DNA of 64,000 bases. Origin: Nevskia sp. Lineage in GTDB: Bacteria; Pseudomonadota; Gammaproteobacteria; Nevskiales; Nevskiaceae. The notes under the pieces are model-generated. The model saw nothing but the letters and a program-made list of their open reading frames with translations, ran no database searches and was not told the origin of the DNA. This document shows positions 1-64,000 of this stretch, piece by piece (the stretch's first letter is position 1; every line of letters begins with the position of its first letter). Location: the NCBI GenBank assembly GCA_031291075.1, contig JARLJS010000186.1, forward strand, positions 1 through 64,000, read 5' to 3'. The translations under genes and the position numbers were made by a program.

Positions 1-507
1 ACGCGCGAGGTCGCGGTCGGCGACAGGCTGCGCGTCACCGGCAATGATCGGGCACTCGGCATCCGCAACGGTGAACCCGGCGTGGTCGAGTCCGTGTCGG
101 GCGACACAATCGAATTGCGCGCGCCTGACGGGACTCGTAAGCAACTCAAGACTGATCGAGTCCTACCCGTCGAACACGGCTACGCAGCGACCGGCCACAG
201 CGCCCAGGGCCTCGGCGCCGATCGCGTGCTGCTCGATAAGGATACGCGTGTGCGGACGACGGATCACCGAAGCTTCTATACCGATCTGACCCGCGCCAAG
301 CACCAAGCCATCGTTTACACCAATGACCGCCAAGCTTTGCCCAAGGCCATCGCGCGGCAGTCGCAGAAAGCAGCGGCGCTCGATGTTTCGGGTGCGGGTT
401 CCGGGCGCAGTCACACCAACACACCTGCGGGCGGCCCGTCCGCAGCCAATACGAAGCAGCAATCCGCGAGCCAGCGCGCCGCGCAGCAGACACCGAATGG
501 GATGTGA
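1..507 (+). CDS. Conjugative relaxase/helicase (MobF/TraA type), C-terminal fragment
   Basis: The open frame runs in from the left edge, so only about the last 168 residues are present. They match the C-terminal RecD-like helicase half of MobF relaxases. The stretch HGYAATGHSAQGLGADRVLL (residues about 59-78) is the late helicase motif, and SFYTDLTRAKHQAIVYTND (about 91-109) is the usual motif VI region with its TRAK core. The last 40 residues are a low-complexity Ala/Gln/Ser tail. In the full protein the missing N-terminal part would nick and covalently bind the transfer origin, and the helicase would unwind the transferred strand. With the downstream AlpA-like gene and the integrase at 2038-3264 it marks an integrated conjugative or mobilizable element. 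Confidence 0.8.
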   Translation, partial: TREVAVGDRLRVTGNDRALGIRNGEPGVVESVSGDTIELRAPDGTRKQLKTDRVLPVEHGYAATGHSAQGLGADRVLLDKDTRVRTTDHRSFYTDLTRAKHQAIVYTNDRQALPKAIARQSQKAAALDVSGAGSGRSHTNTPAGGPSAANTKQQSASQRAAQQTPNGM

Positions 508-548
508 AAGGGACTTGAGGCGGCTCGCTGAGCTGCAGGAGCAATGTC

Positions 549-1019
549 ATGTCGAGAAAATGGATGCGATCAACAAGGGTAAAAGGGCGCACAGGTTGCC
601 GCCGAGCAGAAGCACTGGAAAGCCCTGAGGCTACGCGACAGCTCAGCCTTCAGTTCGATTTTGCGCCTGCCCGGAATGTTAGCGCCGCCCCCCGCAAGCG
701 TCTTGAACGTGCACAGGCGAATCCACAGTCAGCGGACAAGGTTATCTCGGGCATGACCAATCGCGCGCCCAACGTCGCGAGCATGTCAATTTCACCGCCA
801 AACGGCTCGACCAGTCCGGAACCGTCCGATGCCTTCCTAAGACTTCCGGCTGTCAAGGCAAAGACCGGCCTCAGCCGTTCGACGATCTATGATCGAATCG
901 ACAAGGGTGCCTTCCCCGCGCCCGTTCGGCTCGGAGGGAAAGCGGTTGGCTGGCCCGCGTCCGATATTGACGCGTGGATCGTGAGTACCGTTGCGCAGGG
1001 CCGCAAGGCGGCTGGTTAG
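549..1019 (+). CDS. AlpA-like excisionase/transcriptional regulator
   Basis: The C-terminal 60 residues are a typical AlpA/MerR-like winged-helix domain: FLRLPAVKAKTGLSRSTIYD followed by a basic wing with FPAPVRLGGKAVGWP and a DIDAWI helix. AlpA proteins of prophages and integrative elements act as excisionases or activate integrase transcription. The N-terminal roughly 75 residues are low in recognisable structure. ATG codons at 753 and 783 are alternative starts that would give a compact 70-90 residue protein of usual AlpA size, so the true start is uncertain. It sits between the relaxase gene and the cargo, on the opposite strand to the integrase. Confidence 0.75.
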   Translation: MSRKWMRSTRVKGRTGCRRAEALESPEATRQLSLQFDFAPARNVSAAPRKRLERAQANPQSADKVISGMTNRAPNVASMSISPPNGSTSPEPSDAFLRLPAVKAKTGLSRSTIYDRIDKGAFPAPVRLGGKAVGWPASDIDAWIVSTVAQGRKAAG

Positions 1020-1109
1020 TCGAGCCATTCGAATCGCGAACTTGTGATGTCCTCTTTGAGCCGACGGAGGCATGCTCACGCCCGAAAATGCCACACAGCT
1101 GGCCTCGCA

Positions 1110-1562
1110 TCACTTTTGAAGTGCATACGGAATTATGGTGTCCTCGCTACTTTCAAATAAGGGACCCAGAAGTCTGTGATCGTTTGTCAAAATAAAGTAA
1201 TCGGGCGCAAGTCTGACTAGAGAGCTGTCTGCTATGCCGAATTCCAAAAAACAATCTGAGTCACAGTCTTTGTCAATTTCGATATCAACTGTTTTGAATA
1301 TCCCGCAAAAAAAAGTTTGCGCAACCTTGTATGCAAGCCGTCTAGCGTGCCCATTCAAATCAATTAGGTTGGACACTTCTGTGGCAATGTACGGCGTAAT
1401 AAAGACTTCGTCGTGCTGGGATATTATCTTTACGACGTTGTCATAGTCAGAGATGCTGAACCCATTTAACCGATTTGAGTTGCGAATATGCCTGCCACCT
1501 TCCACTGCGCCAATTACTAGAAGCAATAGGAGATTGGTGTCAATTATCAGTCGCCTCGACAT
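1110..1562 (-). CDS. PIN-domain protein (putative ribonuclease)
   Basis: This 150-residue protein has the acidic residues expected of an active PIN nuclease: Asp8 in LIIDTN, Glu62 in IATEVSNL, Asp112 in GIADSS and the TND triad at 126-128. PIN domains are Mg-dependent RNases, common in VapC-type toxins but also in processing enzymes. The coding region is clearly more AT-rich than the surrounding chromosome. It lies 5 bp downstream of a small gene (1568-1876) and is probably co-transcribed with it, next to the integrase, where mobile elements usually carry cargo. The upstream partner does not look like a standard DNA-binding antitoxin, so a toxin role is only an inference. Confidence 0.7.
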   Translation of the reverse strand: MSRRLIIDTNLLLLLVIGAVEGGRHIRNSNRLNGFSISDYDNVVKIISQHDEVFITPYIATEVSNLIDLNGHARRLAYKVAQTFFCGIFKTVDIEIDKDCDSDCFLEFGIADSSLVRLAPDYFILTNDHRLLGPLFESSEDTIIPYALQK

Positions 1563-1567
1563 AATAA

Positions 1568-1876
1568 TTAGCTATTGCTCTGACTCTTGAACCCCCTAAA
1601 TTTGGCGGTACGACTGTCGACTAAGAAGACCTTATTTTCTCTTCGGTAGCTCAAGATCTTCGCAAGCTGACGTAGGCCACTTGTTCCTGCGATCCCTCTG
1701 TCGGGATTCTCTATGCCAAGAGGATCTTTCCCTTGGATGTCATAGCTTAGAGAAACCTCATACATTTTATTGTCATCAGACAACAACACGCCCTCCAGCA
1801 CGAAATTAGTAGCATTTGTAATTAGCGATCTCGCGTTCGTGTTGGCGACGCTTATTGCTTCCTCGAAACCAATCAT
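1568..1876 (-). CDS. Small protein of unknown function, partner of the PIN-domain gene
   Basis: The protein has 102 residues and is not recognised by name. It has an N-terminal helix (GFEEAISVANTNARSLI), then strand-rich stretches FVLEGVLLSDDNKMYEVSLSY and NKVFLVDSRTAKFRGFK. A helix followed by strands, ending in a value-is-passed-on motif, resembles the general plan of PepSY-like folds; this is an impression from pattern only. There is no helix-turn-helix, ribbon-helix-helix, signal peptide or membrane segment. It is AT-rich like the PIN gene, whose start follows its stop by 5 bp, so the two form one transcription unit reading towards the AlpA gene. It could be an antitoxin, a substrate adaptor or unrelated. 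Confidence 0.6.
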   Translation of the reverse strand: MIGFEEAISVANTNARSLITNATNFVLEGVLLSDDNKMYEVSLSYDIQGKDPLGIENPDRGIAGTSGLRQLAKILSYRRENKVFLVDSRTAKFRGFKSQSNS

Positions 1877-2037
1877 AAATATCCTTCTGGCCGATCTGAG
1901 TCACTTGCCTTTAAATTGTGAAAGGCCGCTCCGCAGCCCACTGCCGCCGATTGTAGCAAGGCAGGCCGGGTCCACCTTCAAAAATGAAGTCTGCCGTACA
2001 CTGGAGGCCCACCATCACGGAGTTCGCCACACCTAGG

Positions 2038-3264
2038 CTATGCGGCCTTTTTCGACCTAATGGAAACAACCTTGTCAGCGCCCCGGATCAGGCTATCCAG
2101 ATAGTCGGCCCACTCCTGCATCATCGCCTTGCGCTTCGCCAAGTGCTTGGCTTGGTTGTAACTGGCCCGAGTTGCATTTCGCTCCTGATGGTCAAGTTGG
2201 CGCTCGATGAGGTCTTCGTCGAAATCCATCTCGTTCATCAACGTACTTGCGGTCGCGCGGAACCCATGCGCGGAGAACTTTCCCCTGAATCCGATATTCG
2301 CAAGAGCCTGGTTCAAGGTCGTGGAAGCCATGAAGGACTTCGGGCGGCGGATATTCGGGAAAAGATAGTCTCGGTCGCCCGTAAGGCGGTGTAGTTCACG
2401 AATGACGCCAACTGCCTGCCGCGACAGAGGGACAATGTGTGTATCCCGCATCTTCATGATCGGAGCAGGAATCCGCCACTCTGCCGCATCCAGATCAATC
2501 TGGTCCCACTGGGCGCGGCGAACTTCGCCGGGGCGGACGAATGTGAGCAGCAGAAGACGAAGCGCGGCAACGGTAACAGGCGAACCACCGTAGTTCGCAA
2601 GCTTTCCGACCAGGACGGGGATGTCCTTCTTATCCAGTGGGGTTTTATGCTTGATGCGAGGCCGTTCGACTACTCCGCGCAGTGCATACGTCGGATCGTT
2701 CTCGGCACGCAAAGTGAGGATCGAATAGCGAAACACGCTGCCGCATAGTTCCTGCACTAGCAAGGCCGTTACTGGAGCGGGACGCTTTGGCCGCTTTGCG
2801 ATGTTCCGAATCAGCGGCAGCAACCGAGCAGATGAGATTTCCTTGATCGGAAGCGCGCCAATTTCGGGAAAGACTTCCTTTTCGAGGGTGCGCTTCACTC
2901 GCTTGTGACGCACTTCGGACCACTTCACCGACTTGTGATCCATCCATTCGCGAGCCACTGCCTCGAAGGTGTTGTTGGCTTCGTTTGCTTGCCGCAGATG
3001 AACTTCCTGCCGCTGCCGCACCGGATGGACGCCTTGCTTGACGAGCGCTCTCGCCTTGTCGCGCGCCTCGCGTGCCTGGGCCAGCGAAACCATCGGGTAG
3101 TCACCGATCGAGTACAGGCCTTCTTTGCCATGCAGCCAGAAACGGTAGCGCCACAGTTTCGACCCGTTGGGCGAGACAAACAAAAACAAGCCCAACCCGT
3201 CCATCAATTTGTAGGGCTTTTCCTTGGGCTTTGCGTTCCGAATCTTGGTGTCTGTGAGTGACAT
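2038..3264 (-). CDS. P4-type tyrosine site-specific integrase
   Basis: The protein has 408 residues. The N-terminal 90 residues are the DUF4102 arm-type DNA-binding domain (DGLGLFLFVSPNGSKLWRYR, then YSIGDYPMVSLAQAREARD). A core-binding SAM-like domain follows, then the catalytic domain with Arg in FVRPGEVRRAQW, the HxxR box in SAHGFRATAST, His in RQLDHQ, and the nucleophile Tyr in RASYNQAKH near the C-terminus. Length and layout match P4-family integrases, which insert genomic islands, often at tRNA genes. The start lies about 100 bp from direct repeats at 3361-3438, so the element boundary is probably just upstream of this gene. No tRNA is visible at the junction. Confidence 0.93.
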   Translation of the reverse strand: MSLTDTKIRNAKPKEKPYKLMDGLGLFLFVSPNGSKLWRYRFWLHGKEGLYSIGDYPMVSLAQAREARDKARALVKQGVHPVRQRQEVHLRQANEANNTFEAVAREWMDHKSVKWSEVRHKRVKRTLEKEVFPEIGALPIKEISSARLLPLIRNIAKRPKRPAPVTALLVQELCGSVFRYSILTLRAENDPTYALRGVVERPRIKHKTPLDKKDIPVLVGKLANYGGSPVTVAALRLLLLTFVRPGEVRRAQWDQIDLDAAEWRIPAPIMKMRDTHIVPLSRQAVGVIRELHRLTGDRDYLFPNIRRPKSFMASTTLNQALANIGFRGKFSAHGFRATASTLMNEMDFDEDLIERQLDHQERNATRASYNQAKHLAKRKAMMQEWADYLDSLIRGADKVVSIRSKKAA

Positions 3265-3306
3265 GAGCGTCGGCCTCCGCGTAGTCGGCCGACACTAAAA
3301 CGCACA

Positions 3307-3342
3307 TTGGGTATCGGCTTCGATACCCCAATTTATACCCCA
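3307..3342. promoter_or_regulatory. Inverted repeat and ATACCCC iterons upstream of integrase
   Basis: Upstream of the integrase start, GGGTATCG (3309-3316) and CGATACCC (3321-3328) form an 8-bp inverted repeat with a 4-nt spacer. A second ATACCCC copy follows around 3335-3341. Repeated ATACCCC boxes just upstream of P4-type integrase genes fit arm-type sites or an autoregulatory operator. That role is inferred from position. Confidence 0.5.
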
Positions 3343-3360
3343 CTTTGCCTCCGGATGCCA

Positions 3361-3438
3361 CCGGACGACGTCGGATCAATTAGAATAATAACATATTGAT
3401 TTCAATCCATTTTGCGTCGTGAGCCGGACGACATCGGA
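3361..3438. repeat. 15-bp direct repeats at the probable element junction
   Basis: CCGGACGACGTCGGA at 3361-3375 recurs as CCGGACGACATCGGA at 3424-3438, with one mismatch. The intervening 48 bp are AT-rich (TAGAATAATAACATATTGAT and on), unlike the GC-rich DNA that begins after 3440. Position and composition suggest the attachment-site region of the integrated element. From 3439 to 3657 there is GC-rich DNA with no convincing gene; it leads into trkH. Confidence 0.4.
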
Positions 3439-3657
3439 CTGTCTCGGAAGCCAATAAACGCCTTTGGTGAAGACCGACATGGGCGAAAACGGTGCGGGGA
3501 GAGAGGGTCATTGTGCCGGAGCCGTCCCGCCGCAGTCGACAGCGGCCGCGCACACCGGCCGCCGCCGCCGGCCGTCCACCCGCACCGCCGCGCGCTGGCG
3601 GGCCCGGCGGCCGGCGAGTGTAAACTGCGCGCTCTTGGCTGATCGGGAAGAGCGCGG

Positions 3658-5118
3658 TTGTTCAAGGACCTGCTGCACATCGTCAATCCGCTGGGCCTGC
3701 TGCTGATGGCGTTCGCCTCCGCCTACGCCGCGCCGGTGGCCGCCGCCCTGCTCTACGGCGATGGCGCGCTGCGCCCCTTTGCGCTGGCCGGTGCGGCCGA
3801 TCTGCTGATCGGCCTCGCGCTGTGGCGCTTCACCCGCCCGTTCGCGCGCGACCTCAAGTCCCGCGACGGCTACCTGCTGGTGGCGCTGGCCTGGATCCTC
3901 ACCGCCGCCTCGGCCGCCGTGCCGCTCCTGCTGTCGGTCCCGGGGCTGTCGTTCAGCCAGGCCTACTTCGAGGCCATGTCCGGCGTCACCACCAGCGGCG
4001 CCACCGTGCTGAGCGGCATCGACGACCTGCCCCACGCGGTCAAGCTGTGGCGCCACGAGCTGAGCTGGCTCGGCGGCCTCGGCATCATCACCCTGGCGAT
4101 GGCGGTGCTGCCGCTGCTGGGTGTCGGCGGCATGCAGGTGTACCGCGCCGAGGGCACCGGGCCGATCAAGGAAAGCCGCCTCACGCCGCGCGTGATCCAG
4201 ACCTTGCGCTCGCTGTGGGCGATCTACTGCGGGCTCACCCTGGCCTGCCTGCTGCTGCTGCGCCTGGCCGGCATGGACTGGTTCGACGCGCTCTGCCACG
4301 CGCTGTCGGTGCTGTCGCTGAGCGGCTTCTCCACCCACGACGCCGGCATCGCCTACTTCCAGTCGCCGCTGATCGAGCTGGTGCTGATCGTGTTCATGCT
4401 GCTCGCCGGCATCAACTTCGCCACCCACTACATGGCCTGGCGCGGCCGCAGCCTCAAGGCCTACCGCCGCGACGTGGAAGCGCGCGCGCTGCTGCTGGTG
4501 GTGCTGGCGAGCGGCCTGCTGCTGACCGCGTACCTGTGGTATCGCGGCGTGTATCCAAGCGCCTGGACCGCGCTGCGCCACGCCTCCTTCAACCTGGTGT
4601 CGATGGTCACCAACTGCGGCCTGGTCAGCGCCGACTACGGCCGCTGGCCGCTGTTCGCCGGCATGTCGATGGTGGTGCTGTCCTGCGTCGCCGCCTCGGG
4701 CGGCTCCACCGGCGGCGGCATCAAGATGCTGCGCACCCTGATCCTGTTCAAACAGAGCTCGCGCGAGCTGTACTCGCTGGTGCATCCCACCGCGGTCCAC
4801 ACGCTCAAGGTCGGCGGCCAGGTGATCAGCGAACGCGCGGCGCTGTCGGTGTTCGCCTTCGTGCACCTCTACACGGTGACCGTGATGGTGCTGAGCCTGC
4901 TGCTGATCCTGAGCGGCATGGACCTGCTCACGGCCATGTCCGGGGCCATCGCCATGGTCAACAACGGCGCGCATGGGCTGGGGGCGCTGGGGCCTTCGCA
5001 CACGTTTGCGGCGCTGGACGGGTTTCAGACCTGGGTGTGCACGTTCGGCATGCTGGCGGGGCGGCTGGAGTTGTTCATGATCCTGGTGCCGTTGACGCCG
5101 GCGTTCTGGCGGGAGTGA
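3658..5118 (+). CDS. trkH: Trk-type potassium uptake membrane subunit TrkH
   Basis: This 486-residue inner-membrane protein has the four pore loops of the Trk/Ktr family: SGVTTSGATVLSG, SLSGFSTHDAG, SMVTNCGLVS and AMVNNGAHGLG, each carrying the selectivity-filter glycine. Multiple hydrophobic helices fill the rest. The length matches TrkH (about 483). TrkH forms the K+ pathway and needs the cytoplasmic NAD-binding partner TrkA, which is encoded at 7270-8649 in the opposite direction. The first in-frame start that keeps the conserved N-terminus (FKDLLHIVNPLGLLLM) is TTG at 3658. The two Trk genes are separated by a 2.1-kb repeat-bracketed insertion. Confidence 0.93.
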   Translation: MFKDLLHIVNPLGLLLMAFASAYAAPVAAALLYGDGALRPFALAGAADLLIGLALWRFTRPFARDLKSRDGYLLVALAWILTAASAAVPLLLSVPGLSFSQAYFEAMSGVTTSGATVLSGIDDLPHAVKLWRHELSWLGGLGIITLAMAVLPLLGVGGMQVYRAEGTGPIKESRLTPRVIQTLRSLWAIYCGLTLACLLLLRLAGMDWFDALCHALSVLSLSGFSTHDAGIAYFQSPLIELVLIVFMLLAGINFATHYMAWRGRSLKAYRRDVEARALLLVVLASGLLLTAYLWYRGVYPSAWTALRHASFNLVSMVTNCGLVSADYGRWPLFAGMSMVVLSCVAASGGSTGGGIKMLRTLILFKQSSRELYSLVHPTAVHTLKVGGQVISERAALSVFAFVHLYTVTVMVLSLLLILSGMDLLTAMSGAIAMVNNGAHGLGALGPSHTFAALDGFQTWVCTFGMLAGRLELFMILVPLTPAFWRE

Positions 5119-5137
5119 GCGGTGGGCGCTGTCCGCT

Positions 5138-5177
5138 TGTCATCCCCGCGTAGGTGGGGATCCAGTTTTCGTTGCGG
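5138..5177. repeat. REP-like palindromic repeat, left copy
   Basis: TTGTCATCCCCGCGTAGG is followed by TGGGGATCCAGTTTTCGTTG. The CCCC...GGGG half-sites make a small hairpin. A diverged copy lies in inverted orientation at 7218-7258 (complement reads TTGTCGTTCCCGTGTGGGCG and on). The two copies are the outermost parts of the composite inverted repeats around the cassette genes. Confidence 0.65.
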
Positions 5178-5261
5178 TGAGCGTTGCCGTTGTCCGACAA
5201 TATGCTTGTACTGTGGCACGCGCTTCGCGTGGTAGCGGCTCCCGCTCCGCACCGTTCTGTT

Positions 5262-5576
5262 CCGCCATAAATGGCGGGTCACTTTTTGTCTACAGCGACA
5301 AAAAGTAACCAAAAAGCGCCGCCCCGGAGCCTGCGCCGATCAATCGCGAAAAGAAGAAGCGCGATTGATCGGTTCCCTGCGCTTCTCGCCCATGGCGGGT
5401 TCCGCCGACAGGCCATCCCTGGCCTGACGGCGGAAGCTTCGGCATCCTGCCTCGCCCCGCGCCAAGCAGGCGCGGGCTCACGTCCGCCATGGGCTGCGAT
5501 GCTCGGCGCAGACAACGGGGAGGAACGTCAAAAGCGAACTGCTCAGGTCGGAACCGCTGCGCGGTTCCGACTACAT
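5262..5576 (+). repeat. Multi-hairpin structured repeat element, copy 1
   Basis: About 310 nt of non-coding DNA built from nested hairpins. The arms are 5262-5268/5271-5277; 5281-5290/5297-5306 (10 bp); 5336-5348/5360-5372 (13 bp); a long-range stem 5388-5398/5484-5494 (11 bp) enclosing 5401-5414/5421-5434 (13 pairs around one A-A mismatch) and 5456-5463/5469-5476 (8 bp); and 5547-5557/5561-5571 (11 bp). A second, inverted copy lies at 6806-7100 and keeps every stem except the first while changing the paired bases together. Overlapping short ORFs on both strands are not genes. The stretch 5577-5734 between this element and the next gene contains no ORF, only a GTTAGAC box at 5679-5685. Confidence 0.8.
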
Positions 5577-5734
5577 GACTCAATAGTCCGTGAGTTGGTT
5601 TGGCCTGTCGCGAAAAATTGATCCGTTCTAATATGACGTAGTCGCGCGATATCAGGGAGTTGCCCGTTGAATTGCTACGTTAGACCGCAAGTTCGGCGCC
5701 ATCCTGCACGGTTCAATCAGGGTGAGGCCTCCAA

Positions 5735-6112
5735 GTGAAGCTCCTTCCTACGCAGACGGACGAGATCTCTCTCTCCGCCCTTGGCGAGGAAGCGAGCTTC
5801 ATGCTCATGCGGCACGACTTTTCAACGTTGGCGGATAGGTTTGGCTATGTCCTCGCGCATGGTCGCGAGACCGCGGCGGCTATCGAAGCTGACTACTTAG
5901 GGGCCGCGGCGTTGCCCCGTAAAGCAGAATCAAACGAGCGCCCGTCGATTGTGGTGAAGTATTTCAACCCGAATAGCACGGGCTTGTTTGCGGTGGTCGA
6001 GTGTAGTGTCCCTGTGGCCGTCGGTGGCGCCGTCCTTCTGGAGCTCATAGTTACCGGGAAGGGAGAAGAGAAACACATCACTGTGGAGGACATCAGCGGT
6101 GTTTCTGCATAG
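5735..6112 (+). CDS. Hypothetical protein, cassette-like gene 1
   Basis: The protein has 125 residues and is not recognised. It has a helical N-terminal half (FSTLADRFGYVLAHGRETAAAIEADYL) and a strand-rich C-terminal half ending KGEEKHITVEDISGVSA. No signal peptide or membrane helix is seen. Its base composition is less GC-biased than the flanking trk genes. The stop codon is followed at once by GCCCAAC (6113-6119), which fits the 5-prime core box (RYYYAAC) of integron attC sites. A GTTAGAC box lies 49 bp before the start. It is bracketed with the next gene by inverted repeats. The small size and alpha/beta look would fit an immunity-like or cassette-encoded protein, but no function can be assigned. 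Confidence 0.55.
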   Translation: MKLLPTQTDEISLSALGEEASFMLMRHDFSTLADRFGYVLAHGRETAAAIEADYLGAAALPRKAESNERPSIVVKYFNPNSTGLFAVVECSVPVAVGGAVLLELIVTGKGEEKHITVEDISGVSA

Positions 6113-6195
6113 GCCCAACTGCCGATTGAGGCAGACGGCGCGGACAACTCCATTGGTGTCGAACAGGCCTGCTCTGCGGGCCGTCGTTTAAGCTG
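6113..6195. other. Possible degenerate attC-like intercistronic region
   Basis: GCCCAAC stands right after the stop of the upstream gene, and a CGTTTAAGC sequence lies near the other end, about 75 nt later. This is the spacing and placement of integron recombination sites. The second box does not match the GTTRRRY consensus and the internal palindrome is weak (only CTGCC/GGCAG is clear), so this would be a decayed site at best. Confidence 0.25.
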
Positions 6196-6702
6196 GTGCT
6201 AAGTGTTATGGGAAGCGCGTTATTTGAGGCCTTCACCAGCCCAGCCGCAATGGTACAGGCTGAGCTGGAGCTAATTGCGAAGGGGCAGGATGCAGTGCCG
6301 ATCTTGGAATCGCTTTTGTCTGGCGAAGCCAAGAACGATCTCGGCATTCCATATCGTGATCTTGGGCTCCCCTTACGCTGCGCGCTAGAAATCATTAGCC
6401 GCCTCGGGCCAACTGCGCGGGCTGTTGAACCGCTGGTACGGCAGGAGCTTCGAGCGGGGCACTTTGCTGCAGCTCAAGCCTTGAGTTCATTCGAGTCTGT
6501 ACAAGAGGACTCCATCATCGAACTCGCGGCACATCTTGGTCAGGGTGGCGATATCGGCTGGGAGTCGGCCGCTGCAATTCTGCAGCTAGGTGTTGAATCA
6601 CATCCTGCTGTGCGTGCAGTCATCGAAGGCTCACGGCAGGCCGCGAAGGAACTCAGTCGCGTCAAGTCGCAAATTGAAGGCAAAGCGCATGGGAAAGCCT
6701 AA
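6196..6702 (+). CDS. HEAT-repeat-like hypothetical protein, cassette-like gene 2
   Basis: This 168-residue, almost all-helical protein has repeated helix pairs such as AELELIAKGQDAVPILESLL, CALEIISRLGPTARAVEPLV and FAAAQALSSFESVQEDSIIE. The pattern resembles HEAT or ARM repeats used as scaffolds or as immunity proteins. The frame opens with GTG at 6196; ATG at 6208 is an equally good start. The stop codon TAA is embedded in GCCTAAC (6697-6703), the classical arrangement for gene cassettes whose stop lies inside the attC core. No toxin gene is adjacent. Function is unknown. Confidence 0.55.
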   Translation: MLSVMGSALFEAFTSPAAMVQAELELIAKGQDAVPILESLLSGEAKNDLGIPYRDLGLPLRCALEIISRLGPTARAVEPLVRQELRAGHFAAAQALSSFESVQEDSIIELAAHLGQGGDIGWESAAAILQLGVESHPAVRAVIEGSRQAAKELSRVKSQIEGKAHGKA

Positions 6703-6710
6703 CAGCTCAC

Positions 6711-6773
6711 GTAGGGCGGGAGGAGCGCAAGCGCATCCCGCCTTTCGCGACGGGCGGGATGCTCCCGCCCTAC
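6711..6773. repeat. Palindromic REP-type hairpin
   Basis: GTAGGGCGGGAG at 6711-6722 pairs with CTCCCGCCCTAC at 6762-6773, and inside it GCATCCCGCC (6733-6742) pairs with GGCGGGATGC (6753-6762). The arrangement is a REP-like palindrome and could also act as a terminator for the cassette genes, although no T-run follows. Confidence 0.65.
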
Positions 6774-6805
6774 TGCACTACTACACTGCACCTTATCATT
6801 CCATG

Positions 6806-7100
6806 TAGTCGGAACCGCGCAGCGGTTCCGACTTGAGCAGTTCGCTTTTGACGTTCCCCCCGTTGGCTGCGCCGAGCATCGCAGCCCGCGGCGGTATGGG
6901 CCGGCGCGTGTGTTCGCGCCGGGCGAGGCAGGATGCCGAAGCGTCCACCGTCAGGCCAGGGATGGCCTGTCGGTGGACCCCGCCGCGGGCGAGAAGCACA
7001 GGGAACTCTCTCATCGCGCTTTTGCTTCTTGCGATGAGAGGGCGCAGCCGTTGGGGCGGCGTTTCTTGCCTACTTCTTGTCGCTGTTGACAAGAAGTAGG
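6806..7100 (-). repeat. Multi-hairpin structured repeat element, copy 2 (inverted)
   Basis: This is the complementary-strand copy of the element at 5262-5576. Stems in plus-strand coordinates are 6808-6818/6822-6832; the long-range stem 6884-6894/6980-6990; 6901-6908/6915-6922; 6944-6957/6964-6977; 7008-7017/7031-7040; and 7070-7081/7088-7099. Short conserved single-stranded tracts such as GACGTTCCCCCCGTTG and GAGCATCGCAGC also recur. Compared with copy 1 the stems differ by paired substitutions, so the fold is kept. From 7101 to 7217 the sequence holds no gene. Confidence 0.8.
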
Positions 7101-7217
7101 TCGCCGCCAGGCGAAATACACGCTTTCAAACTCGGGAAGGCACCACACGCGCGCAAGCGCATGCGCCAAGGTTTCAGAGCGTGGTATGCGCTACGCGAAA
7201 GCCGACTGCGCCGCGTG

Positions 7218-7258
7218 CCGCACCGAAAACTGGGCCCCCGCCCACACGGGAACGACAA
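7218..7258. repeat. REP-like palindromic repeat, right copy (inverted)
   Basis: The plus-strand sequence CCGCACCGAAAACTGGGCCC followed by CCGCCCACACGGGAACGACA is the diverged complement of the repeat at 5138-5177. It lies just beyond the 3-prime end of trkA and closes the composite inverted repeat on this side. Confidence 0.6.
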
Positions 7259-7269
7259 GGCGCGCGCCG

Positions 7270-8649
7270 CTAGATAAACGTCAACCCCACCTGAAACAAC
7301 TTCTCCACATCCTTGATCTTGCGCTTATCGACAATGAACATGATCACATGATCCTCCGCCTCGATCATCACATCGCCATGCGCGATCAACACATCCTCGC
7401 CGCGCACGATGGCGCCGATGGTGCAGCCTGAGGGCAGCTTGATCTCCTCCAGGCGGCGGCCCACCACCTTGGAGTTGCTGCGGTCGCCGTGGGCCACGGC
7501 CTCGATCGCCTCCGCGGCGCCGCGGCGCAGGGAGTGCACCTTGACCACGTCGCCGCGCCGCACGTGGGCGAGCAGGGCGCTCACCGTGGCCTGCTGCGGC
7601 GAGATGGCGACGTCGATGGCGCCGCCTTCCACCAGGTCGACGTAGGCGAGCCGGTTGATCAGCGACATGGCCTTGTGCGCGCCCAGGCGCTTGGCCAGCA
7701 TGGCGGACAGGATGTTGGCCTCGTCGTCGTTGGTGACGGCGCAGAACACGTCCATGTCCTCGACGTTCTCCTCCACCAGCAGCGCCTCGTTGGCGGCGTC
7801 GCCGTGCAGCACCACCACGTGGTTGAGCTCCTCCGACAGCAGGCGGGCGCGCTCGCGGCTGCGCTCGATGATCTTGACCTGCACCTTGTCGGACAGGGCG
7901 CGCGCCAGGCGCATGCCGATGTTGCCGCCGCCGGCGAGCATGACGCGTTTCACCGGCCGCTCCAGCTTGCGCAGCTCGGCGATGATCTTGTGGATGTGCA
8001 CGCGCGCGGCGACGAAGAACACCTCGTCCTCCGCTTCGATCACCGTTTCGCCCTGCGGGATGATCGGCCGGCCGCGACGGTAGATGGCGGCGACACGCGC
8101 GTCCACGCCCTCCGGCAGGTGGCTGGGCAGTTCCTTGAGCTGGCGGCCGACCAGCGGACCGCCGTAGTAAGCGCGCACGCCGACCAGGCGCACGCGGCCG
8201 TCGGCGAAGTCCACCACCTGCAGCGCGCCGGGGTATTCGATCAGGCGGCGGATCCCGTCGGTGACGAGCTGCTCCGGGCTGATGCGCATGTCCACCGACA
8301 GCGCGTCCGGCAGGAACAGCTTGTCCTCCTCCTCCAGGTACTGGGCGGCGCGCACGCGCGCGATCTTGGTGGGGGTGTGGAACAGGGTCTGCGCGATGCG
8401 GCAGGCCAGCATGTTGGTCTCATCGCCGTCGGTGACGGCGATGATCATGTCGGCGTCCTCGGCGTGGGCGCGCCGCAGCGTTTCCGGATAGGAGGCATGC
8501 CCCAGCACGGTGCGGATATCCAGCCGTTCGCGCAGGCTGGCCAGGGCCTGGGCGTCGGAATCGACCACGGTGATGTCGTTGGCCTCGTTGGCCAGGTTTT
8601 CGGCGAGGGTGCTGCCGACCTGGCCGGCGCCTAGGATGACGATCTTCAC
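7270..8649 (-). CDS. trkA: Trk system K+ uptake regulatory subunit TrkA
   Basis: The 459-residue protein equals E. coli TrkA in length (458) and has its duplicated layout: RCK-N Rossmann domain with [19 protein letters not shown] at residue 2, an RCK-C domain, a second Rossmann domain with [17 protein letters not shown] near residue 235 and a second RCK-C domain. It binds NAD(H) in the cytoplasm and gates TrkH (3658-5118). The GTG at 8647-8649 is chosen because it puts the glycine motif at the protein's start; the frame stays open further upstream without conserved sequence. A large inverted repeat (8696-8832) lies in its 5-prime region, downstream of glpK. Confidence 0.93.
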
Positions 8650-8695
8650 GGGGCAGGACGTTACCGGGCCCCGGCTTGCGGCGCAAGCCGGGGCG

Positions 8696-8832
8696 GTGAG
8701 GGGTGAGGTCGCGCCCCTGCGGGCGCTGTGAGGAGTGAGGAGACAAGCAAAAGCGCCCGGGTGGCCGTATGGCGCTTTTGCTTGTCCCCTCACAACCCGC
8801 GTAGCGGGCGACCTCACCCCTCACTCCTCACA
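8696..8832. repeat. Nested inverted repeat with GTGAG tandem arms
   Basis: GTGAGGGGTGAGGTCG (8696-8711) is perfectly complementary to 8809-8824. TGTGAGGAGTGA (8728-8739) pairs with 8821-8832. The centre is a 16-bp perfect stem, 8742-8757 with 8771-8786, carrying GCAAAAGCGCC/GGCGCTTTTGC. It fills the gap between glpK and trkA. A relative with GTGAGAC units is at 36257-36341. Confidence 0.8.
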
Positions 8833-8857
8833 GGGCGCGCGCACGGCGCGCCCGACC

Positions 8858-10342
<1,485 letters not shown>

Positions 10343-10391
10343 CGCGGTCTCCTCGATCCGGTTATAGTCGGCGCACGGGGAGAAGGTACCG

Positions 10392-11324
10392 ATGAGTGCA
10401 GACGGATTCCAGTTCGACATGCCGGACGGCCGGCCGCTGTACGTGCACCGCTGGCTGTCGCCGCAATCGGCGCGCTCGACCCTGCTGGTGGTGCACGGTA
10501 TGGCCGAGCACGGCGCCCGCTACGCCCGGTTGGCCGACGCGCTCAACGCGGCGGGCTGGGACGTCTACGCCATGGACTGGCCGGGACATGGCCGCAGCGT
10601 GAACAGCGCCGCCGAGCTGGGTCACGTGGCGGACCGCGACGGCTGGGGCTACGCGCTGGATGCCCTGCACCAGGTGCGGCAGCGGGTGGCGCAGGAACGA
10701 GGTGCTGGCGGCTTGTTCGTGCTCGGCCACAGCATGGGATCGTTCCTGGTGCAGCATTACATCGCCGCTCACGGCGCAGGCCTCGCCGGCGTGGTGCTGT
10801 CGGCCACCAGCGGCAGCATGGGGCCGCTGCGTGCCGTCGGCACGGCTTTGATGCGGCTGGAGGCGCTGCTGCTGGGGGTGCGGCACCGCAGCGCCCTGGC
10901 CGAGGCGCTGTCGTTCAAGTCCTTCAACCGCAAGTTTGCCCCGGCCCGCACGCCAGCCGACTGGCTGTCGCGCGATCCGTACGAGGTGGACCAATACGTC
11001 GCCGATCCGCTCTGCGGTTTCCGTTGTAGCGCCGGCCTATGGGGCGACCTGCTGACAGCGGGTGCGGTGCTGTGCGATCCGCAACACCTGGCGGGACTGC
11101 CCGCCGCGCTGCCGATCCTGCTGCTGTCCGGCGGTGAGGATCCGGTCACCCAGGGCGGGCGCGGCACCCAGCTGCTGCTGCGCGCCTACCGCGCCGCCGG
11201 GCTGAAGGACGTGACGCTGAAGATTTACGACGGCGCCCGCCACGAGCTGCTCAACGAGATCGAATCCTGCCGCGCGCAGGTCACCGAAGACCTGCTGGGC
11301 TGGCTGGGCCACCACCGCGGCTGA
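10392..11324 (+). CDS. Alpha/beta hydrolase, monoacylglycerol lipase-like
   Basis: The protein has 310 residues. It shows the oxyanion-hole motif [19 protein letters not shown], the Ser nucleophile elbow LGHSMGSF (around residue 115), an acid in LSGGEDPVT and the catalytic His in [11 protein letters not shown]. The motif set and length match the lysophospholipase/monoacylglycerol lipase branch (PldB/MAGL), which hydrolyses monoacylglycerols to fatty acid and glycerol. There is no signal peptide, so it acts in the cytoplasm. A ribosome-binding site GGGGAGAAGG precedes the ATG. It is divergent from glpK, which could use the released glycerol. Confidence 0.85.
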
Positions 11325-11334
11325 GACCCGCGCC

Positions 11335-12072
11335 TCAGGCCGACAGCGACGCCGGCCCCGAGGTCAGCACCGGACCGGTGGGCTTGCCGGTGGGCGAGCC
11401 GCCCGGCGGCTCCAGGCTCACCGCCAGCGTGATACCGCCCTGGGCGGTGAGGTCCTTGGGCAGTTCCAGCTTGTTCTGGCCCTGCACCGGCAGCAGGCCG
11501 ATGGCCACCGGGCCCTGCGGCGAGATCCACCACAGCTCCATGCTGTGCTGGCCGAGCTGCGGATATGCGCCCGAGGCGGTCACCGTGAGCTGGCCGCTGG
11601 CGGGCGACAGGCTGACGTTCCACTGCATGGTGGAATCCGGCACCTTCAACTGGGCCACGTAGAGCGGGGCGGCGGGCTTGACCTGCGCCACCGGCGGCGT
11701 GACCGGGGCGGGCGCCCGGTACTGCGTCAGGATCACCACCGCCGCCACCGTGGCGGCGGCCGCCAGGCCGATGCCGATCCGCCACAGCGGCACCGGCTTG
11801 GGGGCTTGCGCCGGGGCTGGCTTGCGCAGCGGCACGGTGTTGCCGGCGCCGATGCGCCGCTGCAGGGAGATCCACACGGTTGGCGCCGGCTCCACCGGCC
11901 TCACCGCACTGCCGAGCCGCCCCAGGTACGCCTCCCAGAAATACTGCTCCGCGCGCACCCCGGCGTCGGCGCGTGCCAGCCGCTCGAAGCGGCGGCGCGC
12001 CGGGCCGCGCAGCGTGCCGAGCACGTACTCGGCCGCCAGCATCCGGCGCAACTTGGCATCCTGGTACTTCAT
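11335..12072 (-). CDS. Anti-sigma factor, RskA family
   Basis: The 245-residue protein has an N-terminal cytoplasmic helical sigma-binding region (LRRMLAAEYVLGTLRGPARR, an anti-sigma-like domain without a zinc motif), one membrane helix around residue 95-115 (WRIGIGLAAAATVAAVVIL), and a C-terminal extracytoplasmic RskA domain ending in the usual GPVLTSGPASL. Its ATG overlaps the stop of the sigma factor gene (ATGA at 12069-12072), so the two are translationally coupled. RskA proteins hold their ECF sigma factor at the membrane until released by proteolysis or signal. The signal here is unknown. Confidence 0.85.
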   Translation of the reverse strand: MKYQDAKLRRMLAAEYVLGTLRGPARRRFERLARADAGVRAEQYFWEAYLGRLGSAVRPVEPAPTVWISLQRRIGAGNTVPLRKPAPAQAPKPVPLWRIGIGLAAAATVAAVVILTQYRAPAPVTPPVAQVKPAAPLYVAQLKVPDSTMQWNVSLSPASGQLTVTASGAYPQLGQHSMELWWISPQGPVAIGLLPVQGQNKLELPKDLTAQGGITLAVSLEPPGGSPTGKPTGPVLTSGPASLSA

Positions 12073-12659
12073 CCGTTCTCCATGGCACCGCCCACCGCCT
12101 CCAGGCATTCCCGCAGGCGCGACAGGCCTCGTCGCACCCAGCTCTTCACCGTCCCGAGCGGCGCCTGCATCGCCTGCGCCAGCTCCTGGTGGGTATAGCC
12201 CTCGTAGTACGCCAGCAGCACGCTCCTGCGCTGCTCGTCCTGCAGGCCACCCATGCAATCCCGCAGCCGCCCGATGCCTTCGCCCTCGATGGCGCGGTCT
12301 ACCGGGTCCTGCGTGGGATCGGCGAAGCTCAGCGGCGGCTCCTCGCCCTCTTCCGGCATCTCCACCTCCGGCCGCTTCATGCGCAGCAGATCGAGCGCAC
12401 GATAGCGGGCGATGGTGGTCAGCCAGGTCAATGGCGAGCCGCGCGAGGGCTCATAGGTTTCCGACTTCTGCCAGACCTTGAGGAAGCAGTCCTGCAGCGC
12501 CTCCTCCGCCCAATCCCGTCGCTGAAGAATACGCAGCAGCACGCCGAACAGATGCGCGCTGCAAGTGCGATAGAGCTGCGCGAACGCGCGCTGGTCGCCG
12601 CCGGCGGTGGCCGTGAGCAGCTGGGCGAGATGTTCCGGTTCGGCGCTGGCTGGGCTCAT
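12069..12659 (-). CDS. RNA polymerase ECF sigma factor
   Basis: The 196-residue protein has sigma region 2 (FAQLYRTCSAHLFGVLLRIL, then DCFLKVWQKSETYEPSRG and LTWLTTIARYRALDLLR) and region 4 (LAYYEGYTHQELAQAMQAPL with GTVKSWVRRGLSRLRECLE). This is the ECF type that works with RskA-like anti-sigma factors (SigK-like). ATG 12659 is preferred over the upstream ATG at 12692 because AAAGAAG lies 6 bp before it. It is co-transcribed with the anti-sigma gene and divergent from hemB. Confidence 0.88.
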   Translation of the reverse strand: MSPASAEPEHLAQLLTATAGGDQRAFAQLYRTCSAHLFGVLLRILQRRDWAEEALQDCFLKVWQKSETYEPSRGSPLTWLTTIARYRALDLLRMKRPEVEMPEEGEEPPLSFADPTQDPVDRAIEGEGIGRLRDCMGGLQDEQRRSVLLAYYEGYTHQELAQAMQAPLGTVKSWVRRGLSRLRECLEAVGGAMENG

Positions 12660-12835
12660 CGGGACTTCTTTTCGTTCGCTCCTTGAGATCATAGCAAGCC
12701 GGTGCGCTGCCGCCGCGTGGCGGACTTTGCCTATACGCCGCCGGGTGGCCAGCGGTTGCGCGGCCCGCCGGGGCGCCCGCCGGCCGGCGCCCGCGTTCTA
12801 TAATCGCGCAGCCTCACTTCCACCAGGCCCTGACC

Positions 12836-13837
12836 GTGACCGCCGCCGCCTTTCCCAATACCCGCCCGCGCCGTCTCCGCACTGCCGAATTCATCCGCGC
12901 CATGGTGCGCGAGACCCGGCTGGCCCCGGCCCAGCTGATCCAGCCGCTGTTCGTCGCCGAAGAGGCGCAGAAGGGCGCCATCCCGTCGATGCCGGGGCAG
13001 AGCCGGCTGGACCTGGACGAGCTGGCGCGCGAGTGCGTCGAGCTGCGCCGGCTCGGCATCGCGGCGGTGGCCCTGTTCCCGGTGATCCCGTCGGAGCGGA
13101 AAAACGAACTGGGCAGCGAGGCGCTCAACCCCGAGGGCCTGATCCCGCGCGCCATCAAGGCGGTGAAGTCGGCCTGCCCGGAGCTGGGCGTGGTAGTCGA
13201 CATCGCCCTCGATCCCTACACCAGCCACGGCCACGACGGCGTGCTCGACGCCGCCGGCTACGTCGACAATGACATCACCGTGGAAATGCTGCGCAAGCAG
13301 GCGCTGGTGCTGGCGCGCGCCGGGGCCGACGTGCTGGCGCCGTCGGACATGATGGACGGCCGCATCGGCTCGATCCGCTCCGTGCTGGAGCGCGATGGCC
13401 AGAAGAACATGGTGATCCTGTCCTACGCCGCCAAGTACGCCAGCGCCTTCTACGGCCCGTTCCGCGACGCGGTGGGCACCAAGGTCGCCCTCAAGGGCGA
13501 CAAGCGCACCTACCAGATGGACCCGGCCAACGCCGACGAGGCCCTGCGCGAGGTCGAGCTCGACCTCAACGAGGGCGCCGACATCGTCATGGTCAAGCCG
13601 GGCATGCCGTACCTCGACGTGATCCACCGGGTCAAGGAGCGCTTCGGCGTGCCGGTGGCGGCCTACCAGGTCAGCGGCGAGTACGCCATGCTGCGCGCCG
13701 CCATCGCCAACGGCTGGCTGGACGAGCGCAAGGTGATCATGGAGTCCTTGCTGTGTCTGCGCCGCGCCGGCGCCGACATGATCCTCACCTATTTCGCCAA
13801 GCAGGCGGCGTCCTGGCTGGCCGAAGAAACGACATAA
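12836..13837 (+). CDS. hemB: Delta-aminolevulinic acid dehydratase (porphobilinogen synthase)
   Basis: The 333-residue protein has the ALAD signature: RPRRLRTAEFIRAMVRETRL at the N-terminus, VDIALDPYTSHGHDGVLD near the metal site, the Schiff-base lysines in AFYGPFRDAV...LKGDKRTYQMD and MVKPGMPYLDVI, and QVSGEYAMLRAA. The metal-binding loop is DPYTSHGHDG rather than the triple-cysteine zinc motif, so it is of the Mg-type, as in Pseudomonas. It condenses two 5-aminolevulinate molecules to porphobilinogen for heme, siroheme and corrinoids. Start is GTG 12836. aroE follows 12 bp downstream. Confidence 0.95.
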   Translation: MTAAAFPNTRPRRLRTAEFIRAMVRETRLAPAQLIQPLFVAEEAQKGAIPSMPGQSRLDLDELARECVELRRLGIAAVALFPVIPSERKNELGSEALNPEGLIPRAIKAVKSACPELGVVVDIALDPYTSHGHDGVLDAAGYVDNDITVEMLRKQALVLARAGADVLAPSDMMDGRIGSIRSVLERDGQKNMVILSYAAKYASAFYGPFRDAVGTKVALKGDKRTYQMDPANADEALREVELDLNEGADIVMVKPGMPYLDVIHRVKERFGVPVAAYQVSGEYAMLRAAIANGWLDERKVIMESLLCLRRAGADMILTYFAKQAASWLAEETT

Positions 13838-13849
13838 CAAGCAGAGAAA

Positions 13850-14665
13850 ATGACCAGCCTGTACGCGGTACTGGGTCAGCCGGTCGCGCATAGCCGCTCG
13901 CCGCGCATCCACAGCCTGTTCGCGGCCCAGGTGGGCGCGCAGCTCCGCTACGAGGCGATCGAGGTCGCCCCGGAGCGGCTGGCGGAAACGCTGACCGCGT
14001 TGTACGCGGCCGGCTATGCCGGCTTCAACCTGACGCTGCCGCACAAGACGGCGGCGGTCGCGCTGTGCGAGAGCCTGGGCACGCGCGCCGAACACGCCGG
14101 CGCGGTCAACACCCTGATCCGCACGCCGGGCGGCTGGCGCGGTGACAACACCGACGGCGTCGGCCTGGTGCGCGACCTGCGCCACAACCTGGGCGTGGCG
14201 ATCGCCGGCCGGCGCGTGCTGGTGCTGGGCGCCGGCGGCGCGGCCCGCGGCATCCTCGAGCCGCTGCTGGCGGAGCGGCCGCAGGAGCTGGTGCTGTCCG
14301 GCCGCAACCCCTGGAAGCCGGAGGAGCTGGCGACGGCTTTCAAGGCGCTCGGCAACATTCGCCCCTGTACCCACCTGGCGCTGAAAGGGGACCAATTCGA
14401 CCTGATCGTCAACGCCACCTCCGCCGGCCATCACGGCCAGGCGCCGCGCCTGCCGCCGGGCCTGTTCGCGGCCGGCGCGCTGGCCTACGACCTCAACTAC
14501 GGCAAGGCCGCGGCGCCGTTCCTGGAGTGGGCCCGTGGCGCTGGCGCGGAACGCGTCGCGGACGGGCTGGGCATGCTGGTGGAGCAGGCGGCGGAATCGT
14601 TCCAGCTGTGGCGGGGGGTGCGGCCGGAGACCGGCCCGGTGCTGGCTGCGTTGCGCCAGGACTGA
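13850..14665 (+). CDS. aroE: Shikimate dehydrogenase
   Basis: This 271-residue NADP-dependent enzyme of aromatic amino acid synthesis has the shikimate-binding motif VLGQPVAHSRSPRIHSLFAA, the catalytic lysine in GFNLTLPHKTAAV, DNTDGVGLVRDL, and the glycine-rich RVLVLGAGGAARGILEPL. It has full AroE length. It follows hemB by 12 bp and is probably co-transcribed with it, and it converges on the tatC end of the his-tat unit. Confidence 0.94.
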   Translation: MTSLYAVLGQPVAHSRSPRIHSLFAAQVGAQLRYEAIEVAPERLAETLTALYAAGYAGFNLTLPHKTAAVALCESLGTRAEHAGAVNTLIRTPGGWRGDNTDGVGLVRDLRHNLGVAIAGRRVLVLGAGGAARGILEPLLAERPQELVLSGRNPWKPEELATAFKALGNIRPCTHLALKGDQFDLIVNATSAGHHGQAPRLPPGLFAAGALAYDLNYGKAAAPFLEWARGAGAERVADGLGMLVEQAAESFQLWRGVRPETGPVLAALRQD

Positions 14666-14691
14666 CGCGCTATTGCTGTCCCGCCAGGCGG

Positions 14692-15480
14692 TCAGGCCGG
14701 CGGACTCGCTACCGGCTTTTGTGCCTCGTCCTCCTTCGGCTTCACCAGCCAGCGTGCACCGATGATGCCCAGCTCGAACAGCAGGTACATCGGCACCGCC
14801 AGCAGGATCTGCGACAGCACGTCCGGCGGCGCCAGGATGGCGGCGACGAAGAACACCCCCACCAGCACGTAGTCGCGCCGCGCGGACAGTTGCTGCGGCG
14901 TGACGAAACCGGTCCAGCACAGCAGCACGATCGCCGCCGGCGTCTCGAAGGTGAGCCCGAACACCAGGAACAGCTTGATCACGAAGTCCAGGTACTTGCC
15001 GACGTCGGTCATCACCGACACGCCTTCCGGGGCGACGCTGACGAAAAAGCGGAACACCGCCGGCAGGATCAGGAAGTAGGCGAAGGCCACGCCGATATAG
15101 AACAGCAGTGTGCTCGACACCAGCAGCGGGGCGACCAGCCGGCGCTCGTTGCGGTACAGCCCCGGCGCGACGAAGGCCCACACCTGGTACAGCACCCACG
15201 GCAGGGCGGCGACGAAGGCCAGCATCGCCGCCAGCTTGAACGGCACCAGGAACGGCGCGGCCACCTCGGTGGCGATCATGGTGCCGCCGGCGGGCAGCAG
15301 CCGCAGCAGCGGTTCCGCCAGCAGGTGGTAGAGGTGGCGGGCGAAGAACGCCAGCGGCAGGAACGCCACCAGCACGCCGAGCAGCGCGCGGATCAGCCGC
15401 GTGCGCAGCTCCACCAGGTGGGCCAGCAGCGGCTGCTCGGTCCCCCCCGGCGGCTCCGTTCCGGGCAGCGCCTCAGCCAT
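14692..15480 (-). CDS. tatC: Sec-independent translocase subunit TatC
   Basis: The 262-residue protein has six membrane helices and TatC hallmarks: LLAHLVELRTRLIRALLGV at the N-terminus, FLVPFKLAAMLAFVAALPWV-type loop with YQVWAFVAPGLYRNERR, and the FGLTFETPAAIVLLCWTG segment. TatC with TatB recognises twin-arginine signal peptides. Its start overlaps the end of tatB by 8 bp, indicating coupled translation. It is the last gene of the his-tat unit. Confidence 0.95.
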   Translation of the reverse strand: MAEALPGTEPPGGTEQPLLAHLVELRTRLIRALLGVLVAFLPLAFFARHLYHLLAEPLLRLLPAGGTMIATEVAAPFLVPFKLAAMLAFVAALPWVLYQVWAFVAPGLYRNERRLVAPLLVSSTLLFYIGVAFAYFLILPAVFRFFVSVAPEGVSVMTDVGKYLDFVIKLFLVFGLTFETPAAIVLLCWTGFVTPQQLSARRDYVLVGVFFVAAILAPPDVLSQILLAVPMYLLFELGIIGARWLVKPKEDEAQKPVASPPA

Positions 15481-15784
15481 GCTCGGCTGGTGGCTTGGGG
15501 GCGGCCGGAATTTCGGGCTTGGCTTCTTCGACCAGCTTGTGGGTCTCGCTCTGCAGTGCCTGCGAGTGCTCGCGCAGGACGCGCTGCGCGTCCTCGATCT
15601 GTTTCTTCAACTCCGCCACCTGGCTTTCGCGCTCCAGCTCGGCGGTGAGATTGCGCATGTAGACACGCGCCTTGCCGGTCCAGCGGCCCACCGTGCGCGC
15701 GACGCCCGGCATGCGCTCCGGGCCGAGCACCACCAGGGCCACGACAAAGCAAAGCAGCAGCTCGGAAAAGCTGAAGTCGAGCAC
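15473..15784 (-). CDS. tatB: Sec-independent translocase subunit TatB
   Basis: The 103-residue protein has one N-terminal membrane helix (FSFSELLLCFVVALVVLGPE) with the conserved Glu and GPER hinge, followed by an amphipathic helix (MPGVARTVGRWTGKARVYMR) and a charged coiled tail. This is the TatB pattern rather than TatA. It forms the receptor complex with TatC. It lies 37 bp after tatA and overlaps tatC. Confidence 0.92.
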   Translation of the reverse strand: MLDFSFSELLLCFVVALVVLGPERMPGVARTVGRWTGKARVYMRNLTAELERESQVAELKKQIEDAQRVLREHSQALQSETHKLVEEAKPEIPAAPKPPAEHG

Positions 15785-15821
15785 GGCGACGCTTCCGACT
15801 GGGCGGTGCGGCTGGGCGGTC

Positions 15822-16061
15822 TTACACCTTGTCGTTGCGCGGCGCGCCGGCTGGCTGCGACGGCACCGGCTTGGCCTCGCCTTCGATGGCGTCCGCGGGC
15901 TTGGTGGCCTCGGCCTCGCCCTCGCGCATCGCGGTCTTGAAGTTCTTCACCGCCGAGCCGAGGTCGCTGCCGGCGTTGCGCAGTTTCTTGGTGCCAAACA
16001 CGGCAACCACGATGAGCAGCAGGATCAGCCAGTGCCAGATGCTGAAAGTACCGGAAAACAT
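15822..16061 (-). CDS. tatA: Sec-independent translocase subunit TatA
   Basis: The 79-residue protein has the TatA arrangement: short N-terminal membrane helix ([20 protein letters not shown]) with the FGTKKLR hinge, amphipathic helix ([20 protein letters not shown]) and an acidic tail. It builds the pore for folded proteins. It follows hisE by 36 bp, the same hisE-tatABC order known from Pseudomonas. Confidence 0.94.
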
Positions 16062-16097
16062 TCGAATTCCTCGCTATCGCCCGGGATCTGCGGGCAA

Positions 16098-16442
16098 CTA
16101 TTTGGGACGGGCGGCCTTTTCTTCCAGGCCGGAACGACCCATGCGCTGCGCCAGCTCGTCGGTGAGGGCGCTCACCGGCAGATCATACGCCGCCAGCAGC
16201 ACCAGCGTGTGAAACCAGAGGTCGGCCACCTCGTGCAGCAGTGCGGCGCGGTCGTCCGGGTTGCCGCTTGCAAGGTTCTTGCCGGCGATCAGGGTCTCCC
16301 CCGCCTCCTCGCCGATTTTCTTGAGGATGGCGTCCACGCCCTTGGCGTAAAGGCCCGCCACGTAGGACTTCCCGGGATCGGCCGATTTGCGCTGCTGCAG
16401 CGTGATGTAGAGCGCCTGCAGCACGTCCTCGGGCGTGCTCAC
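16098..16442 (-). CDS. hisE: Phosphoribosyl-ATP pyrophosphatase HisE
   Basis: The 114-residue stand-alone MazG-like all-helical pyrophosphohydrolase has the conserved [15 protein letters not shown] and [16 protein letters not shown] metal-binding helices. It hydrolyses PR-ATP to PR-AMP in the second step of histidine synthesis. It overlaps hisF by 4 bp. The PR-AMP cyclohydrolase HisI, often fused to HisE or just upstream, is not encoded in this cluster. Confidence 0.94.
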
Positions 16443-17221
16443 AGTCGTACCCGCACGCCCCGTTCGGCCAGGTACTGCTTGGCCTGCTCCACGGTATAGA
16501 CGCCGTTGTGGAAGATGCTGGCGGCCAGCACCGCGTCGGCGCCGCCCTCGTTGATGCCCTGGTACAGGTGCTCCAGCGTGCCCACCCCGCCGCTGGCCAC
16601 CACCGGCACCGGCACGGTATCGCTGATCGCGCGCAGCAACTCGAGGTCGTAGCCGACCTTGGTGCCGTCGCGGTCCATGCTGGTGACCAGCAGTTCACCG
16701 GCGCCCTTCTCGACCATGGTCCTGGCCCATTCGATGGCGTCGATGCCGGCGCTCTTGCGACCGCCGTGGGTGTAGACGTGCCAGCGCGGCGGCTCCTCGG
16801 CGTCCTTCTTGCGCGGCTTGACCCGCTTGGCGTCGATGGCAACGACAATGCACTGTACGCCGTAGCGCTCCGCCGCCTCGCTGACGAAGTCCGGGTTGAG
16901 CACCGCGGCGGTGTTGATCGAGACCTTGTCCGCGCCGGCGGAGAGCAGGGCGCGCACGTCGGCGCAGGTGCGCACGCCGCCGCCGACGGTGAGCGGGATG
17001 TAGATCTCGCGCGCCACCGCTTCCACCGTGCGGAACAGGGTGGGTCGCTCGTCGGCGCTGGCGGTGATGTCCAGGAACACCAACTCGTCGGCACCCTGCT
17101 GGTCGTAGCGCCGCGCCACCTCGACCGGATCGCCCGCGTCGCGCAGCTCCTCGAAACGCACGCCCTTGACCACGCGGCCGGCGTCGATGTCGAGACAGGG
17201 GATGACGCGTTTGGCCAGCAT
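16439..17221 (-). CDS. hisF: Imidazole glycerol phosphate synthase cyclase subunit HisF
   Basis: This 260-residue TIM barrel opens with [20 protein letters not shown] and contains [38 protein letters not shown] and the C-terminal [20 protein letters not shown]. With the glutaminase HisH (18181-18840) it makes IGP and AICAR from PRFAR and glutamine-derived ammonia. It lies between hisA (25 bp upstream) and hisE (4-bp overlap). Confidence 0.96.
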
Positions 17222-17246
17222 GGGGAAAAGTAAGACGCGGGAAGTG

Positions 17247-17972
17247 TTACTGGACGGCCTTCAGGCAGTCCTTGAATTGCAGTTCGCCTTCGTAGAGCGC
17301 GCGGCCGATCACGGCGCCGACCACCCCATCCTCGTGCAGCGTGCGCAGGGTGCGCAGATCGTCGAGCGTGGTGACGCCGCCGGAGGCGATCACCGGTGTG
17401 TTGACGGAGCGCGCCAGCGTACGGGTGGAATCGGCATTGAAGCCCTGCATCATGCCGTCGCGGCCGATGTCGGTGTAGATGATCGCTTCGACGCCGTCGC
17501 GTTCGCAGTGCTGCGCCATCTCCAGCACGTCGTGGTGCGACAGCTTGCTCCAGCCGTCCACCGCCACCCGGCCGTCCTTGGCGTCGAGGCCGACGAAGAT
17601 GCGGCGCGGGAATTCCAGGCACAGGTCGCGCAGGAAATGGGGCGTGTTGACGGCCTTGGTGCCGATGATGACGAAGCTCACGCCGGCGTCGAGGTAGTGC
17701 TGCACGGTCTCTTCCTCGCGCACCCCACCGCCGGCCTGGACCGGCACTTCGCCGACGCTGGCGACGATCTTTTCCAGGGCCTTGAGGTTCATCGGCGAGC
17801 CCTTGAGCGCGCCGTCCAGATCGACCACGTGCAGGCGCTGCGCGCCCTCGTCGACCCAGCGCTTGGCGACGCTTACCGGATCCTTGGAAAACACCGTGAC
17901 GTCGTCCATGCGGCCCTGACGGAGGCGCACGCACTGGCCGTTTTTGAGATCGATGGCGGGAATGAGCAGCAT
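17247..17972 (-). CDS. hisA: ProFAR isomerase HisA
   Basis: This 241-residue TIM barrel begins [19 protein letters not shown] and contains [46 protein letters not shown] and [16 protein letters not shown]. It catalyses the Amadori rearrangement in histidine synthesis. The frame extends upstream but the conserved protein starts at ATG 17972. A 208-bp gap separates it from hisH; no gene is seen in the gap. Confidence 0.95.
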
Positions 17973-18180
17973 TTGGCTTGCAGACGGGCCGGCGGAACGG
18001 CGTTCGTGGATCGAATGGTCGCGGATCGGATGATGCTGCTGGTGTCCCTTCCGTGAACTGTGCCGGAAAGCGGCGGTCAAGGCAAGCGTTCGGCCGGGCG
18101 GGGAAAACCCTTGCCGCACGGTGGAAACCGCGGCTCCGCAGCGGCCTGCGACCTGGGGCAGGGCCGGACTTCGCCCCGCC

Positions 18181-18840
18181 TTATCCGCCGTCCCCGTTCC
18201 AATTCGCGAAGTTGGCGAGCAGCCGCAGGCCCACGTCATGGCTCTTTTCCGGGTGGAATTGGAAGCCGACGATGTTGTCCCGCACCACCGCCGCGGCGAA
18301 GGTTTGAACGTACTCGGCGGTGCCGAGCGTGTGCTGCGGGTTCTGCGGCGCGGCGTAGTAGCTGTGCACGAAGTAGAACCAGCTGTTGTCCGGTACGCCG
18401 GCCCAGATCGGGTGTGCGCGGCTTTGGCGGACCTGGTTCCAGCCCATGTGCGGCACTTTCAGGCGCTCGTGGCGCAGGCCGGGCTCCGTTTCCGGGGGCG
18501 GGTCGGGAAAGCGCACGACCGAGCCGGGGATCAGCCCGAGCGTGTTGACCCCGCCGTTCTCGTCGCTGTGCTCGAGCAGCACCTGCATGCCCAGGCACAC
18601 ACCCAGCAGCGGGCGCTTGCGCGCCGCCTCGATCACCATCTGGTCCAGCTCCAGCCGGCGCAGTTCGTCCATGCAGGCGCGCACGCCGCCAACTCCGGGC
18701 AGCACCAGGCGGTCGCATTCCAGCAGCGCGGTGGTGTCGTAGCTGATGAAAATGCGCTGGTTGCCCGCCACCCGCTCCAGCGATTTCGCCAGCGAGTGCA
18801 GGTTGCCCATGCCGTAGTCGATGACGCCGATGGTTTCCAT
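18181..18840 (-). CDS. hisH: Imidazole glycerol phosphate synthase glutaminase subunit HisH
   Basis: This 219-residue class I glutamine amidotransferase starts [20 protein letters not shown], has the nucleophile elbow [16 protein letters not shown] with its Cys, and the His-Glu pair in [16 protein letters not shown]. It delivers ammonia to HisF. It sits between hisB (46 bp upstream) and hisA. Confidence 0.95.
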
Positions 18841-18886
18841 GGTGCCGGGGCTGCGAACGTGCGAAACGCGGACTTCGCTTCGGCCC

Positions 18887-19489
18887 TCAGAGGACTCCCT
18901 TGGTCGAAGGCGTGGCGTCGCCCATGCGCGGGTCCGCCGTCACCGCCATGCGCAGGGCGCGGCCGAAAGCCTTGAACACCGTTTCCGCGATGTGGTGCGC
19001 GTTGCGGCCGCGCAGTGCGTCGATGTGCAGCGTGACCTTGGCGTGGTTGACGAAGCCCTGGAAGAACTCGCGGAACAGATCCACGTCGAAGTCGGCGACG
19101 CGGGCGCGCGGGAACTCCACGAACCACTCCAGGCCGGGGCGGCCGGAGCAGTCCAGCACGACGCGCGACAAGGCCTCGTCCAGCGGCACGTAGGCGTGGC
19201 CGTAGCGGACGATGCCGCGCTTGTCGCCGATGGCGCGGTCGAAGGCCTGGCCGAGGGTGATGCCGATGTCCTCCACCAGATGGTGGTGGTCGATGTGCAC
19301 GTCGCCGGTGGCGTCGACGTCGATGTCGATCAGGCCGTGGCGCGCCACCTGCTCCAGCATGTGCTCCAGGAACGGGATGCCGGTGGCGAAGTGTGACTCG
19401 CCCGTACCGTCCAGGTTCAGCTTGACGGCGATCTGGGTCTCACGGGTATCGCGGCGAAGGGCGGCGCTACGTGCGGCGCTGGCGGGCAT
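18887..19489 (-). CDS. hisB: Imidazoleglycerol-phosphate dehydratase HisB (single-domain)
   Basis: This 200-residue protein carries only the dehydratase domain. It shows [20 protein letters not shown] at the N-terminus and two manganese-binding repeats, [20 protein letters not shown] with DIHIDHHH-type sequence and the later [20 protein letters not shown]...[17 protein letters not shown]. It lacks the N-terminal HAD histidinol-phosphatase domain present in enteric HisB, so another enzyme must supply that step; a HisN-like candidate is at 58083-58874. ATG 19489 is chosen because conserved sequence begins there. Confidence 0.94.
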
Positions 19490-19545
19490 GCTGCGACGAA
19501 AAATTTGCGGGAAGGCGCTGAGAATACACCGCAGCGCAGCAAATT

Positions 19546-19836
19546 TCACCTTCGCCGCCGTGCGGCGTGCTCCACAATGGTGCACAGCCGTTCGCGCAGG
19601 GCGCCGTCGTCGAGCCCGGCGATCTCCAGCCGCTTGTTCCGGGCGGTGTGGCCGGCGACCACCGTGACGGCCGAGCGCGGCAGCTCCAGCACCTCCGCCA
19701 GCAGCGCCTCCACCGCCTCGTTGGCCTTGCCGCGCTCCGGCGCGGCCCGTACCGACACCTTCAGCGCCCCGCCCAGCCAGCCGCTGACGGCGTCGCGCGA
19801 AGCCTTGGGGCTCACCTTGACTTCGAGCCTGGCCAC
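19546..19836 (-). CDS. DUF167 (YggU-family) protein
   Basis: The 96-residue protein shows the family core: [40 protein letters not shown] and [18 protein letters not shown]. The family is a small alpha/beta fold of unknown function, widespread and often next to yggT in other genomes. The start is GTG at 19836, immediately after the TAG of the upstream membrane protein gene, so the two are coupled. hisB follows 56 bp downstream, and it may be the lead part of the his-tat transcript. Confidence 0.87.
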
Positions 19837-20142
19837 CTACGCTATTAGACCCCCGATGATCGCGCCCAGCAGCAACATGCCGGCGTGGATCATGCCCAGG
19901 AACAGGCCGCCCACCCCGGCCAGCACGCCGATGACGAACATCCCGGTGAGCGCCGTGGCGAAGAAGAACAGCGCCGCGCCAAGCAGCAGCGCGGGCAGCA
20001 GCGCGGCCAGGAGCGCGTTGCCGACGCTGCCGGCCACCTTGCCGCCGACCAGGCTGCCGATGCCGGGCAGCCAGAACAAAAGAACCGGGATCAGGAACAT
20101 CCAGAAGGCACCCCAGCCCACGCTGCCGCTTTTCTCGCTCAT
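19837..20142 (-). CDS. Small hydrophobic membrane protein of unknown function
   Basis: The 101-residue protein has about four hydrophobic segments: [58 protein letters not shown] and [16 protein letters not shown]. No catalytic motif is visible. It shares no recognisable similarity with YggT despite lying before a DUF167 gene. ATG 20142 is chosen; the frame upstream overlaps the slyD region on the other strand and is not conserved. The stop is adjacent to the GTG start of the DUF167 gene. Confidence 0.65.
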
Positions 20143-20280
20143 GCGAGCCCTCCTAAGGAAAAAACGCCGCCATGGTGGTGATCCGATCCTGAATCGTGGC
20201 TGACCCAGGGGGCGGACCGGATCGTCTCCGGCCGCTTTCCGGTAGGATAACGCTTCCGTTTTGCCTTCCCCGAGAGTCCC

Positions 20281-20763
20281 ATGCAGATTGCCGACCGCTG
20301 CGTTGCCAGCTTCAATTACACCCTGACCAACGACAGTGGCGAGGTGCTCGATTCGTCCTCCGGACGTGGCCCGCTGGCCTACCTGCACGGTGCCGGCAAC
20401 ATCGTGCCGGGCCTGGAAAAAGCCATGGTCGGCAAGCAGGTGGGTGACAAGTTCAACGTCGACGTGAAGCCGGAGGAGGGCTACGGCGCGCACAACCCGG
20501 CGCTGGTGCAGGTGGTGCCGCGCTCCGCCTTCCGCGGCGTGGACGACCTGCAGCCCGGCATGCAGTTTCGCGCCGACAGCGATCGCGGTCCGATGTCGGT
20601 GGTGGTCACCGACATCGAGGGCGACAAGGTCACGGTGGACGGCAACCACCCGCTGGCCGGCGCCACGCTGCACTTCGCCATCGAAGTCACCGAGGTGCGC
20701 GCCGCCAGCGCCGAAGAGATGACGCACGGCCACGTGCACGGGCCGGGCGGTCATCACCACTGA
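20281..20763 (+). CDS. slyD: FKBP-type peptidyl-prolyl isomerase SlyD
   Basis: The 160-residue protein has an FKBP domain (FNYTLTNDSGEVLDSSSG, PLAYLHGAGNIVPGLEKAM, VGDKFNVDVKPEEGYG) with the inserted-flap chaperone domain (about residues 70-130) and a His-rich tail MTHGHVHGPGGHHH that binds nickel in homologues. It is a cytoplasmic folding catalyst and metallochaperone. It is transcribed alone, divergent from the membrane protein at 19837-20142. Confidence 0.93.
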   Translation: MQIADRCVASFNYTLTNDSGEVLDSSSGRGPLAYLHGAGNIVPGLEKAMVGKQVGDKFNVDVKPEEGYGAHNPALVQVVPRSAFRGVDDLQPGMQFRADSDRGPMSVVVTDIEGDKVTVDGNHPLAGATLHFAIEVTEVRAASAEEMTHGHVHGPGGHHH

Positions 20764-20791
20764 GCCGCATGCCCCGCGCGCGGGGCGCGGT

Positions 20792-22831
20792 TCAAGGAAC
20801 CTGCTTCTGCGCAGCCGCGCCGGCTTCCGCCGGCGGTGCGTCGGCCTTGCCCGCGGCGGCCTCGCCGATGTTCCGGTTCAGAAAAGCCAGCAGCCTCGTA
20901 TACAGCTCCTCCCGGTTCCCGGGAGAGTTGAAGCCGTGGCCGGCGCCGGGCTTGGACAGCCATTCGTAGGGCAGGTGCCGCTCGTCAAGCGCCTTGCGCA
21001 GGGCCTGGGCCTGGCTGAACGGCACGCGCTGATCCTCCTCGCCGTGCACGATCATCACCGCCGCCTTGAGCCGGTCGATGTGGGTGAGCGGCGAGGCCTG
21101 CTTGAGCCGCTCCGGCGTGGCGCCGACGAAGTCCTCGATGTAGGTGCGGCCGCTGCGGCTTTCCGCCACGTCGGAGTCGTGCTGCCACAGGTTCAGGTCG
21201 TACACGCCGGCGTAGCCGATCGCGCACTTGTACAGATCGGGTTCGCTGACCGCGCCCATCAGCGCCGCATAGCCGCCGTAGCTGGCGCCGTAGATGCAGG
21301 CGCGCGCGGGATCGGCGATGCCCTGCTGGATCGCCCAGCGCGTGCCGTCGCTGATGTCGTCGATCATCGCCGAGTCCCAGTGCTGCTTGCCGGCGTCGAC
21401 GAACTGCCGGCCATAGCCGCCTGAGCCGCGGAAATTGATCTGCAGCACCGCGTAACCGCGGCTGGCCAGCAGCTGCGAGTCCGCGTCCCAGCGCCACTGG
21501 TCAGCCACCCGGAACGGCCCGCCGTGGGGATGCACCACCAGCGGCAGGTTCTTCGGCTCCCTGCCACGCGGCAGCGTGAGGTAACCGTGGAGGGTCTGCC
21601 CGTCGCGCGCCTTGAACTGCACCGGGCGCCGTTCGGACATCTGCTCCGGGTCGATCGCTTCGCGCTGCGCCATCAGGAACGCGGCTTTCATGCTGGCGCT
21701 GTCGAACAGGTAGTAGGCGCCGGGGTCGCGGTCGCTGTAGACCAGCAGCACCATCTTGCTGCCGTCGGTGGTCTGCGACACCGGCTTCACCACCCGCCCT
21801 GGGAACGCCTTCTGCAGCATCTCCAGCCGGGCGCGCATGGGGTTGCCACTGTCCAGCAGCTTGAGCCGGGGCATGTCATCCAGGTACAAGGCCGCCAGCG
21901 GTTCGCGTCCGGCGGAAAAGAACACGTCGCCGAGATCGGCGGCGGCGTCGCAGCTCAGTTTGCGGCGCTGTCCGCTCTTCAGTTCGTGCTCGACCAGGCA
22001 GCGGCGGTCGCCGCCTTCGTCGGAATCCAGGTACACGCGCGCTCCGTCCGCGGAAAAGCGCAGCGGGATCACCTCGGCGTTGCTGAGGTCGCCGGCGTTG
22101 ACGGCGGTCCAGTCGGAGGCTCCCGCATCCATGTAGTGGGTCACCAGCCGGTGATGCTCGTCGTATCCCACCGAGTAGCGCACCGCGCCCGCGGCATCGG
22201 CCAGGAAGTGGGAATAGCCGCGGATCGGCGCGGCCAGCTTGTGGTCGAGCATGCCGTTGTCGACGTTGAGCCGGTAGCTGGTGGTGATCTGCACGTCGGC
22301 CAGGGCCGAAGCGCTGCGGTCCGCGGAGTACAGGTTCGGGAAGTCGTCCACGGCGATGACTGCGTGGTGCGGGTCCTCCGACAGCGGGTCGATCACGCTG
22401 GCCCACCCGCGCGTGATGCCCACTTGATGGAGGTGCGTGCCCACTTCGGCCGCGCCGAGGTAGCCGAACAGGTAGGACACGTTGCCGCCGTCGGCATCGA
22501 ATCCCACCAGTTCGCCGGTGCGCCCCGGCATGTCGAGCAGGTCGCTCGGGTAGGCCGATTCGACCACCAGCCGGTGCGGGCCGACCCAGGAATAGCGGTA
22601 GATGCTGCGGTTGGCCTGCAGCGCGAACCTGCCCACGATCTTGCCGTCGCCGACCCGCATCACCGCCAGCGTCGCCGGTTCCTGCGCCGGCAGCACGGCG
22701 GCCAGGTATTCGCCTTGCGGCGAAATCGTGACCTCGGCGAAATCGGCGGGGCGGGCGAAAGCTGCAATCGGCACTTCCGCGGCGGCATATCCCGGTAGCA
22801 GCCCCAGCATGGCGAGCCAGTAGTGTTTCAC
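20792..22831 (-). CDS. Exported S9 family (prolyl oligopeptidase-like) peptidase
   Basis: The 679-residue protein starts at GTG 22831, preceded by GGAGGAGA. It begins with a signal peptide (KHYWLAMLGLLPGYAAAEVP), followed by a beta-propeller-like region to about residue 400. The C-terminal alpha/beta-hydrolase domain has the Ser elbow YGASYGGYAALMG, catalytic Asp in HGEEDQRVPFSQ and His in PGAGHGFNSP. The domain order is that of acylaminoacyl/dipeptidyl peptidases exported to the periplasm. A close paralogue, broken by a frameshift, lies at 23803-25822, with a methyltransferase gene between them on the other strand. Confidence 0.9.
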   Translation of the reverse strand: MKHYWLAMLGLLPGYAAAEVPIAAFARPADFAEVTISPQGEYLAAVLPAQEPATLAVMRVGDGKIVGRFALQANRSIYRYSWVGPHRLVVESAYPSDLLDMPGRTGELVGFDADGGNVSYLFGYLGAAEVGTHLHQVGITRGWASVIDPLSEDPHHAVIAVDDFPNLYSADRSASALADVQITTSYRLNVDNGMLDHKLAAPIRGYSHFLADAAGAVRYSVGYDEHHRLVTHYMDAGASDWTAVNAGDLSNAEVIPLRFSADGARVYLDSDEGGDRRCLVEHELKSGQRRKLSCDAAADLGDVFFSAGREPLAALYLDDMPRLKLLDSGNPMRARLEMLQKAFPGRVVKPVSQTTDGSKMVLLVYSDRDPGAYYLFDSASMKAAFLMAQREAIDPEQMSERRPVQFKARDGQTLHGYLTLPRGREPKNLPLVVHPHGGPFRVADQWRWDADSQLLASRGYAVLQINFRGSGGYGRQFVDAGKQHWDSAMIDDISDGTRWAIQQGIADPARACIYGASYGGYAALMGAVSEPDLYKCAIGYAGVYDLNLWQHDSDVAESRSGRTYIEDFVGATPERLKQASPLTHIDRLKAAVMIVHGEEDQRVPFSQAQALRKALDERHLPYEWLSKPGAGHGFNSPGNREELYTRLLAFLNRNIGEAAAGKADAPPAEAGAAAQKQVP

Positions 22832-22959
22832 GCGGCGGGTCTCCTCCGGCCGACGTATTATGGTAACGCTACACGCTAACCTAGCTACGGACCTCCTGGA
22901 AGCCATAACCGCTTCCCGGATGTGACGCATGTCCTCCAAAAATCGCCGGGAGACCCGCC

Positions 22960-23793
22960 GTGCGCAAGATTCTCGCTCAGCTGATGCCGGTCTGGTTCGC
23001 ATTGCTCACCACGGGTGCCGCCAGCGCCGCGGGGCTGCGGCCGGCCGACGATCCCTCGCTGGCGCAAGCCATCGCCAGCGGCACGCGCACGCAGGAGTTC
23101 CGCGCGCGCGACATCTACCGCCATCCGCTGCAGACGCTCGAATTCTTCGGCATCCGCCCCGACCAGACGGTGGTCGAGATCTCGCCCGGCCAGGGCTGGT
23201 ACACGGAGATCCTGGCGCCCTACCTGCACGACCACGGCCGGTACTACGCCGCCGGCCCGGCCGCCGACCTGCCCAACGCCTCGGAGGAGACCAAGAAGGA
23301 TGTCGCCACCTTCCGCCACAAGCTCGACGCCGACCCCGCGCGCTACGGCAACGTCATCGTCACCGAGTTCCGCCCGCCGTTGCGCGCCGACATCTGCCCG
23401 CCCGGCAGCGCCGACCTGGTGCTGACCTTCCGCAACGTGCACAACTGGATCGACGGCGGCTATGAGCAGGACGCCTTCAATGCCTTCTACCGCGCCCTCA
23501 AGCCCGGCGGCGTGCTCGGCGTGGTGGAGCACCGCGCCAAGCCCTATACGACGCTCGAGCAGACCCGCAAGAGCGGTTACGTGAACGAGGACTACGTCAA
23601 GGCGCTGGCCGCCAACGCCGGCTTCCGTTTCGTCGCCGCCTCACCGGTCAACTACAACCGGCGGGACACCAAGGATTACCCGGAAGGTGTGTGGACGCTG
23701 CCGCCGACGTTCGCGCTGGGCGACAAGGACAAGGCGAAGTACCTCGCCATCGGCGAGTCTGATCGCATGACGCTGAAGTTCGTGAAGCCCTGA
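22960..23793 (+). CDS. Predicted exported class I methyltransferase (COG4798-like)
   Basis: The 277-residue protein begins with a signal peptide (KILAQLMPVWFALLTTGAAS then AAG), unusual for a SAM-dependent enzyme. The Rossmann core has VVEISPGQGWYTEILAPYL as motif I, DLVLTFRNVHNWIDGG as motif IV, and ALKPGGVLGVVEHRA. Relatives form a family of predicted periplasmic methyltransferases of unknown substrate. SAM supply outside the cytoplasm is unexplained. Start is GTG 22960. It is divergent from one S9 peptidase and convergent with the broken paralogue. Confidence 0.82.
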   Translation: MRKILAQLMPVWFALLTTGAASAAGLRPADDPSLAQAIASGTRTQEFRARDIYRHPLQTLEFFGIRPDQTVVEISPGQGWYTEILAPYLHDHGRYYAAGPAADLPNASEETKKDVATFRHKLDADPARYGNVIVTEFRPPLRADICPPGSADLVLTFRNVHNWIDGGYEQDAFNAFYRALKPGGVLGVVEHRAKPYTTLEQTRKSGYVNEDYVKALAANAGFRFVAASPVNYNRRDTKDYPEGVWTLPPTFALGDKDKAKYLAIGESDRMTLKFVKP

Positions 23794-23802
23794 TCGCGCA
23801 GC

Positions 23803-25822
23803 TCACTTTTCGGTTGTTGCAGCGCCGCTCTCCGGTGCGGCGCCGGCGGTTGTAGAGGGCGTTGCCGCAGCGCCGCCGATGTTCTTGTCAAGAAAGGCGA
23901 GGAGACGGGTGTAGAGCTCCTCCCGGTTCTCAGGCATATAGAAGCCATGGCCCTCGTCCGGCTTGATCAGCGACTCGTAAGGATAGTGGCGAGCGTCCAG
24001 CGCGCTCATCAGAGCGCGCGCCTGGTTGATCGGCACCACCGGGTCCTTCACGCTGTGTACGATCATGACCGCCGCCTTGAGCTGGTCCAGGTGGCTGAGC
24101 GGCGATTGCTTGCGCAACTCGTCCTCGGAGTCGCCGATGAAGGTGTTGAACTCGGAACGCGAAAAGCGTGAACTGGTCTCGGCTTTGGTGTTGCGTAGAA
24201 GATTGAGGTCGTAGACACCGGCCTCGCCGATCGCGCAGCGATACAGGTCGGGCTCCCTGACCGCGCTCATCAGCGATGCGTAGCCGCCGTAGCTGCCGCC
24301 GTAAATGCATAGGCGCTTGGGATCGGCAATGCCCTGCGCCACGGTCCAGTGCGTGCCGTCGGTGATGTCGTCGATCATCACGCCGCCCCAGCCGCGGATG
24401 CCGGCGGCGTAGAAGTCTTCGCCGTAGCCTCTGGAGCCGCGGTAGTTGACCTGCAGCACGGCGTAGCCGCGGCTGGCCAGCATCTGCGTCTCGGCGTCCC
24501 AAGCCCAGTGGTCGGCTTGGTTCAACGGCCCACCGTGGGGGTGGACCACCAGCGGCAGGTTCTTGGGATCCTTGCCGGGCGGCAAGGTCAGGTAGCCGTG
24601 GATGACTTGGCCGTCCCTCGCCTTGAAATTGACCGGCCGCATTTCCGCCATCTGTTCCGGTTTGACGTTGTCCAGCACCGACAGCAGATAGCCGGCGTGC
24701 ATGGAGCGGGTGTCGAACAGGTAGTAGTCGCCCGGGTTGTGGTCGCTGTAAGCGAACAGAACGCCCTTGCCGCCGTCGAGCGTGGTCGAAGTCACCTGCA
24801 CCACTTCGTCGGTAAAGGCCTTCTGCACCGCGGCGAACTTGGCGCGATCCGGGTTCTTGGTGTCGATCAGACGCACGCTCGGCCGGTCGTTGACGTAGAT
24901 GGCCGCGATCGGCTCCCTGCGGTCGAAGGACCACATGATATGGTCCAGGTCGCCGGTTTCGTCGCAGCTCAACGTGTGCTTCTCGCCGGTCTTAAGGTTC
25001 TGCTCCAGCAGGCAATAGTGGCTGCCGTTCTCGTTGGACTTCAGGTACACCTTGCCGCCGTCGTCGGGGATGCTCAGCGGGAAGATCTTCACTCCCGTGT
25101 CCTTAGCTTGTGTTGATCAGCTTCCATTCCGCGCCGGGGATTGGGCGCGCATAGGTGACCACGTGATGGTCGGGGTCACTGCCCACCGCGTAGCGGATTT
25201 CGCCGGTCCGGTCCGCCAGGAAGCTGAAGACTCCCGGAGCAGAAATGCCGTCCGCATGATCGAGGATCCCGTTGTCGACGTTGAGCCGGTAGGTGTGGGT
25301 CGAGGCGTTGTCGGCAGTCGAGTTCCAGTCGTCCACCGCGATGATGACGTGGTGAGGGTCGTCCGGCAGCGTGCGCACCACCTCGGCGTCGGCATACGTC
25401 ACGGTGACACGGCGGATGTTGCTGCCGACCGCCTCCGGCGCCCGGTAGCCGAACAGGTACATCTCGTTCTTGCCGTCCGCGTCGACCGCCCACAGTTCTC
25501 CGGTCCTGGCCGGCCAGTCGAGCGAGCCGTACTGCATGGCCACTTCGATCACCACGCGGCCCGGCCCGGCCCAGTAGTAGTCGGCCACGCTGCCGTCGAA
25601 TCCCGGCGGCAGCACCTTCACCACTTTTTTCGGATCGGCCAGCGGGATGATCGCCAGGGCTGTCTGCGATTTCATCTGCACCTTGGCGGCGACGTAGTCG
25701 CCATCGGGCGAGATCTTCAGGTCGTGCAAGCCCTGCTTGGCGACAAACACGGACAACGGTACCTCGGCAGCGGCCAGCGCCGGCGCACACAGCGCCAGCA
25801 GGCCGAGCAGTATGCGCAGCAT
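23803..25822 (-). pseudogene. Exported S9 family peptidase disrupted by one frameshift
   Basis: Two reading frames together match the intact paralogue at 20792-22831. The first part (25822 down to 25103) has RBS GGGGGAG, a signal peptide LRILLGLLALCAPALAAAEV and the propeller start, and ends abnormally at LINTS. The second part (from about 25098 down to 23803) continues with KIFPLSIPDDGGKVYL and carries the complete catalytic domain: Ser in YGGSYGGYASL, Asp in HSVKDPVVPINQ and His in PDEGHGFYMP. Removing one base near 25105 (the T between AGC and AAG on the coding strand) restores an uninterrupted NTSKDTGVKIFPLS. It is either a recent frameshift mutation or an assembly error. Confidence 0.85.
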
Positions 25823-25944
25823 GCGGGTCTCCCCCAAGAGACGTATTGGCAAGGTCACCTTAACGGAAGCGCGGTTGCCCCGGTAGCGGTAGTGCGCCGG
25901 CTAACGTGATCGCCGTCCACTTTTTGGGTGCCCTTTTGGCGGCC

Positions 25945-29745
<3,801 letters not shown>

Positions 29746-29828
29746 GGGCTTTCTGGAAGGATGATGTCCCGGGCGTACGGGACTGGCTAAACGATACTGG
29801 ACCTGCGCTGCGGAAGGTCTTGCTCCGT

Positions 29829-29861
29829 ATTATATCTCTTTATCCGGATAAGCGGATAAAG
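29829..29861 (-). promoter_or_regulatory. Putative metH promoter with overlapping palindromic operator
   Basis: On the minus strand a perfect -10 hexamer TATAAT (29829-29834) is preceded directly by the inverted repeat CTTTATCCG / CGGATAAAG (29838-29846 and 29853-29861), which includes the perfect 12-bp palindrome TTATCCGGATAA. A protein bound there would block polymerase. The regulator is unknown; an ArsR-type homocysteine or S-adenosylhomocysteine sensor is one guess. Between 29862 and 30209 no gene, hairpin of note or riboswitch consensus is seen. Confidence 0.55.
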
Positions 29862-30209
29862 GCAAGATCGGGGCCCGAGATCCGCGTCGGCTTTCATCAT
29901 TTTTGCCATTCATCGCCCAGCCGCTACATTCCATCCGTATGCGCTAGGCGAAACCCCCGGTTTGGTCATTTAGTAACCGACGGACCACACACTGGCGGAG
30001 GTCGAACGGTTTTCATCGCCAGGCAGTTTCTCCAGCCCTCTCCACGGATCAGGAAGCGGGGCTGACCGGCAAAGGACTGCCGCAGCGAGATCATTTCCCT
30101 TGCCTGTTCGCCTGCGCTTCACAGTGCGGAGGCATGACAGTTGCCACCTGACCCGGGAGTCTGCGAATCTGCGCCGACTCCCGGTGCTTTCAGAGGGTAT
30201 TGACGCGAC

Positions 30210-32483
30210 ATGACCGCAACGGTTCATTCGTTGTTCGGCGATTCACCGCAGGAACGCGGCGAGCAGCCGGCCGCCCCAGCCCATCCGCTGGTGGCCGATC
30301 TGCGCGAAGCCGCGGTCGGCGTGCTCGACGAACTGATGGGCCGGATGTTCGACAGCGCCGACGACACGCTGTTCGAAATGGGCGAGAAATCATCCAGCGA
30401 CGAGGAACGCCGCCGCTACTTCGACGCCATGCGCCTGCTGCGCCTGGACCGTGGCAAGGTCACGGCCGCTTTCGCCGGGGACATCGTGCGCGGCTTCGCG
30501 CCGCTGGTGACGGTGAAGAACCGCAAAGTCGAGTTCGACCTCGACAGCCTGTCGATCCAGCCGACCGAGGAGCTGGAGGAGAAGATCGCCGTCACCAATA
30601 TGGCGGCGAAGGCCGAAGGCCTGTTCAAGTCCTCGATCTGGGAGCTGGAGCGCCAGCTCGAATTCGCCACCCGTGAACTGGGCGTGCCGATGTCGCCGCT
30701 GGCGCTGGGGCCGAACCGCATCTGCGAGGCCTTCGTCCACGCCACCAGCAGTTCCGAGGCGGGTTTTCATACCAAGCTGGTGGTCTACAAGCTGTTCGAC
30801 CGCGTGGTGATCAGCGACCTCGGCCGCGTTTATACCGCCGCGCTGGCCGTGCTGGAGAAGAAAGGCATCGGACCGTCGCGCCGGCAGGCGCAGACCGCTG
30901 TGCCGGCCGGCATCCCTGGCGGGGGCGCGGGATACGCGGGGGGCGCGCCGTCGTACCCCGCCGGTTCCATCCCCATGGCCGGCTTCCCGCCGGCCCAGGG
31001 CGCGCCTCCGGGTGCGGGTTCGATGCAGGGTCCTGGACCTGCACAGGGGCCGGTGCAGGGCATGGGTTATGCGCCGCCCATGCCCGGATTCGCGCCGGTT
31101 GCGGGCATGGTGCAGGGGCCTGCGGTGGCGCAGATCCAGGACCTGTTGCGCGGGTTCGGCCTCGACCAGGCCAGCGTGCAGCGGGCCGGCACCCCGGTCG
31201 GCGCCGAGCTGGCCGGCGTGCTGCAGACCCTGCTCGCCGGCGCCGCGACCCCGACCGCGGAGGGCTACACGCAGCGCCTGATGCTGGCCGGCCGCATGTT
31301 CGACGACATCCTGGCCGAGCCGATGCTGCCGGACCCCCTGCGGCCGGTGATCGAACGGCTGCGCTATCCCGTCTACAAGACCGCGCTGAGCGATGCCAGC
31401 TTCTTCGCTGACCAGGGGCATCCGCTGCGCAAGCTGCTCGGCGACGTGCTGGAGCTGGCGATCTCGGCGCAGACCAGCGAAGCGGCCCAGGCGCAGCTCC
31501 GCGAGGCCCTGCGTATCGCCGCATCGGTGCAGGATGGTCCGGCGCTCGGCGCCGACAATCTGCGCGCGGCCAAGCCGGTGTCGGACGGCGAGGTCGAAGG
31601 CTTCCTGGCGCAGCTGCGCCAGCAGACCCAGACCCGCCGCGAGGAGGTGCTGGTCCGCATCCGCCGCCAGATCGCGCAGGAGCTGGAACTGCAGACGCTC
31701 GGCCGCGAGGTGCCGGCACCGGCGATGTCGCTGCTGCGGCGCGGCGTGGGCCCGCTGATGGCGGTGCGACTGCTCCGCAACGGCCGCGCCAGCGAATCGT
31801 ACCGCCAGGCGCAGGGTTTGATGACCGGCCTGCTCGAAAGCCTGGAGCTGGAGGGCCCGGCGGGCGCGGAGGCACGCGGTGACCGCGAGCGGCTGCTGGC
31901 GAAGATCGCAGCCGAGCTGGCCGACGTCGGTATGCCGACCGACAAGATCCAGACCCTGCTCGACGACTTGCGCGAGGTGTACCAGCTGCTCGACGGCGTG
32001 GCGGCAGGATCGGCTCCGGACTCCGGGCCGGTCCAGGCCGAAGCCCAGGCCCAAGCTGATCCCGACGCGCTCAGCGAGCGCGAGGAGCGGCTGCTGATGT
32101 CGGAATTCGAGCACTCCGGCGGCGCCGAGGAGCCCGCGCCGGCGCCGCCGCGCAGGGAACCGAAGCCGGCCGCGTCCCACCCTGCTCCGGATGCGTTGTC
32201 GCGGGCGACCATGATGGACCACCTGCGGCGTGTGCTTGCCACGGAAAGCTGGTTCCGGGTCTACGACGCCGAGCACAACCAGACGCGCTGGCTGAAGCTC
32301 AATTCGTTCTATCCCGACCAGGACTCGGTGACCTTCACCGGCTTCGACGAGAGTCTCAAGCTGAGCATCCGCGCCAGCCTGCTCGTCGAGCACCTGGTCA
32401 GCGGCCAGTCGGAGCCGATCAATCCCGATGAAGCCGCCCGCGCGGCGCTGGAGTTGCTGCGCCTGCACCGCCCGCGCTCCTGA
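30210..32483 (+). CDS. DUF1631 family protein
   Basis: The 757-residue protein matches the overall plan of the DUF1631 family: a helical N-terminal region (DLREAAVGVLDELMGRMFDS, then RRRYFDAMRLLRLDRGKV), a Gly/Pro/Ala/Met-rich linker at about residues 230-310, a helical middle region, and a C-terminal beta domain of the PilZ-neighbour type (WFRVYDAEHNQTRWLKLNSF, TFTGFDESLKLSIRASL). Members occur in gammaproteobacteria, have no established biochemical role, and are sometimes misannotated as thymidine phosphorylase. It stands alone, divergent from metH. Confidence 0.85.
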   Translation: MTATVHSLFGDSPQERGEQPAAPAHPLVADLREAAVGVLDELMGRMFDSADDTLFEMGEKSSSDEERRRYFDAMRLLRLDRGKVTAAFAGDIVRGFAPLVTVKNRKVEFDLDSLSIQPTEELEEKIAVTNMAAKAEGLFKSSIWELERQLEFATRELGVPMSPLALGPNRICEAFVHATSSSEAGFHTKLVVYKLFDRVVISDLGRVYTAALAVLEKKGIGPSRRQAQTAVPAGIPGGGAGYAGGAPSYPAGSIPMAGFPPAQGAPPGAGSMQGPGPAQGPVQGMGYAPPMPGFAPVAGMVQGPAVAQIQDLLRGFGLDQASVQRAGTPVGAELAGVLQTLLAGAATPTAEGYTQRLMLAGRMFDDILAEPMLPDPLRPVIERLRYPVYKTALSDASFFADQGHPLRKLLGDVLELAISAQTSEAAQAQLREALRIAASVQDGPALGADNLRAAKPVSDGEVEGFLAQLRQQTQTRREEVLVRIRRQIAQELELQTLGREVPAPAMSLLRRGVGPLMAVRLLRNGRASESYRQAQGLMTGLLESLELEGPAGAEARGDRERLLAKIAAELADVGMPTDKIQTLLDDLREVYQLLDGVAAGSAPDSGPVQAEAQAQADPDALSEREERLLMSEFEHSGGAEEPAPAPPRREPKPAASHPAPDALSRATMMDHLRRVLATESWFRVYDAEHNQTRWLKLNSFYPDQDSVTFTGFDESLKLSIRASLLVEHLVSGQSEPINPDEAARAALELLRLHRPRS

Positions 32484-32534
32484 CCCCGCCCGGCGTCCAG
32501 CAAACCCGGTAAAGCAATCGCTTGGAGCGGCACC

Positions 32535-32578
32535 TTGACATCGTACGATGATTCAATTAGTTTATTAAACGTTCGTTT
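32535..32578 (+). promoter_or_regulatory. Putative alkB promoter with two palindromic operators
   Basis: TTGACA (32535-32540) is a consensus -35 box; the -10 at about 32558-32563 is weak. The perfect 12-bp palindrome CATCGTACGATG (32539-32550) overlaps the -35 edge. AAACGTTCGTTT (32567-32578), with AAACG/CGTTT half-sites, fits a TetR-family operator near the expected transcription start. Together they suggest that alkB is tightly controlled, probably by a repressor encoded elsewhere. Confidence 0.5.
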
Positions 32579-32605
32579 TATTATCTCATCATGGAGGAGC
32601 TGCAC

Positions 32606-33769
32606 ATGACGACGGAAACCCTTTCCGCCGCGACCTGGACCGACAAGAAGCGCTACGTATGGCTGCTGGGCATCGTCGTCATGGCGCTGCCGCTGTACGG
32701 CTACGGTCTCTACAAGCTGACCGGCCTGGAGCTGTTCTGGTGGACCACGCCGCTGGTGGTCTATGGCCTGATCCCGTTGCTCGACCGTCTCATCGGCGAG
32801 GACGAGTCCAACCCGCCGGACGAAGCCATGCCCGGGCTGATCAAGGACCGCTTCTACCGCTACGTGGTGTATCTCGCCGTGCCGGTGCAGTACCTGAGCT
32901 TCGTCTGGGGCACCTGGATGGCCGTGCACGGCAATCTGGCCTGGTACCAGTGGCTGGGCCTGCTGACCTCGGTGGCGATGACCTCCGGCCTCGCCATCAA
33001 CGTCTCGCACGAGCTTGGCCACCAGACCGCCGGCTTCGACCGCTGGCTGGCCAAGATCGCGCTGGCACCGGTGATGTACGGCCATTTCTACGTCGAGCAC
33101 AACCGCGGCCACCACGTGCGCGTGGCCACGCCGGAGGACCCGGCGACGTCGCGTTTCGGCGAGACCTTCTACGAGTTCCTGCCGCGCTGCGTGGTTGGCT
33201 CGATCAAGTCCGCCTGGGACATCGAGAAGCGGCGCCTGCAGCGGCAGGGCCGCGGCGCGTGGTCGATCCACAACGACAACCTGCAGGCCTGGGGCATGAC
33301 GGTGCTGCTGTTCGGCGCGATGACGGTGTGGCTCGGCTGGTGGGCCCTGCCCTTCATGCTCTTGCAGGCGGCCTACGGCGCCAGCCTGCTGGAGAGCGTG
33401 AACTACCTCGAGCACTACGGCCTGATGCGCCAGAAGCGGGCGGATGGCAGCTACGAGCGCTGCCAGCCGGAGCATTCCTGGAACTCCAACCACACCGCCA
33501 CCAACATCTTCCTCTATCACCTGCAACGGCATTCCGATCACCACGCCTATCCCACCCGGCCCTACCAGGTGCTGCGCAACTTCGACGACCTGCCGCGCCT
33601 GCCCAACGGCTACGCCGGCATGATCCTGCTGGCCTATGTGCCGCCGCTGTGGTTCCGCGTGATGGACCCCAAGGTGATCAAGCACTACGGCGGTAACATG
33701 AGCAAGATCAACATCGCGCCGCGCGTCCGCGACAGGATGTTGGCGAAGTACGGCTCCGCCACGGCATAA
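32606..33769 (+). CDS. alkB: Alkane 1-monooxygenase
   Basis: This 387-residue membrane-bound non-heme diiron hydroxylase oxidises medium-chain n-alkanes at the terminal carbon. The histidine boxes are SHELGH (about residue 133), EHNRGHH (about 165), the alkane-hydroxylase-specific NYLEHYG (about 267) and LQRHSDHH (about 308). About six hydrophobic helices surround them. ATG 32606 is preferred over 32591 because GGAGGAG inside the upstream codons is then the ribosome-binding site. A rubredoxin gene follows after a hairpin terminator, and prpB after that. Confidence 0.96.
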
Positions 33770-33781
33770 TGAGCTGCCGGC

Positions 33782-33819
33782 AAGGCGGCGTGCCTCTCTC
33801 GGGCACGCCGCCTTCCTTT
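33782..33819 (+). terminator. Hairpin terminator between alkB and rubredoxin gene
   Basis: AAGGCGGCGTGCC (33782-33794) pairs with GGCACGCCGCCTT (33802-33814), followed by CCTTTT. The 13-bp stem with a short T-run should end or attenuate alkB transcripts before the rubredoxin gene, allowing unequal expression. Confidence 0.75.
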
Positions 33820-33866
33820 TGCCGATCGATTTAAAATCTCCCAAATCACAGTGTTCGGGGTTGCTG

Positions 33867-34031
33867 ATGAAGAAGTGGCGCTGTCTGGTATGCGATTTCG
33901 TCTATGACGAGGCCAAGGGTCTGCCGGAGGAAGGCATCGCGCCCGGTACGCGCTGGGCGGACATCCCCGATAGCTGGACCTGCCCTGATTGCGGGGCGGC
34001 GAAAAGCGATTTCGTGATGGAAGAGATCTAA
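33867..34031 (+). CDS. Rubredoxin
   Basis: The 54-residue protein has the two iron-binding knuckles [10 protein letters not shown] and [10 protein letters not shown], with the aromatic core W-R and W-A-D-I-P-D-S-W. This one-iron carrier passes electrons from rubredoxin reductase to AlkB. The DEAKG plus [19 protein letters not shown] pattern is close to AlkG2-type rubredoxins. ATG 33867 gives the standard length; the upstream open frame is not conserved. It lies 11 bp before prpB and probably shares its transcript. Confidence 0.94.
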
Positions 34032-34042
34032 GGACAAGCGCC

Positions 34043-34918
34043 ATGAGTGCCGGGCAGAAGTTTCGCGATGCCGTTGCCGCCGAGAAGCCGCTGCAGGTGA
34101 TCGGCGCCATCAACGCCTACACCGCGCGGATGGCGGAAGCCACCGGCTTCAAGGCGCTGTACCTGTCCGGCGGCGGCCTGGCCGCCAACTCCCTGGGCAT
34201 GCCGGACCTCGGCATCAGCACCATGGAGGACGTGCTCACCGACGTACGCCGCATCACCGACGTGACCACCCTGCCGCTGCTGGTGGACATCGACACCGGC
34301 TGGGGCGGCGCCTTCAACATCGCCCGCACCATCCGCTCCATGATCAAGGCCGGTGCCGGCGCCGTGCACATGGAGGACCAGGTCGGGCAGAAGCGCTGCG
34401 GCCATCGCCCGGGCAAGGAAGTGGTGCCGAAGGAGGAGATGGTGGACCGGCTCAAGGCGGCGGTGGACGCCCGCACCGATGCCGGCTTCGTCATCATGGC
34501 CCGCACCGACGCCCTGCAGATGGAAGGCCTGGACGCCGCCATCGAGCGCGCCGTGGCCTACGTCGAGGCGGGCGCCGACATGATCTTCGCCGAGGCCGTG
34601 ACCGAGCTGCCGATGTACAGGAAGTTCCGCGACGCGGTGAAGGTGCCGATCCTGGCCAACATCACCGAGTTCGGCCACACGCCGCTGTTCACCACCGAGG
34701 AACTGCGCTCGGTCGACGTGGATATGGTGCTCTATTGCTGCGGCGCCTACCGTGCCATGAACGCGGCAGCGCTCAAGGTCTACCAGGCCATCCGCGCCGA
34801 GGGCACGCAGAAGAACGTGGTGCCGATCATGCAGACGCGCGCCGATCTGTATAAGTACCTGGGCTACTACGCCTACGAGCAGAAGCTCGACGAGCTGTTC
34901 GCCGCCAAGCGCGACTAG
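34043..34918 (+). CDS. prpB: 2-Methylisocitrate lyase
   Basis: The 291-residue protein of the isocitrate lyase/PEP mutase family has [20 protein letters not shown], the metal-binding [18 protein letters not shown], the signature [18 protein letters not shown] with the catalytic Cys, and [13 protein letters not shown]. It splits methylisocitrate into pyruvate and succinate in the methylcitrate cycle of propionyl-CoA. No prpC or prpD is adjacent. Linkage to alkB and rubredoxin fits use of odd-chain alkanes. The stop codon TAG is part of a 24-bp palindrome (34915-34938). Confidence 0.94.
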
Positions 34919-34938
34919 GGCCTGTTAACAGGCCCTAG
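34915..34938. repeat. 24-bp perfect palindrome over the prpB stop codon
   Basis: CTAGGGCCTGTT is followed directly by its complement AACAGGCCCTAG. The TAG at 34916-34918 is the prpB stop. The same 12-bp ends flank a longer hairpin at 41374-41428 that also supplies a stop codon. From 34939 to 35135 no gene is seen. Confidence 0.8.
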
Positions 34939-35135
34939 GCCCTGAGGGCGGCGGAAATCCCGATAACCGCCGGCCCCAGCTATCCATAACCAAAGGTTAT
35001 GGATCGGCAAAAAACTTTCCTGTGTCTTGGCGTTGACCATGCGCTAGACTGGCGCACATTTTTTTCAAGGCCGTGTGCCGGCGGGCGTGGTATTGCCCGT
35101 GGACGGCTATGAACAAAAGCGACAGGGAGCCCCGG

Positions 35136-36260
35136 ATGTCGGTCAAAATCGCAGTACTCAAGGAAACCCGGCCGAACGAGCGTCGCGTGGCGATGGTGCC
35201 CGCCGTCGCCGACAAGCTGACCAAGCTCGGTGCGGAGATCCACATGCAGTCGGGCGCCGGCAACGCCGTCAAGCTGCCGGACTCCGCCTTCAAGAACGTC
35301 ACCTTCGCCGCCAACCCGCAGGGACTGGTGAGCGACGCCGACATCGTGCTGGCGGTGCAGCCGCCGCCGGCCGACGTGGTCGGCGCGATGAAGGAGGGCG
35401 CGATCCTGCTGTCCTTCGTCTACGCCCACAAGGAGGCGGAGCTGACCAAGCTGCTGCGCGACCGCAAGATCACCTGCTTCGCCATGGAGCTGGTGCCGCG
35501 CATCACGCGCGCACAGGCGATGGACGCGCTGTCGTCCCAGGCCGCGCTGGCCGGCTACTACTCGGCCCTGATCGGCGCCACCCACCTGGCGCGCATCCTG
35601 CCGATGATGACCACCGCGGTCGGCTCGATCCGCCCGGCCAAGACCCTGGTGATGGGCCTGGGCGTCGCCGGCCTGCAGGCCCTGGCCACCGCGCGCCGCC
35701 TCGGCAGCATGGTGGAGGGCTACGACGTGCGCCCCGAAACCAAGGAGCAGGCCGAGTCGCTCGGCGCCAAGTTCGTCGACACCGGCGTCGACGCCCGCGG
35801 CCAGGGCGGCTACGCCCGCGAACTGACCCAGGAAGAAAAGGACAAGGTCGCCTCGGTGGTGACCAAGCACATCCAGCAGGCCGACGTGGTCATCACCACC
35901 GCCGCCATCCCCGGCCGCCCCTCGCCCAAGCTCGTCTCCAAGGCGCAGGTGGACGGCATGAAGGCCGGCGCGGTGATCGTCGACCTCGCCGCCGAGGGCG
36001 GCGGCAACTGCGAATACACCCAGCCCGGCGAGACCATCCAGGTCGGCCAGGTCACCATCGTGGCCCCGCTCAATGTGCCCTCGCTGCTGGGCGAGCACGC
36101 CAGCGAGCTGTACGCCAAGAACCAGTTCAACCTGCTGGAGCTGATGATCAAGGACAAGGCGCTCAAGCTCGACTGGGAGGACGAGGTGATCGCCAAGTCC
36201 TGCCTGACGCACGCGGGCGCGATCAAGAACGAAGCGGCGAAAAAAGCCATAGAAGCGTGA
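35136..36260 (+). CDS. pntAA: NAD(P) transhydrogenase subunit alpha part 1
   Basis: This 374-residue protein is the soluble NAD(H)-binding domain I of proton-pumping transhydrogenase, related to alanine dehydrogenase. It shows KIAVLKETRPNERRVAMVPA, the nucleotide fold PAKTLVMGLGVAGLQALATA, ITTAAIPGRPSPKLVSK and GAVIVDLAAEGGGNCEYTQP. The alpha subunit is split into AA and AB here. ATG 35136 follows GGGAGCCCCGG. The stop codon falls in the first unit of the GTGAGAC repeat arm. With PntAB and PntB it makes NADPH from NADH at the expense of the proton gradient. Confidence 0.95.
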   Translation: MSVKIAVLKETRPNERRVAMVPAVADKLTKLGAEIHMQSGAGNAVKLPDSAFKNVTFAANPQGLVSDADIVLAVQPPPADVVGAMKEGAILLSFVYAHKEAELTKLLRDRKITCFAMELVPRITRAQAMDALSSQAALAGYYSALIGATHLARILPMMTTAVGSIRPAKTLVMGLGVAGLQALATARRLGSMVEGYDVRPETKEQAESLGAKFVDTGVDARGQGGYARELTQEEKDKVASVVTKHIQQADVVITTAAIPGRPSPKLVSKAQVDGMKAGAVIVDLAAEGGGNCEYTQPGETIQVGQVTIVAPLNVPSLLGEHASELYAKNQFNLLELMIKDKALKLDWEDEVIAKSCLTHAGAIKNEAAKKAIEA

Positions 36261-36341
36261 GACGTGAGACGTGAGACGTGAGACGAAAAAGCCCGCTGCC
36301 GCTTTTCGCTTGCGTCTCACGTCTCACATCTCACGTCTCAC
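36257..36341. repeat. Inverted repeat of four GTGAGAC units in the pnt operon
   Basis: Four tandem GTGAGAC heptamers (36257-36284) face four complementary GTCTCAC units (36314-36341; one reads ATCTCAC), making a 28-bp arm with one mismatch. The centre carries CGAAAA...TTTTCG. It lies between pntAA and pntAB, overlapping the pntAA stop. It is related in style to 8696-8832. Confidence 0.85.
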
Positions 36342-36369
36342 AAGCCTTTAGCTAGAGGGAATTGCCAAA

Positions 36370-36678
36370 ATGGACCTCACCACCAGCATCACGGGCTTCG
36401 TCGCCCTCTACATCTTCATGCTCGCCGCCTTCACCGGTTACGAGATCATCGGCCGCGTGCCGGCGATCCTGCACACGCCGCTGATGTCGGGCTCCAACTT
36501 CGTGCACGGTATCGTCGTGGTCGGCGCCATCTACGCGCTGATGAACGCCACCACGCCGCTGGAGCAGGGCATCGGTTTCGTCGGCGTGCTGTTCGGCGCC
36601 GCCAACGCCGGCGGCGGTTACGTCGTCACCGAGCGCATGCTCGAGATGTTCAAGCCCACCGACAAGAAGAAGGCTTAA
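36370..36678 (+). CDS. pntAB: NAD(P) transhydrogenase subunit alpha part 2
   Basis: The 102-residue membrane protein has three to four helices (TGFVALYIFMLAAFTGYEII, FVHGIVVVGAIYALMNAT, GIGFVGVLFGAANAGGGYVV, then TERMLEMF). This is the N-terminal half of the proton channel (domain II). It lies between the repeat at 36257-36341 and pntB, whose start is 14 bp downstream. Confidence 0.93.
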   Translation: MDLTTSITGFVALYIFMLAAFTGYEIIGRVPAILHTPLMSGSNFVHGIVVVGAIYALMNATTPLEQGIGFVGVLFGAANAGGGYVVTERMLEMFKPTDKKKA

Positions 36679-36692
36679 GGGGACCGGTTGCC

Positions 36693-38108
36693 ATGAATCC
36701 GCATGTGATCATCGACGCGAGCTACTTCGCCGCCGCCTTCCTCTTCATCTACGGCCTCAAGCGCATGTCGTCGCCGGTGACGGCGCGCTCGGGCATCGTC
36801 GTCGCCGGCTGGGGCATGGCGGTCGCCACCCTGGCCAGCTTCCTCTACTACTTCGGCGTGCCGGCGGAGGTGAAGCCGCACCTCACCGTCAACATCATCC
36901 TCGCCGCGGTCGCCCTGGCGATCGGCCTGGCCTGGGCCTGGCGCTCCGGCAAGACCGTGCCGATGACCGCCATGCCGCAGATGGTCGCCATCTACAATGG
37001 CCTCGGCGGCGGCGCCGCGGCGCTGATCGCGGCGGTGGAGTTGCTCGGCGCGCATGCCAACGGCTACGTCGAGCTGGTGGTCACCATCGTCGGTGCCCTG
37101 ATCGGCTCGATCTCGTTCTCCGGCTCGGTCATCGCCTGGGCCAAGCTCGACGGCCGCATCAACAAGACCTGGCGCATCAAGGGCCAGCAGGTGATGAACG
37201 CCACGGTGATGCTGATCGCCCTGGCCATCGGCGCCTGGATCATCTTCGGCATGCAGGGGCATGCGCCGGCGTTGCTGGTGATCGGCTTCTTCGCCGCCGC
37301 CCTGGTCTTCGGCGTGCTGATGACCATGCCCATCGGCGGTGCCGACATGCCGGTGGTGATCTCGCTCTACAACGCCTTCACCGGCCTTGCCGTCGGCATG
37401 GAAGGCTTCGTGCTGCAGAACCCCGCGCTGATGATCGCCGGCATGGTGGTGGGCTCCGCCGGCACCCTGCTGACCCTGCTGATGGCCAAGGCCATGAACC
37501 GCTCGGTCAGCAACGTCATCTTCTCCAACTTCGGCGTGGTCGGCGACGAGGGGCAGGGCGAGATCAAGGGCAGCCTCAAGCCGGCCGAGGCCGGCGATGC
37601 CGCCGTGCAGATGCGCTACGCCTCCAAGGTCATCATCGCCCCCGGCTACGGCCTGGCGGTGGCGCAGGCGCAGCACAAGCTGTACGAGTTCGTGAAGCTG
37701 CTGCAGGAGCACGGCGTGGAAGTGAAGTTCGCCATCCACCCGGTGGCGGGCCGCATGCCCGGCCACATGAACGTGCTGCTGGCCGAGGCCGGCGTGCCGT
37801 ACGACATCATCTACGACCTGGAAGACATCAACGGAGAGTTCGCCACCGCCGACGTGGCCGTGGTGGTGGGCGCCAACGACACCGTCAACCCGGCCGCCCG
37901 CACCAACAAGTCCAGCCCCATCTACGGCATGCCGATCCTCAACGTCGACCAGGCCAAGCAGGTCTACGTCATCAAACGCGGCCAGGGCAAGGGCTACTCC
38001 GGCGTCGAGAACGAGCTGTTCTACAAGGACAACTGCAACCTCGTCTACGGCGACGCCCAGAAGGTGATGGTAGCGATGATCCAGGCGGTGAAGTCGCTGG
38101 AGGGATAA
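36693..38108 (+). CDS. pntB: NAD(P) transhydrogenase subunit beta
   Basis: The 471-residue protein has about nine membrane helices in the first 270 residues (GIVVAGWGMAVATLASFLYY, GGADMPVVISLYNAFTGLAV with the channel residues) and a C-terminal NADP-binding domain III (VIIAPGYGLAVAQAQHKLYE, IHPVAGRMPGHMNVLLAEAG, VVVGANDTVNPAARTNKSSP). This layout is canonical PntB. A strong terminator follows at 38135-38156. Confidence 0.96.
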   Translation: MNPHVIIDASYFAAAFLFIYGLKRMSSPVTARSGIVVAGWGMAVATLASFLYYFGVPAEVKPHLTVNIILAAVALAIGLAWAWRSGKTVPMTAMPQMVAIYNGLGGGAAALIAAVELLGAHANGYVELVVTIVGALIGSISFSGSVIAWAKLDGRINKTWRIKGQQVMNATVMLIALAIGAWIIFGMQGHAPALLVIGFFAAALVFGVLMTMPIGGADMPVVISLYNAFTGLAVGMEGFVLQNPALMIAGMVVGSAGTLLTLLMAKAMNRSVSNVIFSNFGVVGDEGQGEIKGSLKPAEAGDAAVQMRYASKVIIAPGYGLAVAQAQHKLYEFVKLLQEHGVEVKFAIHPVAGRMPGHMNVLLAEAGVPYDIIYDLEDINGEFATADVAVVVGANDTVNPAARTNKSSPIYGMPILNVDQAKQVYVIKRGQGKGYSGVENELFYKDNCNLVYGDAQKVMVAMIQAVKSLEG

Positions 38109-38134
38109 GGCTGCTTCTACTCATTATCGAAAAG

Positions 38135-38156
38135 GCCGCCTTCGGGCGGCTTTTTT
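38135..38156 (+). terminator. Rho-independent terminator of the pnt operon
   Basis: GCCGCC-TTCG-GGCGGC (38135-38150) is followed by six T residues (38151-38156). The UUCG tetraloop and T-run are classical. The rest of the stretch to 38405 contains no gene. Confidence 0.9.
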
Positions 38157-38405
38157 GTTGGCGATGACGAGCGGAGCCGATGGCGGCACCTGTAGTAGCG
38201 TGCCCCGATGCAAGGGGTTCTGCGGTTTGCCAACGGGTTGTGTGCGCGACTTCACGGAATCGTAACCCTGATCGGCTAAGACTTCTCGTGAGTTGGCTCG
38301 GGGCGAGCGCAGGCGCTCGGCCGGCACACCGCCGATTGCCGCTTGACTCCCCCGTGTGACGCACCGTCCGCCCGTCGACACATCGCAGGTCCGAGGAATA
38401 CTCCG

Positions 38406-39842
38406 ATGGCAAAGAGACCCACGCATCCCAAGCACCCCACGAATCCTACGAACGGCGGACCGAGCGGGAGCGCGCCGGCACCGTTGCCCTCGCCCCCACC
38501 CAGGAACCTGGACGGTCCGATATTCGCCCAGCCGGAGCCGACTGCGGACCCGACCATCTTCAAAATCAAGCATCCTTCCGACAACGCGGCCTACAAGATC
38601 ATCGACCAGCTGAATGCGGAAGGTAAGATCCAGCCGATGGCGTTTCCCGCGCCGCGTGGCGGCGTGGAGCCGCAGCTGACGCTGGCGCAGGTGTTCGGCG
38701 GCAACCAGCAGGCGATCGCCAACATCCAGCGCAACGGCCAGATCGTGTTCCACTCCACCGGCGACTGCGGCAGCACGCGGGGGCCGACGACGCAGAACGA
38801 GGTCACCGACAAGATGATCGGCGACTTCAACGAAGCCGATGCGAAGGAAGTGCCGCAGTTCTGCCTGCTGCTGGGCGACGTGGTCTACAACTTCGGCGAG
38901 GCGCAGTACTACTACGACCAGTTCTACGAGCCCTACCGCAGCTACCACGCGCCGGTGCTGGCCGCGGCCGGCAACCATGACGGCATGATCTCGCCGCTGG
39001 CGCACGCCACCACGCTCGCCGCCTATCTGCGGAATTTCTGCGCCGACCCGGCGGCCGGCTTCACGGTAACGCCGGAGGCGGGCGGGCTGTCGCGCACGGC
39101 GCAGATCCAGCCCGGCGTGTTCTTCACCTTCGACGCGCCGTTCGTGCGCATCCTGGTGCTGTACAGCAACACCCTGGAGGACCCCGGGGTGATTGCCGAT
39201 GCGACGATCGGCGATTCCCAGCTCGCCTACCTCAAGGCCGCGCTGCAGCGGGTCAAGTCCGAGAAATATTCCGGCGCGCTGCTGTTCGCGCACCATCATC
39301 CGCCGTATGCGGCGGGTGGCCAACACTCTTCCAGCACCCAGATGCGGCAGCAAATGGACCAGGTCTGCGCCGAGGTCGGCGTGTGGCCGCACGCGGTGCT
39401 GGCAGGCCACGCCCACTCCTATCAGCGCTTCACCCGCCATCGGTCGGACGGCACGGACATCCCCTACATCGTTTGCGGCAACGGCGGCCACAACGTGCAG
39501 AAGCTGCAGGCGGCCGGCGGCACCGCGCTGCGCACGCCGCAGACCCTGCAGACGGCGACGGCGAACGACGACGCGGTGACGTTCGAGAACTACGACGATA
39601 CCGATTACGGCTACTTGCGGGTCGTCGTCGACGCGCAGCAGCTGCGGATCGAGTACCACCCGGCCAGCGACAGCGTCGGTGCCAAGACGCCGGACGATAG
39701 CGTCACTATCGACCTGGCCTCGCGCAAGCAGACGGTGTACACCGCCAACGATCTCGGGTACCCGGCGCAGGCCAAGGCTGTGCGCGGCCTGCACGCGGCC
39801 CAGCGCGGCGTGGCGAGGCAGGCGCCGAAGAAACGCCGCTGA
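38406..39842 (+). CDS. Calcineurin-like metallophosphoesterase
   Basis: The 478-residue protein has the metal-binding blocks of the family: GDCG (in VFHSTGDCGSTRG), CLLLGDVVYNFG, AAAGNHDGM, FAHHHPPYAAGG and AGHAHSYQRF. The N-terminal 40 residues are Pro-rich without a signal peptide. The enzyme fold resembles purple acid phosphatase-like esterases; the substrate is unknown. ATG 38406 is chosen because the first conserved segment follows and upstream codons lack conservation. It stands alone. Confidence 0.85.
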   Translation: MAKRPTHPKHPTNPTNGGPSGSAPAPLPSPPPRNLDGPIFAQPEPTADPTIFKIKHPSDNAAYKIIDQLNAEGKIQPMAFPAPRGGVEPQLTLAQVFGGNQQAIANIQRNGQIVFHSTGDCGSTRGPTTQNEVTDKMIGDFNEADAKEVPQFCLLLGDVVYNFGEAQYYYDQFYEPYRSYHAPVLAAAGNHDGMISPLAHATTLAAYLRNFCADPAAGFTVTPEAGGLSRTAQIQPGVFFTFDAPFVRILVLYSNTLEDPGVIADATIGDSQLAYLKAALQRVKSEKYSGALLFAHHHPPYAAGGQHSSSTQMRQQMDQVCAEVGVWPHAVLAGHAHSYQRFTRHRSDGTDIPYIVCGNGGHNVQKLQAAGGTALRTPQTLQTATANDDAVTFENYDDTDYGYLRVVVDAQQLRIEYHPASDSVGAKTPDDSVTIDLASRKQTVYTANDLGYPAQAKAVRGLHAAQRGVARQAPKKRR

Positions 39843-39982
39843 GCGCCCGCTCACCTGCGACATGGTCCGGCCCAAGCTGGGGGAGCATCGCGCCAGCCTC
39901 ATGGGAATACGGCACGGCGTCGGCGGTATGATGGACGCGGTAAGCTCGAGATCGAGCGGAACTTTCAGGTCGGAATGCCGCA

Positions 39983-41377
39983 GTGAGCGAGACCGCAGAT
40001 CCTCCCCGCAGCGCGCGGCGCCGCCTGCTCAAGCTGCCGCGGGTGCCGCGCGTGTCCTGGCGCGACCTCGCCGTCACGCTGGGGCCGGTGCTGCTCCTCA
40101 GCGTGCTGGCCATCGTCGCCGCCATGCACTTCGTGCGGCCGGCGCCGCCCAGCACCCTCACCATCGCCAGTGGTCCGGACGGCAGCAACTTCCGCACGGT
40201 GGCGGAGAAGTACCGGGCGATCCTGCAACGCAACGGCATCAAGCTGGTGGTGCTGCCCACGCAGGGGTCGCAGGACAATCTCAACCGCCTGGTCGATCCC
40301 GCCGCCAATGTCGACATCGCCCTGGTGCAGTCGGGCGTGACCACCACCGGCGATTCCGGCGACGTGGTCTCGCTGGGCAGCATGTATTACCAGCTGCTCA
40401 CCGTCTTCTACCGCTCGCCCAAGCCGCTCGCGCTGCTGTCCGGGCTGCAGGGCAAGCGCATCGCCATCGGTGCCGAGGGCAGCGGCACGCGCTTCCTGGC
40501 GCTGGCGCTGCTCAAGGCCAACGGCATCGAGCCCGGCGGCGGCACGCAACTGCTGGACCTGGAAGGCGAGCCGGCGCGCAAGGCGCTGCTGGCGCAGCAG
40601 GCGGACGCCATCTTCCTCACCGGCGACTCCACCGGGCCGGCCACCGTGCGCGAGATGCTGCATGAGCCCGGCATCCGCCTGTACGACTTCGGCCAGGGCG
40701 ACGCCTATGTGCGCCGCTTCCGTTACCTGAACAAGCTGCAGATCCCGGCGGGAGCCTTCGACCTGGGCGACAACCTGCCGGCGGCGCAGGTCACCATGCT
40801 GGCGCCGACGGTGGAGCTGCTGGCGCATTCCGATCTGCACCCGGCGTTGTCCGACCTGTTGATCGAGACGGCGCGCGAGGTGCACGGCAAGGCCACGCTG
40901 CTGCAGAATCCCGGCGAGTTCCCTGCGCCGCTGCAGCACGACTACCCGATCAGCGACGATGCCGCCCGCTACTACAAGTCCGGCAAGAGCACCGCCTACC
41001 GCTACCTGCCGTTCTGGCTGGCCAGCCTGGTCAACCGCGCCGCGGTGGTGCTGGTGCCGATCGTGGTGGTGCTGATCCCGGGCCTCCGCATCGTACCCCA
41101 GCTCTACGGCTGGCGCATCAACAACCGCATCAACAAGCGCTACGGCGAGCTGATGGCGCTGGAGCGCGCCTCGCTGGAGCCGATGACGCCCGAACAGCGC
41201 GCCGCGCTGGTCGAGATCGAGAAATCCATCATCGGCGTCAAGATGCCGAGTTCCTACGCCAACCAGATCTACATCCTGCGCCGGCATATCAAGTTCGTGC
41301 GTGGCCAACTTGCCCCGCAGGGGGCCGCGCTGGAGCATGAACCGCCCGGCGACGAAGTCGGCCTGATTCTCGACTAG
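39983..41377 (+). CDS. TAXI-family TRAP-type solute-binding protein, membrane anchored
   Basis: The 464-residue protein has a basic N-terminus, a membrane anchor (VTLGPVLLLSVLAIVAAMHF), the TAXI ligand-binding fold (TLTIASGPDGSNFRTVAEKY, LVQSGVTTTG, LQGKRIAIGAEGSGTRFLAL) and a second membrane helix near residue 355 (AAVVLVPIVVVLIPGLRIVP) with a cytoplasmic tail. No TRAP permease gene is adjacent. The two-anchor form is seen in orphan TAXI proteins that may sense rather than transport. Start is GTG 39983. Its TAG stop is part of the hairpin at 41374-41428. Confidence 0.85.
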   Translation: MSETADPPRSARRRLLKLPRVPRVSWRDLAVTLGPVLLLSVLAIVAAMHFVRPAPPSTLTIASGPDGSNFRTVAEKYRAILQRNGIKLVVLPTQGSQDNLNRLVDPAANVDIALVQSGVTTTGDSGDVVSLGSMYYQLLTVFYRSPKPLALLSGLQGKRIAIGAEGSGTRFLALALLKANGIEPGGGTQLLDLEGEPARKALLAQQADAIFLTGDSTGPATVREMLHEPGIRLYDFGQGDAYVRRFRYLNKLQIPAGAFDLGDNLPAAQVTMLAPTVELLAHSDLHPALSDLLIETAREVHGKATLLQNPGEFPAPLQHDYPISDDAARYYKSGKSTAYRYLPFWLASLVNRAAVVLVPIVVVLIPGLRIVPQLYGWRINNRINKRYGELMALERASLEPMTPEQRAALVEIEKSIIGVKMPSSYANQIYILRRHIKFVRGQLAPQGAALEHEPPGDEVGLILD

Positions 41378-41428
41378 GGCCTGTTGACCATTACTTTGGG
41401 TGCCAAAGTAATGGTCAACAGGCCCTAG
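41374..41428. repeat. 26-bp perfect hairpin over a stop codon
   Basis: The arm CTAGGGCCTGTTGACC... (41374-41399) and its exact complement (41403-41428) are separated by GTG. It carries the same 12-bp ends as the palindrome at 34915-34938 plus a 14-bp insert (GACCATTACTTTGG) on each side. TAG at 41375-41377 ends the upstream gene. No T-run follows, so a standard terminator is unlikely. Confidence 0.85.
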
Positions 41429-41561
41429 GCCGGCCGGGTCGCCACCGGGCGGCCGTCCGCCGGACCGGACCGGGCCGCTTGTCGGCGCCCTTCGCGGATC
41501 GGCGTCGCAAGCCGGATATTGGCGGCAACAGGAAAGAATCACCGGTCAGTGGGAGGTCCTA

Positions 41562-42755
41562 ATGCCGGCCAAGGCGGCGGTCGATATTGCAATGGAATTG
41601 CATGCAGAGGCGCCTCACGCTCCGCCGGAGGAGAAGGGCAGCGGCTGGATGCAGAGCCGCGCCGAGATGCTGCGCAGCGACAAGCCCTGGTTCAGGTTTG
41701 CGCTGAGGCTGCACGCCTTCTACCTCACGACCGTACTGCACGTCATGCTCGGCATGATGATGGCGCTGTCGACCTGGTTCGGCATCGAACCGCTGGCGGT
41801 CACCCTCAACTGCATCGTCGCGCTGGCGCTGAGCGACGCGCTGTTCTTCTACATCCTGAAGAGCGGCTACAACATGCGCTTGCGCGATCCCACCATGATC
41901 GTGCCGCGCTGCGTGGCGGTCATCGCCACCATGTTGTACGCGCAGATCTACGTCGGCCACACCAAGGCCTGCTGCGTCTTCGTCATCATCCTCACCTTCG
42001 TGCTGGCCGGCTCGCACGCCGCCCTGCGCACCATGCTGCGGCTCAACCTGCTCACCGTGCTGGCCGCTACCATCCCGCTGATGCGGCGGGTGGAGGGAGC
42101 GCGCTTCGAGGGCCACGCCGAGCTGATCAACTGGCTGTCGTTCACCTGCTCGCTGCCGGCGGCGGTGGTCGCCGGCGGCGCCATCAACACGCTGCGCCGC
42201 AGCCTGGCCTTCAGCAACGTGCGTCTGACCGAGCTGGCCACCACCGACGAGCTCACCGGCGCCTACAACCGCCGCTACGTCACTGAGCTGATGACGCACG
42301 AGTACCATCGCTACACGCGCGTGGGCGCGCCCTTCTGCGTCTGCCTGCTCGACCTCGACCATTTCAAGCGCATCAACGACATCTTCGGCCACCAGGCCGG
42401 CGACGCCGCGCTGAAGGCATTCACCGCCGCCGCCACCGCGGCCAAGCGCGAAGGCGACCTGTTCTCGCGCTGGGGCGGGGAGGAGTTCCTGCTGTTCATG
42501 CCACAGTGCAACCTGGCCGCGGCGCGCACCTGCGCCGAGCGCATCCGCCGCGAGACGGAGGAACTGTGCATCGCGGACTGCCCGCCGGAGCTGCGCGTCA
42601 GCGTTTCCGTCGGCGTGGCCGAGTATTCTCCGGGAGAATCGGTGGCCGCCCTGGTGGAGCGGGCCGACCAGGCGCTGTACCGCGCCAAGCAGGGTGGACG
42701 CAACCGCGTCGAGGCGGCGTCGCCGGTGCTGTTGACTACCGCTCAGCCGGCGTAG
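41562..42755 (+). CDS. Membrane diguanylate cyclase
   Basis: The 397-residue protein has about five hydrophobic helices in the first 210 residues and a C-terminal GGDEF domain. The domain starts LATTDELTGAYNRRYVTELM, has LLDLDHFKRINDIFG, and the active-site motif GGEEF. The inhibitory site RxxD (REGD) lies five residues before GGEEF, so activity is likely feedback-inhibited by cyclic di-GMP. It should synthesise c-di-GMP in response to an unknown membrane signal. GGGAGG precedes the ATG. Its last 20 bp overlap the end of the convergent hydroxylase gene. Confidence 0.93.
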   Translation: MPAKAAVDIAMELHAEAPHAPPEEKGSGWMQSRAEMLRSDKPWFRFALRLHAFYLTTVLHVMLGMMMALSTWFGIEPLAVTLNCIVALALSDALFFYILKSGYNMRLRDPTMIVPRCVAVIATMLYAQIYVGHTKACCVFVIILTFVLAGSHAALRTMLRLNLLTVLAATIPLMRRVEGARFEGHAELINWLSFTCSLPAAVVAGGAINTLRRSLAFSNVRLTELATTDELTGAYNRRYVTELMTHEYHRYTRVGAPFCVCLLDLDHFKRINDIFGHQAGDAALKAFTAAATAAKREGDLFSRWGGEEFLLFMPQCNLAAARTCAERIRRETEELCIADCPPELRVSVSVGVAEYSPGESVAALVERADQALYRAKQGGRNRVEAASPVLLTTAQPA

Positions 42756-43674
42756 GCGCGGACCGCAATCCGCGGGGCCGCGGCGCCGGGCGCACCCATT
42801 CCGGCGGCGCCCACAGGTGCTTCAGGCGCAGGGCCAGCGGCCCGGGGCGTAGCACGTCCTTCCACATATCGATGAACTCGTGGAAGTTGAGTGTGAGCGG
42901 GTTGTAGCTGTGGACCTGGCGCGGAATGCCGTAGACCTCCGGCTCCAGCTCCGGCTCCCAGGTGCCGAACCAGCGGTCGAACACGATCAGCACGCCGCCG
43001 TAGTTCTTGTCGATGTACTGCGGGTTCCTGCCGTGGTGCACGCGGTGGTTGGCCGGCGTGTCGAACACGTACTCGATCCAGGAGGGCAGCCGGCCGACGG
43101 CGTCGGTGTGGACGAAATACTGGTAGGACAGGTCCACCGCGTAGAGGAAGAACACCACGCCCGGCGGCAGCCCCAGCAACACCAGCGGCATGAAGAACAG
43201 CCACCAGCCGGTGAGGGGATAGAGCAGGCTCTGCCGCATCGCCATGGTGAAGTTCATGTGCTCGCCGCTGTGGTGTACCACGTGGGCGCTCCAGAACCAG
43301 CGCACGCGGTGGCTGGTGCGGTGGAACCAGTAGTAGCAGAACTCCACCACGACGAAGATCGGCAGGATGGTCCAGCCGTTCACCGGCAGGTCGAACAGCC
43401 GGTGGCGGTAGAACCAGGCCGCCGCCGTGGCCACGAACAGGCCATGGGCGATCACCTCGAACACCTGGTACGAAGCGCCGAGGGAAAGGTTGGCGGCGAT
43501 CTCCTTCCAATGGAATTGCGTGCGCTGGCCGCGGCGGCGCATCACCTGCCATTCCAGCGCGAAGGCGAGCACGAACACCGGCGTCATGCCGATCAGCACC
43601 ACCTGCTTCCAGTCGACCTGCGGGCCCAGCGAGGCCTCGATCATCCCCACCCAGTCTTGCACCCACTCCGTCAT
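42736..43674 (-). CDS. Fatty acid hydroxylase / sterol desaturase family protein
   Basis: This 312-residue membrane diiron oxygenase has the family histidine boxes: WFHRTSHRVRWFW, HVVHHSGEHMNF, a His in FVHTDAVGR, and ANHRVHHGRNPQYIDKNYGG. Hydrophobic helices precede and separate them. Members hydroxylate or desaturate lipids, sterols and hopanoid-like substrates; the substrate here is unknown. ATG 43674 is chosen from conservation. It is divergent from an AraC regulator 95 bp away that may control it. Confidence 0.88.
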   Translation of the reverse strand: MTEWVQDWVGMIEASLGPQVDWKQVVLIGMTPVFVLAFALEWQVMRRRGQRTQFHWKEIAANLSLGASYQVFEVIAHGLFVATAAAWFYRHRLFDLPVNGWTILPIFVVVEFCYYWFHRTSHRVRWFWSAHVVHHSGEHMNFTMAMRQSLLYPLTGWWLFFMPLVLLGLPPGVVFFLYAVDLSYQYFVHTDAVGRLPSWIEYVFDTPANHRVHHGRNPQYIDKNYGGVLIVFDRWFGTWEPELEPEVYGIPRQVHSYNPLTLNFHEFIDMWKDVLRPGPLALRLKHLWAPPEWVRPAPRPRGLRSAPTPAER

Positions 43675-43769
43675 GGCCGCGCTCCTTCCGGTTTCCGGTC
43701 GGGCCAATTCTGCGCATTGCGCATACGAGCGGATTGACGGCCGTGGCCAAGTTTTTGACACTTCTCGCC

Positions 43770-44786
43770 ATGACACGGACAGCAGACACAGCCCTGCGCG
43801 GCGTGGTGCCCAGCACCTACGTGCGCCTGCTGTTCGAATACCTCGAACGGCACGGTCACCAGGCCCGTACCGTGCTGGGCGAGGATCCGCCGGCCGCCGG
43901 CGACCGCGGGCTTGGCCGCTACCCGGTGGCGCGCTGGCGCGCGCTGCTGGAGCGCGCCGCCGCGCGGTTGCAGGACCCGCTGCTGGGCCTGCACCTGGGC
44001 CGGACCATCACGCCGGCCCACTTCGGCGTGATGGGTTATGTGCTGCTCGCCTGCCCGAGCCTGGGCGCGGCCTTGCTGCGCTTCCAGCAGTATCAGCGCC
44101 TGCTGTACGACGTGAACCCGATGCGCCACACCGTCGCGGCCGACGCGGTCACGCTGGAGTGGGGCGTCGAGAGCGGGCACCCGGGCCCGTTGGTGGACGA
44201 ATGCGCCATCACCGCCCTGGTGCAGTTCTCGCGCGACATCACCGGCAGGCGCGGCGCGCCGCTCGGCGTGGAATTCGTCAATCCACAGCCGCCGGACCTG
44301 CGGCCGTACCGCGCCTACTTCGGTTGCCCGGTGCAGTTCGACCGGCCGCTGACACGGGTGCGGCTGGCGCCGGCCATGCTCGCCCTGCCCCTGCGCCAGC
44401 CCGACCCGGCGCTGCTCGGCGTGCTGCAGGGTCAGGCCGATGCGCTGCTGGCGGAACTGCCGCAGGAAGATGATTTCGAGCGCGCCGTGCGCCGCTGCGT
44501 GGCGCGGCTGGCGCGCGAGGGCGAGCCGAGCTTGCAGCGCGTCGCCGACGAGCTGCACCTGTCGCCGCGCACGCTGCATCGGCGGCTGGAGCAGAACGGC
44601 AGGAACTTCCGCGAACTGCTGGAGGACACGCGCCGTCACCTGGCGGACGACTATCTGCGCGACCCGCGCCTGCGCATGGTGGAGATCGCCCTGCTGCTCG
44701 GCTATTCGGAGCAGAGCGCCTTCACCCGCGCCTACCGCCGCTGGACCGGCAGCACGCCCAAGCGGGCGCGCCGTCAGCCGCCCTGA
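43770..44786 (+). CDS. AraC-family transcriptional regulator
   Basis: The 338-residue protein has an N-terminal arabinose-binding-like domain of the OruR/ArgR-type subgroup (YVRLLFEYLERHGHQARTVL, FGVMGYVLLACPSLGAALLR) and a C-terminal pair of helix-turn-helix motifs (SLQRVADELHLSPRTLHRRL and MVEIALLLGYSEQSAFTRAY). The frame opens at TTG 43734; ATG 43770 is preferred because conserved sequence starts there. It is divergent from the hydroxylase at 42736-43674. A paralogue at 49958-51013 is divergent from a BVMO. Confidence 0.87.
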   Translation: MTRTADTALRGVVPSTYVRLLFEYLERHGHQARTVLGEDPPAAGDRGLGRYPVARWRALLERAAARLQDPLLGLHLGRTITPAHFGVMGYVLLACPSLGAALLRFQQYQRLLYDVNPMRHTVAADAVTLEWGVESGHPGPLVDECAITALVQFSRDITGRRGAPLGVEFVNPQPPDLRPYRAYFGCPVQFDRPLTRVRLAPAMLALPLRQPDPALLGVLQGQADALLAELPQEDDFERAVRRCVARLAREGEPSLQRVADELHLSPRTLHRRLEQNGRNFRELLEDTRRHLADDYLRDPRLRMVEIALLLGYSEQSAFTRAYRRWTGSTPKRARRQPP

Positions 44787-44809
44787 GGCATCGGCGCGAA
44801 ATTCAATAT

Positions 44810-44933
44810 CCCTCTCTCTTTGGGAGAGGGGCAGGGGTGAGGGCGGCACTGCCGCAAGGTTGACTACGGCTGAAGCGGAGCGCCCTCACCCGCGCCTTGC
44901 GGCGCGGTCTCTCCCAGGGGGATAGGCGAGAGG
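44810..44933. repeat. 125-bp CCTCTCCC-type palindromic repeat, copy 1
   Basis: Starts CCCTCTCTCTTTGGGAGAGG and continues with GGTGAGGGCGGCAC, ending with CGCCCTCACCCGCGCC...TCTCCC. GAGGGCG and CGCCCTC make a long-range stem, with GGGAGAGG and CTCTCCC outside it. Nearly the same element is at 48099-48222. Both lie between convergent genes. Confidence 0.85.
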
Positions 44934-45006
44934 AGATGGGACATCACCTTGTCGTTCATTCGGGGGACATCGGCCCGCCGTTTCCTCCGTGCGGCGCGGC
45001 CGGCGG

Positions 45007-45447
45007 CTACATCACCGTCTTGAGAAACCCCGCGAACAACACGGCAAAGCCGCCGATCTCACCGGCGATCAGCAGCCACATATAGGTGGTGATGACGGCG
45101 CCGGGCAGGGTGAACGCGCCCAACCGGTGGGGTTTGCGCAGCTGGTTGTCGGTGTCGCGCAGCACGCCGTGCACGATGTAGGCGAGCACCGCCGAGGCGA
45201 AGAACAGCAGCGGCAGGCTCACCGCCCACACCGTCGCCCGCGGCGACAGCGGCGAGTAGGGCACGAACTCGCGCAGCAGCAGGGAGGCGAAGGAATACAT
45301 CAGCGCGGTGCGATGCGCGATGTCCACGTAGACCGGTGCGCGCGCCTCCGGGTCGCCGGCGATGCACAGGTACTTCCAAACGCCGGTGAGCAGGCCGGTG
45401 AGAAAGAACAGGCCGGCGGCGAGCAGGCACAGCGTGGCGGCGGTCAT
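45007..45447 (-). CDS. Conserved membrane protein of unknown function
   Basis: The 146-residue protein has four membrane helices (LCLLAAGLFFLTGLLTGVW, ALMYSFASLLLREFVP, VWAVSLPLLFFASAVLAYIV, LPGAVITTYMWLLIAGEIGG). Charged loops contain KYLCIAGDPEARAPVYVDIA-HR and RDTDNQLRKPHRLG. No enzymatic motif is seen. ATG 45447 is chosen because hydrophobic, family-like sequence begins there. It is divergent from a patatin gene. Confidence 0.7.
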   Translation of the reverse strand: MTAATLCLLAAGLFFLTGLLTGVWKYLCIAGDPEARAPVYVDIAHRTALMYSFASLLLREFVPYSPLSPRATVWAVSLPLLFFASAVLAYIVHGVLRDTDNQLRKPHRLGAFTLPGAVITTYMWLLIAGEIGGFAVLFAGFLKTVM

Positions 45448-45598
45448 GGCGCGGATCCTCGAAGGCGGACGGTGGGCGGCGGGGTTCCGGCAAAGTGTGA
45501 TCTGAGCCCGGGCTTTCCTTTTCCCGCATCCCCTATTATCGGTGGCGGGGATCACAGACACACAAGCCGGGCTCGACCGGACAGGGGAGGATTTTGCC

Positions 45599-47278
45599 GT
45601 GGATGCAGCAGCGGATACGTTCAGGATCGGGTTGGCCATGGCGGGCGCGGCGTCGGCGGGGGCCTACACCGCCGGCGCCCTGGACGTGCTGTTCGAAGCG
45701 CTCGACACCTGGTACGACGCCAAGGACCGCGGCGACGACGTGCCGCGGCACAAGGTGTCGCTGGAGGTGGCCAGCGGCGCTTCGGCGGGCGCCATGTGCG
45801 CCGCCCTGCTGGCGATCGCGGCGCCCTACGATTTTCCGCATGCGCGGCTCAACGCGCAGCGCGAGCCCAACGCCGAGGCGCTGCGCAATCCCTTCTACCG
45901 CGCCTGGGTGGAGGATATCGGCATCGCGCCGATGCTGGACACGGGCGACCTGGCCGGCGGCGGCATGCCCTCGTTGCTCAACAGCGACGTGATCGAGCGC
46001 ATCGTGACGGAGAGCCTGGGCTACTCGGCGCGGCGTCGCGAGCGGCCCTACATCGCGCGGCCGCTGGTGACGCGCTTCACCCTCGGCAACCTGCGCGGCG
46101 TGCCGTACCATGTCACCTATCGCGGCCTCAAGCCGGCCAGTGACGTGATGCGTGCGCACAGCGACTACCAGGGCTTCCTGGTGGGCGGCGCCGCGCCGGC
46201 AGAGCTGCCGCCGCACCTGTGGGGGCATCCCGCGGTCTGCCCAGAGACCGCCAGCGGCGGCTCGGCCGCGTGGCAGCGGCTGGGCGAGGCGGCGGTGGCC
46301 TCCGGTGCCTTTCCGGCCTTTCTGCGGGCCAAGAAGCTGTCGCGCCCGGGCGACGACTACAGCCGCCGCGAGTTCGGCGATGCCTCCGCGCCGGAGGGCG
46401 AGCCGCGCTCGGTATGTGTACAGCCGGCATGGAAGAACGATACGGTGCCGTCGCAGTACGATTACGTCAGCATCGACGGCGGCATGTTCAACAATGAGCC
46501 TTTCGCGCTGGCCCGCGAGGTGGTGGCGGGTGGCTACGGCAGGAGCAATCCGCGCCAGGGTTCGGCGGCGGACGGCGCGGTGGTGATGATCGCGCCCTTC
46601 GTGTCGCGGCCGGGCGACGGCGAGGAGCCGGCGCCCGAGCCCTGGCACAACCTGCTCATGCCCCTGTTCTACTCCTTCATCGCGCAATGCCGTTTCTCGC
46701 CGGCCGACCTGGCGCTGGCCCAGGACGAGAGCATCTACAGCCGCTTTCTGATCGCGCCGGTGGATTCCGCCGCACCCCAGGCGTCGCCCTACTGGATCGC
46801 CAGCGGCCCGCTGCAGGGGTTCTTCGGCTTCTTCCACCGGGAATTCCGCAAGCACGACTACCAGCTCGGGCGCCGCAACTGTCAGCGCTTCCTGCGCGAG
46901 GATTTCCGCCTGCCGGCGGACAATCCGATCGTGGCGAACGGCTACGCCCCGGTGTCGGCGCAGCAGCGGGCCGCCTGGACCGACGCCAAGGGCGAACTGC
47001 CGATCATCCCCTTGCTGGGGCCGCTGCAGCAGGAGGAGCCGTTGTGCGACTGGCCGGCCGGCCAGTTCCGCGTCGACGACGTGATGGACGCGGTGGAGGC
47101 GCGCGTGGACGCCGTGGTGCGCTACTATCGCGAAGCCGCCGCGGCCTCCGCCGGCGGCTGGCTGGCGCGGCAGGGCGCGCGGGCCTGCCTGTCGGCCGGC
47201 TGGCTGGCGTTGCGTCCGCAAGTGATCGGCAGTCTGCGCCAGAATATCGAGGGCGCGCGCCGCGCACAGCTGCTGTAA
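45599..47278 (+). CDS. Patatin-like phospholipase
   Basis: The 559-residue protein has the patatin catalytic dyad: oxyanion loop GLAMAGAASAGAYTAGALDV, Ser in the elbow VASGASAGAMCAALLA, and Asp in the DGG motif of YVSIDGGMFNNEPFALARE. Members hydrolyse acyl chains of phospholipids or act as effectors. There is no signal peptide. GTG 45599 is chosen because GGGGAGG lies 8 bp before it; an upstream GTG at 45542 is possible. It is larger than typical patatins because of the C-terminal region of about 200 residues. yhhQ follows 45 bp downstream. Confidence 0.87.
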   Translation: MDAAADTFRIGLAMAGAASAGAYTAGALDVLFEALDTWYDAKDRGDDVPRHKVSLEVASGASAGAMCAALLAIAAPYDFPHARLNAQREPNAEALRNPFYRAWVEDIGIAPMLDTGDLAGGGMPSLLNSDVIERIVTESLGYSARRRERPYIARPLVTRFTLGNLRGVPYHVTYRGLKPASDVMRAHSDYQGFLVGGAAPAELPPHLWGHPAVCPETASGGSAAWQRLGEAAVASGAFPAFLRAKKLSRPGDDYSRREFGDASAPEGEPRSVCVQPAWKNDTVPSQYDYVSIDGGMFNNEPFALAREVVAGGYGRSNPRQGSAADGAVVMIAPFVSRPGDGEEPAPEPWHNLLMPLFYSFIAQCRFSPADLALAQDESIYSRFLIAPVDSAAPQASPYWIASGPLQGFFGFFHREFRKHDYQLGRRNCQRFLREDFRLPADNPIVANGYAPVSAQQRAAWTDAKGELPIIPLLGPLQQEEPLCDWPAGQFRVDDVMDAVEARVDAVVRYYREAAAASAGGWLARQGARACLSAGWLALRPQVIGSLRQNIEGARRAQLL

Positions 47279-47323
47279 GCCGCGGGGGCTGCGGCCTCCA
47301 CGACACCAAACAAAAAGGGTTCT

Positions 47324-48064
47324 ATGCGTAGCTTCCGCTATTACGATTTCCTGATGGCGGGCATGGTGGCGGTGCTGCTCTGCTCCAACCTGATCGGGCC
47401 GGCCAAGGTCTGCACGCTGGCGCTGCCGCTGGTGGGCGCGCTGAGCTTTGGCGCCGGCAACCTGTTCTTCCCGATCAGCTACATCTTCGGCGACGTGATG
47501 ACCGAGGTCTACGGCTACGCCCGCGCCCGCCGCGCCATCTGGGCCGGTTTCGCGGCGATGGTCTTCGCCACCCTGATGACGCAGTTCATCCTGCGCGTGC
47601 CGCCCAGCCCGCGCGAGCCGTTCAACGCCGTGCTGCAGCCGGCGCTGGAGACGGTGTTCGGCGGCACCTGGCGCATCGTCGCCGCCAGCATGCTGGCTTA
47701 CTGGGTGGGGGACTTCGTCAATTCATTCGTGATGGCCAAGATGAAGCTGCTCACCAACGGCCGCCATCTGTGGACGCGGGCCTGGGGCTCCACCATCTGC
47801 GGCCAGGCGGTGGATTCGGCGCTGTTCTATCCGATGGCCTTCTACGGTATCTGGACCCACCAGAACCTGATCGCCGTGATGCTGTTCAACTTCGCCTTCA
47901 AGGTATCGGTCGAGGTGTTGTTCACGCCGTTGACCTACCTCATCGTCAACAGCCTCAAGCGGGCAGAGGACGTCGACACCTACGACCACGGCACCCGTTT
48001 TACCCCGTTCTCGCTCAAGGACGAGGGCGAGCGGCACCGTTACCACGGGGTGGGGGAGGCGTGA
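47324..48064 (+). CDS. Queuosine precursor transporter (YhhQ/VUT family)
   Basis: The 246-residue protein has six membrane helices and the family pattern: LLCSNLIGPAKV, FPISYIFGDVMTEVYGYARA, WVGDFVNSFVMAKMKLLTNG and TICGQAVDSALFYPMAFYG. It imports preQ0/preQ1 for queuosine tRNA modification in characterised homologues. A CCTCTCCC-type repeat lies downstream. Confidence 0.9.
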   Translation: MRSFRYYDFLMAGMVAVLLCSNLIGPAKVCTLALPLVGALSFGAGNLFFPISYIFGDVMTEVYGYARARRAIWAGFAAMVFATLMTQFILRVPPSPREPFNAVLQPALETVFGGTWRIVAASMLAYWVGDFVNSFVMAKMKLLTNGRHLWTRAWGSTICGQAVDSALFYPMAFYGIWTHQNLIAVMLFNFAFKVSVEVLFTPLTYLIVNSLKRAEDVDTYDHGTRFTPFSLKDEGERHRYHGVGEA

Positions 48065-48098
48065 TGTGTCCCGCAGGAATAGACCGTCACGGTTACAT

Positions 48099-48222
48099 CC
48101 CCTCTCCCTCTGGGAGAGGGGTAGGGGTGAGGGCGGCACGCCCGGAAGGGTTTGGACCGGGCTGAAGCGGCGCGCCCTCACCCGCGCCTGCGGCGCGGCC
48201 TCTCCCAGAGGGAGAGGCGGGA
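48099..48222. repeat. 125-bp CCTCTCCC-type palindromic repeat, copy 2
   Basis: Starts CCCCTCTCCCTCTGGGAGAG and ends CTCTCCCAGAGGGAGAGG. Inner stems GAGGGCG/CGCCCTC match copy 1 at 44810-44933, with diverged bases in the central loop. It lies between the convergent yhhQ-like gene and the BVMO gene. Confidence 0.85.
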
Positions 48223-48250
48223 AGGCGGCTGTTGAATTATCGAGCCGGCA

Positions 48251-49792
48251 CTAGCCGGTCGCAGCCGGCACCTTCACCTTGCCCTTGCTAGGCTGCTTGC
48301 CGCAGCTCACCCACTCGTACTCGGCGGCGTCGACGCGCTGGGTGCGCAGCCAGAACCGCCAGGTCGACCAGGGCCAGATGGTGAAGTTCACGCCCTCGGC
48401 GGTCTGGTACCAGCTTTGGCAGCCGGTGGACCATACCGAGCGTTTGAGGTTCTGCTGCAGCGTGTCGTTGAATGTGCGCTGCACCTCGGGCTTCAAGTCC
48501 AGGTAGTCGGCCTTGTTGCGCTCAAGCTGCCGCAGGCATTCCAGGATGTAGTGCACCTGCGCTTCGATCATGAAGATGATCGAGTTGTGGCCGAGCGCGC
48601 TGCCGGGGCCCACCAGCATGAACATGTTGGGATAGCCGGACACCACCGTGCCGAGATAGGCCTCCGGTGCGCGCTGCCAGTCCTGCCCCAGCGTATGCCC
48701 GTCGCGGCCGGTGAGGGTGAAGTTGTTCATGTAGACGCGCGGGTCGACCACGAAGCCGGTGCCGAGCACGATGCAGTCGGCCGGACGTTCCACGCCGTCC
48801 TGCGTTACCACGCTGTGGGCGCGGACTTCGCGGATGCTGTCGGTGACCAGCTCGACATTGGGCCGGTTGAAGGTCGGGTAATAGACGTTGGAGATCAGCA
48901 CCCGCTTGCAGCCGATGGTGTACTGCGGGGTCAGCTTCTCGCGCAGCGCCGGGTCCTTCACCTGCATGTGCATGAAGCGCAGCACCAGCTTCTGCAGGGT
49001 GCGGGCGATGGCGGGATGGAAGATCGGCCATACCCGCGACTCGTTGCTCCAGTACAGCCGCGCGCGGTGCAGCCGGCGCGCGCCCGGCACCAGGGCGAAG
49101 ATGGCCTTGCGCAGCGCCGAGTAGGCCCGCTCGTCGCGCGGGATGACCCAGGCCGGGGTGCGCTGGAACACGTAGAGCTGCTTCACCTTCGGCGCGATCT
49201 CCGGCACGTACTGGATGGCGCTGCCGCCGGTGCCGATGGACACCACGTTCTTGCCGGCCAGATCGTAGCCATGGTCCCACTGGGCCGAGTGGAACAGCTT
49301 GCCCTTGAACTTGTCCAGGCCGGGGATCTGCGGGATCGCCGGCACGTGCAGCGGCCCGGACGCCAGCACCCAGTGCCGGGCGACGATGGTGTCGCCGGAG
49401 CGCGTGCCGATGATCCAGCGGCCCTGCTCCTGGTCGAACTGTGCCGACACCACCTCCTGGCCGAAACGGATGAAGGGCCGCAGCCGGTAGTCATCGGTGA
49501 CCTTGAGGATGTAGTCCTGGATCTCGCGCCAGCCGGCGTAGCGCTTGCTCCAGTCGGTCTTGGGCGCGAAGGAATAGGAATAGAGGTGCGATTGCACGTC
49601 GCAGGCCGCGCCGGGATAGGTGTTGTCGCGCCAGGTGCCGCCGACCTCGTTGCCCTTCTCGAGGATCACGAAGTCCCCGCGGCCCGCTTCGAGCAGCTTG
49701 ATGGCCATGCACAATCCGCCGAAGCCGGCGCCGACAATGGCGACGTCGACATGGGTGGTCGATGCGGAAGGACGGCCGGCGCTCATGGTCAT
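48251..49792 (-). CDS. Flavin monooxygenase, Baeyer-Villiger type
   Basis: The 513-residue protein has an N-terminal FAD Rossmann motif (VAIVGAGFGGLCMAIKLLE), the type I BVMO fingerprint FKGKLFHSAQWDHG (FxGxxxHxxxW), a second dinucleotide motif VVSIGTGGSAIQYVPEIAP for NADPH, and conserved GGTWRDNTYPGAACDVQSHL. BVMOs insert oxygen next to ketones, giving esters or lactones. Relatives in hydrocarbon degraders act on cyclic and long-chain ketones. It is divergent from an AraC regulator that probably controls it. Confidence 0.93.
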   Translation of the reverse strand: MTMSAGRPSASTTHVDVAIVGAGFGGLCMAIKLLEAGRGDFVILEKGNEVGGTWRDNTYPGAACDVQSHLYSYSFAPKTDWSKRYAGWREIQDYILKVTDDYRLRPFIRFGQEVVSAQFDQEQGRWIIGTRSGDTIVARHWVLASGPLHVPAIPQIPGLDKFKGKLFHSAQWDHGYDLAGKNVVSIGTGGSAIQYVPEIAPKVKQLYVFQRTPAWVIPRDERAYSALRKAIFALVPGARRLHRARLYWSNESRVWPIFHPAIARTLQKLVLRFMHMQVKDPALREKLTPQYTIGCKRVLISNVYYPTFNRPNVELVTDSIREVRAHSVVTQDGVERPADCIVLGTGFVVDPRVYMNNFTLTGRDGHTLGQDWQRAPEAYLGTVVSGYPNMFMLVGPGSALGHNSIIFMIEAQVHYILECLRQLERNKADYLDLKPEVQRTFNDTLQQNLKRSVWSTGCQSWYQTAEGVNFTIWPWSTWRFWLRTQRVDAAEYEWVSCGKQPSKGKVKVPAATG

Positions 49793-49957
49793 ACCTGGGT
49801 TCTCCTCGATTTATTGCGAAGCATTCGCATGCGGCTGACGGCCGCATGGACCAATCTACGGACCGCCCATACCCCGCACCATGCTCGTTTCAGCGCCGGA
49901 TTGACAATTTCGGCCAAGACGCCTTGAATGAGGTTATCGACCGTTCATTGGGGGAAC

Positions 49958-51013
49958 ATGGTCACCCGCTCCATCCTTGGCCTCATGTACACGATGCAGG
50001 GCCTGCGCCAGCTCGGCGAGGATCCCGCGCCGGTGCTGGGGAAGTACGGCCTCGACCTGGACAAGCTCGATCCCAGCGCGCAGATCGACCGGGCGCTGGA
50101 GCTGAGGATCCACGCCGAAATGGCGGAGCGCCTGCACGACCCGCTGGCGGGCCTCAAGGCCGGCCAGTTCTTCGGCTTCACCGGCTATGGCCCGCTGGCG
50201 ATGCTGCTGTTGACCTGCGCCGACACCGAGGAGGCGATCCGGATCGGTGTGCGCTACCAGCGCCTGACCTACCTGTACTGCGCGCTGGAGTTCGAACCGG
50301 GCGAGAAGCTGAGCGCGGTGGTGCTGACGCCCATGCCGCTGCCGCCGCGGGCGTTCCGCTTCCGCGTCGACGGCGAGGTATCCGGCACTGTCAAGCTGAT
50401 GCAGGACATCCAGACCGCCATTGGCGTGAACCTGCGGCCGGAGAGCATCGACATGCCGTATCCGCGCCCGCGCGAGGCACAGTCCTACGAACGCCACTTC
50501 GGCTGCCCGGTGCGCTTCGGCGGCCGCCAAGCGCGCATCTGGATCCGCAACGAGCACCTGCACCTGCGCTTTCCCACCCACGACCCGGCGGCGCACGCGC
50601 TCTACCGCGGCCTGTGCGACCAGCAGTTGCTGCAGCAGCAGAACGCGGTGGACAACTTCGCGCAGAAGGTGCTGCTGCACCTCGACCTGTTCCGCGACAA
50701 GCTGCCGGGGGCGGCGCGGGTGGCGCGCTTCTTCGGCATGCCGGAGCGCAGCTTCCGCCGCCGCTTGAGCGAGGAAGGCACCAGCTTCCGCGCGCTGGTC
50801 AACGACGCCCGCTTCCGGCGCGCCCAGCACCTGCTGCGCGACACCTCGCTGACGGTGGAGGCGGTCGCCGAGCAGCTCGGCTACGCCGAGCCGGCAGCCT
50901 TCATCCACGCCTTCCGGCGCTGGGCCGGGATGGCGCCGATGGCCTTCCGCCACGCCGGCGCGATGGCCGCCCGCCGCCCGCCGGCTTCCCCACGCGCCCG
51001 GCCCAGCGGCTAA
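49958..51013 (+). CDS. AraC-family transcriptional regulator
   Basis: The 351-residue protein is a paralogue of 43770-44786: N-terminal effector domain (FGFTGYGPLAMLLLTCADTE, SYERHFGCPVRFGGRQARIW) and C-terminal AraC DNA-binding domain (VARFFGMPERSFRRRLSEEG, VEAVAEQLGYAEPAAFIHAF). ATG 49958 with GGGGGA upstream is chosen over 49928. Its promoter region is shared with the BVMO. fumarase begins 31 bp downstream. Confidence 0.88.
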   Translation: MVTRSILGLMYTMQGLRQLGEDPAPVLGKYGLDLDKLDPSAQIDRALELRIHAEMAERLHDPLAGLKAGQFFGFTGYGPLAMLLLTCADTEEAIRIGVRYQRLTYLYCALEFEPGEKLSAVVLTPMPLPPRAFRFRVDGEVSGTVKLMQDIQTAIGVNLRPESIDMPYPRPREAQSYERHFGCPVRFGGRQARIWIRNEHLHLRFPTHDPAAHALYRGLCDQQLLQQQNAVDNFAQKVLLHLDLFRDKLPGAARVARFFGMPERSFRRRLSEEGTSFRALVNDARFRRAQHLLRDTSLTVEAVAEQLGYAEPAAFIHAFRRWAGMAPMAFRHAGAMAARRPPASPRARPSG

Positions 51014-51044
51014 AATCGCCCTTTCATCTTCGCTGCGAAACACC

Positions 51045-52559
51045 ATGACCACGATCAAGCAGGACGACCTGATCCAGAGCGTCGCCGACGCCCTGCAGTA
51101 CATTTCCTACTACCACCCGGTGGATTAGATCCGCAATCTCGCCGCCGCCTATGAAAAGGAGCAGTCGCCGGCGGCCAAGGATGCCATGGCGCAGATCCTG
51201 ATCAATTCGCGCATGTGCGCGGAAGGCCACCGGCCCATCTGCCAGGACACCGGCATCGTCACCGTCTTCCTCAAGATCGGCATGAACGTGCGCTGGGACG
51301 CCACCATGGGCGTGGAGGAGATGGTCAACGAGGGCGTGCGCCGCGCCTACAACCACCCGGACAACAAGCTGCGCGCCTCGGTGCTGGCCGACCCGGCCGG
51401 CGCCCGCCGGAACACCAAGGACAACACGCCGGCGGTGGTGAACATGTCGGTGGTGCCGGGCGACGAACTGGAGGTCATCGTCGCCGCCAAGGGTGGCGGC
51501 TCCGAGGCCAAGTCCAAGTTCGTCATGCTCAACCCTTCCGACTCCATCGTCGACTGGGTGCTCAAGACGGTGCCGACCATGGGCGCCGGCTGGTGCCCGC
51601 CGGGCATGCTCGGCATCGGCATCGGCGGCACCGCCGAGAAGGCCATGCTGCTGGCCAAGGAAGCGCTGATGGATCCGATCGACATGCCGGAGCTGATTGC
51701 GCGCGGGCCGAAGAATCGCATCGAGGAGCTGCGGGTCGAACTGTACGAGAAGGTCAACGCGCTCGGCATCGGCGCGCAGGGCCTGGGCGGACTCACCACC
51801 GTGCTCGACGTCAAGATCCTCGACTACCCCACCCACGCCGCCAATCTGCCGGTGGCGATGATCCCCAACTGCGCCGCCACCCGCCACGCCCATTTCGTGC
51901 TGGACGGCTCCGGCCCGGTGGCGCTGGAGCCGCCCTCGCTGGAGGACTGGCCCCGGCTGACCTACGACACTTCCAAGGGCAAGCGCGTGAACCTCGATAC
52001 CGTCACCCGCGAGGAAGTGGCGGGGTGGAAGCCGGGTGACGTGCTGCTGCTGAACGGCAAGCTCCTCACCGGCCGCGACGCCGCCCACAAGCGCATGGTG
52101 GACATGCTTAACAAGGGCGAGAAGCTGCCCGTCGATTTCACCAATCGGTTCATCTACTACGTCGGCCCGGTCGACCCGGTGCGCGACGAGGTGGTCGGTC
52201 CGGCCGGCCCCACCACCGCCACCCGCATGGACAAGTTCACCCGCCAGATGCTGGAACAGACCGGCCTGCTCGGCATGGTGGGCAAGGCCGAGCGCGGCCC
52301 CGTTGCGATCGAGGCGATCCGCGACAACCGGGCGGTGTACCTGATGGCGGTGGGCGGCGCCGCCTACCTGGTCTCCAAGGCGATCAAGGCCTCGCGCACG
52401 GTGGCCTTCGCCGATCTCGGCATGGAGGCGATCTACGAGTTCGAGGTCAAGGACATGCCGGTGACCGTGGCGGTGGACTGCAAGGGCACCTCGGTCCACC
52501 AGACCGGGCCGAAGGAGTGGCAGGGGAGAATCGGGAAGATTCCGGTGGTGGCGGCATAG
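51045..52559 (+). pseudogene. Class I fumarate hydratase interrupted by an in-frame amber codon
   Basis: From ATG 51045 the frame reads TTIKQDDLIQSVADALQYIS then YYHPVD, a TAG at 51126-51128, then IRNLAAAYEKEQSPAAKDAM and onward to 52559. The full product would be 504 residues, the normal FumA-type length, with the Fe-S cysteines in RMCAEGHRPICQDTG, the middle ...GWCPPGMLGIGIGGTAEKAM, NLPVAMIPNCAATRHAHFVL, and the C-terminal beta domain VGPAGPTTATRMDKFTRQML. The stop replaces a position that is aromatic (usually Tyr) in relatives. The first in-frame restart, ATG 51186, would lose 47 residues. It could be a nonsense mutation, a sequencing error or suppressed in vivo. The enzyme hydrates fumarate to malate. 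Confidence 0.85.
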
Positions 52560-52704
52560 CGAGCACGCACCCCTCCCCCCCGGGGGGGTAAAGCGGCGGC
52601 GGCCGTGGAGGCCGGATCGGCGGTCCCTCCTCCCCGACGATAGGTGGGTCCCAGGAGCATTTTCCGACTGTGGTTCGGCGGGCGGCTGCCGCTATAGGAA
52701 AACC

Positions 52705-55209
52705 ATGCCCACGCCCGCCAGCAGCGACGCCACGCAGCGCCTCACACCCGGCTCCCCGGGCGGGGCGGCGATGCCGGAGCGCATCGGCCGTTTCCAGATC
52801 CGGCGCCTGCTGGGGCGCGGCACGCAGAGCGCGGTCCACCTGGCCTTCGACCCCCATCTCGAGCGGGAGGTGGCGATCAAGATGCTGGCGGGGCGCCGCG
52901 ACCCGGCGCAGGACGTGGCGCTGCTGAAGGAGGCGCGCACCGTCAGCAAGCTGCGCCACCCCAACATCGTGCCGATCTTCGAGGCGGGCGAGCACGGCGG
53001 CGAAAGCTACCTGGTGTTCGAGTTCGTCGAGGGCCGCACCCTGGAGCGCCTGCTGCGCGACGAAGGCGCCCTGCCGGGTCTGCGTGCCGCCGAGATGATG
53101 AAGGGCATCCTCGACGCCCTCGACGACGCGCACCGCAACGGCATCGTGCACCGCGACCTGAAGCCGTCCAACGTGCTGGTCAACGAGCAGGGCCTGCCGC
53201 GGGTGATGGACTTCGGCATCGCCACGCCGCTTGCGCTGGGGAAGGGCGACCGCGCCCCGCTGTGCGGCTCGCCCGCCTATATGGCTCCGGAATACATCGC
53301 CCAACGGACCGTGACACCGCAGTGCGACGTCTACGCCGCCGGCCTGGTGCTGTTCGAGATGGTGTTCGGCCGGCGCGCGATCCAGTCCGACACCGCTTTT
53401 GGCGCCTTGCACAAGATCGCCAACGAGGATCTGCAGTGGCCGGAGGACGCCGGCCAGCGGGTGGACGAGAAGCTGCGCGACCTCATCGCCAAGGCCACCG
53501 TGCGCGACCCGCAGCTGCGGTTCCAGTCGGCGGCGGAGATGCGGCAGGCGCTGGATGCCTACCTGACGCCGCTGCCCGATGGAGCCGCCGGCGGCGACCA
53601 GCCCGGCGGCGCCGGAACGGTGGAGTTCCTGTTGCGGCGCATGCGCCACAAGACCGACTTCCCGTCGATGTCGACGGCGATCACCACCATCACCCGCCTG
53701 GCCTCGTCGGAGCGCGGCGACGTCAACAACCTGTCCAACTCGATCCTCAAGGACTTCGCCCTCACCAACAAGATCCTGCGCATCTCCAACTCCGCGCTGT
53801 ACCGGCAGTTCGCCAGCGCCGGCATCGGTACCGTGTCGCGCGCCATCGTCGTGCTCGGCTTCAACACCATCCGCAACATCGCCATGTCGCTGGTGTTCCT
53901 CGACCATCTGCAGAACAAGCCGCACGCCGAGCGGCTGCGCGAGGAGTTCCTGCGCGTCAGCCTGAGCGGGATGCTGGCGCGCCGCCTGGCCGAGGACGCG
54001 CTGCGCTTCGAGCCGGAGGAGTCCTTCATCTGCGCCCAGTTCCACAACCTGGGCCGCCTGCTGACGCACTACTACTTCCCGGAGGAGGCGGAGGCCATCG
54101 CCAAGCTCACCCTCAAGGAATCGTGCGGCGAGGAGGTCGCCGCCACCAAGGTGCTCGGCATCGGCTACCAGGACCTGGGCGTGGGCATCGCCCGCAGCTG
54201 GGGCTTTCCGGAGGCGATCGTGCAGAGCATGTACCGCCTGCCGCCCGGCAAGGTGGCGGCGCCGCGCTCGCGCGAGGACCGGCTGCGCGCCTTGAGCGGA
54301 TTCGCCAACGAGCTGTGCGTCGCCATCGAAGCCAATCCGCAGGGCCAGGCCGGCGAGATGGCGCGCCTGCGGACGCGTTTCGGCGACTGCCTGCCGATCA
54401 GCGACCGCCAGGCGGCGGCCGCGGTGAAGACCTCGGTGGAGGATCTCGGCGAGCTCGCCCGCATCGTGAAGGTCGACATCGCGCAGACCAGGCTCGGCAA
54501 GCGGCTGCTGCTGCAGTCCGCGCAAGCCGACCCGGCCGACGATACCGCCGACGCCGACGCGCCGGCCAAGCAGACCTACGGCGACGTGCTCGCCGCCACC
54601 GCGGTCGGCGAAGCCGTGCCGCCGCAGCCGGTGGAGGAGCGCAACGAGCCGTCGCGCGAGGCCAAGCCAGGCGAAACGTCCGATGCGAGCGGCGCTGACG
54701 CGGAGGCCATCCTGTCGGCCGGCATCCAGGACATCAGCAACGCCCTGGTGGAGGACCGCTCGCTCGGCTCGCTGCTTGGCATTGCCCTGGAGATCATGTA
54801 CCGCGCCATGGGCTTCCGCCGCGTGCTGCTGTGTATGCGCGACGGCCGCACCGGCAACATGTGCGCGCGCTTCGGCTTCGGCCACGACGCCGACGAGATC
54901 GTGCCGCGCTTCCGCTTTCCGCTGGCCGACGCCCAGAGCATCTTCAACGTGGTGCTGAACAAGGACGTCGACGTCTTGATCTCGGACGCCAGCGACGCCA
55001 AGATCGTGCCTTATGTTCCCGAATGGTTCCGCCGCGAGGTGGCGGCGCCGACCTTCATCGTGTTCCCGCTGCGCGTGCGCGGCGTGCCGGTGGCGATGAT
55101 CTACGCCGACAAGGAGCGCGCCGGGGAGATCGTGATCTCCGCCAAGGAGCTGGGCCTGCTGCGCACCCTGCGCAACCAGGTGCTGCTGGCGATCAAGCAG
55201 GCGGCGTGA
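52705..55209 (+). CDS. Ser/Thr protein kinase-HDOD-GAF fusion protein
   Basis: The 834-residue protein contains a complete Hanks-type kinase at about residues 26-290: glycine loop LLGRGTQSAVHLA, VAIKML lysine, catalytic HRDLKPSNVL, DFGIA and APEY. An HDOD domain follows at about 310-520 (SILKDFALTNKILRISNSAL, then FHNLGRLLTHYYFPEEA), then an acidic linker, then a GAF-like domain at about 675-830 (SLLGIALEIMYRAMGFRRVL, FPLRVRGVPVAMIYADKERA). No membrane helix is present. Kinase residues are all there, so it should be active. HDOD domains usually join signalling outputs, and GAF binds small ligands, so it looks like a cytoplasmic sensor kinase. Confidence 0.92.
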   Translation: MPTPASSDATQRLTPGSPGGAAMPERIGRFQIRRLLGRGTQSAVHLAFDPHLEREVAIKMLAGRRDPAQDVALLKEARTVSKLRHPNIVPIFEAGEHGGESYLVFEFVEGRTLERLLRDEGALPGLRAAEMMKGILDALDDAHRNGIVHRDLKPSNVLVNEQGLPRVMDFGIATPLALGKGDRAPLCGSPAYMAPEYIAQRTVTPQCDVYAAGLVLFEMVFGRRAIQSDTAFGALHKIANEDLQWPEDAGQRVDEKLRDLIAKATVRDPQLRFQSAAEMRQALDAYLTPLPDGAAGGDQPGGAGTVEFLLRRMRHKTDFPSMSTAITTITRLASSERGDVNNLSNSILKDFALTNKILRISNSALYRQFASAGIGTVSRAIVVLGFNTIRNIAMSLVFLDHLQNKPHAERLREEFLRVSLSGMLARRLAEDALRFEPEESFICAQFHNLGRLLTHYYFPEEAEAIAKLTLKESCGEEVAATKVLGIGYQDLGVGIARSWGFPEAIVQSMYRLPPGKVAAPRSREDRLRALSGFANELCVAIEANPQGQAGEMARLRTRFGDCLPISDRQAAAAVKTSVEDLGELARIVKVDIAQTRLGKRLLLQSAQADPADDTADADAPAKQTYGDVLAATAVGEAVPPQPVEERNEPSREAKPGETSDASGADAEAILSAGIQDISNALVEDRSLGSLLGIALEIMYRAMGFRRVLLCMRDGRTGNMCARFGFGHDADEIVPRFRFPLADAQSIFNVVLNKDVDVLISDASDAKIVPYVPEWFRREVAAPTFIVFPLRVRGVPVAMIYADKERAGEIVISAKELGLLRTLRNQVLLAIKQAA

Positions 55210-55221
55210 GACATATTTGTT

Positions 55222-55247
55222 CCCCTCTCCCGCTTGCGGGAGAGGGG
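55222..55247. repeat. Short CCCCTCTCCC hairpin
   Basis: CCCCTCTCCCGC (55222-55233) pairs with GCGGGAGAGGGG (55236-55247) around TT. It shares the outer arm of the repeats at 44810-44933 and 48099-48222 and likewise lies between convergent genes. Confidence 0.75.
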
Positions 55248-55286
55248 AGAGGGGAAAGAAGTATGTGCGCTTAAACAGAAAATGCT

Positions 55287-55832
55287 CTAGCTCTGCTTCT
55301 TCCAGCTCACCTCGCTGCCGCCATGCAGCCGCGCCAGCACGCGCGCGCACACGAACAGATAGTCCGACAGCCGGTTGAGGTACTGCGGCGCCAGCGGGTT
55401 GAGCGGCTCCAGCGCGTTGAGCGCCCATAGCGCGCGCTCCGCGCGACGTGCCACCGCGCGGGCGAAGTGGGCGGCGGCGGCCGGCGCGTCGCCGCCGGGC
55501 AGCACGAACTCCTTCAGCGGTGGCAGGTCGGCGTTGAGCCCCTGCAGCTCGCTTTCCAGGCGCAGCAGGTAGCTGTCCTTGATCAGCGCCGACCCTGGCA
55601 GGGACAGCTCCCCGCCGAGGTCGAACAGCTCGTGCTGGGTCAGCGCCAGCGGGGCGCGCAGCGCGTCCGGCAGTTCCTGCACCAGCAGCAGGCCCACCGC
55701 GCAGTTCAGCTCGTCCACCTCGCCCAGTGCCTGCACCCGCGGTGCGCTCTTGGCCAGGCGCTCGCCGGAGGCGAGCCCGGTCTCGCCCTGGTCGCCGGTG
55801 CGGGTGACGATTTTGCTGAGTCGGTGGCCCAT
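55287..55832 (-). CDS. Cob(I)alamin adenosyltransferase (PduO type)
   Basis: This 181-residue all-helical ATP:corrinoid adenosyltransferase has the ATP-binding N-terminus IVTRTGDQGETGLASGERLA, VDELNCAVGLL, and the C-terminal RRAERALWALN and YLNRLSDYLFVCAR helices of the PduO/MMAB family. It makes adenosylcobalamin. ATG 55832 is chosen with AGGTTGGA upstream; TTG 55841 is possible. It starts just after btuB and is under the same cobalamin riboswitch. Confidence 0.92.
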   Translation of the reverse strand: MGHRLSKIVTRTGDQGETGLASGERLAKSAPRVQALGEVDELNCAVGLLLVQELPDALRAPLALTQHELFDLGGELSLPGSALIKDSYLLRLESELQGLNADLPPLKEFVLPGGDAPAAAAHFARAVARRAERALWALNALEPLNPLAPQYLNRLSDYLFVCARVLARLHGGSEVSWKKQS

Positions 55833-55842
55833 GCGTTCCAAC

Positions 55843-57711
55843 CTATAGCGGCAGTGAATACCGGAGGCTAGCGTACACCGCGCTGCCGGGCTGGTTGTAG
55901 CCGGCGGCGGTCTGGTAATGGTGATTGAGCACGTTGGCGCCGCGCAGGTCGAAGCGCAACTCGCGCGTCAGCCGCACGCCGGCGTTGAGGTCCAGCAGGC
56001 CGTAGCCGCCGTCGGTGGTGGGCAGGCCGTCGATGGCGCCGATGTCCTGGCGCCGGCCGGCGGCATAGAAATGTGCGCCGACGTCGTAGCGGCCGAGATG
56101 GCGTTGAATCAGGGCGTCGGCGCTGAGCCGGGAGCGCCGCAGCAGCACCGAGTCGTTGTCCAGGGTGCGTGGGTTCTGGACCACGCCGTCGACGCGGGCC
56201 GTCCAGCGCTCGTCGACGTAGCTCCAGTCCGCCTGGGCGCCGGTGGTGCGGCTGTCCCGGGCATTGATCAAGGTGAAGAAGTTCGGCGGGATCGCCGTCG
56301 GCACACCCAGGATCAGGTCGCGCACGTCGGTCCGGAACAGGCGCAGTTCCGCGTCCTGGTGGGCCAGGAGGCGCTGCTTCAGGCCCAGCTCGTAGTCCAT
56401 GGCCTTCTCCGGCTGCAGCGCCGGGTTGCCGCCGAAGCCGAAGCGGTCGTTGGCGGTGGGGGCATGGAAGGCGCTGCCGGCGCTGGCGATCAGCTTGGTG
56501 GTCGCGGTCAGGTCGAAGCCGTATTCCGCGCTCCAGTTGAAGCGCTCGCCGAAACCGCCGTCGTGCAGATAGCTCACCGCCAGTACCGCGTGGTTGCGCT
56601 GGACATTGAGCTCGTCCTGAAGGTAGGCGTAGTCATTGTCCTTGGTGGTGTCGATGGCGGTGCCGAAGGAGAGGGCATCGACACGCTCGCGGCTCGCCAG
56701 TGCGCCGAAGGACAGGCGGTTGTAGTCGCCCAGCGTGAGCACGTTGTGCCAGTCCGCCTCGGGGCGGATCGTCCTGACGAAGTCCGCGGCCTGGCCCTGG
56801 TGCAGGTTGTCCCCGCCGCGGCTCAGGGTCAGGTCGCTCGCCCAGTTGTCGCACAGGTGGGTGCTGGCCTGCAGCGCCAGGATGCGGTCGTTGAAACGCT
56901 CGTCGGCCGGCGAGTAGGTATTCAGGAAGGCGAAGGTGTTGGGATCGAAGTTGGCGTTGACGTATTTGCTGTAGCCCTCCGCATCCCAGGCCCGCGCCTC
57001 CAGCCGGATCCCTCCAAGCTGGATGCTGGCCTTGCCGTTCAGCGTACGGTTGCGGAAGTTGCCGTCGTCGCCGGCGCCGGCGTAGGTGGGAAAGCCGCCC
57101 ACGTACTGCTGCTGGGCACCGAAGGCCACGCCCCATGCATGGCCGTCGACCTTGCCGGCATCGCGCAGCGCCGCGCCGCCCTGCACCGTGTCGAAGGAGC
57201 CGCCGGTCGAGCTGAGGTCGAGCTGCGCCGGGCCGGGCCCGCGCGTGATGATGTTCACCACGCCGCCGATCGCGTCGGTGCCGTACAGCGTTGAACGCGG
57301 GCCCTCGAGCACTTCGATGCGTTCGATCATCTCCGGGCTGATGTTGGCGAGCGCGGCCGCGCCGTCGGAATCGTTGTTGACGCGCACGCCGTCGATCAGC
57401 ACCAGCGTGTAGTTGCTGTTGCCGCCGCGGATGAACAGCGAGGCCGGCTGGCCGGGACCGCCGCTGCGGGCCACGTCGAGCCCGGCGTATTGCTGCAGGA
57501 TCTGGGCGACGTCGGTGGCCTGTGCCCGCTCGATCTGCGCGCGGTCGATGACGATGGTGGGCGCCAGCGTGTCGGCTTCGGGCACGTCGGTGCGCGTGGC
57601 CGTGACCACCACGGGCGCGAGCGCGACGGAATTGTTGGAGGAGGGAACGCCGGGATCGGCGGCGAAGGCGATGGCGGGCGCGAGCGCCAGCCCCAGTGCT
57701 GCAATTTTCAT
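55843..57711 (-). CDS. btuB: TonB-dependent vitamin B12 receptor BtuB
   Basis: The 622-residue outer-membrane protein has a signal peptide (KIAALGLALAPAIAFAAD), TonB box VVVTATRTD, plug domain (DVAQILQQYAGLDVARSGGP, SLFIRGGNSNYTLVLIDGVR, EVLEGPRSTLYGTDAIGGVV) and a 22-strand barrel ending in the aromatic ASLRYSLPL. Length is that of BtuB (about 614). A cobalamin riboswitch precedes it and the cobalamin adenosyltransferase gene follows, which supports B12 as substrate. Periplasmic partner BtuF is encoded at 61417-62256. Confidence 0.95.
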   Translation of the reverse strand: MKIAALGLALAPAIAFAADPGVPSSNNSVALAPVVVTATRTDVPEADTLAPTIVIDRAQIERAQATDVAQILQQYAGLDVARSGGPGQPASLFIRGGNSNYTLVLIDGVRVNNDSDGAAALANISPEMIERIEVLEGPRSTLYGTDAIGGVVNIITRGPGPAQLDLSSTGGSFDTVQGGAALRDAGKVDGHAWGVAFGAQQQYVGGFPTYAGAGDDGNFRNRTLNGKASIQLGGIRLEARAWDAEGYSKYVNANFDPNTFAFLNTYSPADERFNDRILALQASTHLCDNWASDLTLSRGGDNLHQGQAADFVRTIRPEADWHNVLTLGDYNRLSFGALASRERVDALSFGTAIDTTKDNDYAYLQDELNVQRNHAVLAVSYLHDGGFGERFNWSAEYGFDLTATTKLIASAGSAFHAPTANDRFGFGGNPALQPEKAMDYELGLKQRLLAHQDAELRLFRTDVRDLILGVPTAIPPNFFTLINARDSRTTGAQADWSYVDERWTARVDGVVQNPRTLDNDSVLLRRSRLSADALIQRHLGRYDVGAHFYAAGRRQDIGAIDGLPTTDGGYGLLDLNAGVRLTRELRFDLRGANVLNHHYQTAAGYNQPGSAVYASLRYSLPL

Positions 57712-57784
57712 GATAGCTCCGGCGGCCTGCGTCCCCGCAGGCCTGGCGGTGGAAAAAACTCAGCCGCGGTGCGGCTGACCCCTG

Positions 57785-57980
57785 TCGCTGGCCGGTCTCC
57801 GGACTCATGGGTGAAGCGGTTTGGAACCGTTCCCCGCGGCGCCTTCCCGGATCGCTCCAGTGGCGTGTCGCCGCGTGTTCCCATTTACCGTTGCGGGGGC
57901 AGTGCCGGATTTGGACGTGCACGTCCGCACCGGCTTCCCGTTTAACCCGCGGCCTGGGAGGCCGCGGGCACCTGCGAGGG
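57785..57980 (-). promoter_or_regulatory. Cobalamin riboswitch upstream of btuB
   Basis: On the minus strand the conserved order is complete: GCAGGTGCC start, GGGAAGCCGGTG, CACTGCCCCCGCAACGGTAA (J6/3 core), CGCCACTGG, GGGAAGGC, and the B12 box AGTCCGGAGACCGGCC close to the 3-prime end. A possible -10 TAGAAT lies at 57985-57990. Binding of adenosylcobalamin should lower expression of btuB and the adenosyltransferase. Between 57991 and 58082 no gene is seen. Confidence 0.93.
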
Positions 57981-58082
57981 CGCTATTCTAGTCGAGAGCC
58001 GGGAGTTTGCGCTCCTCCGGCCGGACTATGAGCGGTCCCGGGTTGTATCATTGACCCCCGACCCAGACCATCACTCAACCGT

Positions 58083-58874
58083 ATGTCCAGTGCTCTGCTC
58101 AAGGCCGCACTCGAAGCCGCGGAGGCCGCCGCCGGCCTGATCCGCAAGGCCTACCGCAGCAATTTCGAAGTCCGCTTCAAGGCCGACGCCACGCCGGTGA
58201 CCGAGGTGGACGTGGCCGCCGAGGAGGCGATCAAGAAGGTCCTCAAGTCGCATTTCCCCGGGCACGGCTTCTACGGTGAGGAGCTCGGCCGCGAGACCGG
58301 CGACGCCGAGCACCTGTGGCTGATCGACCCCATCGACGGCACCAAGGCCTTCGTGCGCGGCTACCCGCTGTTCTCGGTGCAGATCGCGCTGATGCTGCAC
58401 GGCGAGCTGGTGCTGGGCGTGTCCTCGGCCCCGTGCTGGAACGGCGGCAGCGGCGAGGTGGCCTGGGCCGAACGCGGCCACGGTGCCTGGCTCGGCGGCG
58501 AGCGTCTGCACGTGGCCGACACCAACGAGATCGGTCGCGCCACCCTCTCCACCGGCAACGTGGCACGGCTGGCGCGCAGCGACGCCTGGGCGCGCTTCGG
58601 CGCGCTGGTGCCGCGCCTGCACCGCATCCGCGGCTACGGCGATTTCCTGCACTACCACTGGCTGGCGGCCGGCAAGCTGGACGCGGTGGTGGAATCGGAT
58701 GTCAACATCCTTGACATTGCCGCCTGCAGCGTGATCGTGCGCGAGGCCGGCGGCCGCTTCACCGACCTGCAGGGCGCGCCGCTCGGCCTCGACACCACCA
58801 GCGTCCTGGCGGCGGCGACGCCGGCGCTGCACAAGCAGTTGCTGGATGAACTGCGCTTTACGCCGCCGACCTGA
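58083..58874 (+). CDS. Inositol-monophosphatase family protein, probable histidinol-phosphatase (HisN-like)
   Basis: This 263-residue lithium-sensitive-type phosphatase has the metal-binding blocks FKADATPVTEVDVAAEEAIK, GFYGEELGRETGD, WLIDPIDGTKAFVRGYPLFS (core DPIDGT) and the C-terminal ESDVNILDIAACSVIVREAG. The DGTKAFVRG variant is typical of HisN histidinol-phosphatases rather than SuhB (DGTTNF). HisB in this genome lacks a phosphatase domain, so this enzyme is a reasonable source of that step. CysQ-like nucleotidase activity is the alternative. It is followed 21 bp later by an SDR gene. Confidence 0.8.
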   Translation: MSSALLKAALEAAEAAAGLIRKAYRSNFEVRFKADATPVTEVDVAAEEAIKKVLKSHFPGHGFYGEELGRETGDAEHLWLIDPIDGTKAFVRGYPLFSVQIALMLHGELVLGVSSAPCWNGGSGEVAWAERGHGAWLGGERLHVADTNEIGRATLSTGNVARLARSDAWARFGALVPRLHRIRGYGDFLHYHWLAAGKLDAVVESDVNILDIAACSVIVREAGGRFTDLQGAPLGLDTTSVLAAATPALHKQLLDELRFTPPT

Positions 58875-58895
58875 GTCCCCCACGAGGAGCAGACC

Positions 58896-59717
58896 GTGAA
58901 CACCCCCTTCGATTTCAGCGGCAAGACGGTATTCGTCGCCGGCGGCACCAGCGGCATCAACCTGGGCGTGGCCCACGCTTTCGCCAAGGCCGGCGCGCGG
59001 CTGGCCGTGATCTCGCGCAAGCAGGACAAGGTCGACGCGGCGGTGGCTGCTCTGCAGACCCACGGCGGCGAGGTGATCGGCTTTGCGGCGGACGTGCGCG
59101 ACTGCGCCGCGGTGGAGCAGACCTTCAAGGACACCCGGGCGCGCTTCGGCGGCATCGACGTGCTGGTCTCCGGCGCCGCCGGAAATTTCCCCGCGCCCGC
59201 GCTCGGCATCTCGCCCAACGGCTTCAAGTCGGTGGTGGATATCGACCTGCTCGGGACCTTTCACGTGTTGCGCTCGGCGTTCCCCTATCTCAACAAGCCG
59301 GGCGCTTCGATCGTCAACATCTCCGCGCCTCAAGCCTACGTGCCGATGGAGTTCCAGATGCACGTCTGCGCCGCCAAGGCCGGCGTGGACATGGTGACGA
59401 GGGTGGCGGCGATGGAGTGGGCGCAGGCCGGTGTGCGCGTCAACTCGGTCACGCCGGGACCGATCGACGGTACCGAGGGGATGAACCGGCTGGCGCCGAA
59501 CGAGGCGATGCGGCAGATGGTGGCGGAGAGTGTGCCCATGGGGCACTTCGGCACGCCCGACGATATCGCCCAGGCCTGCATGTGGCTGAGCAGCCCGTAC
59601 GCGGGCTACGTCACCGGGGTGGTACTGCCCGTGGACGGCGGCTGGTCGCTGGGCGGGCTCAGCGCCTCAGCCGTGGGCATGAAGAAGGCATTCGCCGGCG
59701 GTCCCGGCCGGAGTTGA
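58896..59717 (+). CDS. SDR oxidoreductase, 2,4-dienoyl-CoA reductase-like
   Basis: The 273-residue protein has a Rossmann fold with KTVFVAGGTSGINLGVAHAF, AGNFPAPALGISPNGFKSVV, IVNISAPQA and the C-terminal PGPIDGTEGMNRLAP. The usual YxxxK catalytic Tyr is absent: the site reads QMHVCAAKAGVDM, with Lys only. This is the pattern of DECR-type 2,4-dienoyl-CoA reductases, which the AAGNF and GPIDGTEG motifs also support. It would serve beta-oxidation of unsaturated acyl-CoA using NADPH. It follows the HisN-like gene by 21 bp. Confidence 0.85.
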   Translation: MNTPFDFSGKTVFVAGGTSGINLGVAHAFAKAGARLAVISRKQDKVDAAVAALQTHGGEVIGFAADVRDCAAVEQTFKDTRARFGGIDVLVSGAAGNFPAPALGISPNGFKSVVDIDLLGTFHVLRSAFPYLNKPGASIVNISAPQAYVPMEFQMHVCAAKAGVDMVTRVAAMEWAQAGVRVNSVTPGPIDGTEGMNRLAPNEAMRQMVAESVPMGHFGTPDDIAQACMWLSSPYAGYVTGVVLPVDGGWSLGGLSASAVGMKKAFAGGPGRS

Positions 59718-59752
59718 GCCGGGCCGGCTGCCGGCGTCGTGCGCGAGCCAAG

Positions 59753-59783
59753 AAAAAGCGCCAGCCGAAAATCGACTGGCGCT
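59753..59783 (-). terminator. Rho-independent terminator of the cold-shock gene
   Basis: AGCGCCAG (59757-59764) pairs with CTGGCGCT (59776-59783). On the minus strand the hairpin is followed by TTTTTC (59757-59752). It ends the cold-shock transcript and also lies just after the convergent SDR gene. Confidence 0.85.
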
Positions 59784-59810
59784 CGTGGCCGATACGAAAA
59801 ACCGGCGCGA

Positions 59811-60020
59811 TCAGACCAAGGCGACATCTTCGGCCTGCAGGCCCTTCTGTCCCTGCACCACGCTGAACTGCACCTGCTGGCCTTCCTGCAAGGTGCGGAA
59901 GCCGTCGCCGCGAATCTGGCGGAAGTGCACGAACACGTCATCGCCGGCGCTACGCTGGATGAAGCCGTAGCCCTTGGCGTTGTCGAACCATTTCACCGTC
60001 CCCGTTTCACGATTAGCCAT
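59811..60020 (-). CDS. Cold-shock domain protein (CspA family)
   Basis: The 69-residue five-strand OB-fold protein has [17 protein letters not shown] (RNP1 KGYGFI) and [10 protein letters not shown] (RNP2), and ends AEDVALV. It binds single-stranded RNA and DNA as a chaperone. GAGAGGAAGG lies upstream of the ATG, and a long leader of at least 100 nt with a GGTTTTTTTT-like run on the plus strand precedes it. From 60021 to 60295 no other gene is seen. Confidence 0.94.
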
Positions 60021-60295
60021 AACGCGAAAACCTTCCTCTCATGCTAGTGACCTTGTGTTGGGTGCCCCAGTAGCAATCCGTGCTGTGGTGGCGCTGGCTT
60101 GATGCCGCCGACAATTTACCGGTTTTTTTTTGGCAATGCGACGTCTGGGGCAAGCGTGAGCCAGCGCACAAAATCGATGGCTGCGCCCCAGCTAAACTCG
60201 ACGTTTCATCGTCGTCGCGCGAACGCTGCGTGCCGGGCCTGCAGCAAGTTGCTCGACGGTGCAACGGCCGCGAGTGCCGGCGGCGATGTCCTGCT

Positions 60296-61342
60296 TCAAC
60301 CCGAGGTGTTGTTGGAGACGCTGTCGGGCGCGGCCACGAAATGGCACGCGGCGTAGTGATCGGGTCCGACGCGGCGCAGGTTGGGAACCGAAGCGACGCA
60401 GGCCGTCTCCATCAAGGGGCAGCGCGTATGGAACACGCAGCCCATCGGCGGCAGCGCCGGGCTCGGCAGGTTGCCGGACAGCGTCTTGCGCTTCTTCCTG
60501 CCCTTCTTGTTCCCGGCCGGCTGGGGTGGCGCCGAAGCGGAGGGCGCGGCGGCGAGCAGCGCGCGCGTGTAGGGATGCTTCGGCGCGGCGAACAGCTCGG
60601 TGCTGGCGGCCTGCTCCATCACCTTGCCCAGGTACATCACCAGCACGCGGTCGCACAGGTAGCGCACGATCGCGAGATCGTGGGCGATGAAGATCAGGGT
60701 GAGGCCGTATTCCTGGCGCAGCTCCACCAGCAGGTTGACGATCTGCGCGCGTACCGAGACGTCGAGGGCCGACACCGCCTCGTCGCAGATCAGCACCTTC
60801 GGCCGCACGATGAGGGCGCGGGCGATGCCGATGCGTTGCGCCTGGCCGCCGGAGAACTCGTGCGGCTTGCGCTCCAGGATATCGCCGGACAGGCCGACGC
60901 GCTCCAGCATCGCCGCCACCCGCTGCGGGTGCTCCGCGGCGGGAATTTCCGGGCACAGCTCGCGCAGCGGTTCGGCCACGATCTGGCCCACCGTGAGCTT
61001 CGGGTTGAGGCTGGCCAGCGGGTCCTGGAACACCATCTGCAACTCGCGCCGCAGCGGGCGCCACTCGGACTTGGACAGCTTCGTCAGGTCCTGCCCGCCG
61101 TAGCGGATCGAGCCGGACGAGGTGGCCTGCAGGCCGACCAGCGCGCGCGCCAGGGTCGACTTGCCGCAGCCCGATTCGCCGACGATGCCCAGCGTCTCGC
61201 CGGGCCGCAGGTCCAGGTGCAGGTCGTCCAGGGCGCGGACCCAGCCGCGCGGCTGCCATGGCCAGGTGCGCCGGGAGCGGTACTGGACCTTGAGATGCCG
61301 GACGGAGAGGATCGGGGGAGGCAACGGCGCGGGGCGAGACAT
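60296..61342 (-). CDS. Oligopeptide/dipeptide ABC transporter ATP-binding protein (OppF/DppF type)
   Basis: This 348-residue ATPase has Walker A (GIVGESGCGKSTLARAL), Q-loop (MVFQDPLASLNPKL), ABC signature (EFSGGQAQRIGIARAL), Walker B (VLICDEAVSALDV) and switch His (FIAHDLAIVRYL). The C-terminal oligo_HPY domain (CVFHTRCPLMETAC...HYAACHF) marks it as peptide-type. No permease, binding protein or second ATPase is adjacent. ATG 61342 is chosen by conservation. It lies 74 bp downstream of btuF on the same strand, but is not of the BtuD type. Confidence 0.9.
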   Translation of the reverse strand: MSRPAPLPPPILSVRHLKVQYRSRRTWPWQPRGWVRALDDLHLDLRPGETLGIVGESGCGKSTLARALVGLQATSSGSIRYGGQDLTKLSKSEWRPLRRELQMVFQDPLASLNPKLTVGQIVAEPLRELCPEIPAAEHPQRVAAMLERVGLSGDILERKPHEFSGGQAQRIGIARALIVRPKVLICDEAVSALDVSVRAQIVNLLVELRQEYGLTLIFIAHDLAIVRYLCDRVLVMYLGKVMEQAASTELFAAPKHPYTRALLAAAPSASAPPQPAGNKKGRKKRKTLSGNLPSPALPPMGCVFHTRCPLMETACVASVPNLRRVGPDHYAACHFVAAPDSVSNNTSG

Positions 61343-61416
61343 GCCGCATATTTTGCCAGAAGACCCGGCGGTTCCTTGAGCGGAAAAGCCGGGCTGGCCT
61401 GTTTGCACCAGGTGCC

Positions 61417-62256
61417 CTAAGGCGGTTCGTGCCCGTCGCGCCGCAGCCGTGCGTGGTCCAGGACGGTGCACACCTGCTCCACGCCGTCCAGTACGCGCGG
61501 CGCCGCGCGGGCCAGCAGGTTCGCATCCACCGGGTACAGGTTATCCAGGCGCGCCGCCGGCGCGCCGGACAGGCGCTGCCAGTAGGTGCGGATGCCGGCC
61601 GCGTTCTCCTCGCCGCCGAAGATCACCACCTCGGGGCGCGCCGCCAGCATCGCTTCGGCGCTCACCGGCGCGGCCAGGGTGGGCAGGCCGGCGAAGACGT
61701 TGACGCCGCCGCACAGGGACATCGCCTCGCTGATCGGACTGTCGCGGTTGACGGTATACGCTGGCGCGGTCTCGATCTGGTACACGGCGCGGATCGGACG
61801 CGCGCCGTGCCAGCGCGCGCGCAAGCCCTGCAGGCGCTGGCGGTAGGACTGCGCGGCGGCGTGGGCGGCGGCCTCGGTGCCGAGCAGCGTGCCGGTGCGC
61901 TCCAGCGCGGCGGCCACGTCGTCCAGCCCGCGCACCCGCAGCATCTCCACGCGCAGACCGAGCCCGCACAGACGCTCCACGGTTTCGGAAGGGGTGCCGC
62001 CATCCCAGGCCAGCACCAGGTCCGGCCGCAGCGCCAGCACCGCTTCCAGGTTGACACTGGCGGCGTCGCTCACCTGCGGCAGCCGGGTCACCCGCGGCGG
62101 ATAATCGCTGTACACCGACACGCCCACCAGCCGGTCGCAGGCGCCGGCGGCACAGACCAGTTCGGCCAAGTGCGGAGCCAGCGTCACCACGCGCTGTGCC
62201 GCCGCCGCGGCCAGCAGGGGCAGAGCGCAGCCGAGCGCGCCCAGCAGGAGCCTCAT
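61417..62256 (-). CDS. btuF: Vitamin B12 ABC transporter substrate-binding protein BtuF
   Basis: The 279-residue protein has a signal peptide (RLLLGALGCALPLLAAAAA) and the class III binding-protein fold: RVVTLAPHLAELVCAAGACD, LVGVSVYSDYPPRVTRLPQV, EAVLALRPDLVLAWDGGTP and ...PEVVIFGGEEN. The YSDYPPRVTRLPQVSD segment is typical of BtuF. It carries B12 from BtuB across the periplasm. The ATG overlaps the stop of the ampE gene by 4 bp. BtuC and BtuD genes are not in the window. Confidence 0.88.
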   Translation of the reverse strand: MRLLLGALGCALPLLAAAAAQRVVTLAPHLAELVCAAGACDRLVGVSVYSDYPPRVTRLPQVSDAASVNLEAVLALRPDLVLAWDGGTPSETVERLCGLGLRVEMLRVRGLDDVAAALERTGTLLGTEAAAHAAAQSYRQRLQGLRARWHGARPIRAVYQIETAPAYTVNRDSPISEAMSLCGGVNVFAGLPTLAAPVSAEAMLAARPEVVIFGGEENAAGIRTYWQRLSGAPAARLDNLYPVDANLLARAAPRVLDGVEQVCTVLDHARLRRDGHEPP

Positions 62257-63107
62257 GCGATCCAGGAGCCGGCCGTGAACAACGCCGTCAGCGCCAGCAG
62301 GATCAGCAAGGCCCGGGTCTGCATGCGCAGCACTTCGGCCAGGGCCGCGTCGAGCGAGGAAGCGACCACCGGTCCGCCGCCGTCTTCCCAGTCGAGCGCG
62401 GCGCTGGTCACGGTGGCTAGGACGTTCCAGGTCTGGCGCTGCCAGTCGGCGTGAGGCGCCTGGCGCAGGCGGCGCCAGTCCGCCAGGGCATCGTCCATGC
62501 TCCCGGCCAGCGCGTACAGCAGCGCGGTCAGGCGCGCCGGAATCCAGGCCAGCACCGCGTGCAGCAGGGCCGCGCTGCGCGCTGCCGGGGCGCCGGGTTC
62601 CTCGATCAGCACCGGCAGGCGGCTCGCCAGCCGGTACAGCACGGCGCCCGCCGGGCCGCCGACGAGGAACCACCACAGGGTGCCGAACAGGCGTTCGTGC
62701 GACTGGATGAACAGCGCGCCGAGCAGGCTGCGGTGGTCGGCGTCCGGTTCCGGTCCCATCTGCAGGCTGTTGGTCAGGCGCGCCACGGTTTCGGTGTCGC
62801 CGGCCGAACGGGCCGAGCGCAGCCGCTGCACGTCGTCGGCCAGGTCGCGCGGTCCCAGGCACAGGAACAGCAGCAGCGCGTCGAACGGCAGCCGCAGCGG
62901 CTCACTACCGCTGTCGCGCTCGGCGAACCAGATCAGCGCCGCCGGCAGCACCACCAGCAGCGGCGGCATCGCCGGCGAACGCCAGAACGCCGGCAGCGGC
63001 AGCAGCTTCTGCAGCAGCGTCCATACGCCGTGCGGCACCGCCGCGTCGCGATAGGGCGAGAACAGCCGCTCGGCCGCCAGCGCCAGCAGCATCGCCAGCA
63101 GCTTCAT
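62253..63107 (-). CDS. ampE: AmpE-like inner membrane protein
   Basis: The 284-residue protein matches the length of E. coli AmpE. It has several membrane helices (LLAMLLALAAERLFSPYR, PPLLVVLPAALIWFAER, LLGALFIQSHERLFGTLWWF then LVGGPAGAVLYRLA, LIEEPGAPAARSA, ALLILLALTALFTAG). The FGTLWWFLVGGPAGAVLYRL block is the AmpE hallmark, shared with the distantly related CobD/CbiB family. It overlaps ampD (4 bp upstream) and btuF (4 bp downstream). AmpE is described as a membrane modulator of beta-lactamase induction with unclear mechanism. Confidence 0.87.
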   Translation of the reverse strand: MKLLAMLLALAAERLFSPYRDAAVPHGVWTLLQKLLPLPAFWRSPAMPPLLVVLPAALIWFAERDSGSEPLRLPFDALLLFLCLGPRDLADDVQRLRSARSAGDTETVARLTNSLQMGPEPDADHRSLLGALFIQSHERLFGTLWWFLVGGPAGAVLYRLASRLPVLIEEPGAPAARSAALLHAVLAWIPARLTALLYALAGSMDDALADWRRLRQAPHADWQRQTWNVLATVTSAALDWEDGGGPVVASSLDAALAEVLRMQTRALLILLALTALFTAGSWIA

Positions 63108-63727
63108 GCCGGCGCCACCGCGGCGCGCAGCCGCGGCCAGTCGAAGTGGGGTCCGGGGTCGGTCTTGCGGCCGGGCGCGATGTCGCTGTGGCCGGTGATG
63201 CGGGCGGCGGTGATCCGCGGATAGTGCCGCAGCAGCGCCAGCGTCAGCGCGATCAGGGTGGCGTACTGGGCGTCGGTGAACGGCTGCGTATCGCAGCCTT
63301 CCAACTCGACGCCGATGGAGAAGTCGTTGCAGCGGCTGCGCCCTTCGAACCACGACTCGCCGGCGTGCCAGGCGCGCCGGTCGAACGGCACGTACTGGGT
63401 GATGCCGCCGTCGCGGAAGATGCAGGCGTGGGCCGAAACGCGCCGGCCCTGGATGCCGGCGAAGTAGGGGTGCGCCGCGGGGTCCAGGCGGCCCAGGAAC
63501 AGGTCGTCGATGTAGCCCCGGTTCTCGGGGGTGCCGAAGCAGTCCGGCGGCAGCGAGATGGCGTGCACCACCAGCAGGGAAACGTCCTCCGCGTCGGGCC
63601 GCTCGTCGTAATGGGGGGAGGGTAGCAGCGTGGCCGGGTGCAGCCAGTGGGCCGTATCGATGGCGAAGCGGGGAACGCGGCCGCCCGCCGCGAGGTCTGA
63701 GGCACCGGTCTGCGCGTTCAATGGCAA
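63104..63727 (-). CDS. ampD: N-acetylmuramoyl-L-alanine amidase AmpD
   Basis: The 207-residue zinc amidase of the amidase_2 family has VSLLVVHAISLPPDCFG with the first zinc His, GRRVSAHACIFRDGGITQYV, GESWFEGRSRCNDFSIGVEL and GHSDIAPGRKTDPGPHFDW with the other zinc ligands and catalytic Lys. It cleaves anhydro-muropeptides in the cytoplasm during cell-wall recycling. The start is uncertain: TTG 63727 or nearby. Its last 4 bp overlap ampE. Confidence 0.92.
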   Translation of the reverse strand: MPLNAQTGASDLAAGGRVPRFAIDTAHWLHPATLLPSPHYDERPDAEDVSLLVVHAISLPPDCFGTPENRGYIDDLFLGRLDPAAHPYFAGIQGRRVSAHACIFRDGGITQYVPFDRRAWHAGESWFEGRSRCNDFSIGVELEGCDTQPFTDAQYATLIALTLALLRHYPRITAARITGHSDIAPGRKTDPGPHFDWPRLRAAVAPA

Positions 63728-63762
63728 GCCCTTACACTGCGCATAACGATAACGGAGAGTCC

Positions 63763-64000
63763 ATGCGTCTCATTGTCCCATTCGCCGCGGCGTTTTGCCT
63801 GTCGGCCTGCGCCGCCGCGTCCACCACCCCGGATGCGGCGCCCGATGCTGCCGCGGCCACCGCCGCCAGACTGCCCGAGATCGACCTGCCGTACCAGCGC
63901 TTCGTGCTGCCCAACGGCCTGACGCTGCTGGTGCACGAGGACCACCGCACGCCCGTGGTGGCGCTCAACGTCTGGTATCACGTCGGCTCCAAGGACGAGC
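63763..64000 (+). CDS. M16 family peptidase lipoprotein, N-terminal part
   Basis: The gene runs off the right edge; the first 79 residues are visible. It has a lipoprotein signal peptide (RLIVPFAAAFCLSACAAAS, lipobox LSAC), a short Ala-rich spacer, then the start of an M16 (insulinase/pitrilysin) domain: LPYQRFVLPNGLTLLVHEDH and TPVVALNVWYHVGSKDE. The zinc motif HxxEH would follow beyond the window. GGAGAG precedes the ATG. It is divergent from ampD. Confidence 0.88.
   Translation, partial: MRLIVPFAAAFCLSACAAASTTPDAAPDAAAATAARLPEIDLPYQRFVLPNGLTLLVHEDHRTPVVALNVWYHVGSKDE

Follow-up and report, generated by a model that had tools for sequence, protein, structure and literature searches.

The analysed window is a stretch of 64,000 nucleotides from the genome of a Nevskia sp. 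(contig JARLJS010000186.1, positions 1–64,000, forward strand). Near its left end, two small genes on the minus strand lie between an AlpA-family gene and a gene for a P4-type integrase. This setting had been proposed in an earlier sequence-only reading and agrees with the Pfam matches, and the coordinates given there for the pair, including the gap of 5 bp between its genes, were reproduced in the ORF list. The following features were located in this region:

82–507, plus strand: C-terminal piece of a UvrD_C_2 helicase-type protein (PF13538, E 1.6e-7), truncated by the contig start
549–1019, plus strand: AlpA-family gene (PF05930, E 1.4e-18; excisionase/regulator matches in PHROGs)
1110–1562, minus strand: PIN-domain protein, ORF of 150 aa with an ATG start; second gene of the pair, candidate toxin RNase
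1568–1876, minus strand: partner gene, ORF of 102 aa with an ATG start; first gene of the pair, candidate antitoxin
2038–3264, minus strand: P4-type tyrosine integrase (PF13356, PF22022 and PF00589; phrog_1 integrase, E 1.6e-67)
3462–3489, minus strand: probable right boundary of the element, coinciding with a thrB-like gene start and taken as a putative attachment site (short weak matches)

The AlpA domain occupies residues 96–144 of the 549–1019 ORF, when this ORF is taken from its first ATG. The AT-richness noted earlier for the pair was borne out, its GC content being 43.7% versus 68.0% for window positions 3600–64000; the flanking AlpA and integrase genes have a GC content of 60.5% and 57.0%, respectively. 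Since the first base of the window is also the first base of a 123-kb contig (C69), the element is incomplete on its left side; the UvrD_C_2 piece is presumed to be a part of it.

The right end of the element is probably located near positions 3462–3489. This stretch resembles the sequence upstream of a trkH-like gene in five of the seven same-genus loci (weak matches, E 3e-4 to 0.013), and in the locus L151 the matching stretch is the start of a homoserine-kinase-like ORF. Note that the names thrB for this ORF and trkH for the neighbouring gene are our own presumptive assignments. The genome of the window has its thrB-like gene on a different contig, at the very start of it (C53:1–930). The presence of a thrB-like start at the end of the element, together with a full copy beginning at base 1 of C53, suggests that the element was integrated at the 5' end of thrB and that the assembly was broken at the other end of the element. 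An HMM search for the PIN gene in 17 other genomes of the same genus found it in none of them. Elsewhere in the window, an inverted dispersed repeat is suggested by the translated ORFs at about 5280–5620 and 6800–7100, which looked alike by eye, with one on each strand.

Each of the two proteins was searched singly against known families. Neither gave a match above the cut-offs in Pfam or NCBIfam or any match in PHROGs, the best E value against the PDB was about 0.7, and no family of PADLOC-DB 2.0.0 was matched by either protein at E up to 1. Thus, the single proteins of the window gave no signal, and all of the signal for the pair came from family alignments and models. The alignments comprised 65 rows for the partner (A7) and 64 rows for the PIN protein (A8), with damaged copies, near-duplicates and the loci L002–L011 set aside. 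The Pfam PIN model was matched by 2 of the 64 PIN relatives (best E 0.0041). Stray Pfam and NCBIfam matches of lone relatives (DUF5495, DUF188 and others, in 1–2 of the 64 members) were discarded as chance or distant PIN-like similarity. In the annotated records inspected, the members of the pair are named "hypothetical" and "PIN domain-containing".

The PIN nuclease fold is very common among toxins. The acidic residues ascribed to the window PIN protein in the earlier reading, namely D8, E62, D112 and D128, are all present in its sequence. In the 64-row alignment, from which damaged copies and some near-duplicates were excluded, the first three are conserved in 64/64 rows and D128 in 63/64; the residues T9, N10, R31 and T56 are likewise invariant (64/64). 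The AlphaFold 2 model of the protein had a pLDDT of 96.5. The VIA list for this model was led by PIN/VapC chains (best Z 12.1, rmsd 2.4, 116 residues aligned), with VapC chains scoring at Z of about 10–12, and the best Foldseek match was a chain of a VapBC complex (E 1.2e-3, probability 1.00). RohQ, which is not named as a PIN protein, also scored Z 11.1 with VIA, and the PIN domains of rRNA processing (Utp24 and pre-ribosome chains) were found at Z 8–9. The fold predicted for the window protein is thus that of a VapC-like PIN domain.

The partner was modeled with a pLDDT of 87.1, residues 51–70 having values near 60. The sequence-only reading had stated that this protein is not a recognizable VapB, RHH or HTH antitoxin and that it has a different fold plan, and both statements held, the former for the window copy and in a Pfam scan of 65 members. 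The model consists of a helix, two strands, a short helix and two further strands. Its best natural VIA match was 4exr (Z 10.1, rmsd 1.5, 59 aligned), which we take to be a PepSY protein, followed by YpmB (2gu3; Z 8.8, rmsd 1.9, 60 aligned), YpeB (5boi; Z 8.4, rmsd 2.5, 64 aligned) and the vibriolysin propeptide (3nqz; Z 7.3, rmsd 3.5, 71 aligned). Two designed sheet proteins scored alike (Z 9.9 and 9.7), and Foldseek gave no match at E 0.001 or better; therefore, the PepSY fold of the partner is better supported than membership in the PepSY family. The 65 members matched 14 Pfam families at E up to 0.1, of which PepSY (PF03413) was the commonest, with weak matches in 13 members (best E 0.0016) and none in the window copy. 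RHH, AbrB and Phd were absent from these 14 families, and a weak match to an HTH model (P-element transposase, E 0.011) was found in one member. According to the model, the partner would have a PepSY/cystatin-like fold.

Several positions of the partner are strongly conserved: E28 is invariant (65/65 rows), and the basic positions R79, K82 and K97 carry K or R in 64, 65 and 62 of the 65 rows, respectively. A signal peptide was not evident by eye, and the partner is apparently a small cytoplasmic protein. Autoregulation by the partner is unsupported, because no DNA-binding domain was recognized in it and no inverted repeat was found at window positions 1870–2060.

The check proposed with the earlier reading, which would have been answered negatively if the two families did not co-occur elsewhere, did not refute that reading, as the two genes were found side by side in many other genomes. 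Pairing HMMs were built from 13 sequences of the partner and 12 of PIN. Genome contigs were also scanned, and the best 80 of the 97 relatives found were kept; these 80 did not contribute to the HMMs. A match to the partner HMM was found just upstream of the PIN gene in all 93 non-window loci, the 80 included (E 7.5e-14 to 5e-36); L001 and L007 among the pair loci correspond to the window itself. When 398 Pseudomonadota genomes were searched separately with a PIN HMM (5 rows) and a partner HMM (65 rows), both recovered the same three genomes, the window included, and at the same places. A PIN HMM search of 61 relatives gave three matches, of which one was the window and one was false. The candidate PIN homologue G033/L009 is interrupted by stops and was left out of all counts; the ORFs around it are presumably dnaA and dnaN.

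From 36 of the 80 loci, 35 genomes were reached; the partner gene was found at 40 places in them, and 39 of these had an adjacent PIN gene (the split PIN gene of G490 was counted once). Of the 40 places, 37 were known loci and three were new, two being paired and one alone. Three partner copies are present in one Chromatiaceae genome (G458): L131 and L133 are paired, and L130 (G458:C211) is alone. Among 254 cyanobacterial genomes drawn around one known carrier, the partner was found in at least 10 genomes, PIN in at least 9 and both in 8; the partner-only places were inspected directly, and lone PIN genes may be missed, because at most 20 and 14 candidates per genome were scored.

Matches in mobile elements were few. 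A tblastn search with the window PIN protein matched 5 of 72,556 plasmid records; these are from cyanobacteria, and each has a gene of about 96–100 aa just upstream of the PIN gene. Two other PIN queries recovered the same five records. The same PIN query matched none of 50,697 phage records. The window partner query found nothing in the plasmid or phage records and missed its own five plasmid counterparts, which indicates that single-sequence searches reach little and that an absence in them is weak evidence. Five pair loci are located on viral contigs, one of which (L012) has GemA, Mor and amidase genes beside the pair and is a Mu-like prophage. Further viral scans revealed no new viral contig and recovered those of L014 and L015 once more. 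In these two contigs, the pair is followed by a gene for a 190-aa protein (1215–1787 in L014 and 4704–5276 in L015), the L014 copy of which gave no Pfam match. When a Klebsiella pair was used as query in a distant DNA search, which detects DNA similarity only, none of the E. coli genomes searched gave a match.

Phylogenetic analysis of the 64 PIN rows placed the window copy in a clade of 13 rows (100/99), whose other members are ten rows from Pseudomonadota and two from viral contigs. By record title, nine phyla are represented in the tree; single labels may be wrong, because many of the records are MAG bins. The distance matrices of the PIN and partner proteins were correlated (r 0.86, with 0 of 2000 permutations as high), a value that is confounded by shared descent. 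The pair is real, and its spread is broad but sparse; we infer that it has spread horizontally.

The two genes are tightly coupled. Among 91 distinct loci, window included, a 4-nt overlap is present in 63, and the spacing does not exceed 21 nt in 90; the gene starts were picked by a script, which gave no PIN start for L023, L062 and L093, and the window is listed twice in the raw table. The GC content of the pair was below that of the rest of its own locus in 87/87 loci, compared with 75 of 256 control genes. The pair fell in the lowest quarter of windows of the same length in all 87 loci and in the lowest tenth in 75.

The neighbourhoods of the pair are varied. With genes called by a simple longest-ORF script, the most frequent neighbour cluster was found in 12 of the 93 loci and none in more. 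This cluster (c0) is made up of DUF499 proteins together with a linked protein of some 142 aa, and a second one (c1, DUF1156) was found in 11 loci, the loci of both clusters being all cyanobacterial. One or both are present in 16 of the 93 loci (L002–L005, L031, L032, L034, L037, L040, L041, L050, L052, L071, L083, L095 and L096), and seven of these also have a protein of unknown function of about 127–132 aa (cluster c3). DUF499 and DUF1156 genes belong to BREX-related systems (PMC12839542). They were rejected as the general system of the pair: within the stretch examined, the other 77 loci show neither, and therefore the pair is not a fixed part of such systems.

A Pfam scan of 113 of the 169 flanking proteins found 135 families, none in more than three members, a figure that understates repeats because repeats of similar loci, several DUF499-companion genes and proteins over 900 aa were omitted; the cluster count over the 93 loci is fairer. 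When ten flanking proteins were searched singly, eight gave matches: an AAA ATPase in one case, and proteins of metabolism, tRNA modification or transport in the other seven. The idea that the pair is cargo of integrative elements applies to the window and to the Mu-like prophage L012 and did not extend to the other inspected loci with their varied neighbours.

Two further neighbourhoods deserve mention. In L017, the closest relative of the window copy, a VgrG/baseplate-spike-like gene (3099–4745) lies directly downstream of the pair, which raises a T6SS effector–immunity reading. Another neighbour cluster (c2) was found near the pair in L048, L051, L054, L055, L058, L063, L064, L065, L074 and L081, that is, in nine Nostocaceae and one Chitinilyticum; the two members scanned were GatB by Pfam, and the gene beside the PIN remnant L144 is, as we take it, also gatB-like. 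There are hints that the c2 loci and L144 share one insertion, which may be decaying in some strains.

At eight loci, an intact partner was found with a damaged or missing PIN gene. The PIN gene has an early frameshift in L023 and an internal stop in L083, is interrupted in L094 by an insertion that carries a DDE transposase, and has a stop near the C-terminus in L065 that removes only about 21 final residues. No PIN gene was found beside the partner in L130, L134, L137 and L140, and an IS200-like transposase adjoins the partner of L134. The converse, an intact PIN gene lacking an intact partner, did not turn up among the candidates scored. L062 and L143 carry damage in both genes, and L144 retains just a PIN remnant. 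If loss were proportional to gene length, of which PIN makes up about 63%, the chance that all eight losses fall on PIN would be about 0.025, a value based on few cases. Note that L017–L096 were retrieved by an in-frame PIN motif, a requirement that works against finding damaged PIN genes. The losses look one-sided, in the direction expected of a toxin. In addition, the locus L093 (Omnitrophota) has an intact partner and a stop a few codons after the likely PIN start near 5983; this locus, which may reflect either a further PIN loss (the ninth) or a fault of the assembly, was not counted.

All these characteristics (the pairing and coupling of the genes, the predicted PIN fold with its acidic residues, the PepSY-like model of the partner, the sparse distribution, the AT-richness and the mostly PIN-sided loss) allow us to assume that the pair is probably a type II-like toxin–antitoxin system in which a PepSY/cystatin-like protein neutralizes a VapC-like PIN RNase. 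The two genes form a small operon and occur together, with the partner alone at four places. The second gene would encode a toxic RNase, and the product of the first would bind it directly and keep it inactive; the conserved basic residues R79, K82 and K97 could perhaps be set at the acidic pocket of the PIN protein, a suggestion that goes beyond the single-chain models. Growth would then stop once the PIN protein is released, whether by stress, by phage attack or because the element is lost. By analogy with the PIN-associated pairs described in a published survey (PMC2701414), the partner is most likely the antitoxin, and the direction of loss agrees with this. However, the low number of plasmid (5/72,556) and phage (0/50,697) matches is unusual for an addiction module. 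The benefit of the pair may be defence, stability of the mobile region, or both.

Several other explanations were considered. A canonical VapBC system, in which the partner would be a strongly divergent antitoxin of the RHH, AbrB, Phd or HTH type, would agree with the VapC-like PIN fold, with the order of the genes and with the one weak HTH match among the 65 members (P-element transposase, E 0.011). The modeled order of helix, strand, strand, helix, strand and strand, the PepSY proteins as best natural matches (Z 8.4–10.1) and the Pfam results, in which PepSY is the commonest family and RHH, AbrB and Phd do not occur, make it very improbable. The pair could also be a non-toxic RNase of two subunits, in which the partner would activate or direct a PIN nuclease of RNA processing. 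The pairing and the 4-nt overlaps suit a heteromeric enzyme too, and Utp24 and the pre-ribosome PIN chains are near the PIN model (Z 8–9). Eight loci that keep only an intact partner, with no case of partner-only loss seen, and a sparse, AT-rich module with no constant neighbour of RNA metabolism argue against such an enzyme, which we consider unlikely.

The explanation mechanically closest to a toxin–antitoxin pair, and partly overlapping with it, is a pair selected for phage defence by abortive infection, where a PepSY-like sensor would hold the PIN protein inactive until a phage product binds or removes the partner. The location of the window copy on a mobile element, the 16 cyanobacterial loci with DUF499-type (12) or DUF1156-type (11) clusters of BREX-related systems, and the matches of some of the 113 flanking proteins to candidate defence models are consistent with this possibility. 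On the other side, these clusters are missing from most of the 93 loci, a large number of flanking genes serve metabolism or transport, and PADLOC gave no match for the PIN protein or the partner of the window. A role selected for defence is regarded here as a less likely alternative to the toxin–antitoxin reading. As to the sequence-only reading, which had suggested a new toxin–antitoxin or defence pair carried as cargo, the co-occurrence of the genes and the non-VapB nature of the partner hold, while the framing as cargo is not general.

Among known systems, VapBC is the closest working analogue of the pair. Both have a PIN fold with four acidic residues and a small first gene tightly coupled to a second gene encoding the PIN protein. 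Unlike VapBC proteins, the window PIN protein falls in no curated family, and the partner is PepSY/cystatin-like in its model and has no recognized DNA-binding domain. Known PepSY proteins are mostly secreted or attached to the membrane and act on peptidases. The partner is similar to PepSY proteins such as YpmB, YpeB and the propeptides of M4 peptidases in its predicted fold and in the weak Pfam PepSY matches of 13/65 members. It differs from them in being tied to a nuclease and in having no evident signal peptide. A peptidase-inhibitor role of PepSY is stated in PMC6393860. Exceptions to DNA binding by the antitoxin and to autoregulation of the operon are also known, for example VapBC-1 (PMC4803016).

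The PIN-associated antitoxins of Makarova et al. 2009 (COG2442, COG2886, COG2880, COG1753 and a MerR-like one) are, according to section 9 of that survey, of the DNA-binding HTH, AbrB, RHH or MerR types, and none of those is PepSY-like (PMC2701414). In KreTA, a prophage toxin–antitoxin pair, the prediction is that a folded antitoxin shields the catalytic site of an RNase toxin; this toxin is RegB-like and not a PIN protein, and the antitoxin resembles another immunity protein fold (PMC12487901). As to the cyanobacterial BREX-related systems, DUF499 or DUF1156 clusters occur close to the pair in 16 loci, and neither was seen in the stretches examined at the other 77. NetFlax lists PIN toxins with the antitoxins RHH_6, SynP1, SpnP2/3 and others (PMC10440598), and one of these may be the same as the partner. 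No earlier description of the pair was found in the literature searched, which comprised sources other than subscription papers, preprints and the NetFlax supplement.

In summary, no convincing sequence match links the partner to VapB-type antitoxins, and its predicted fold is PepSY-like. We see about an even chance that the pair represents a toxin–antitoxin or defence class extending over many phyla, in which a folded single-domain PepSY/cystatin-like inhibitor silences a cytoplasmic VapC-like RNase; instead of repressing transcription, such an inhibitor would possibly sense a signal of phage attack or of stress. A PepSY/cystatin-like PIN partner in nine or more phyla would, if this is true, be a different solution to the control of a nuclease, and it would give a name to the roughly one hundred gene pairs found here. 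The role of PepSY would then widen from peptidases to nucleases, a fold that restrains peptidases having been put to a new use in the cytoplasm, the silencing of a VapC-like RNase.
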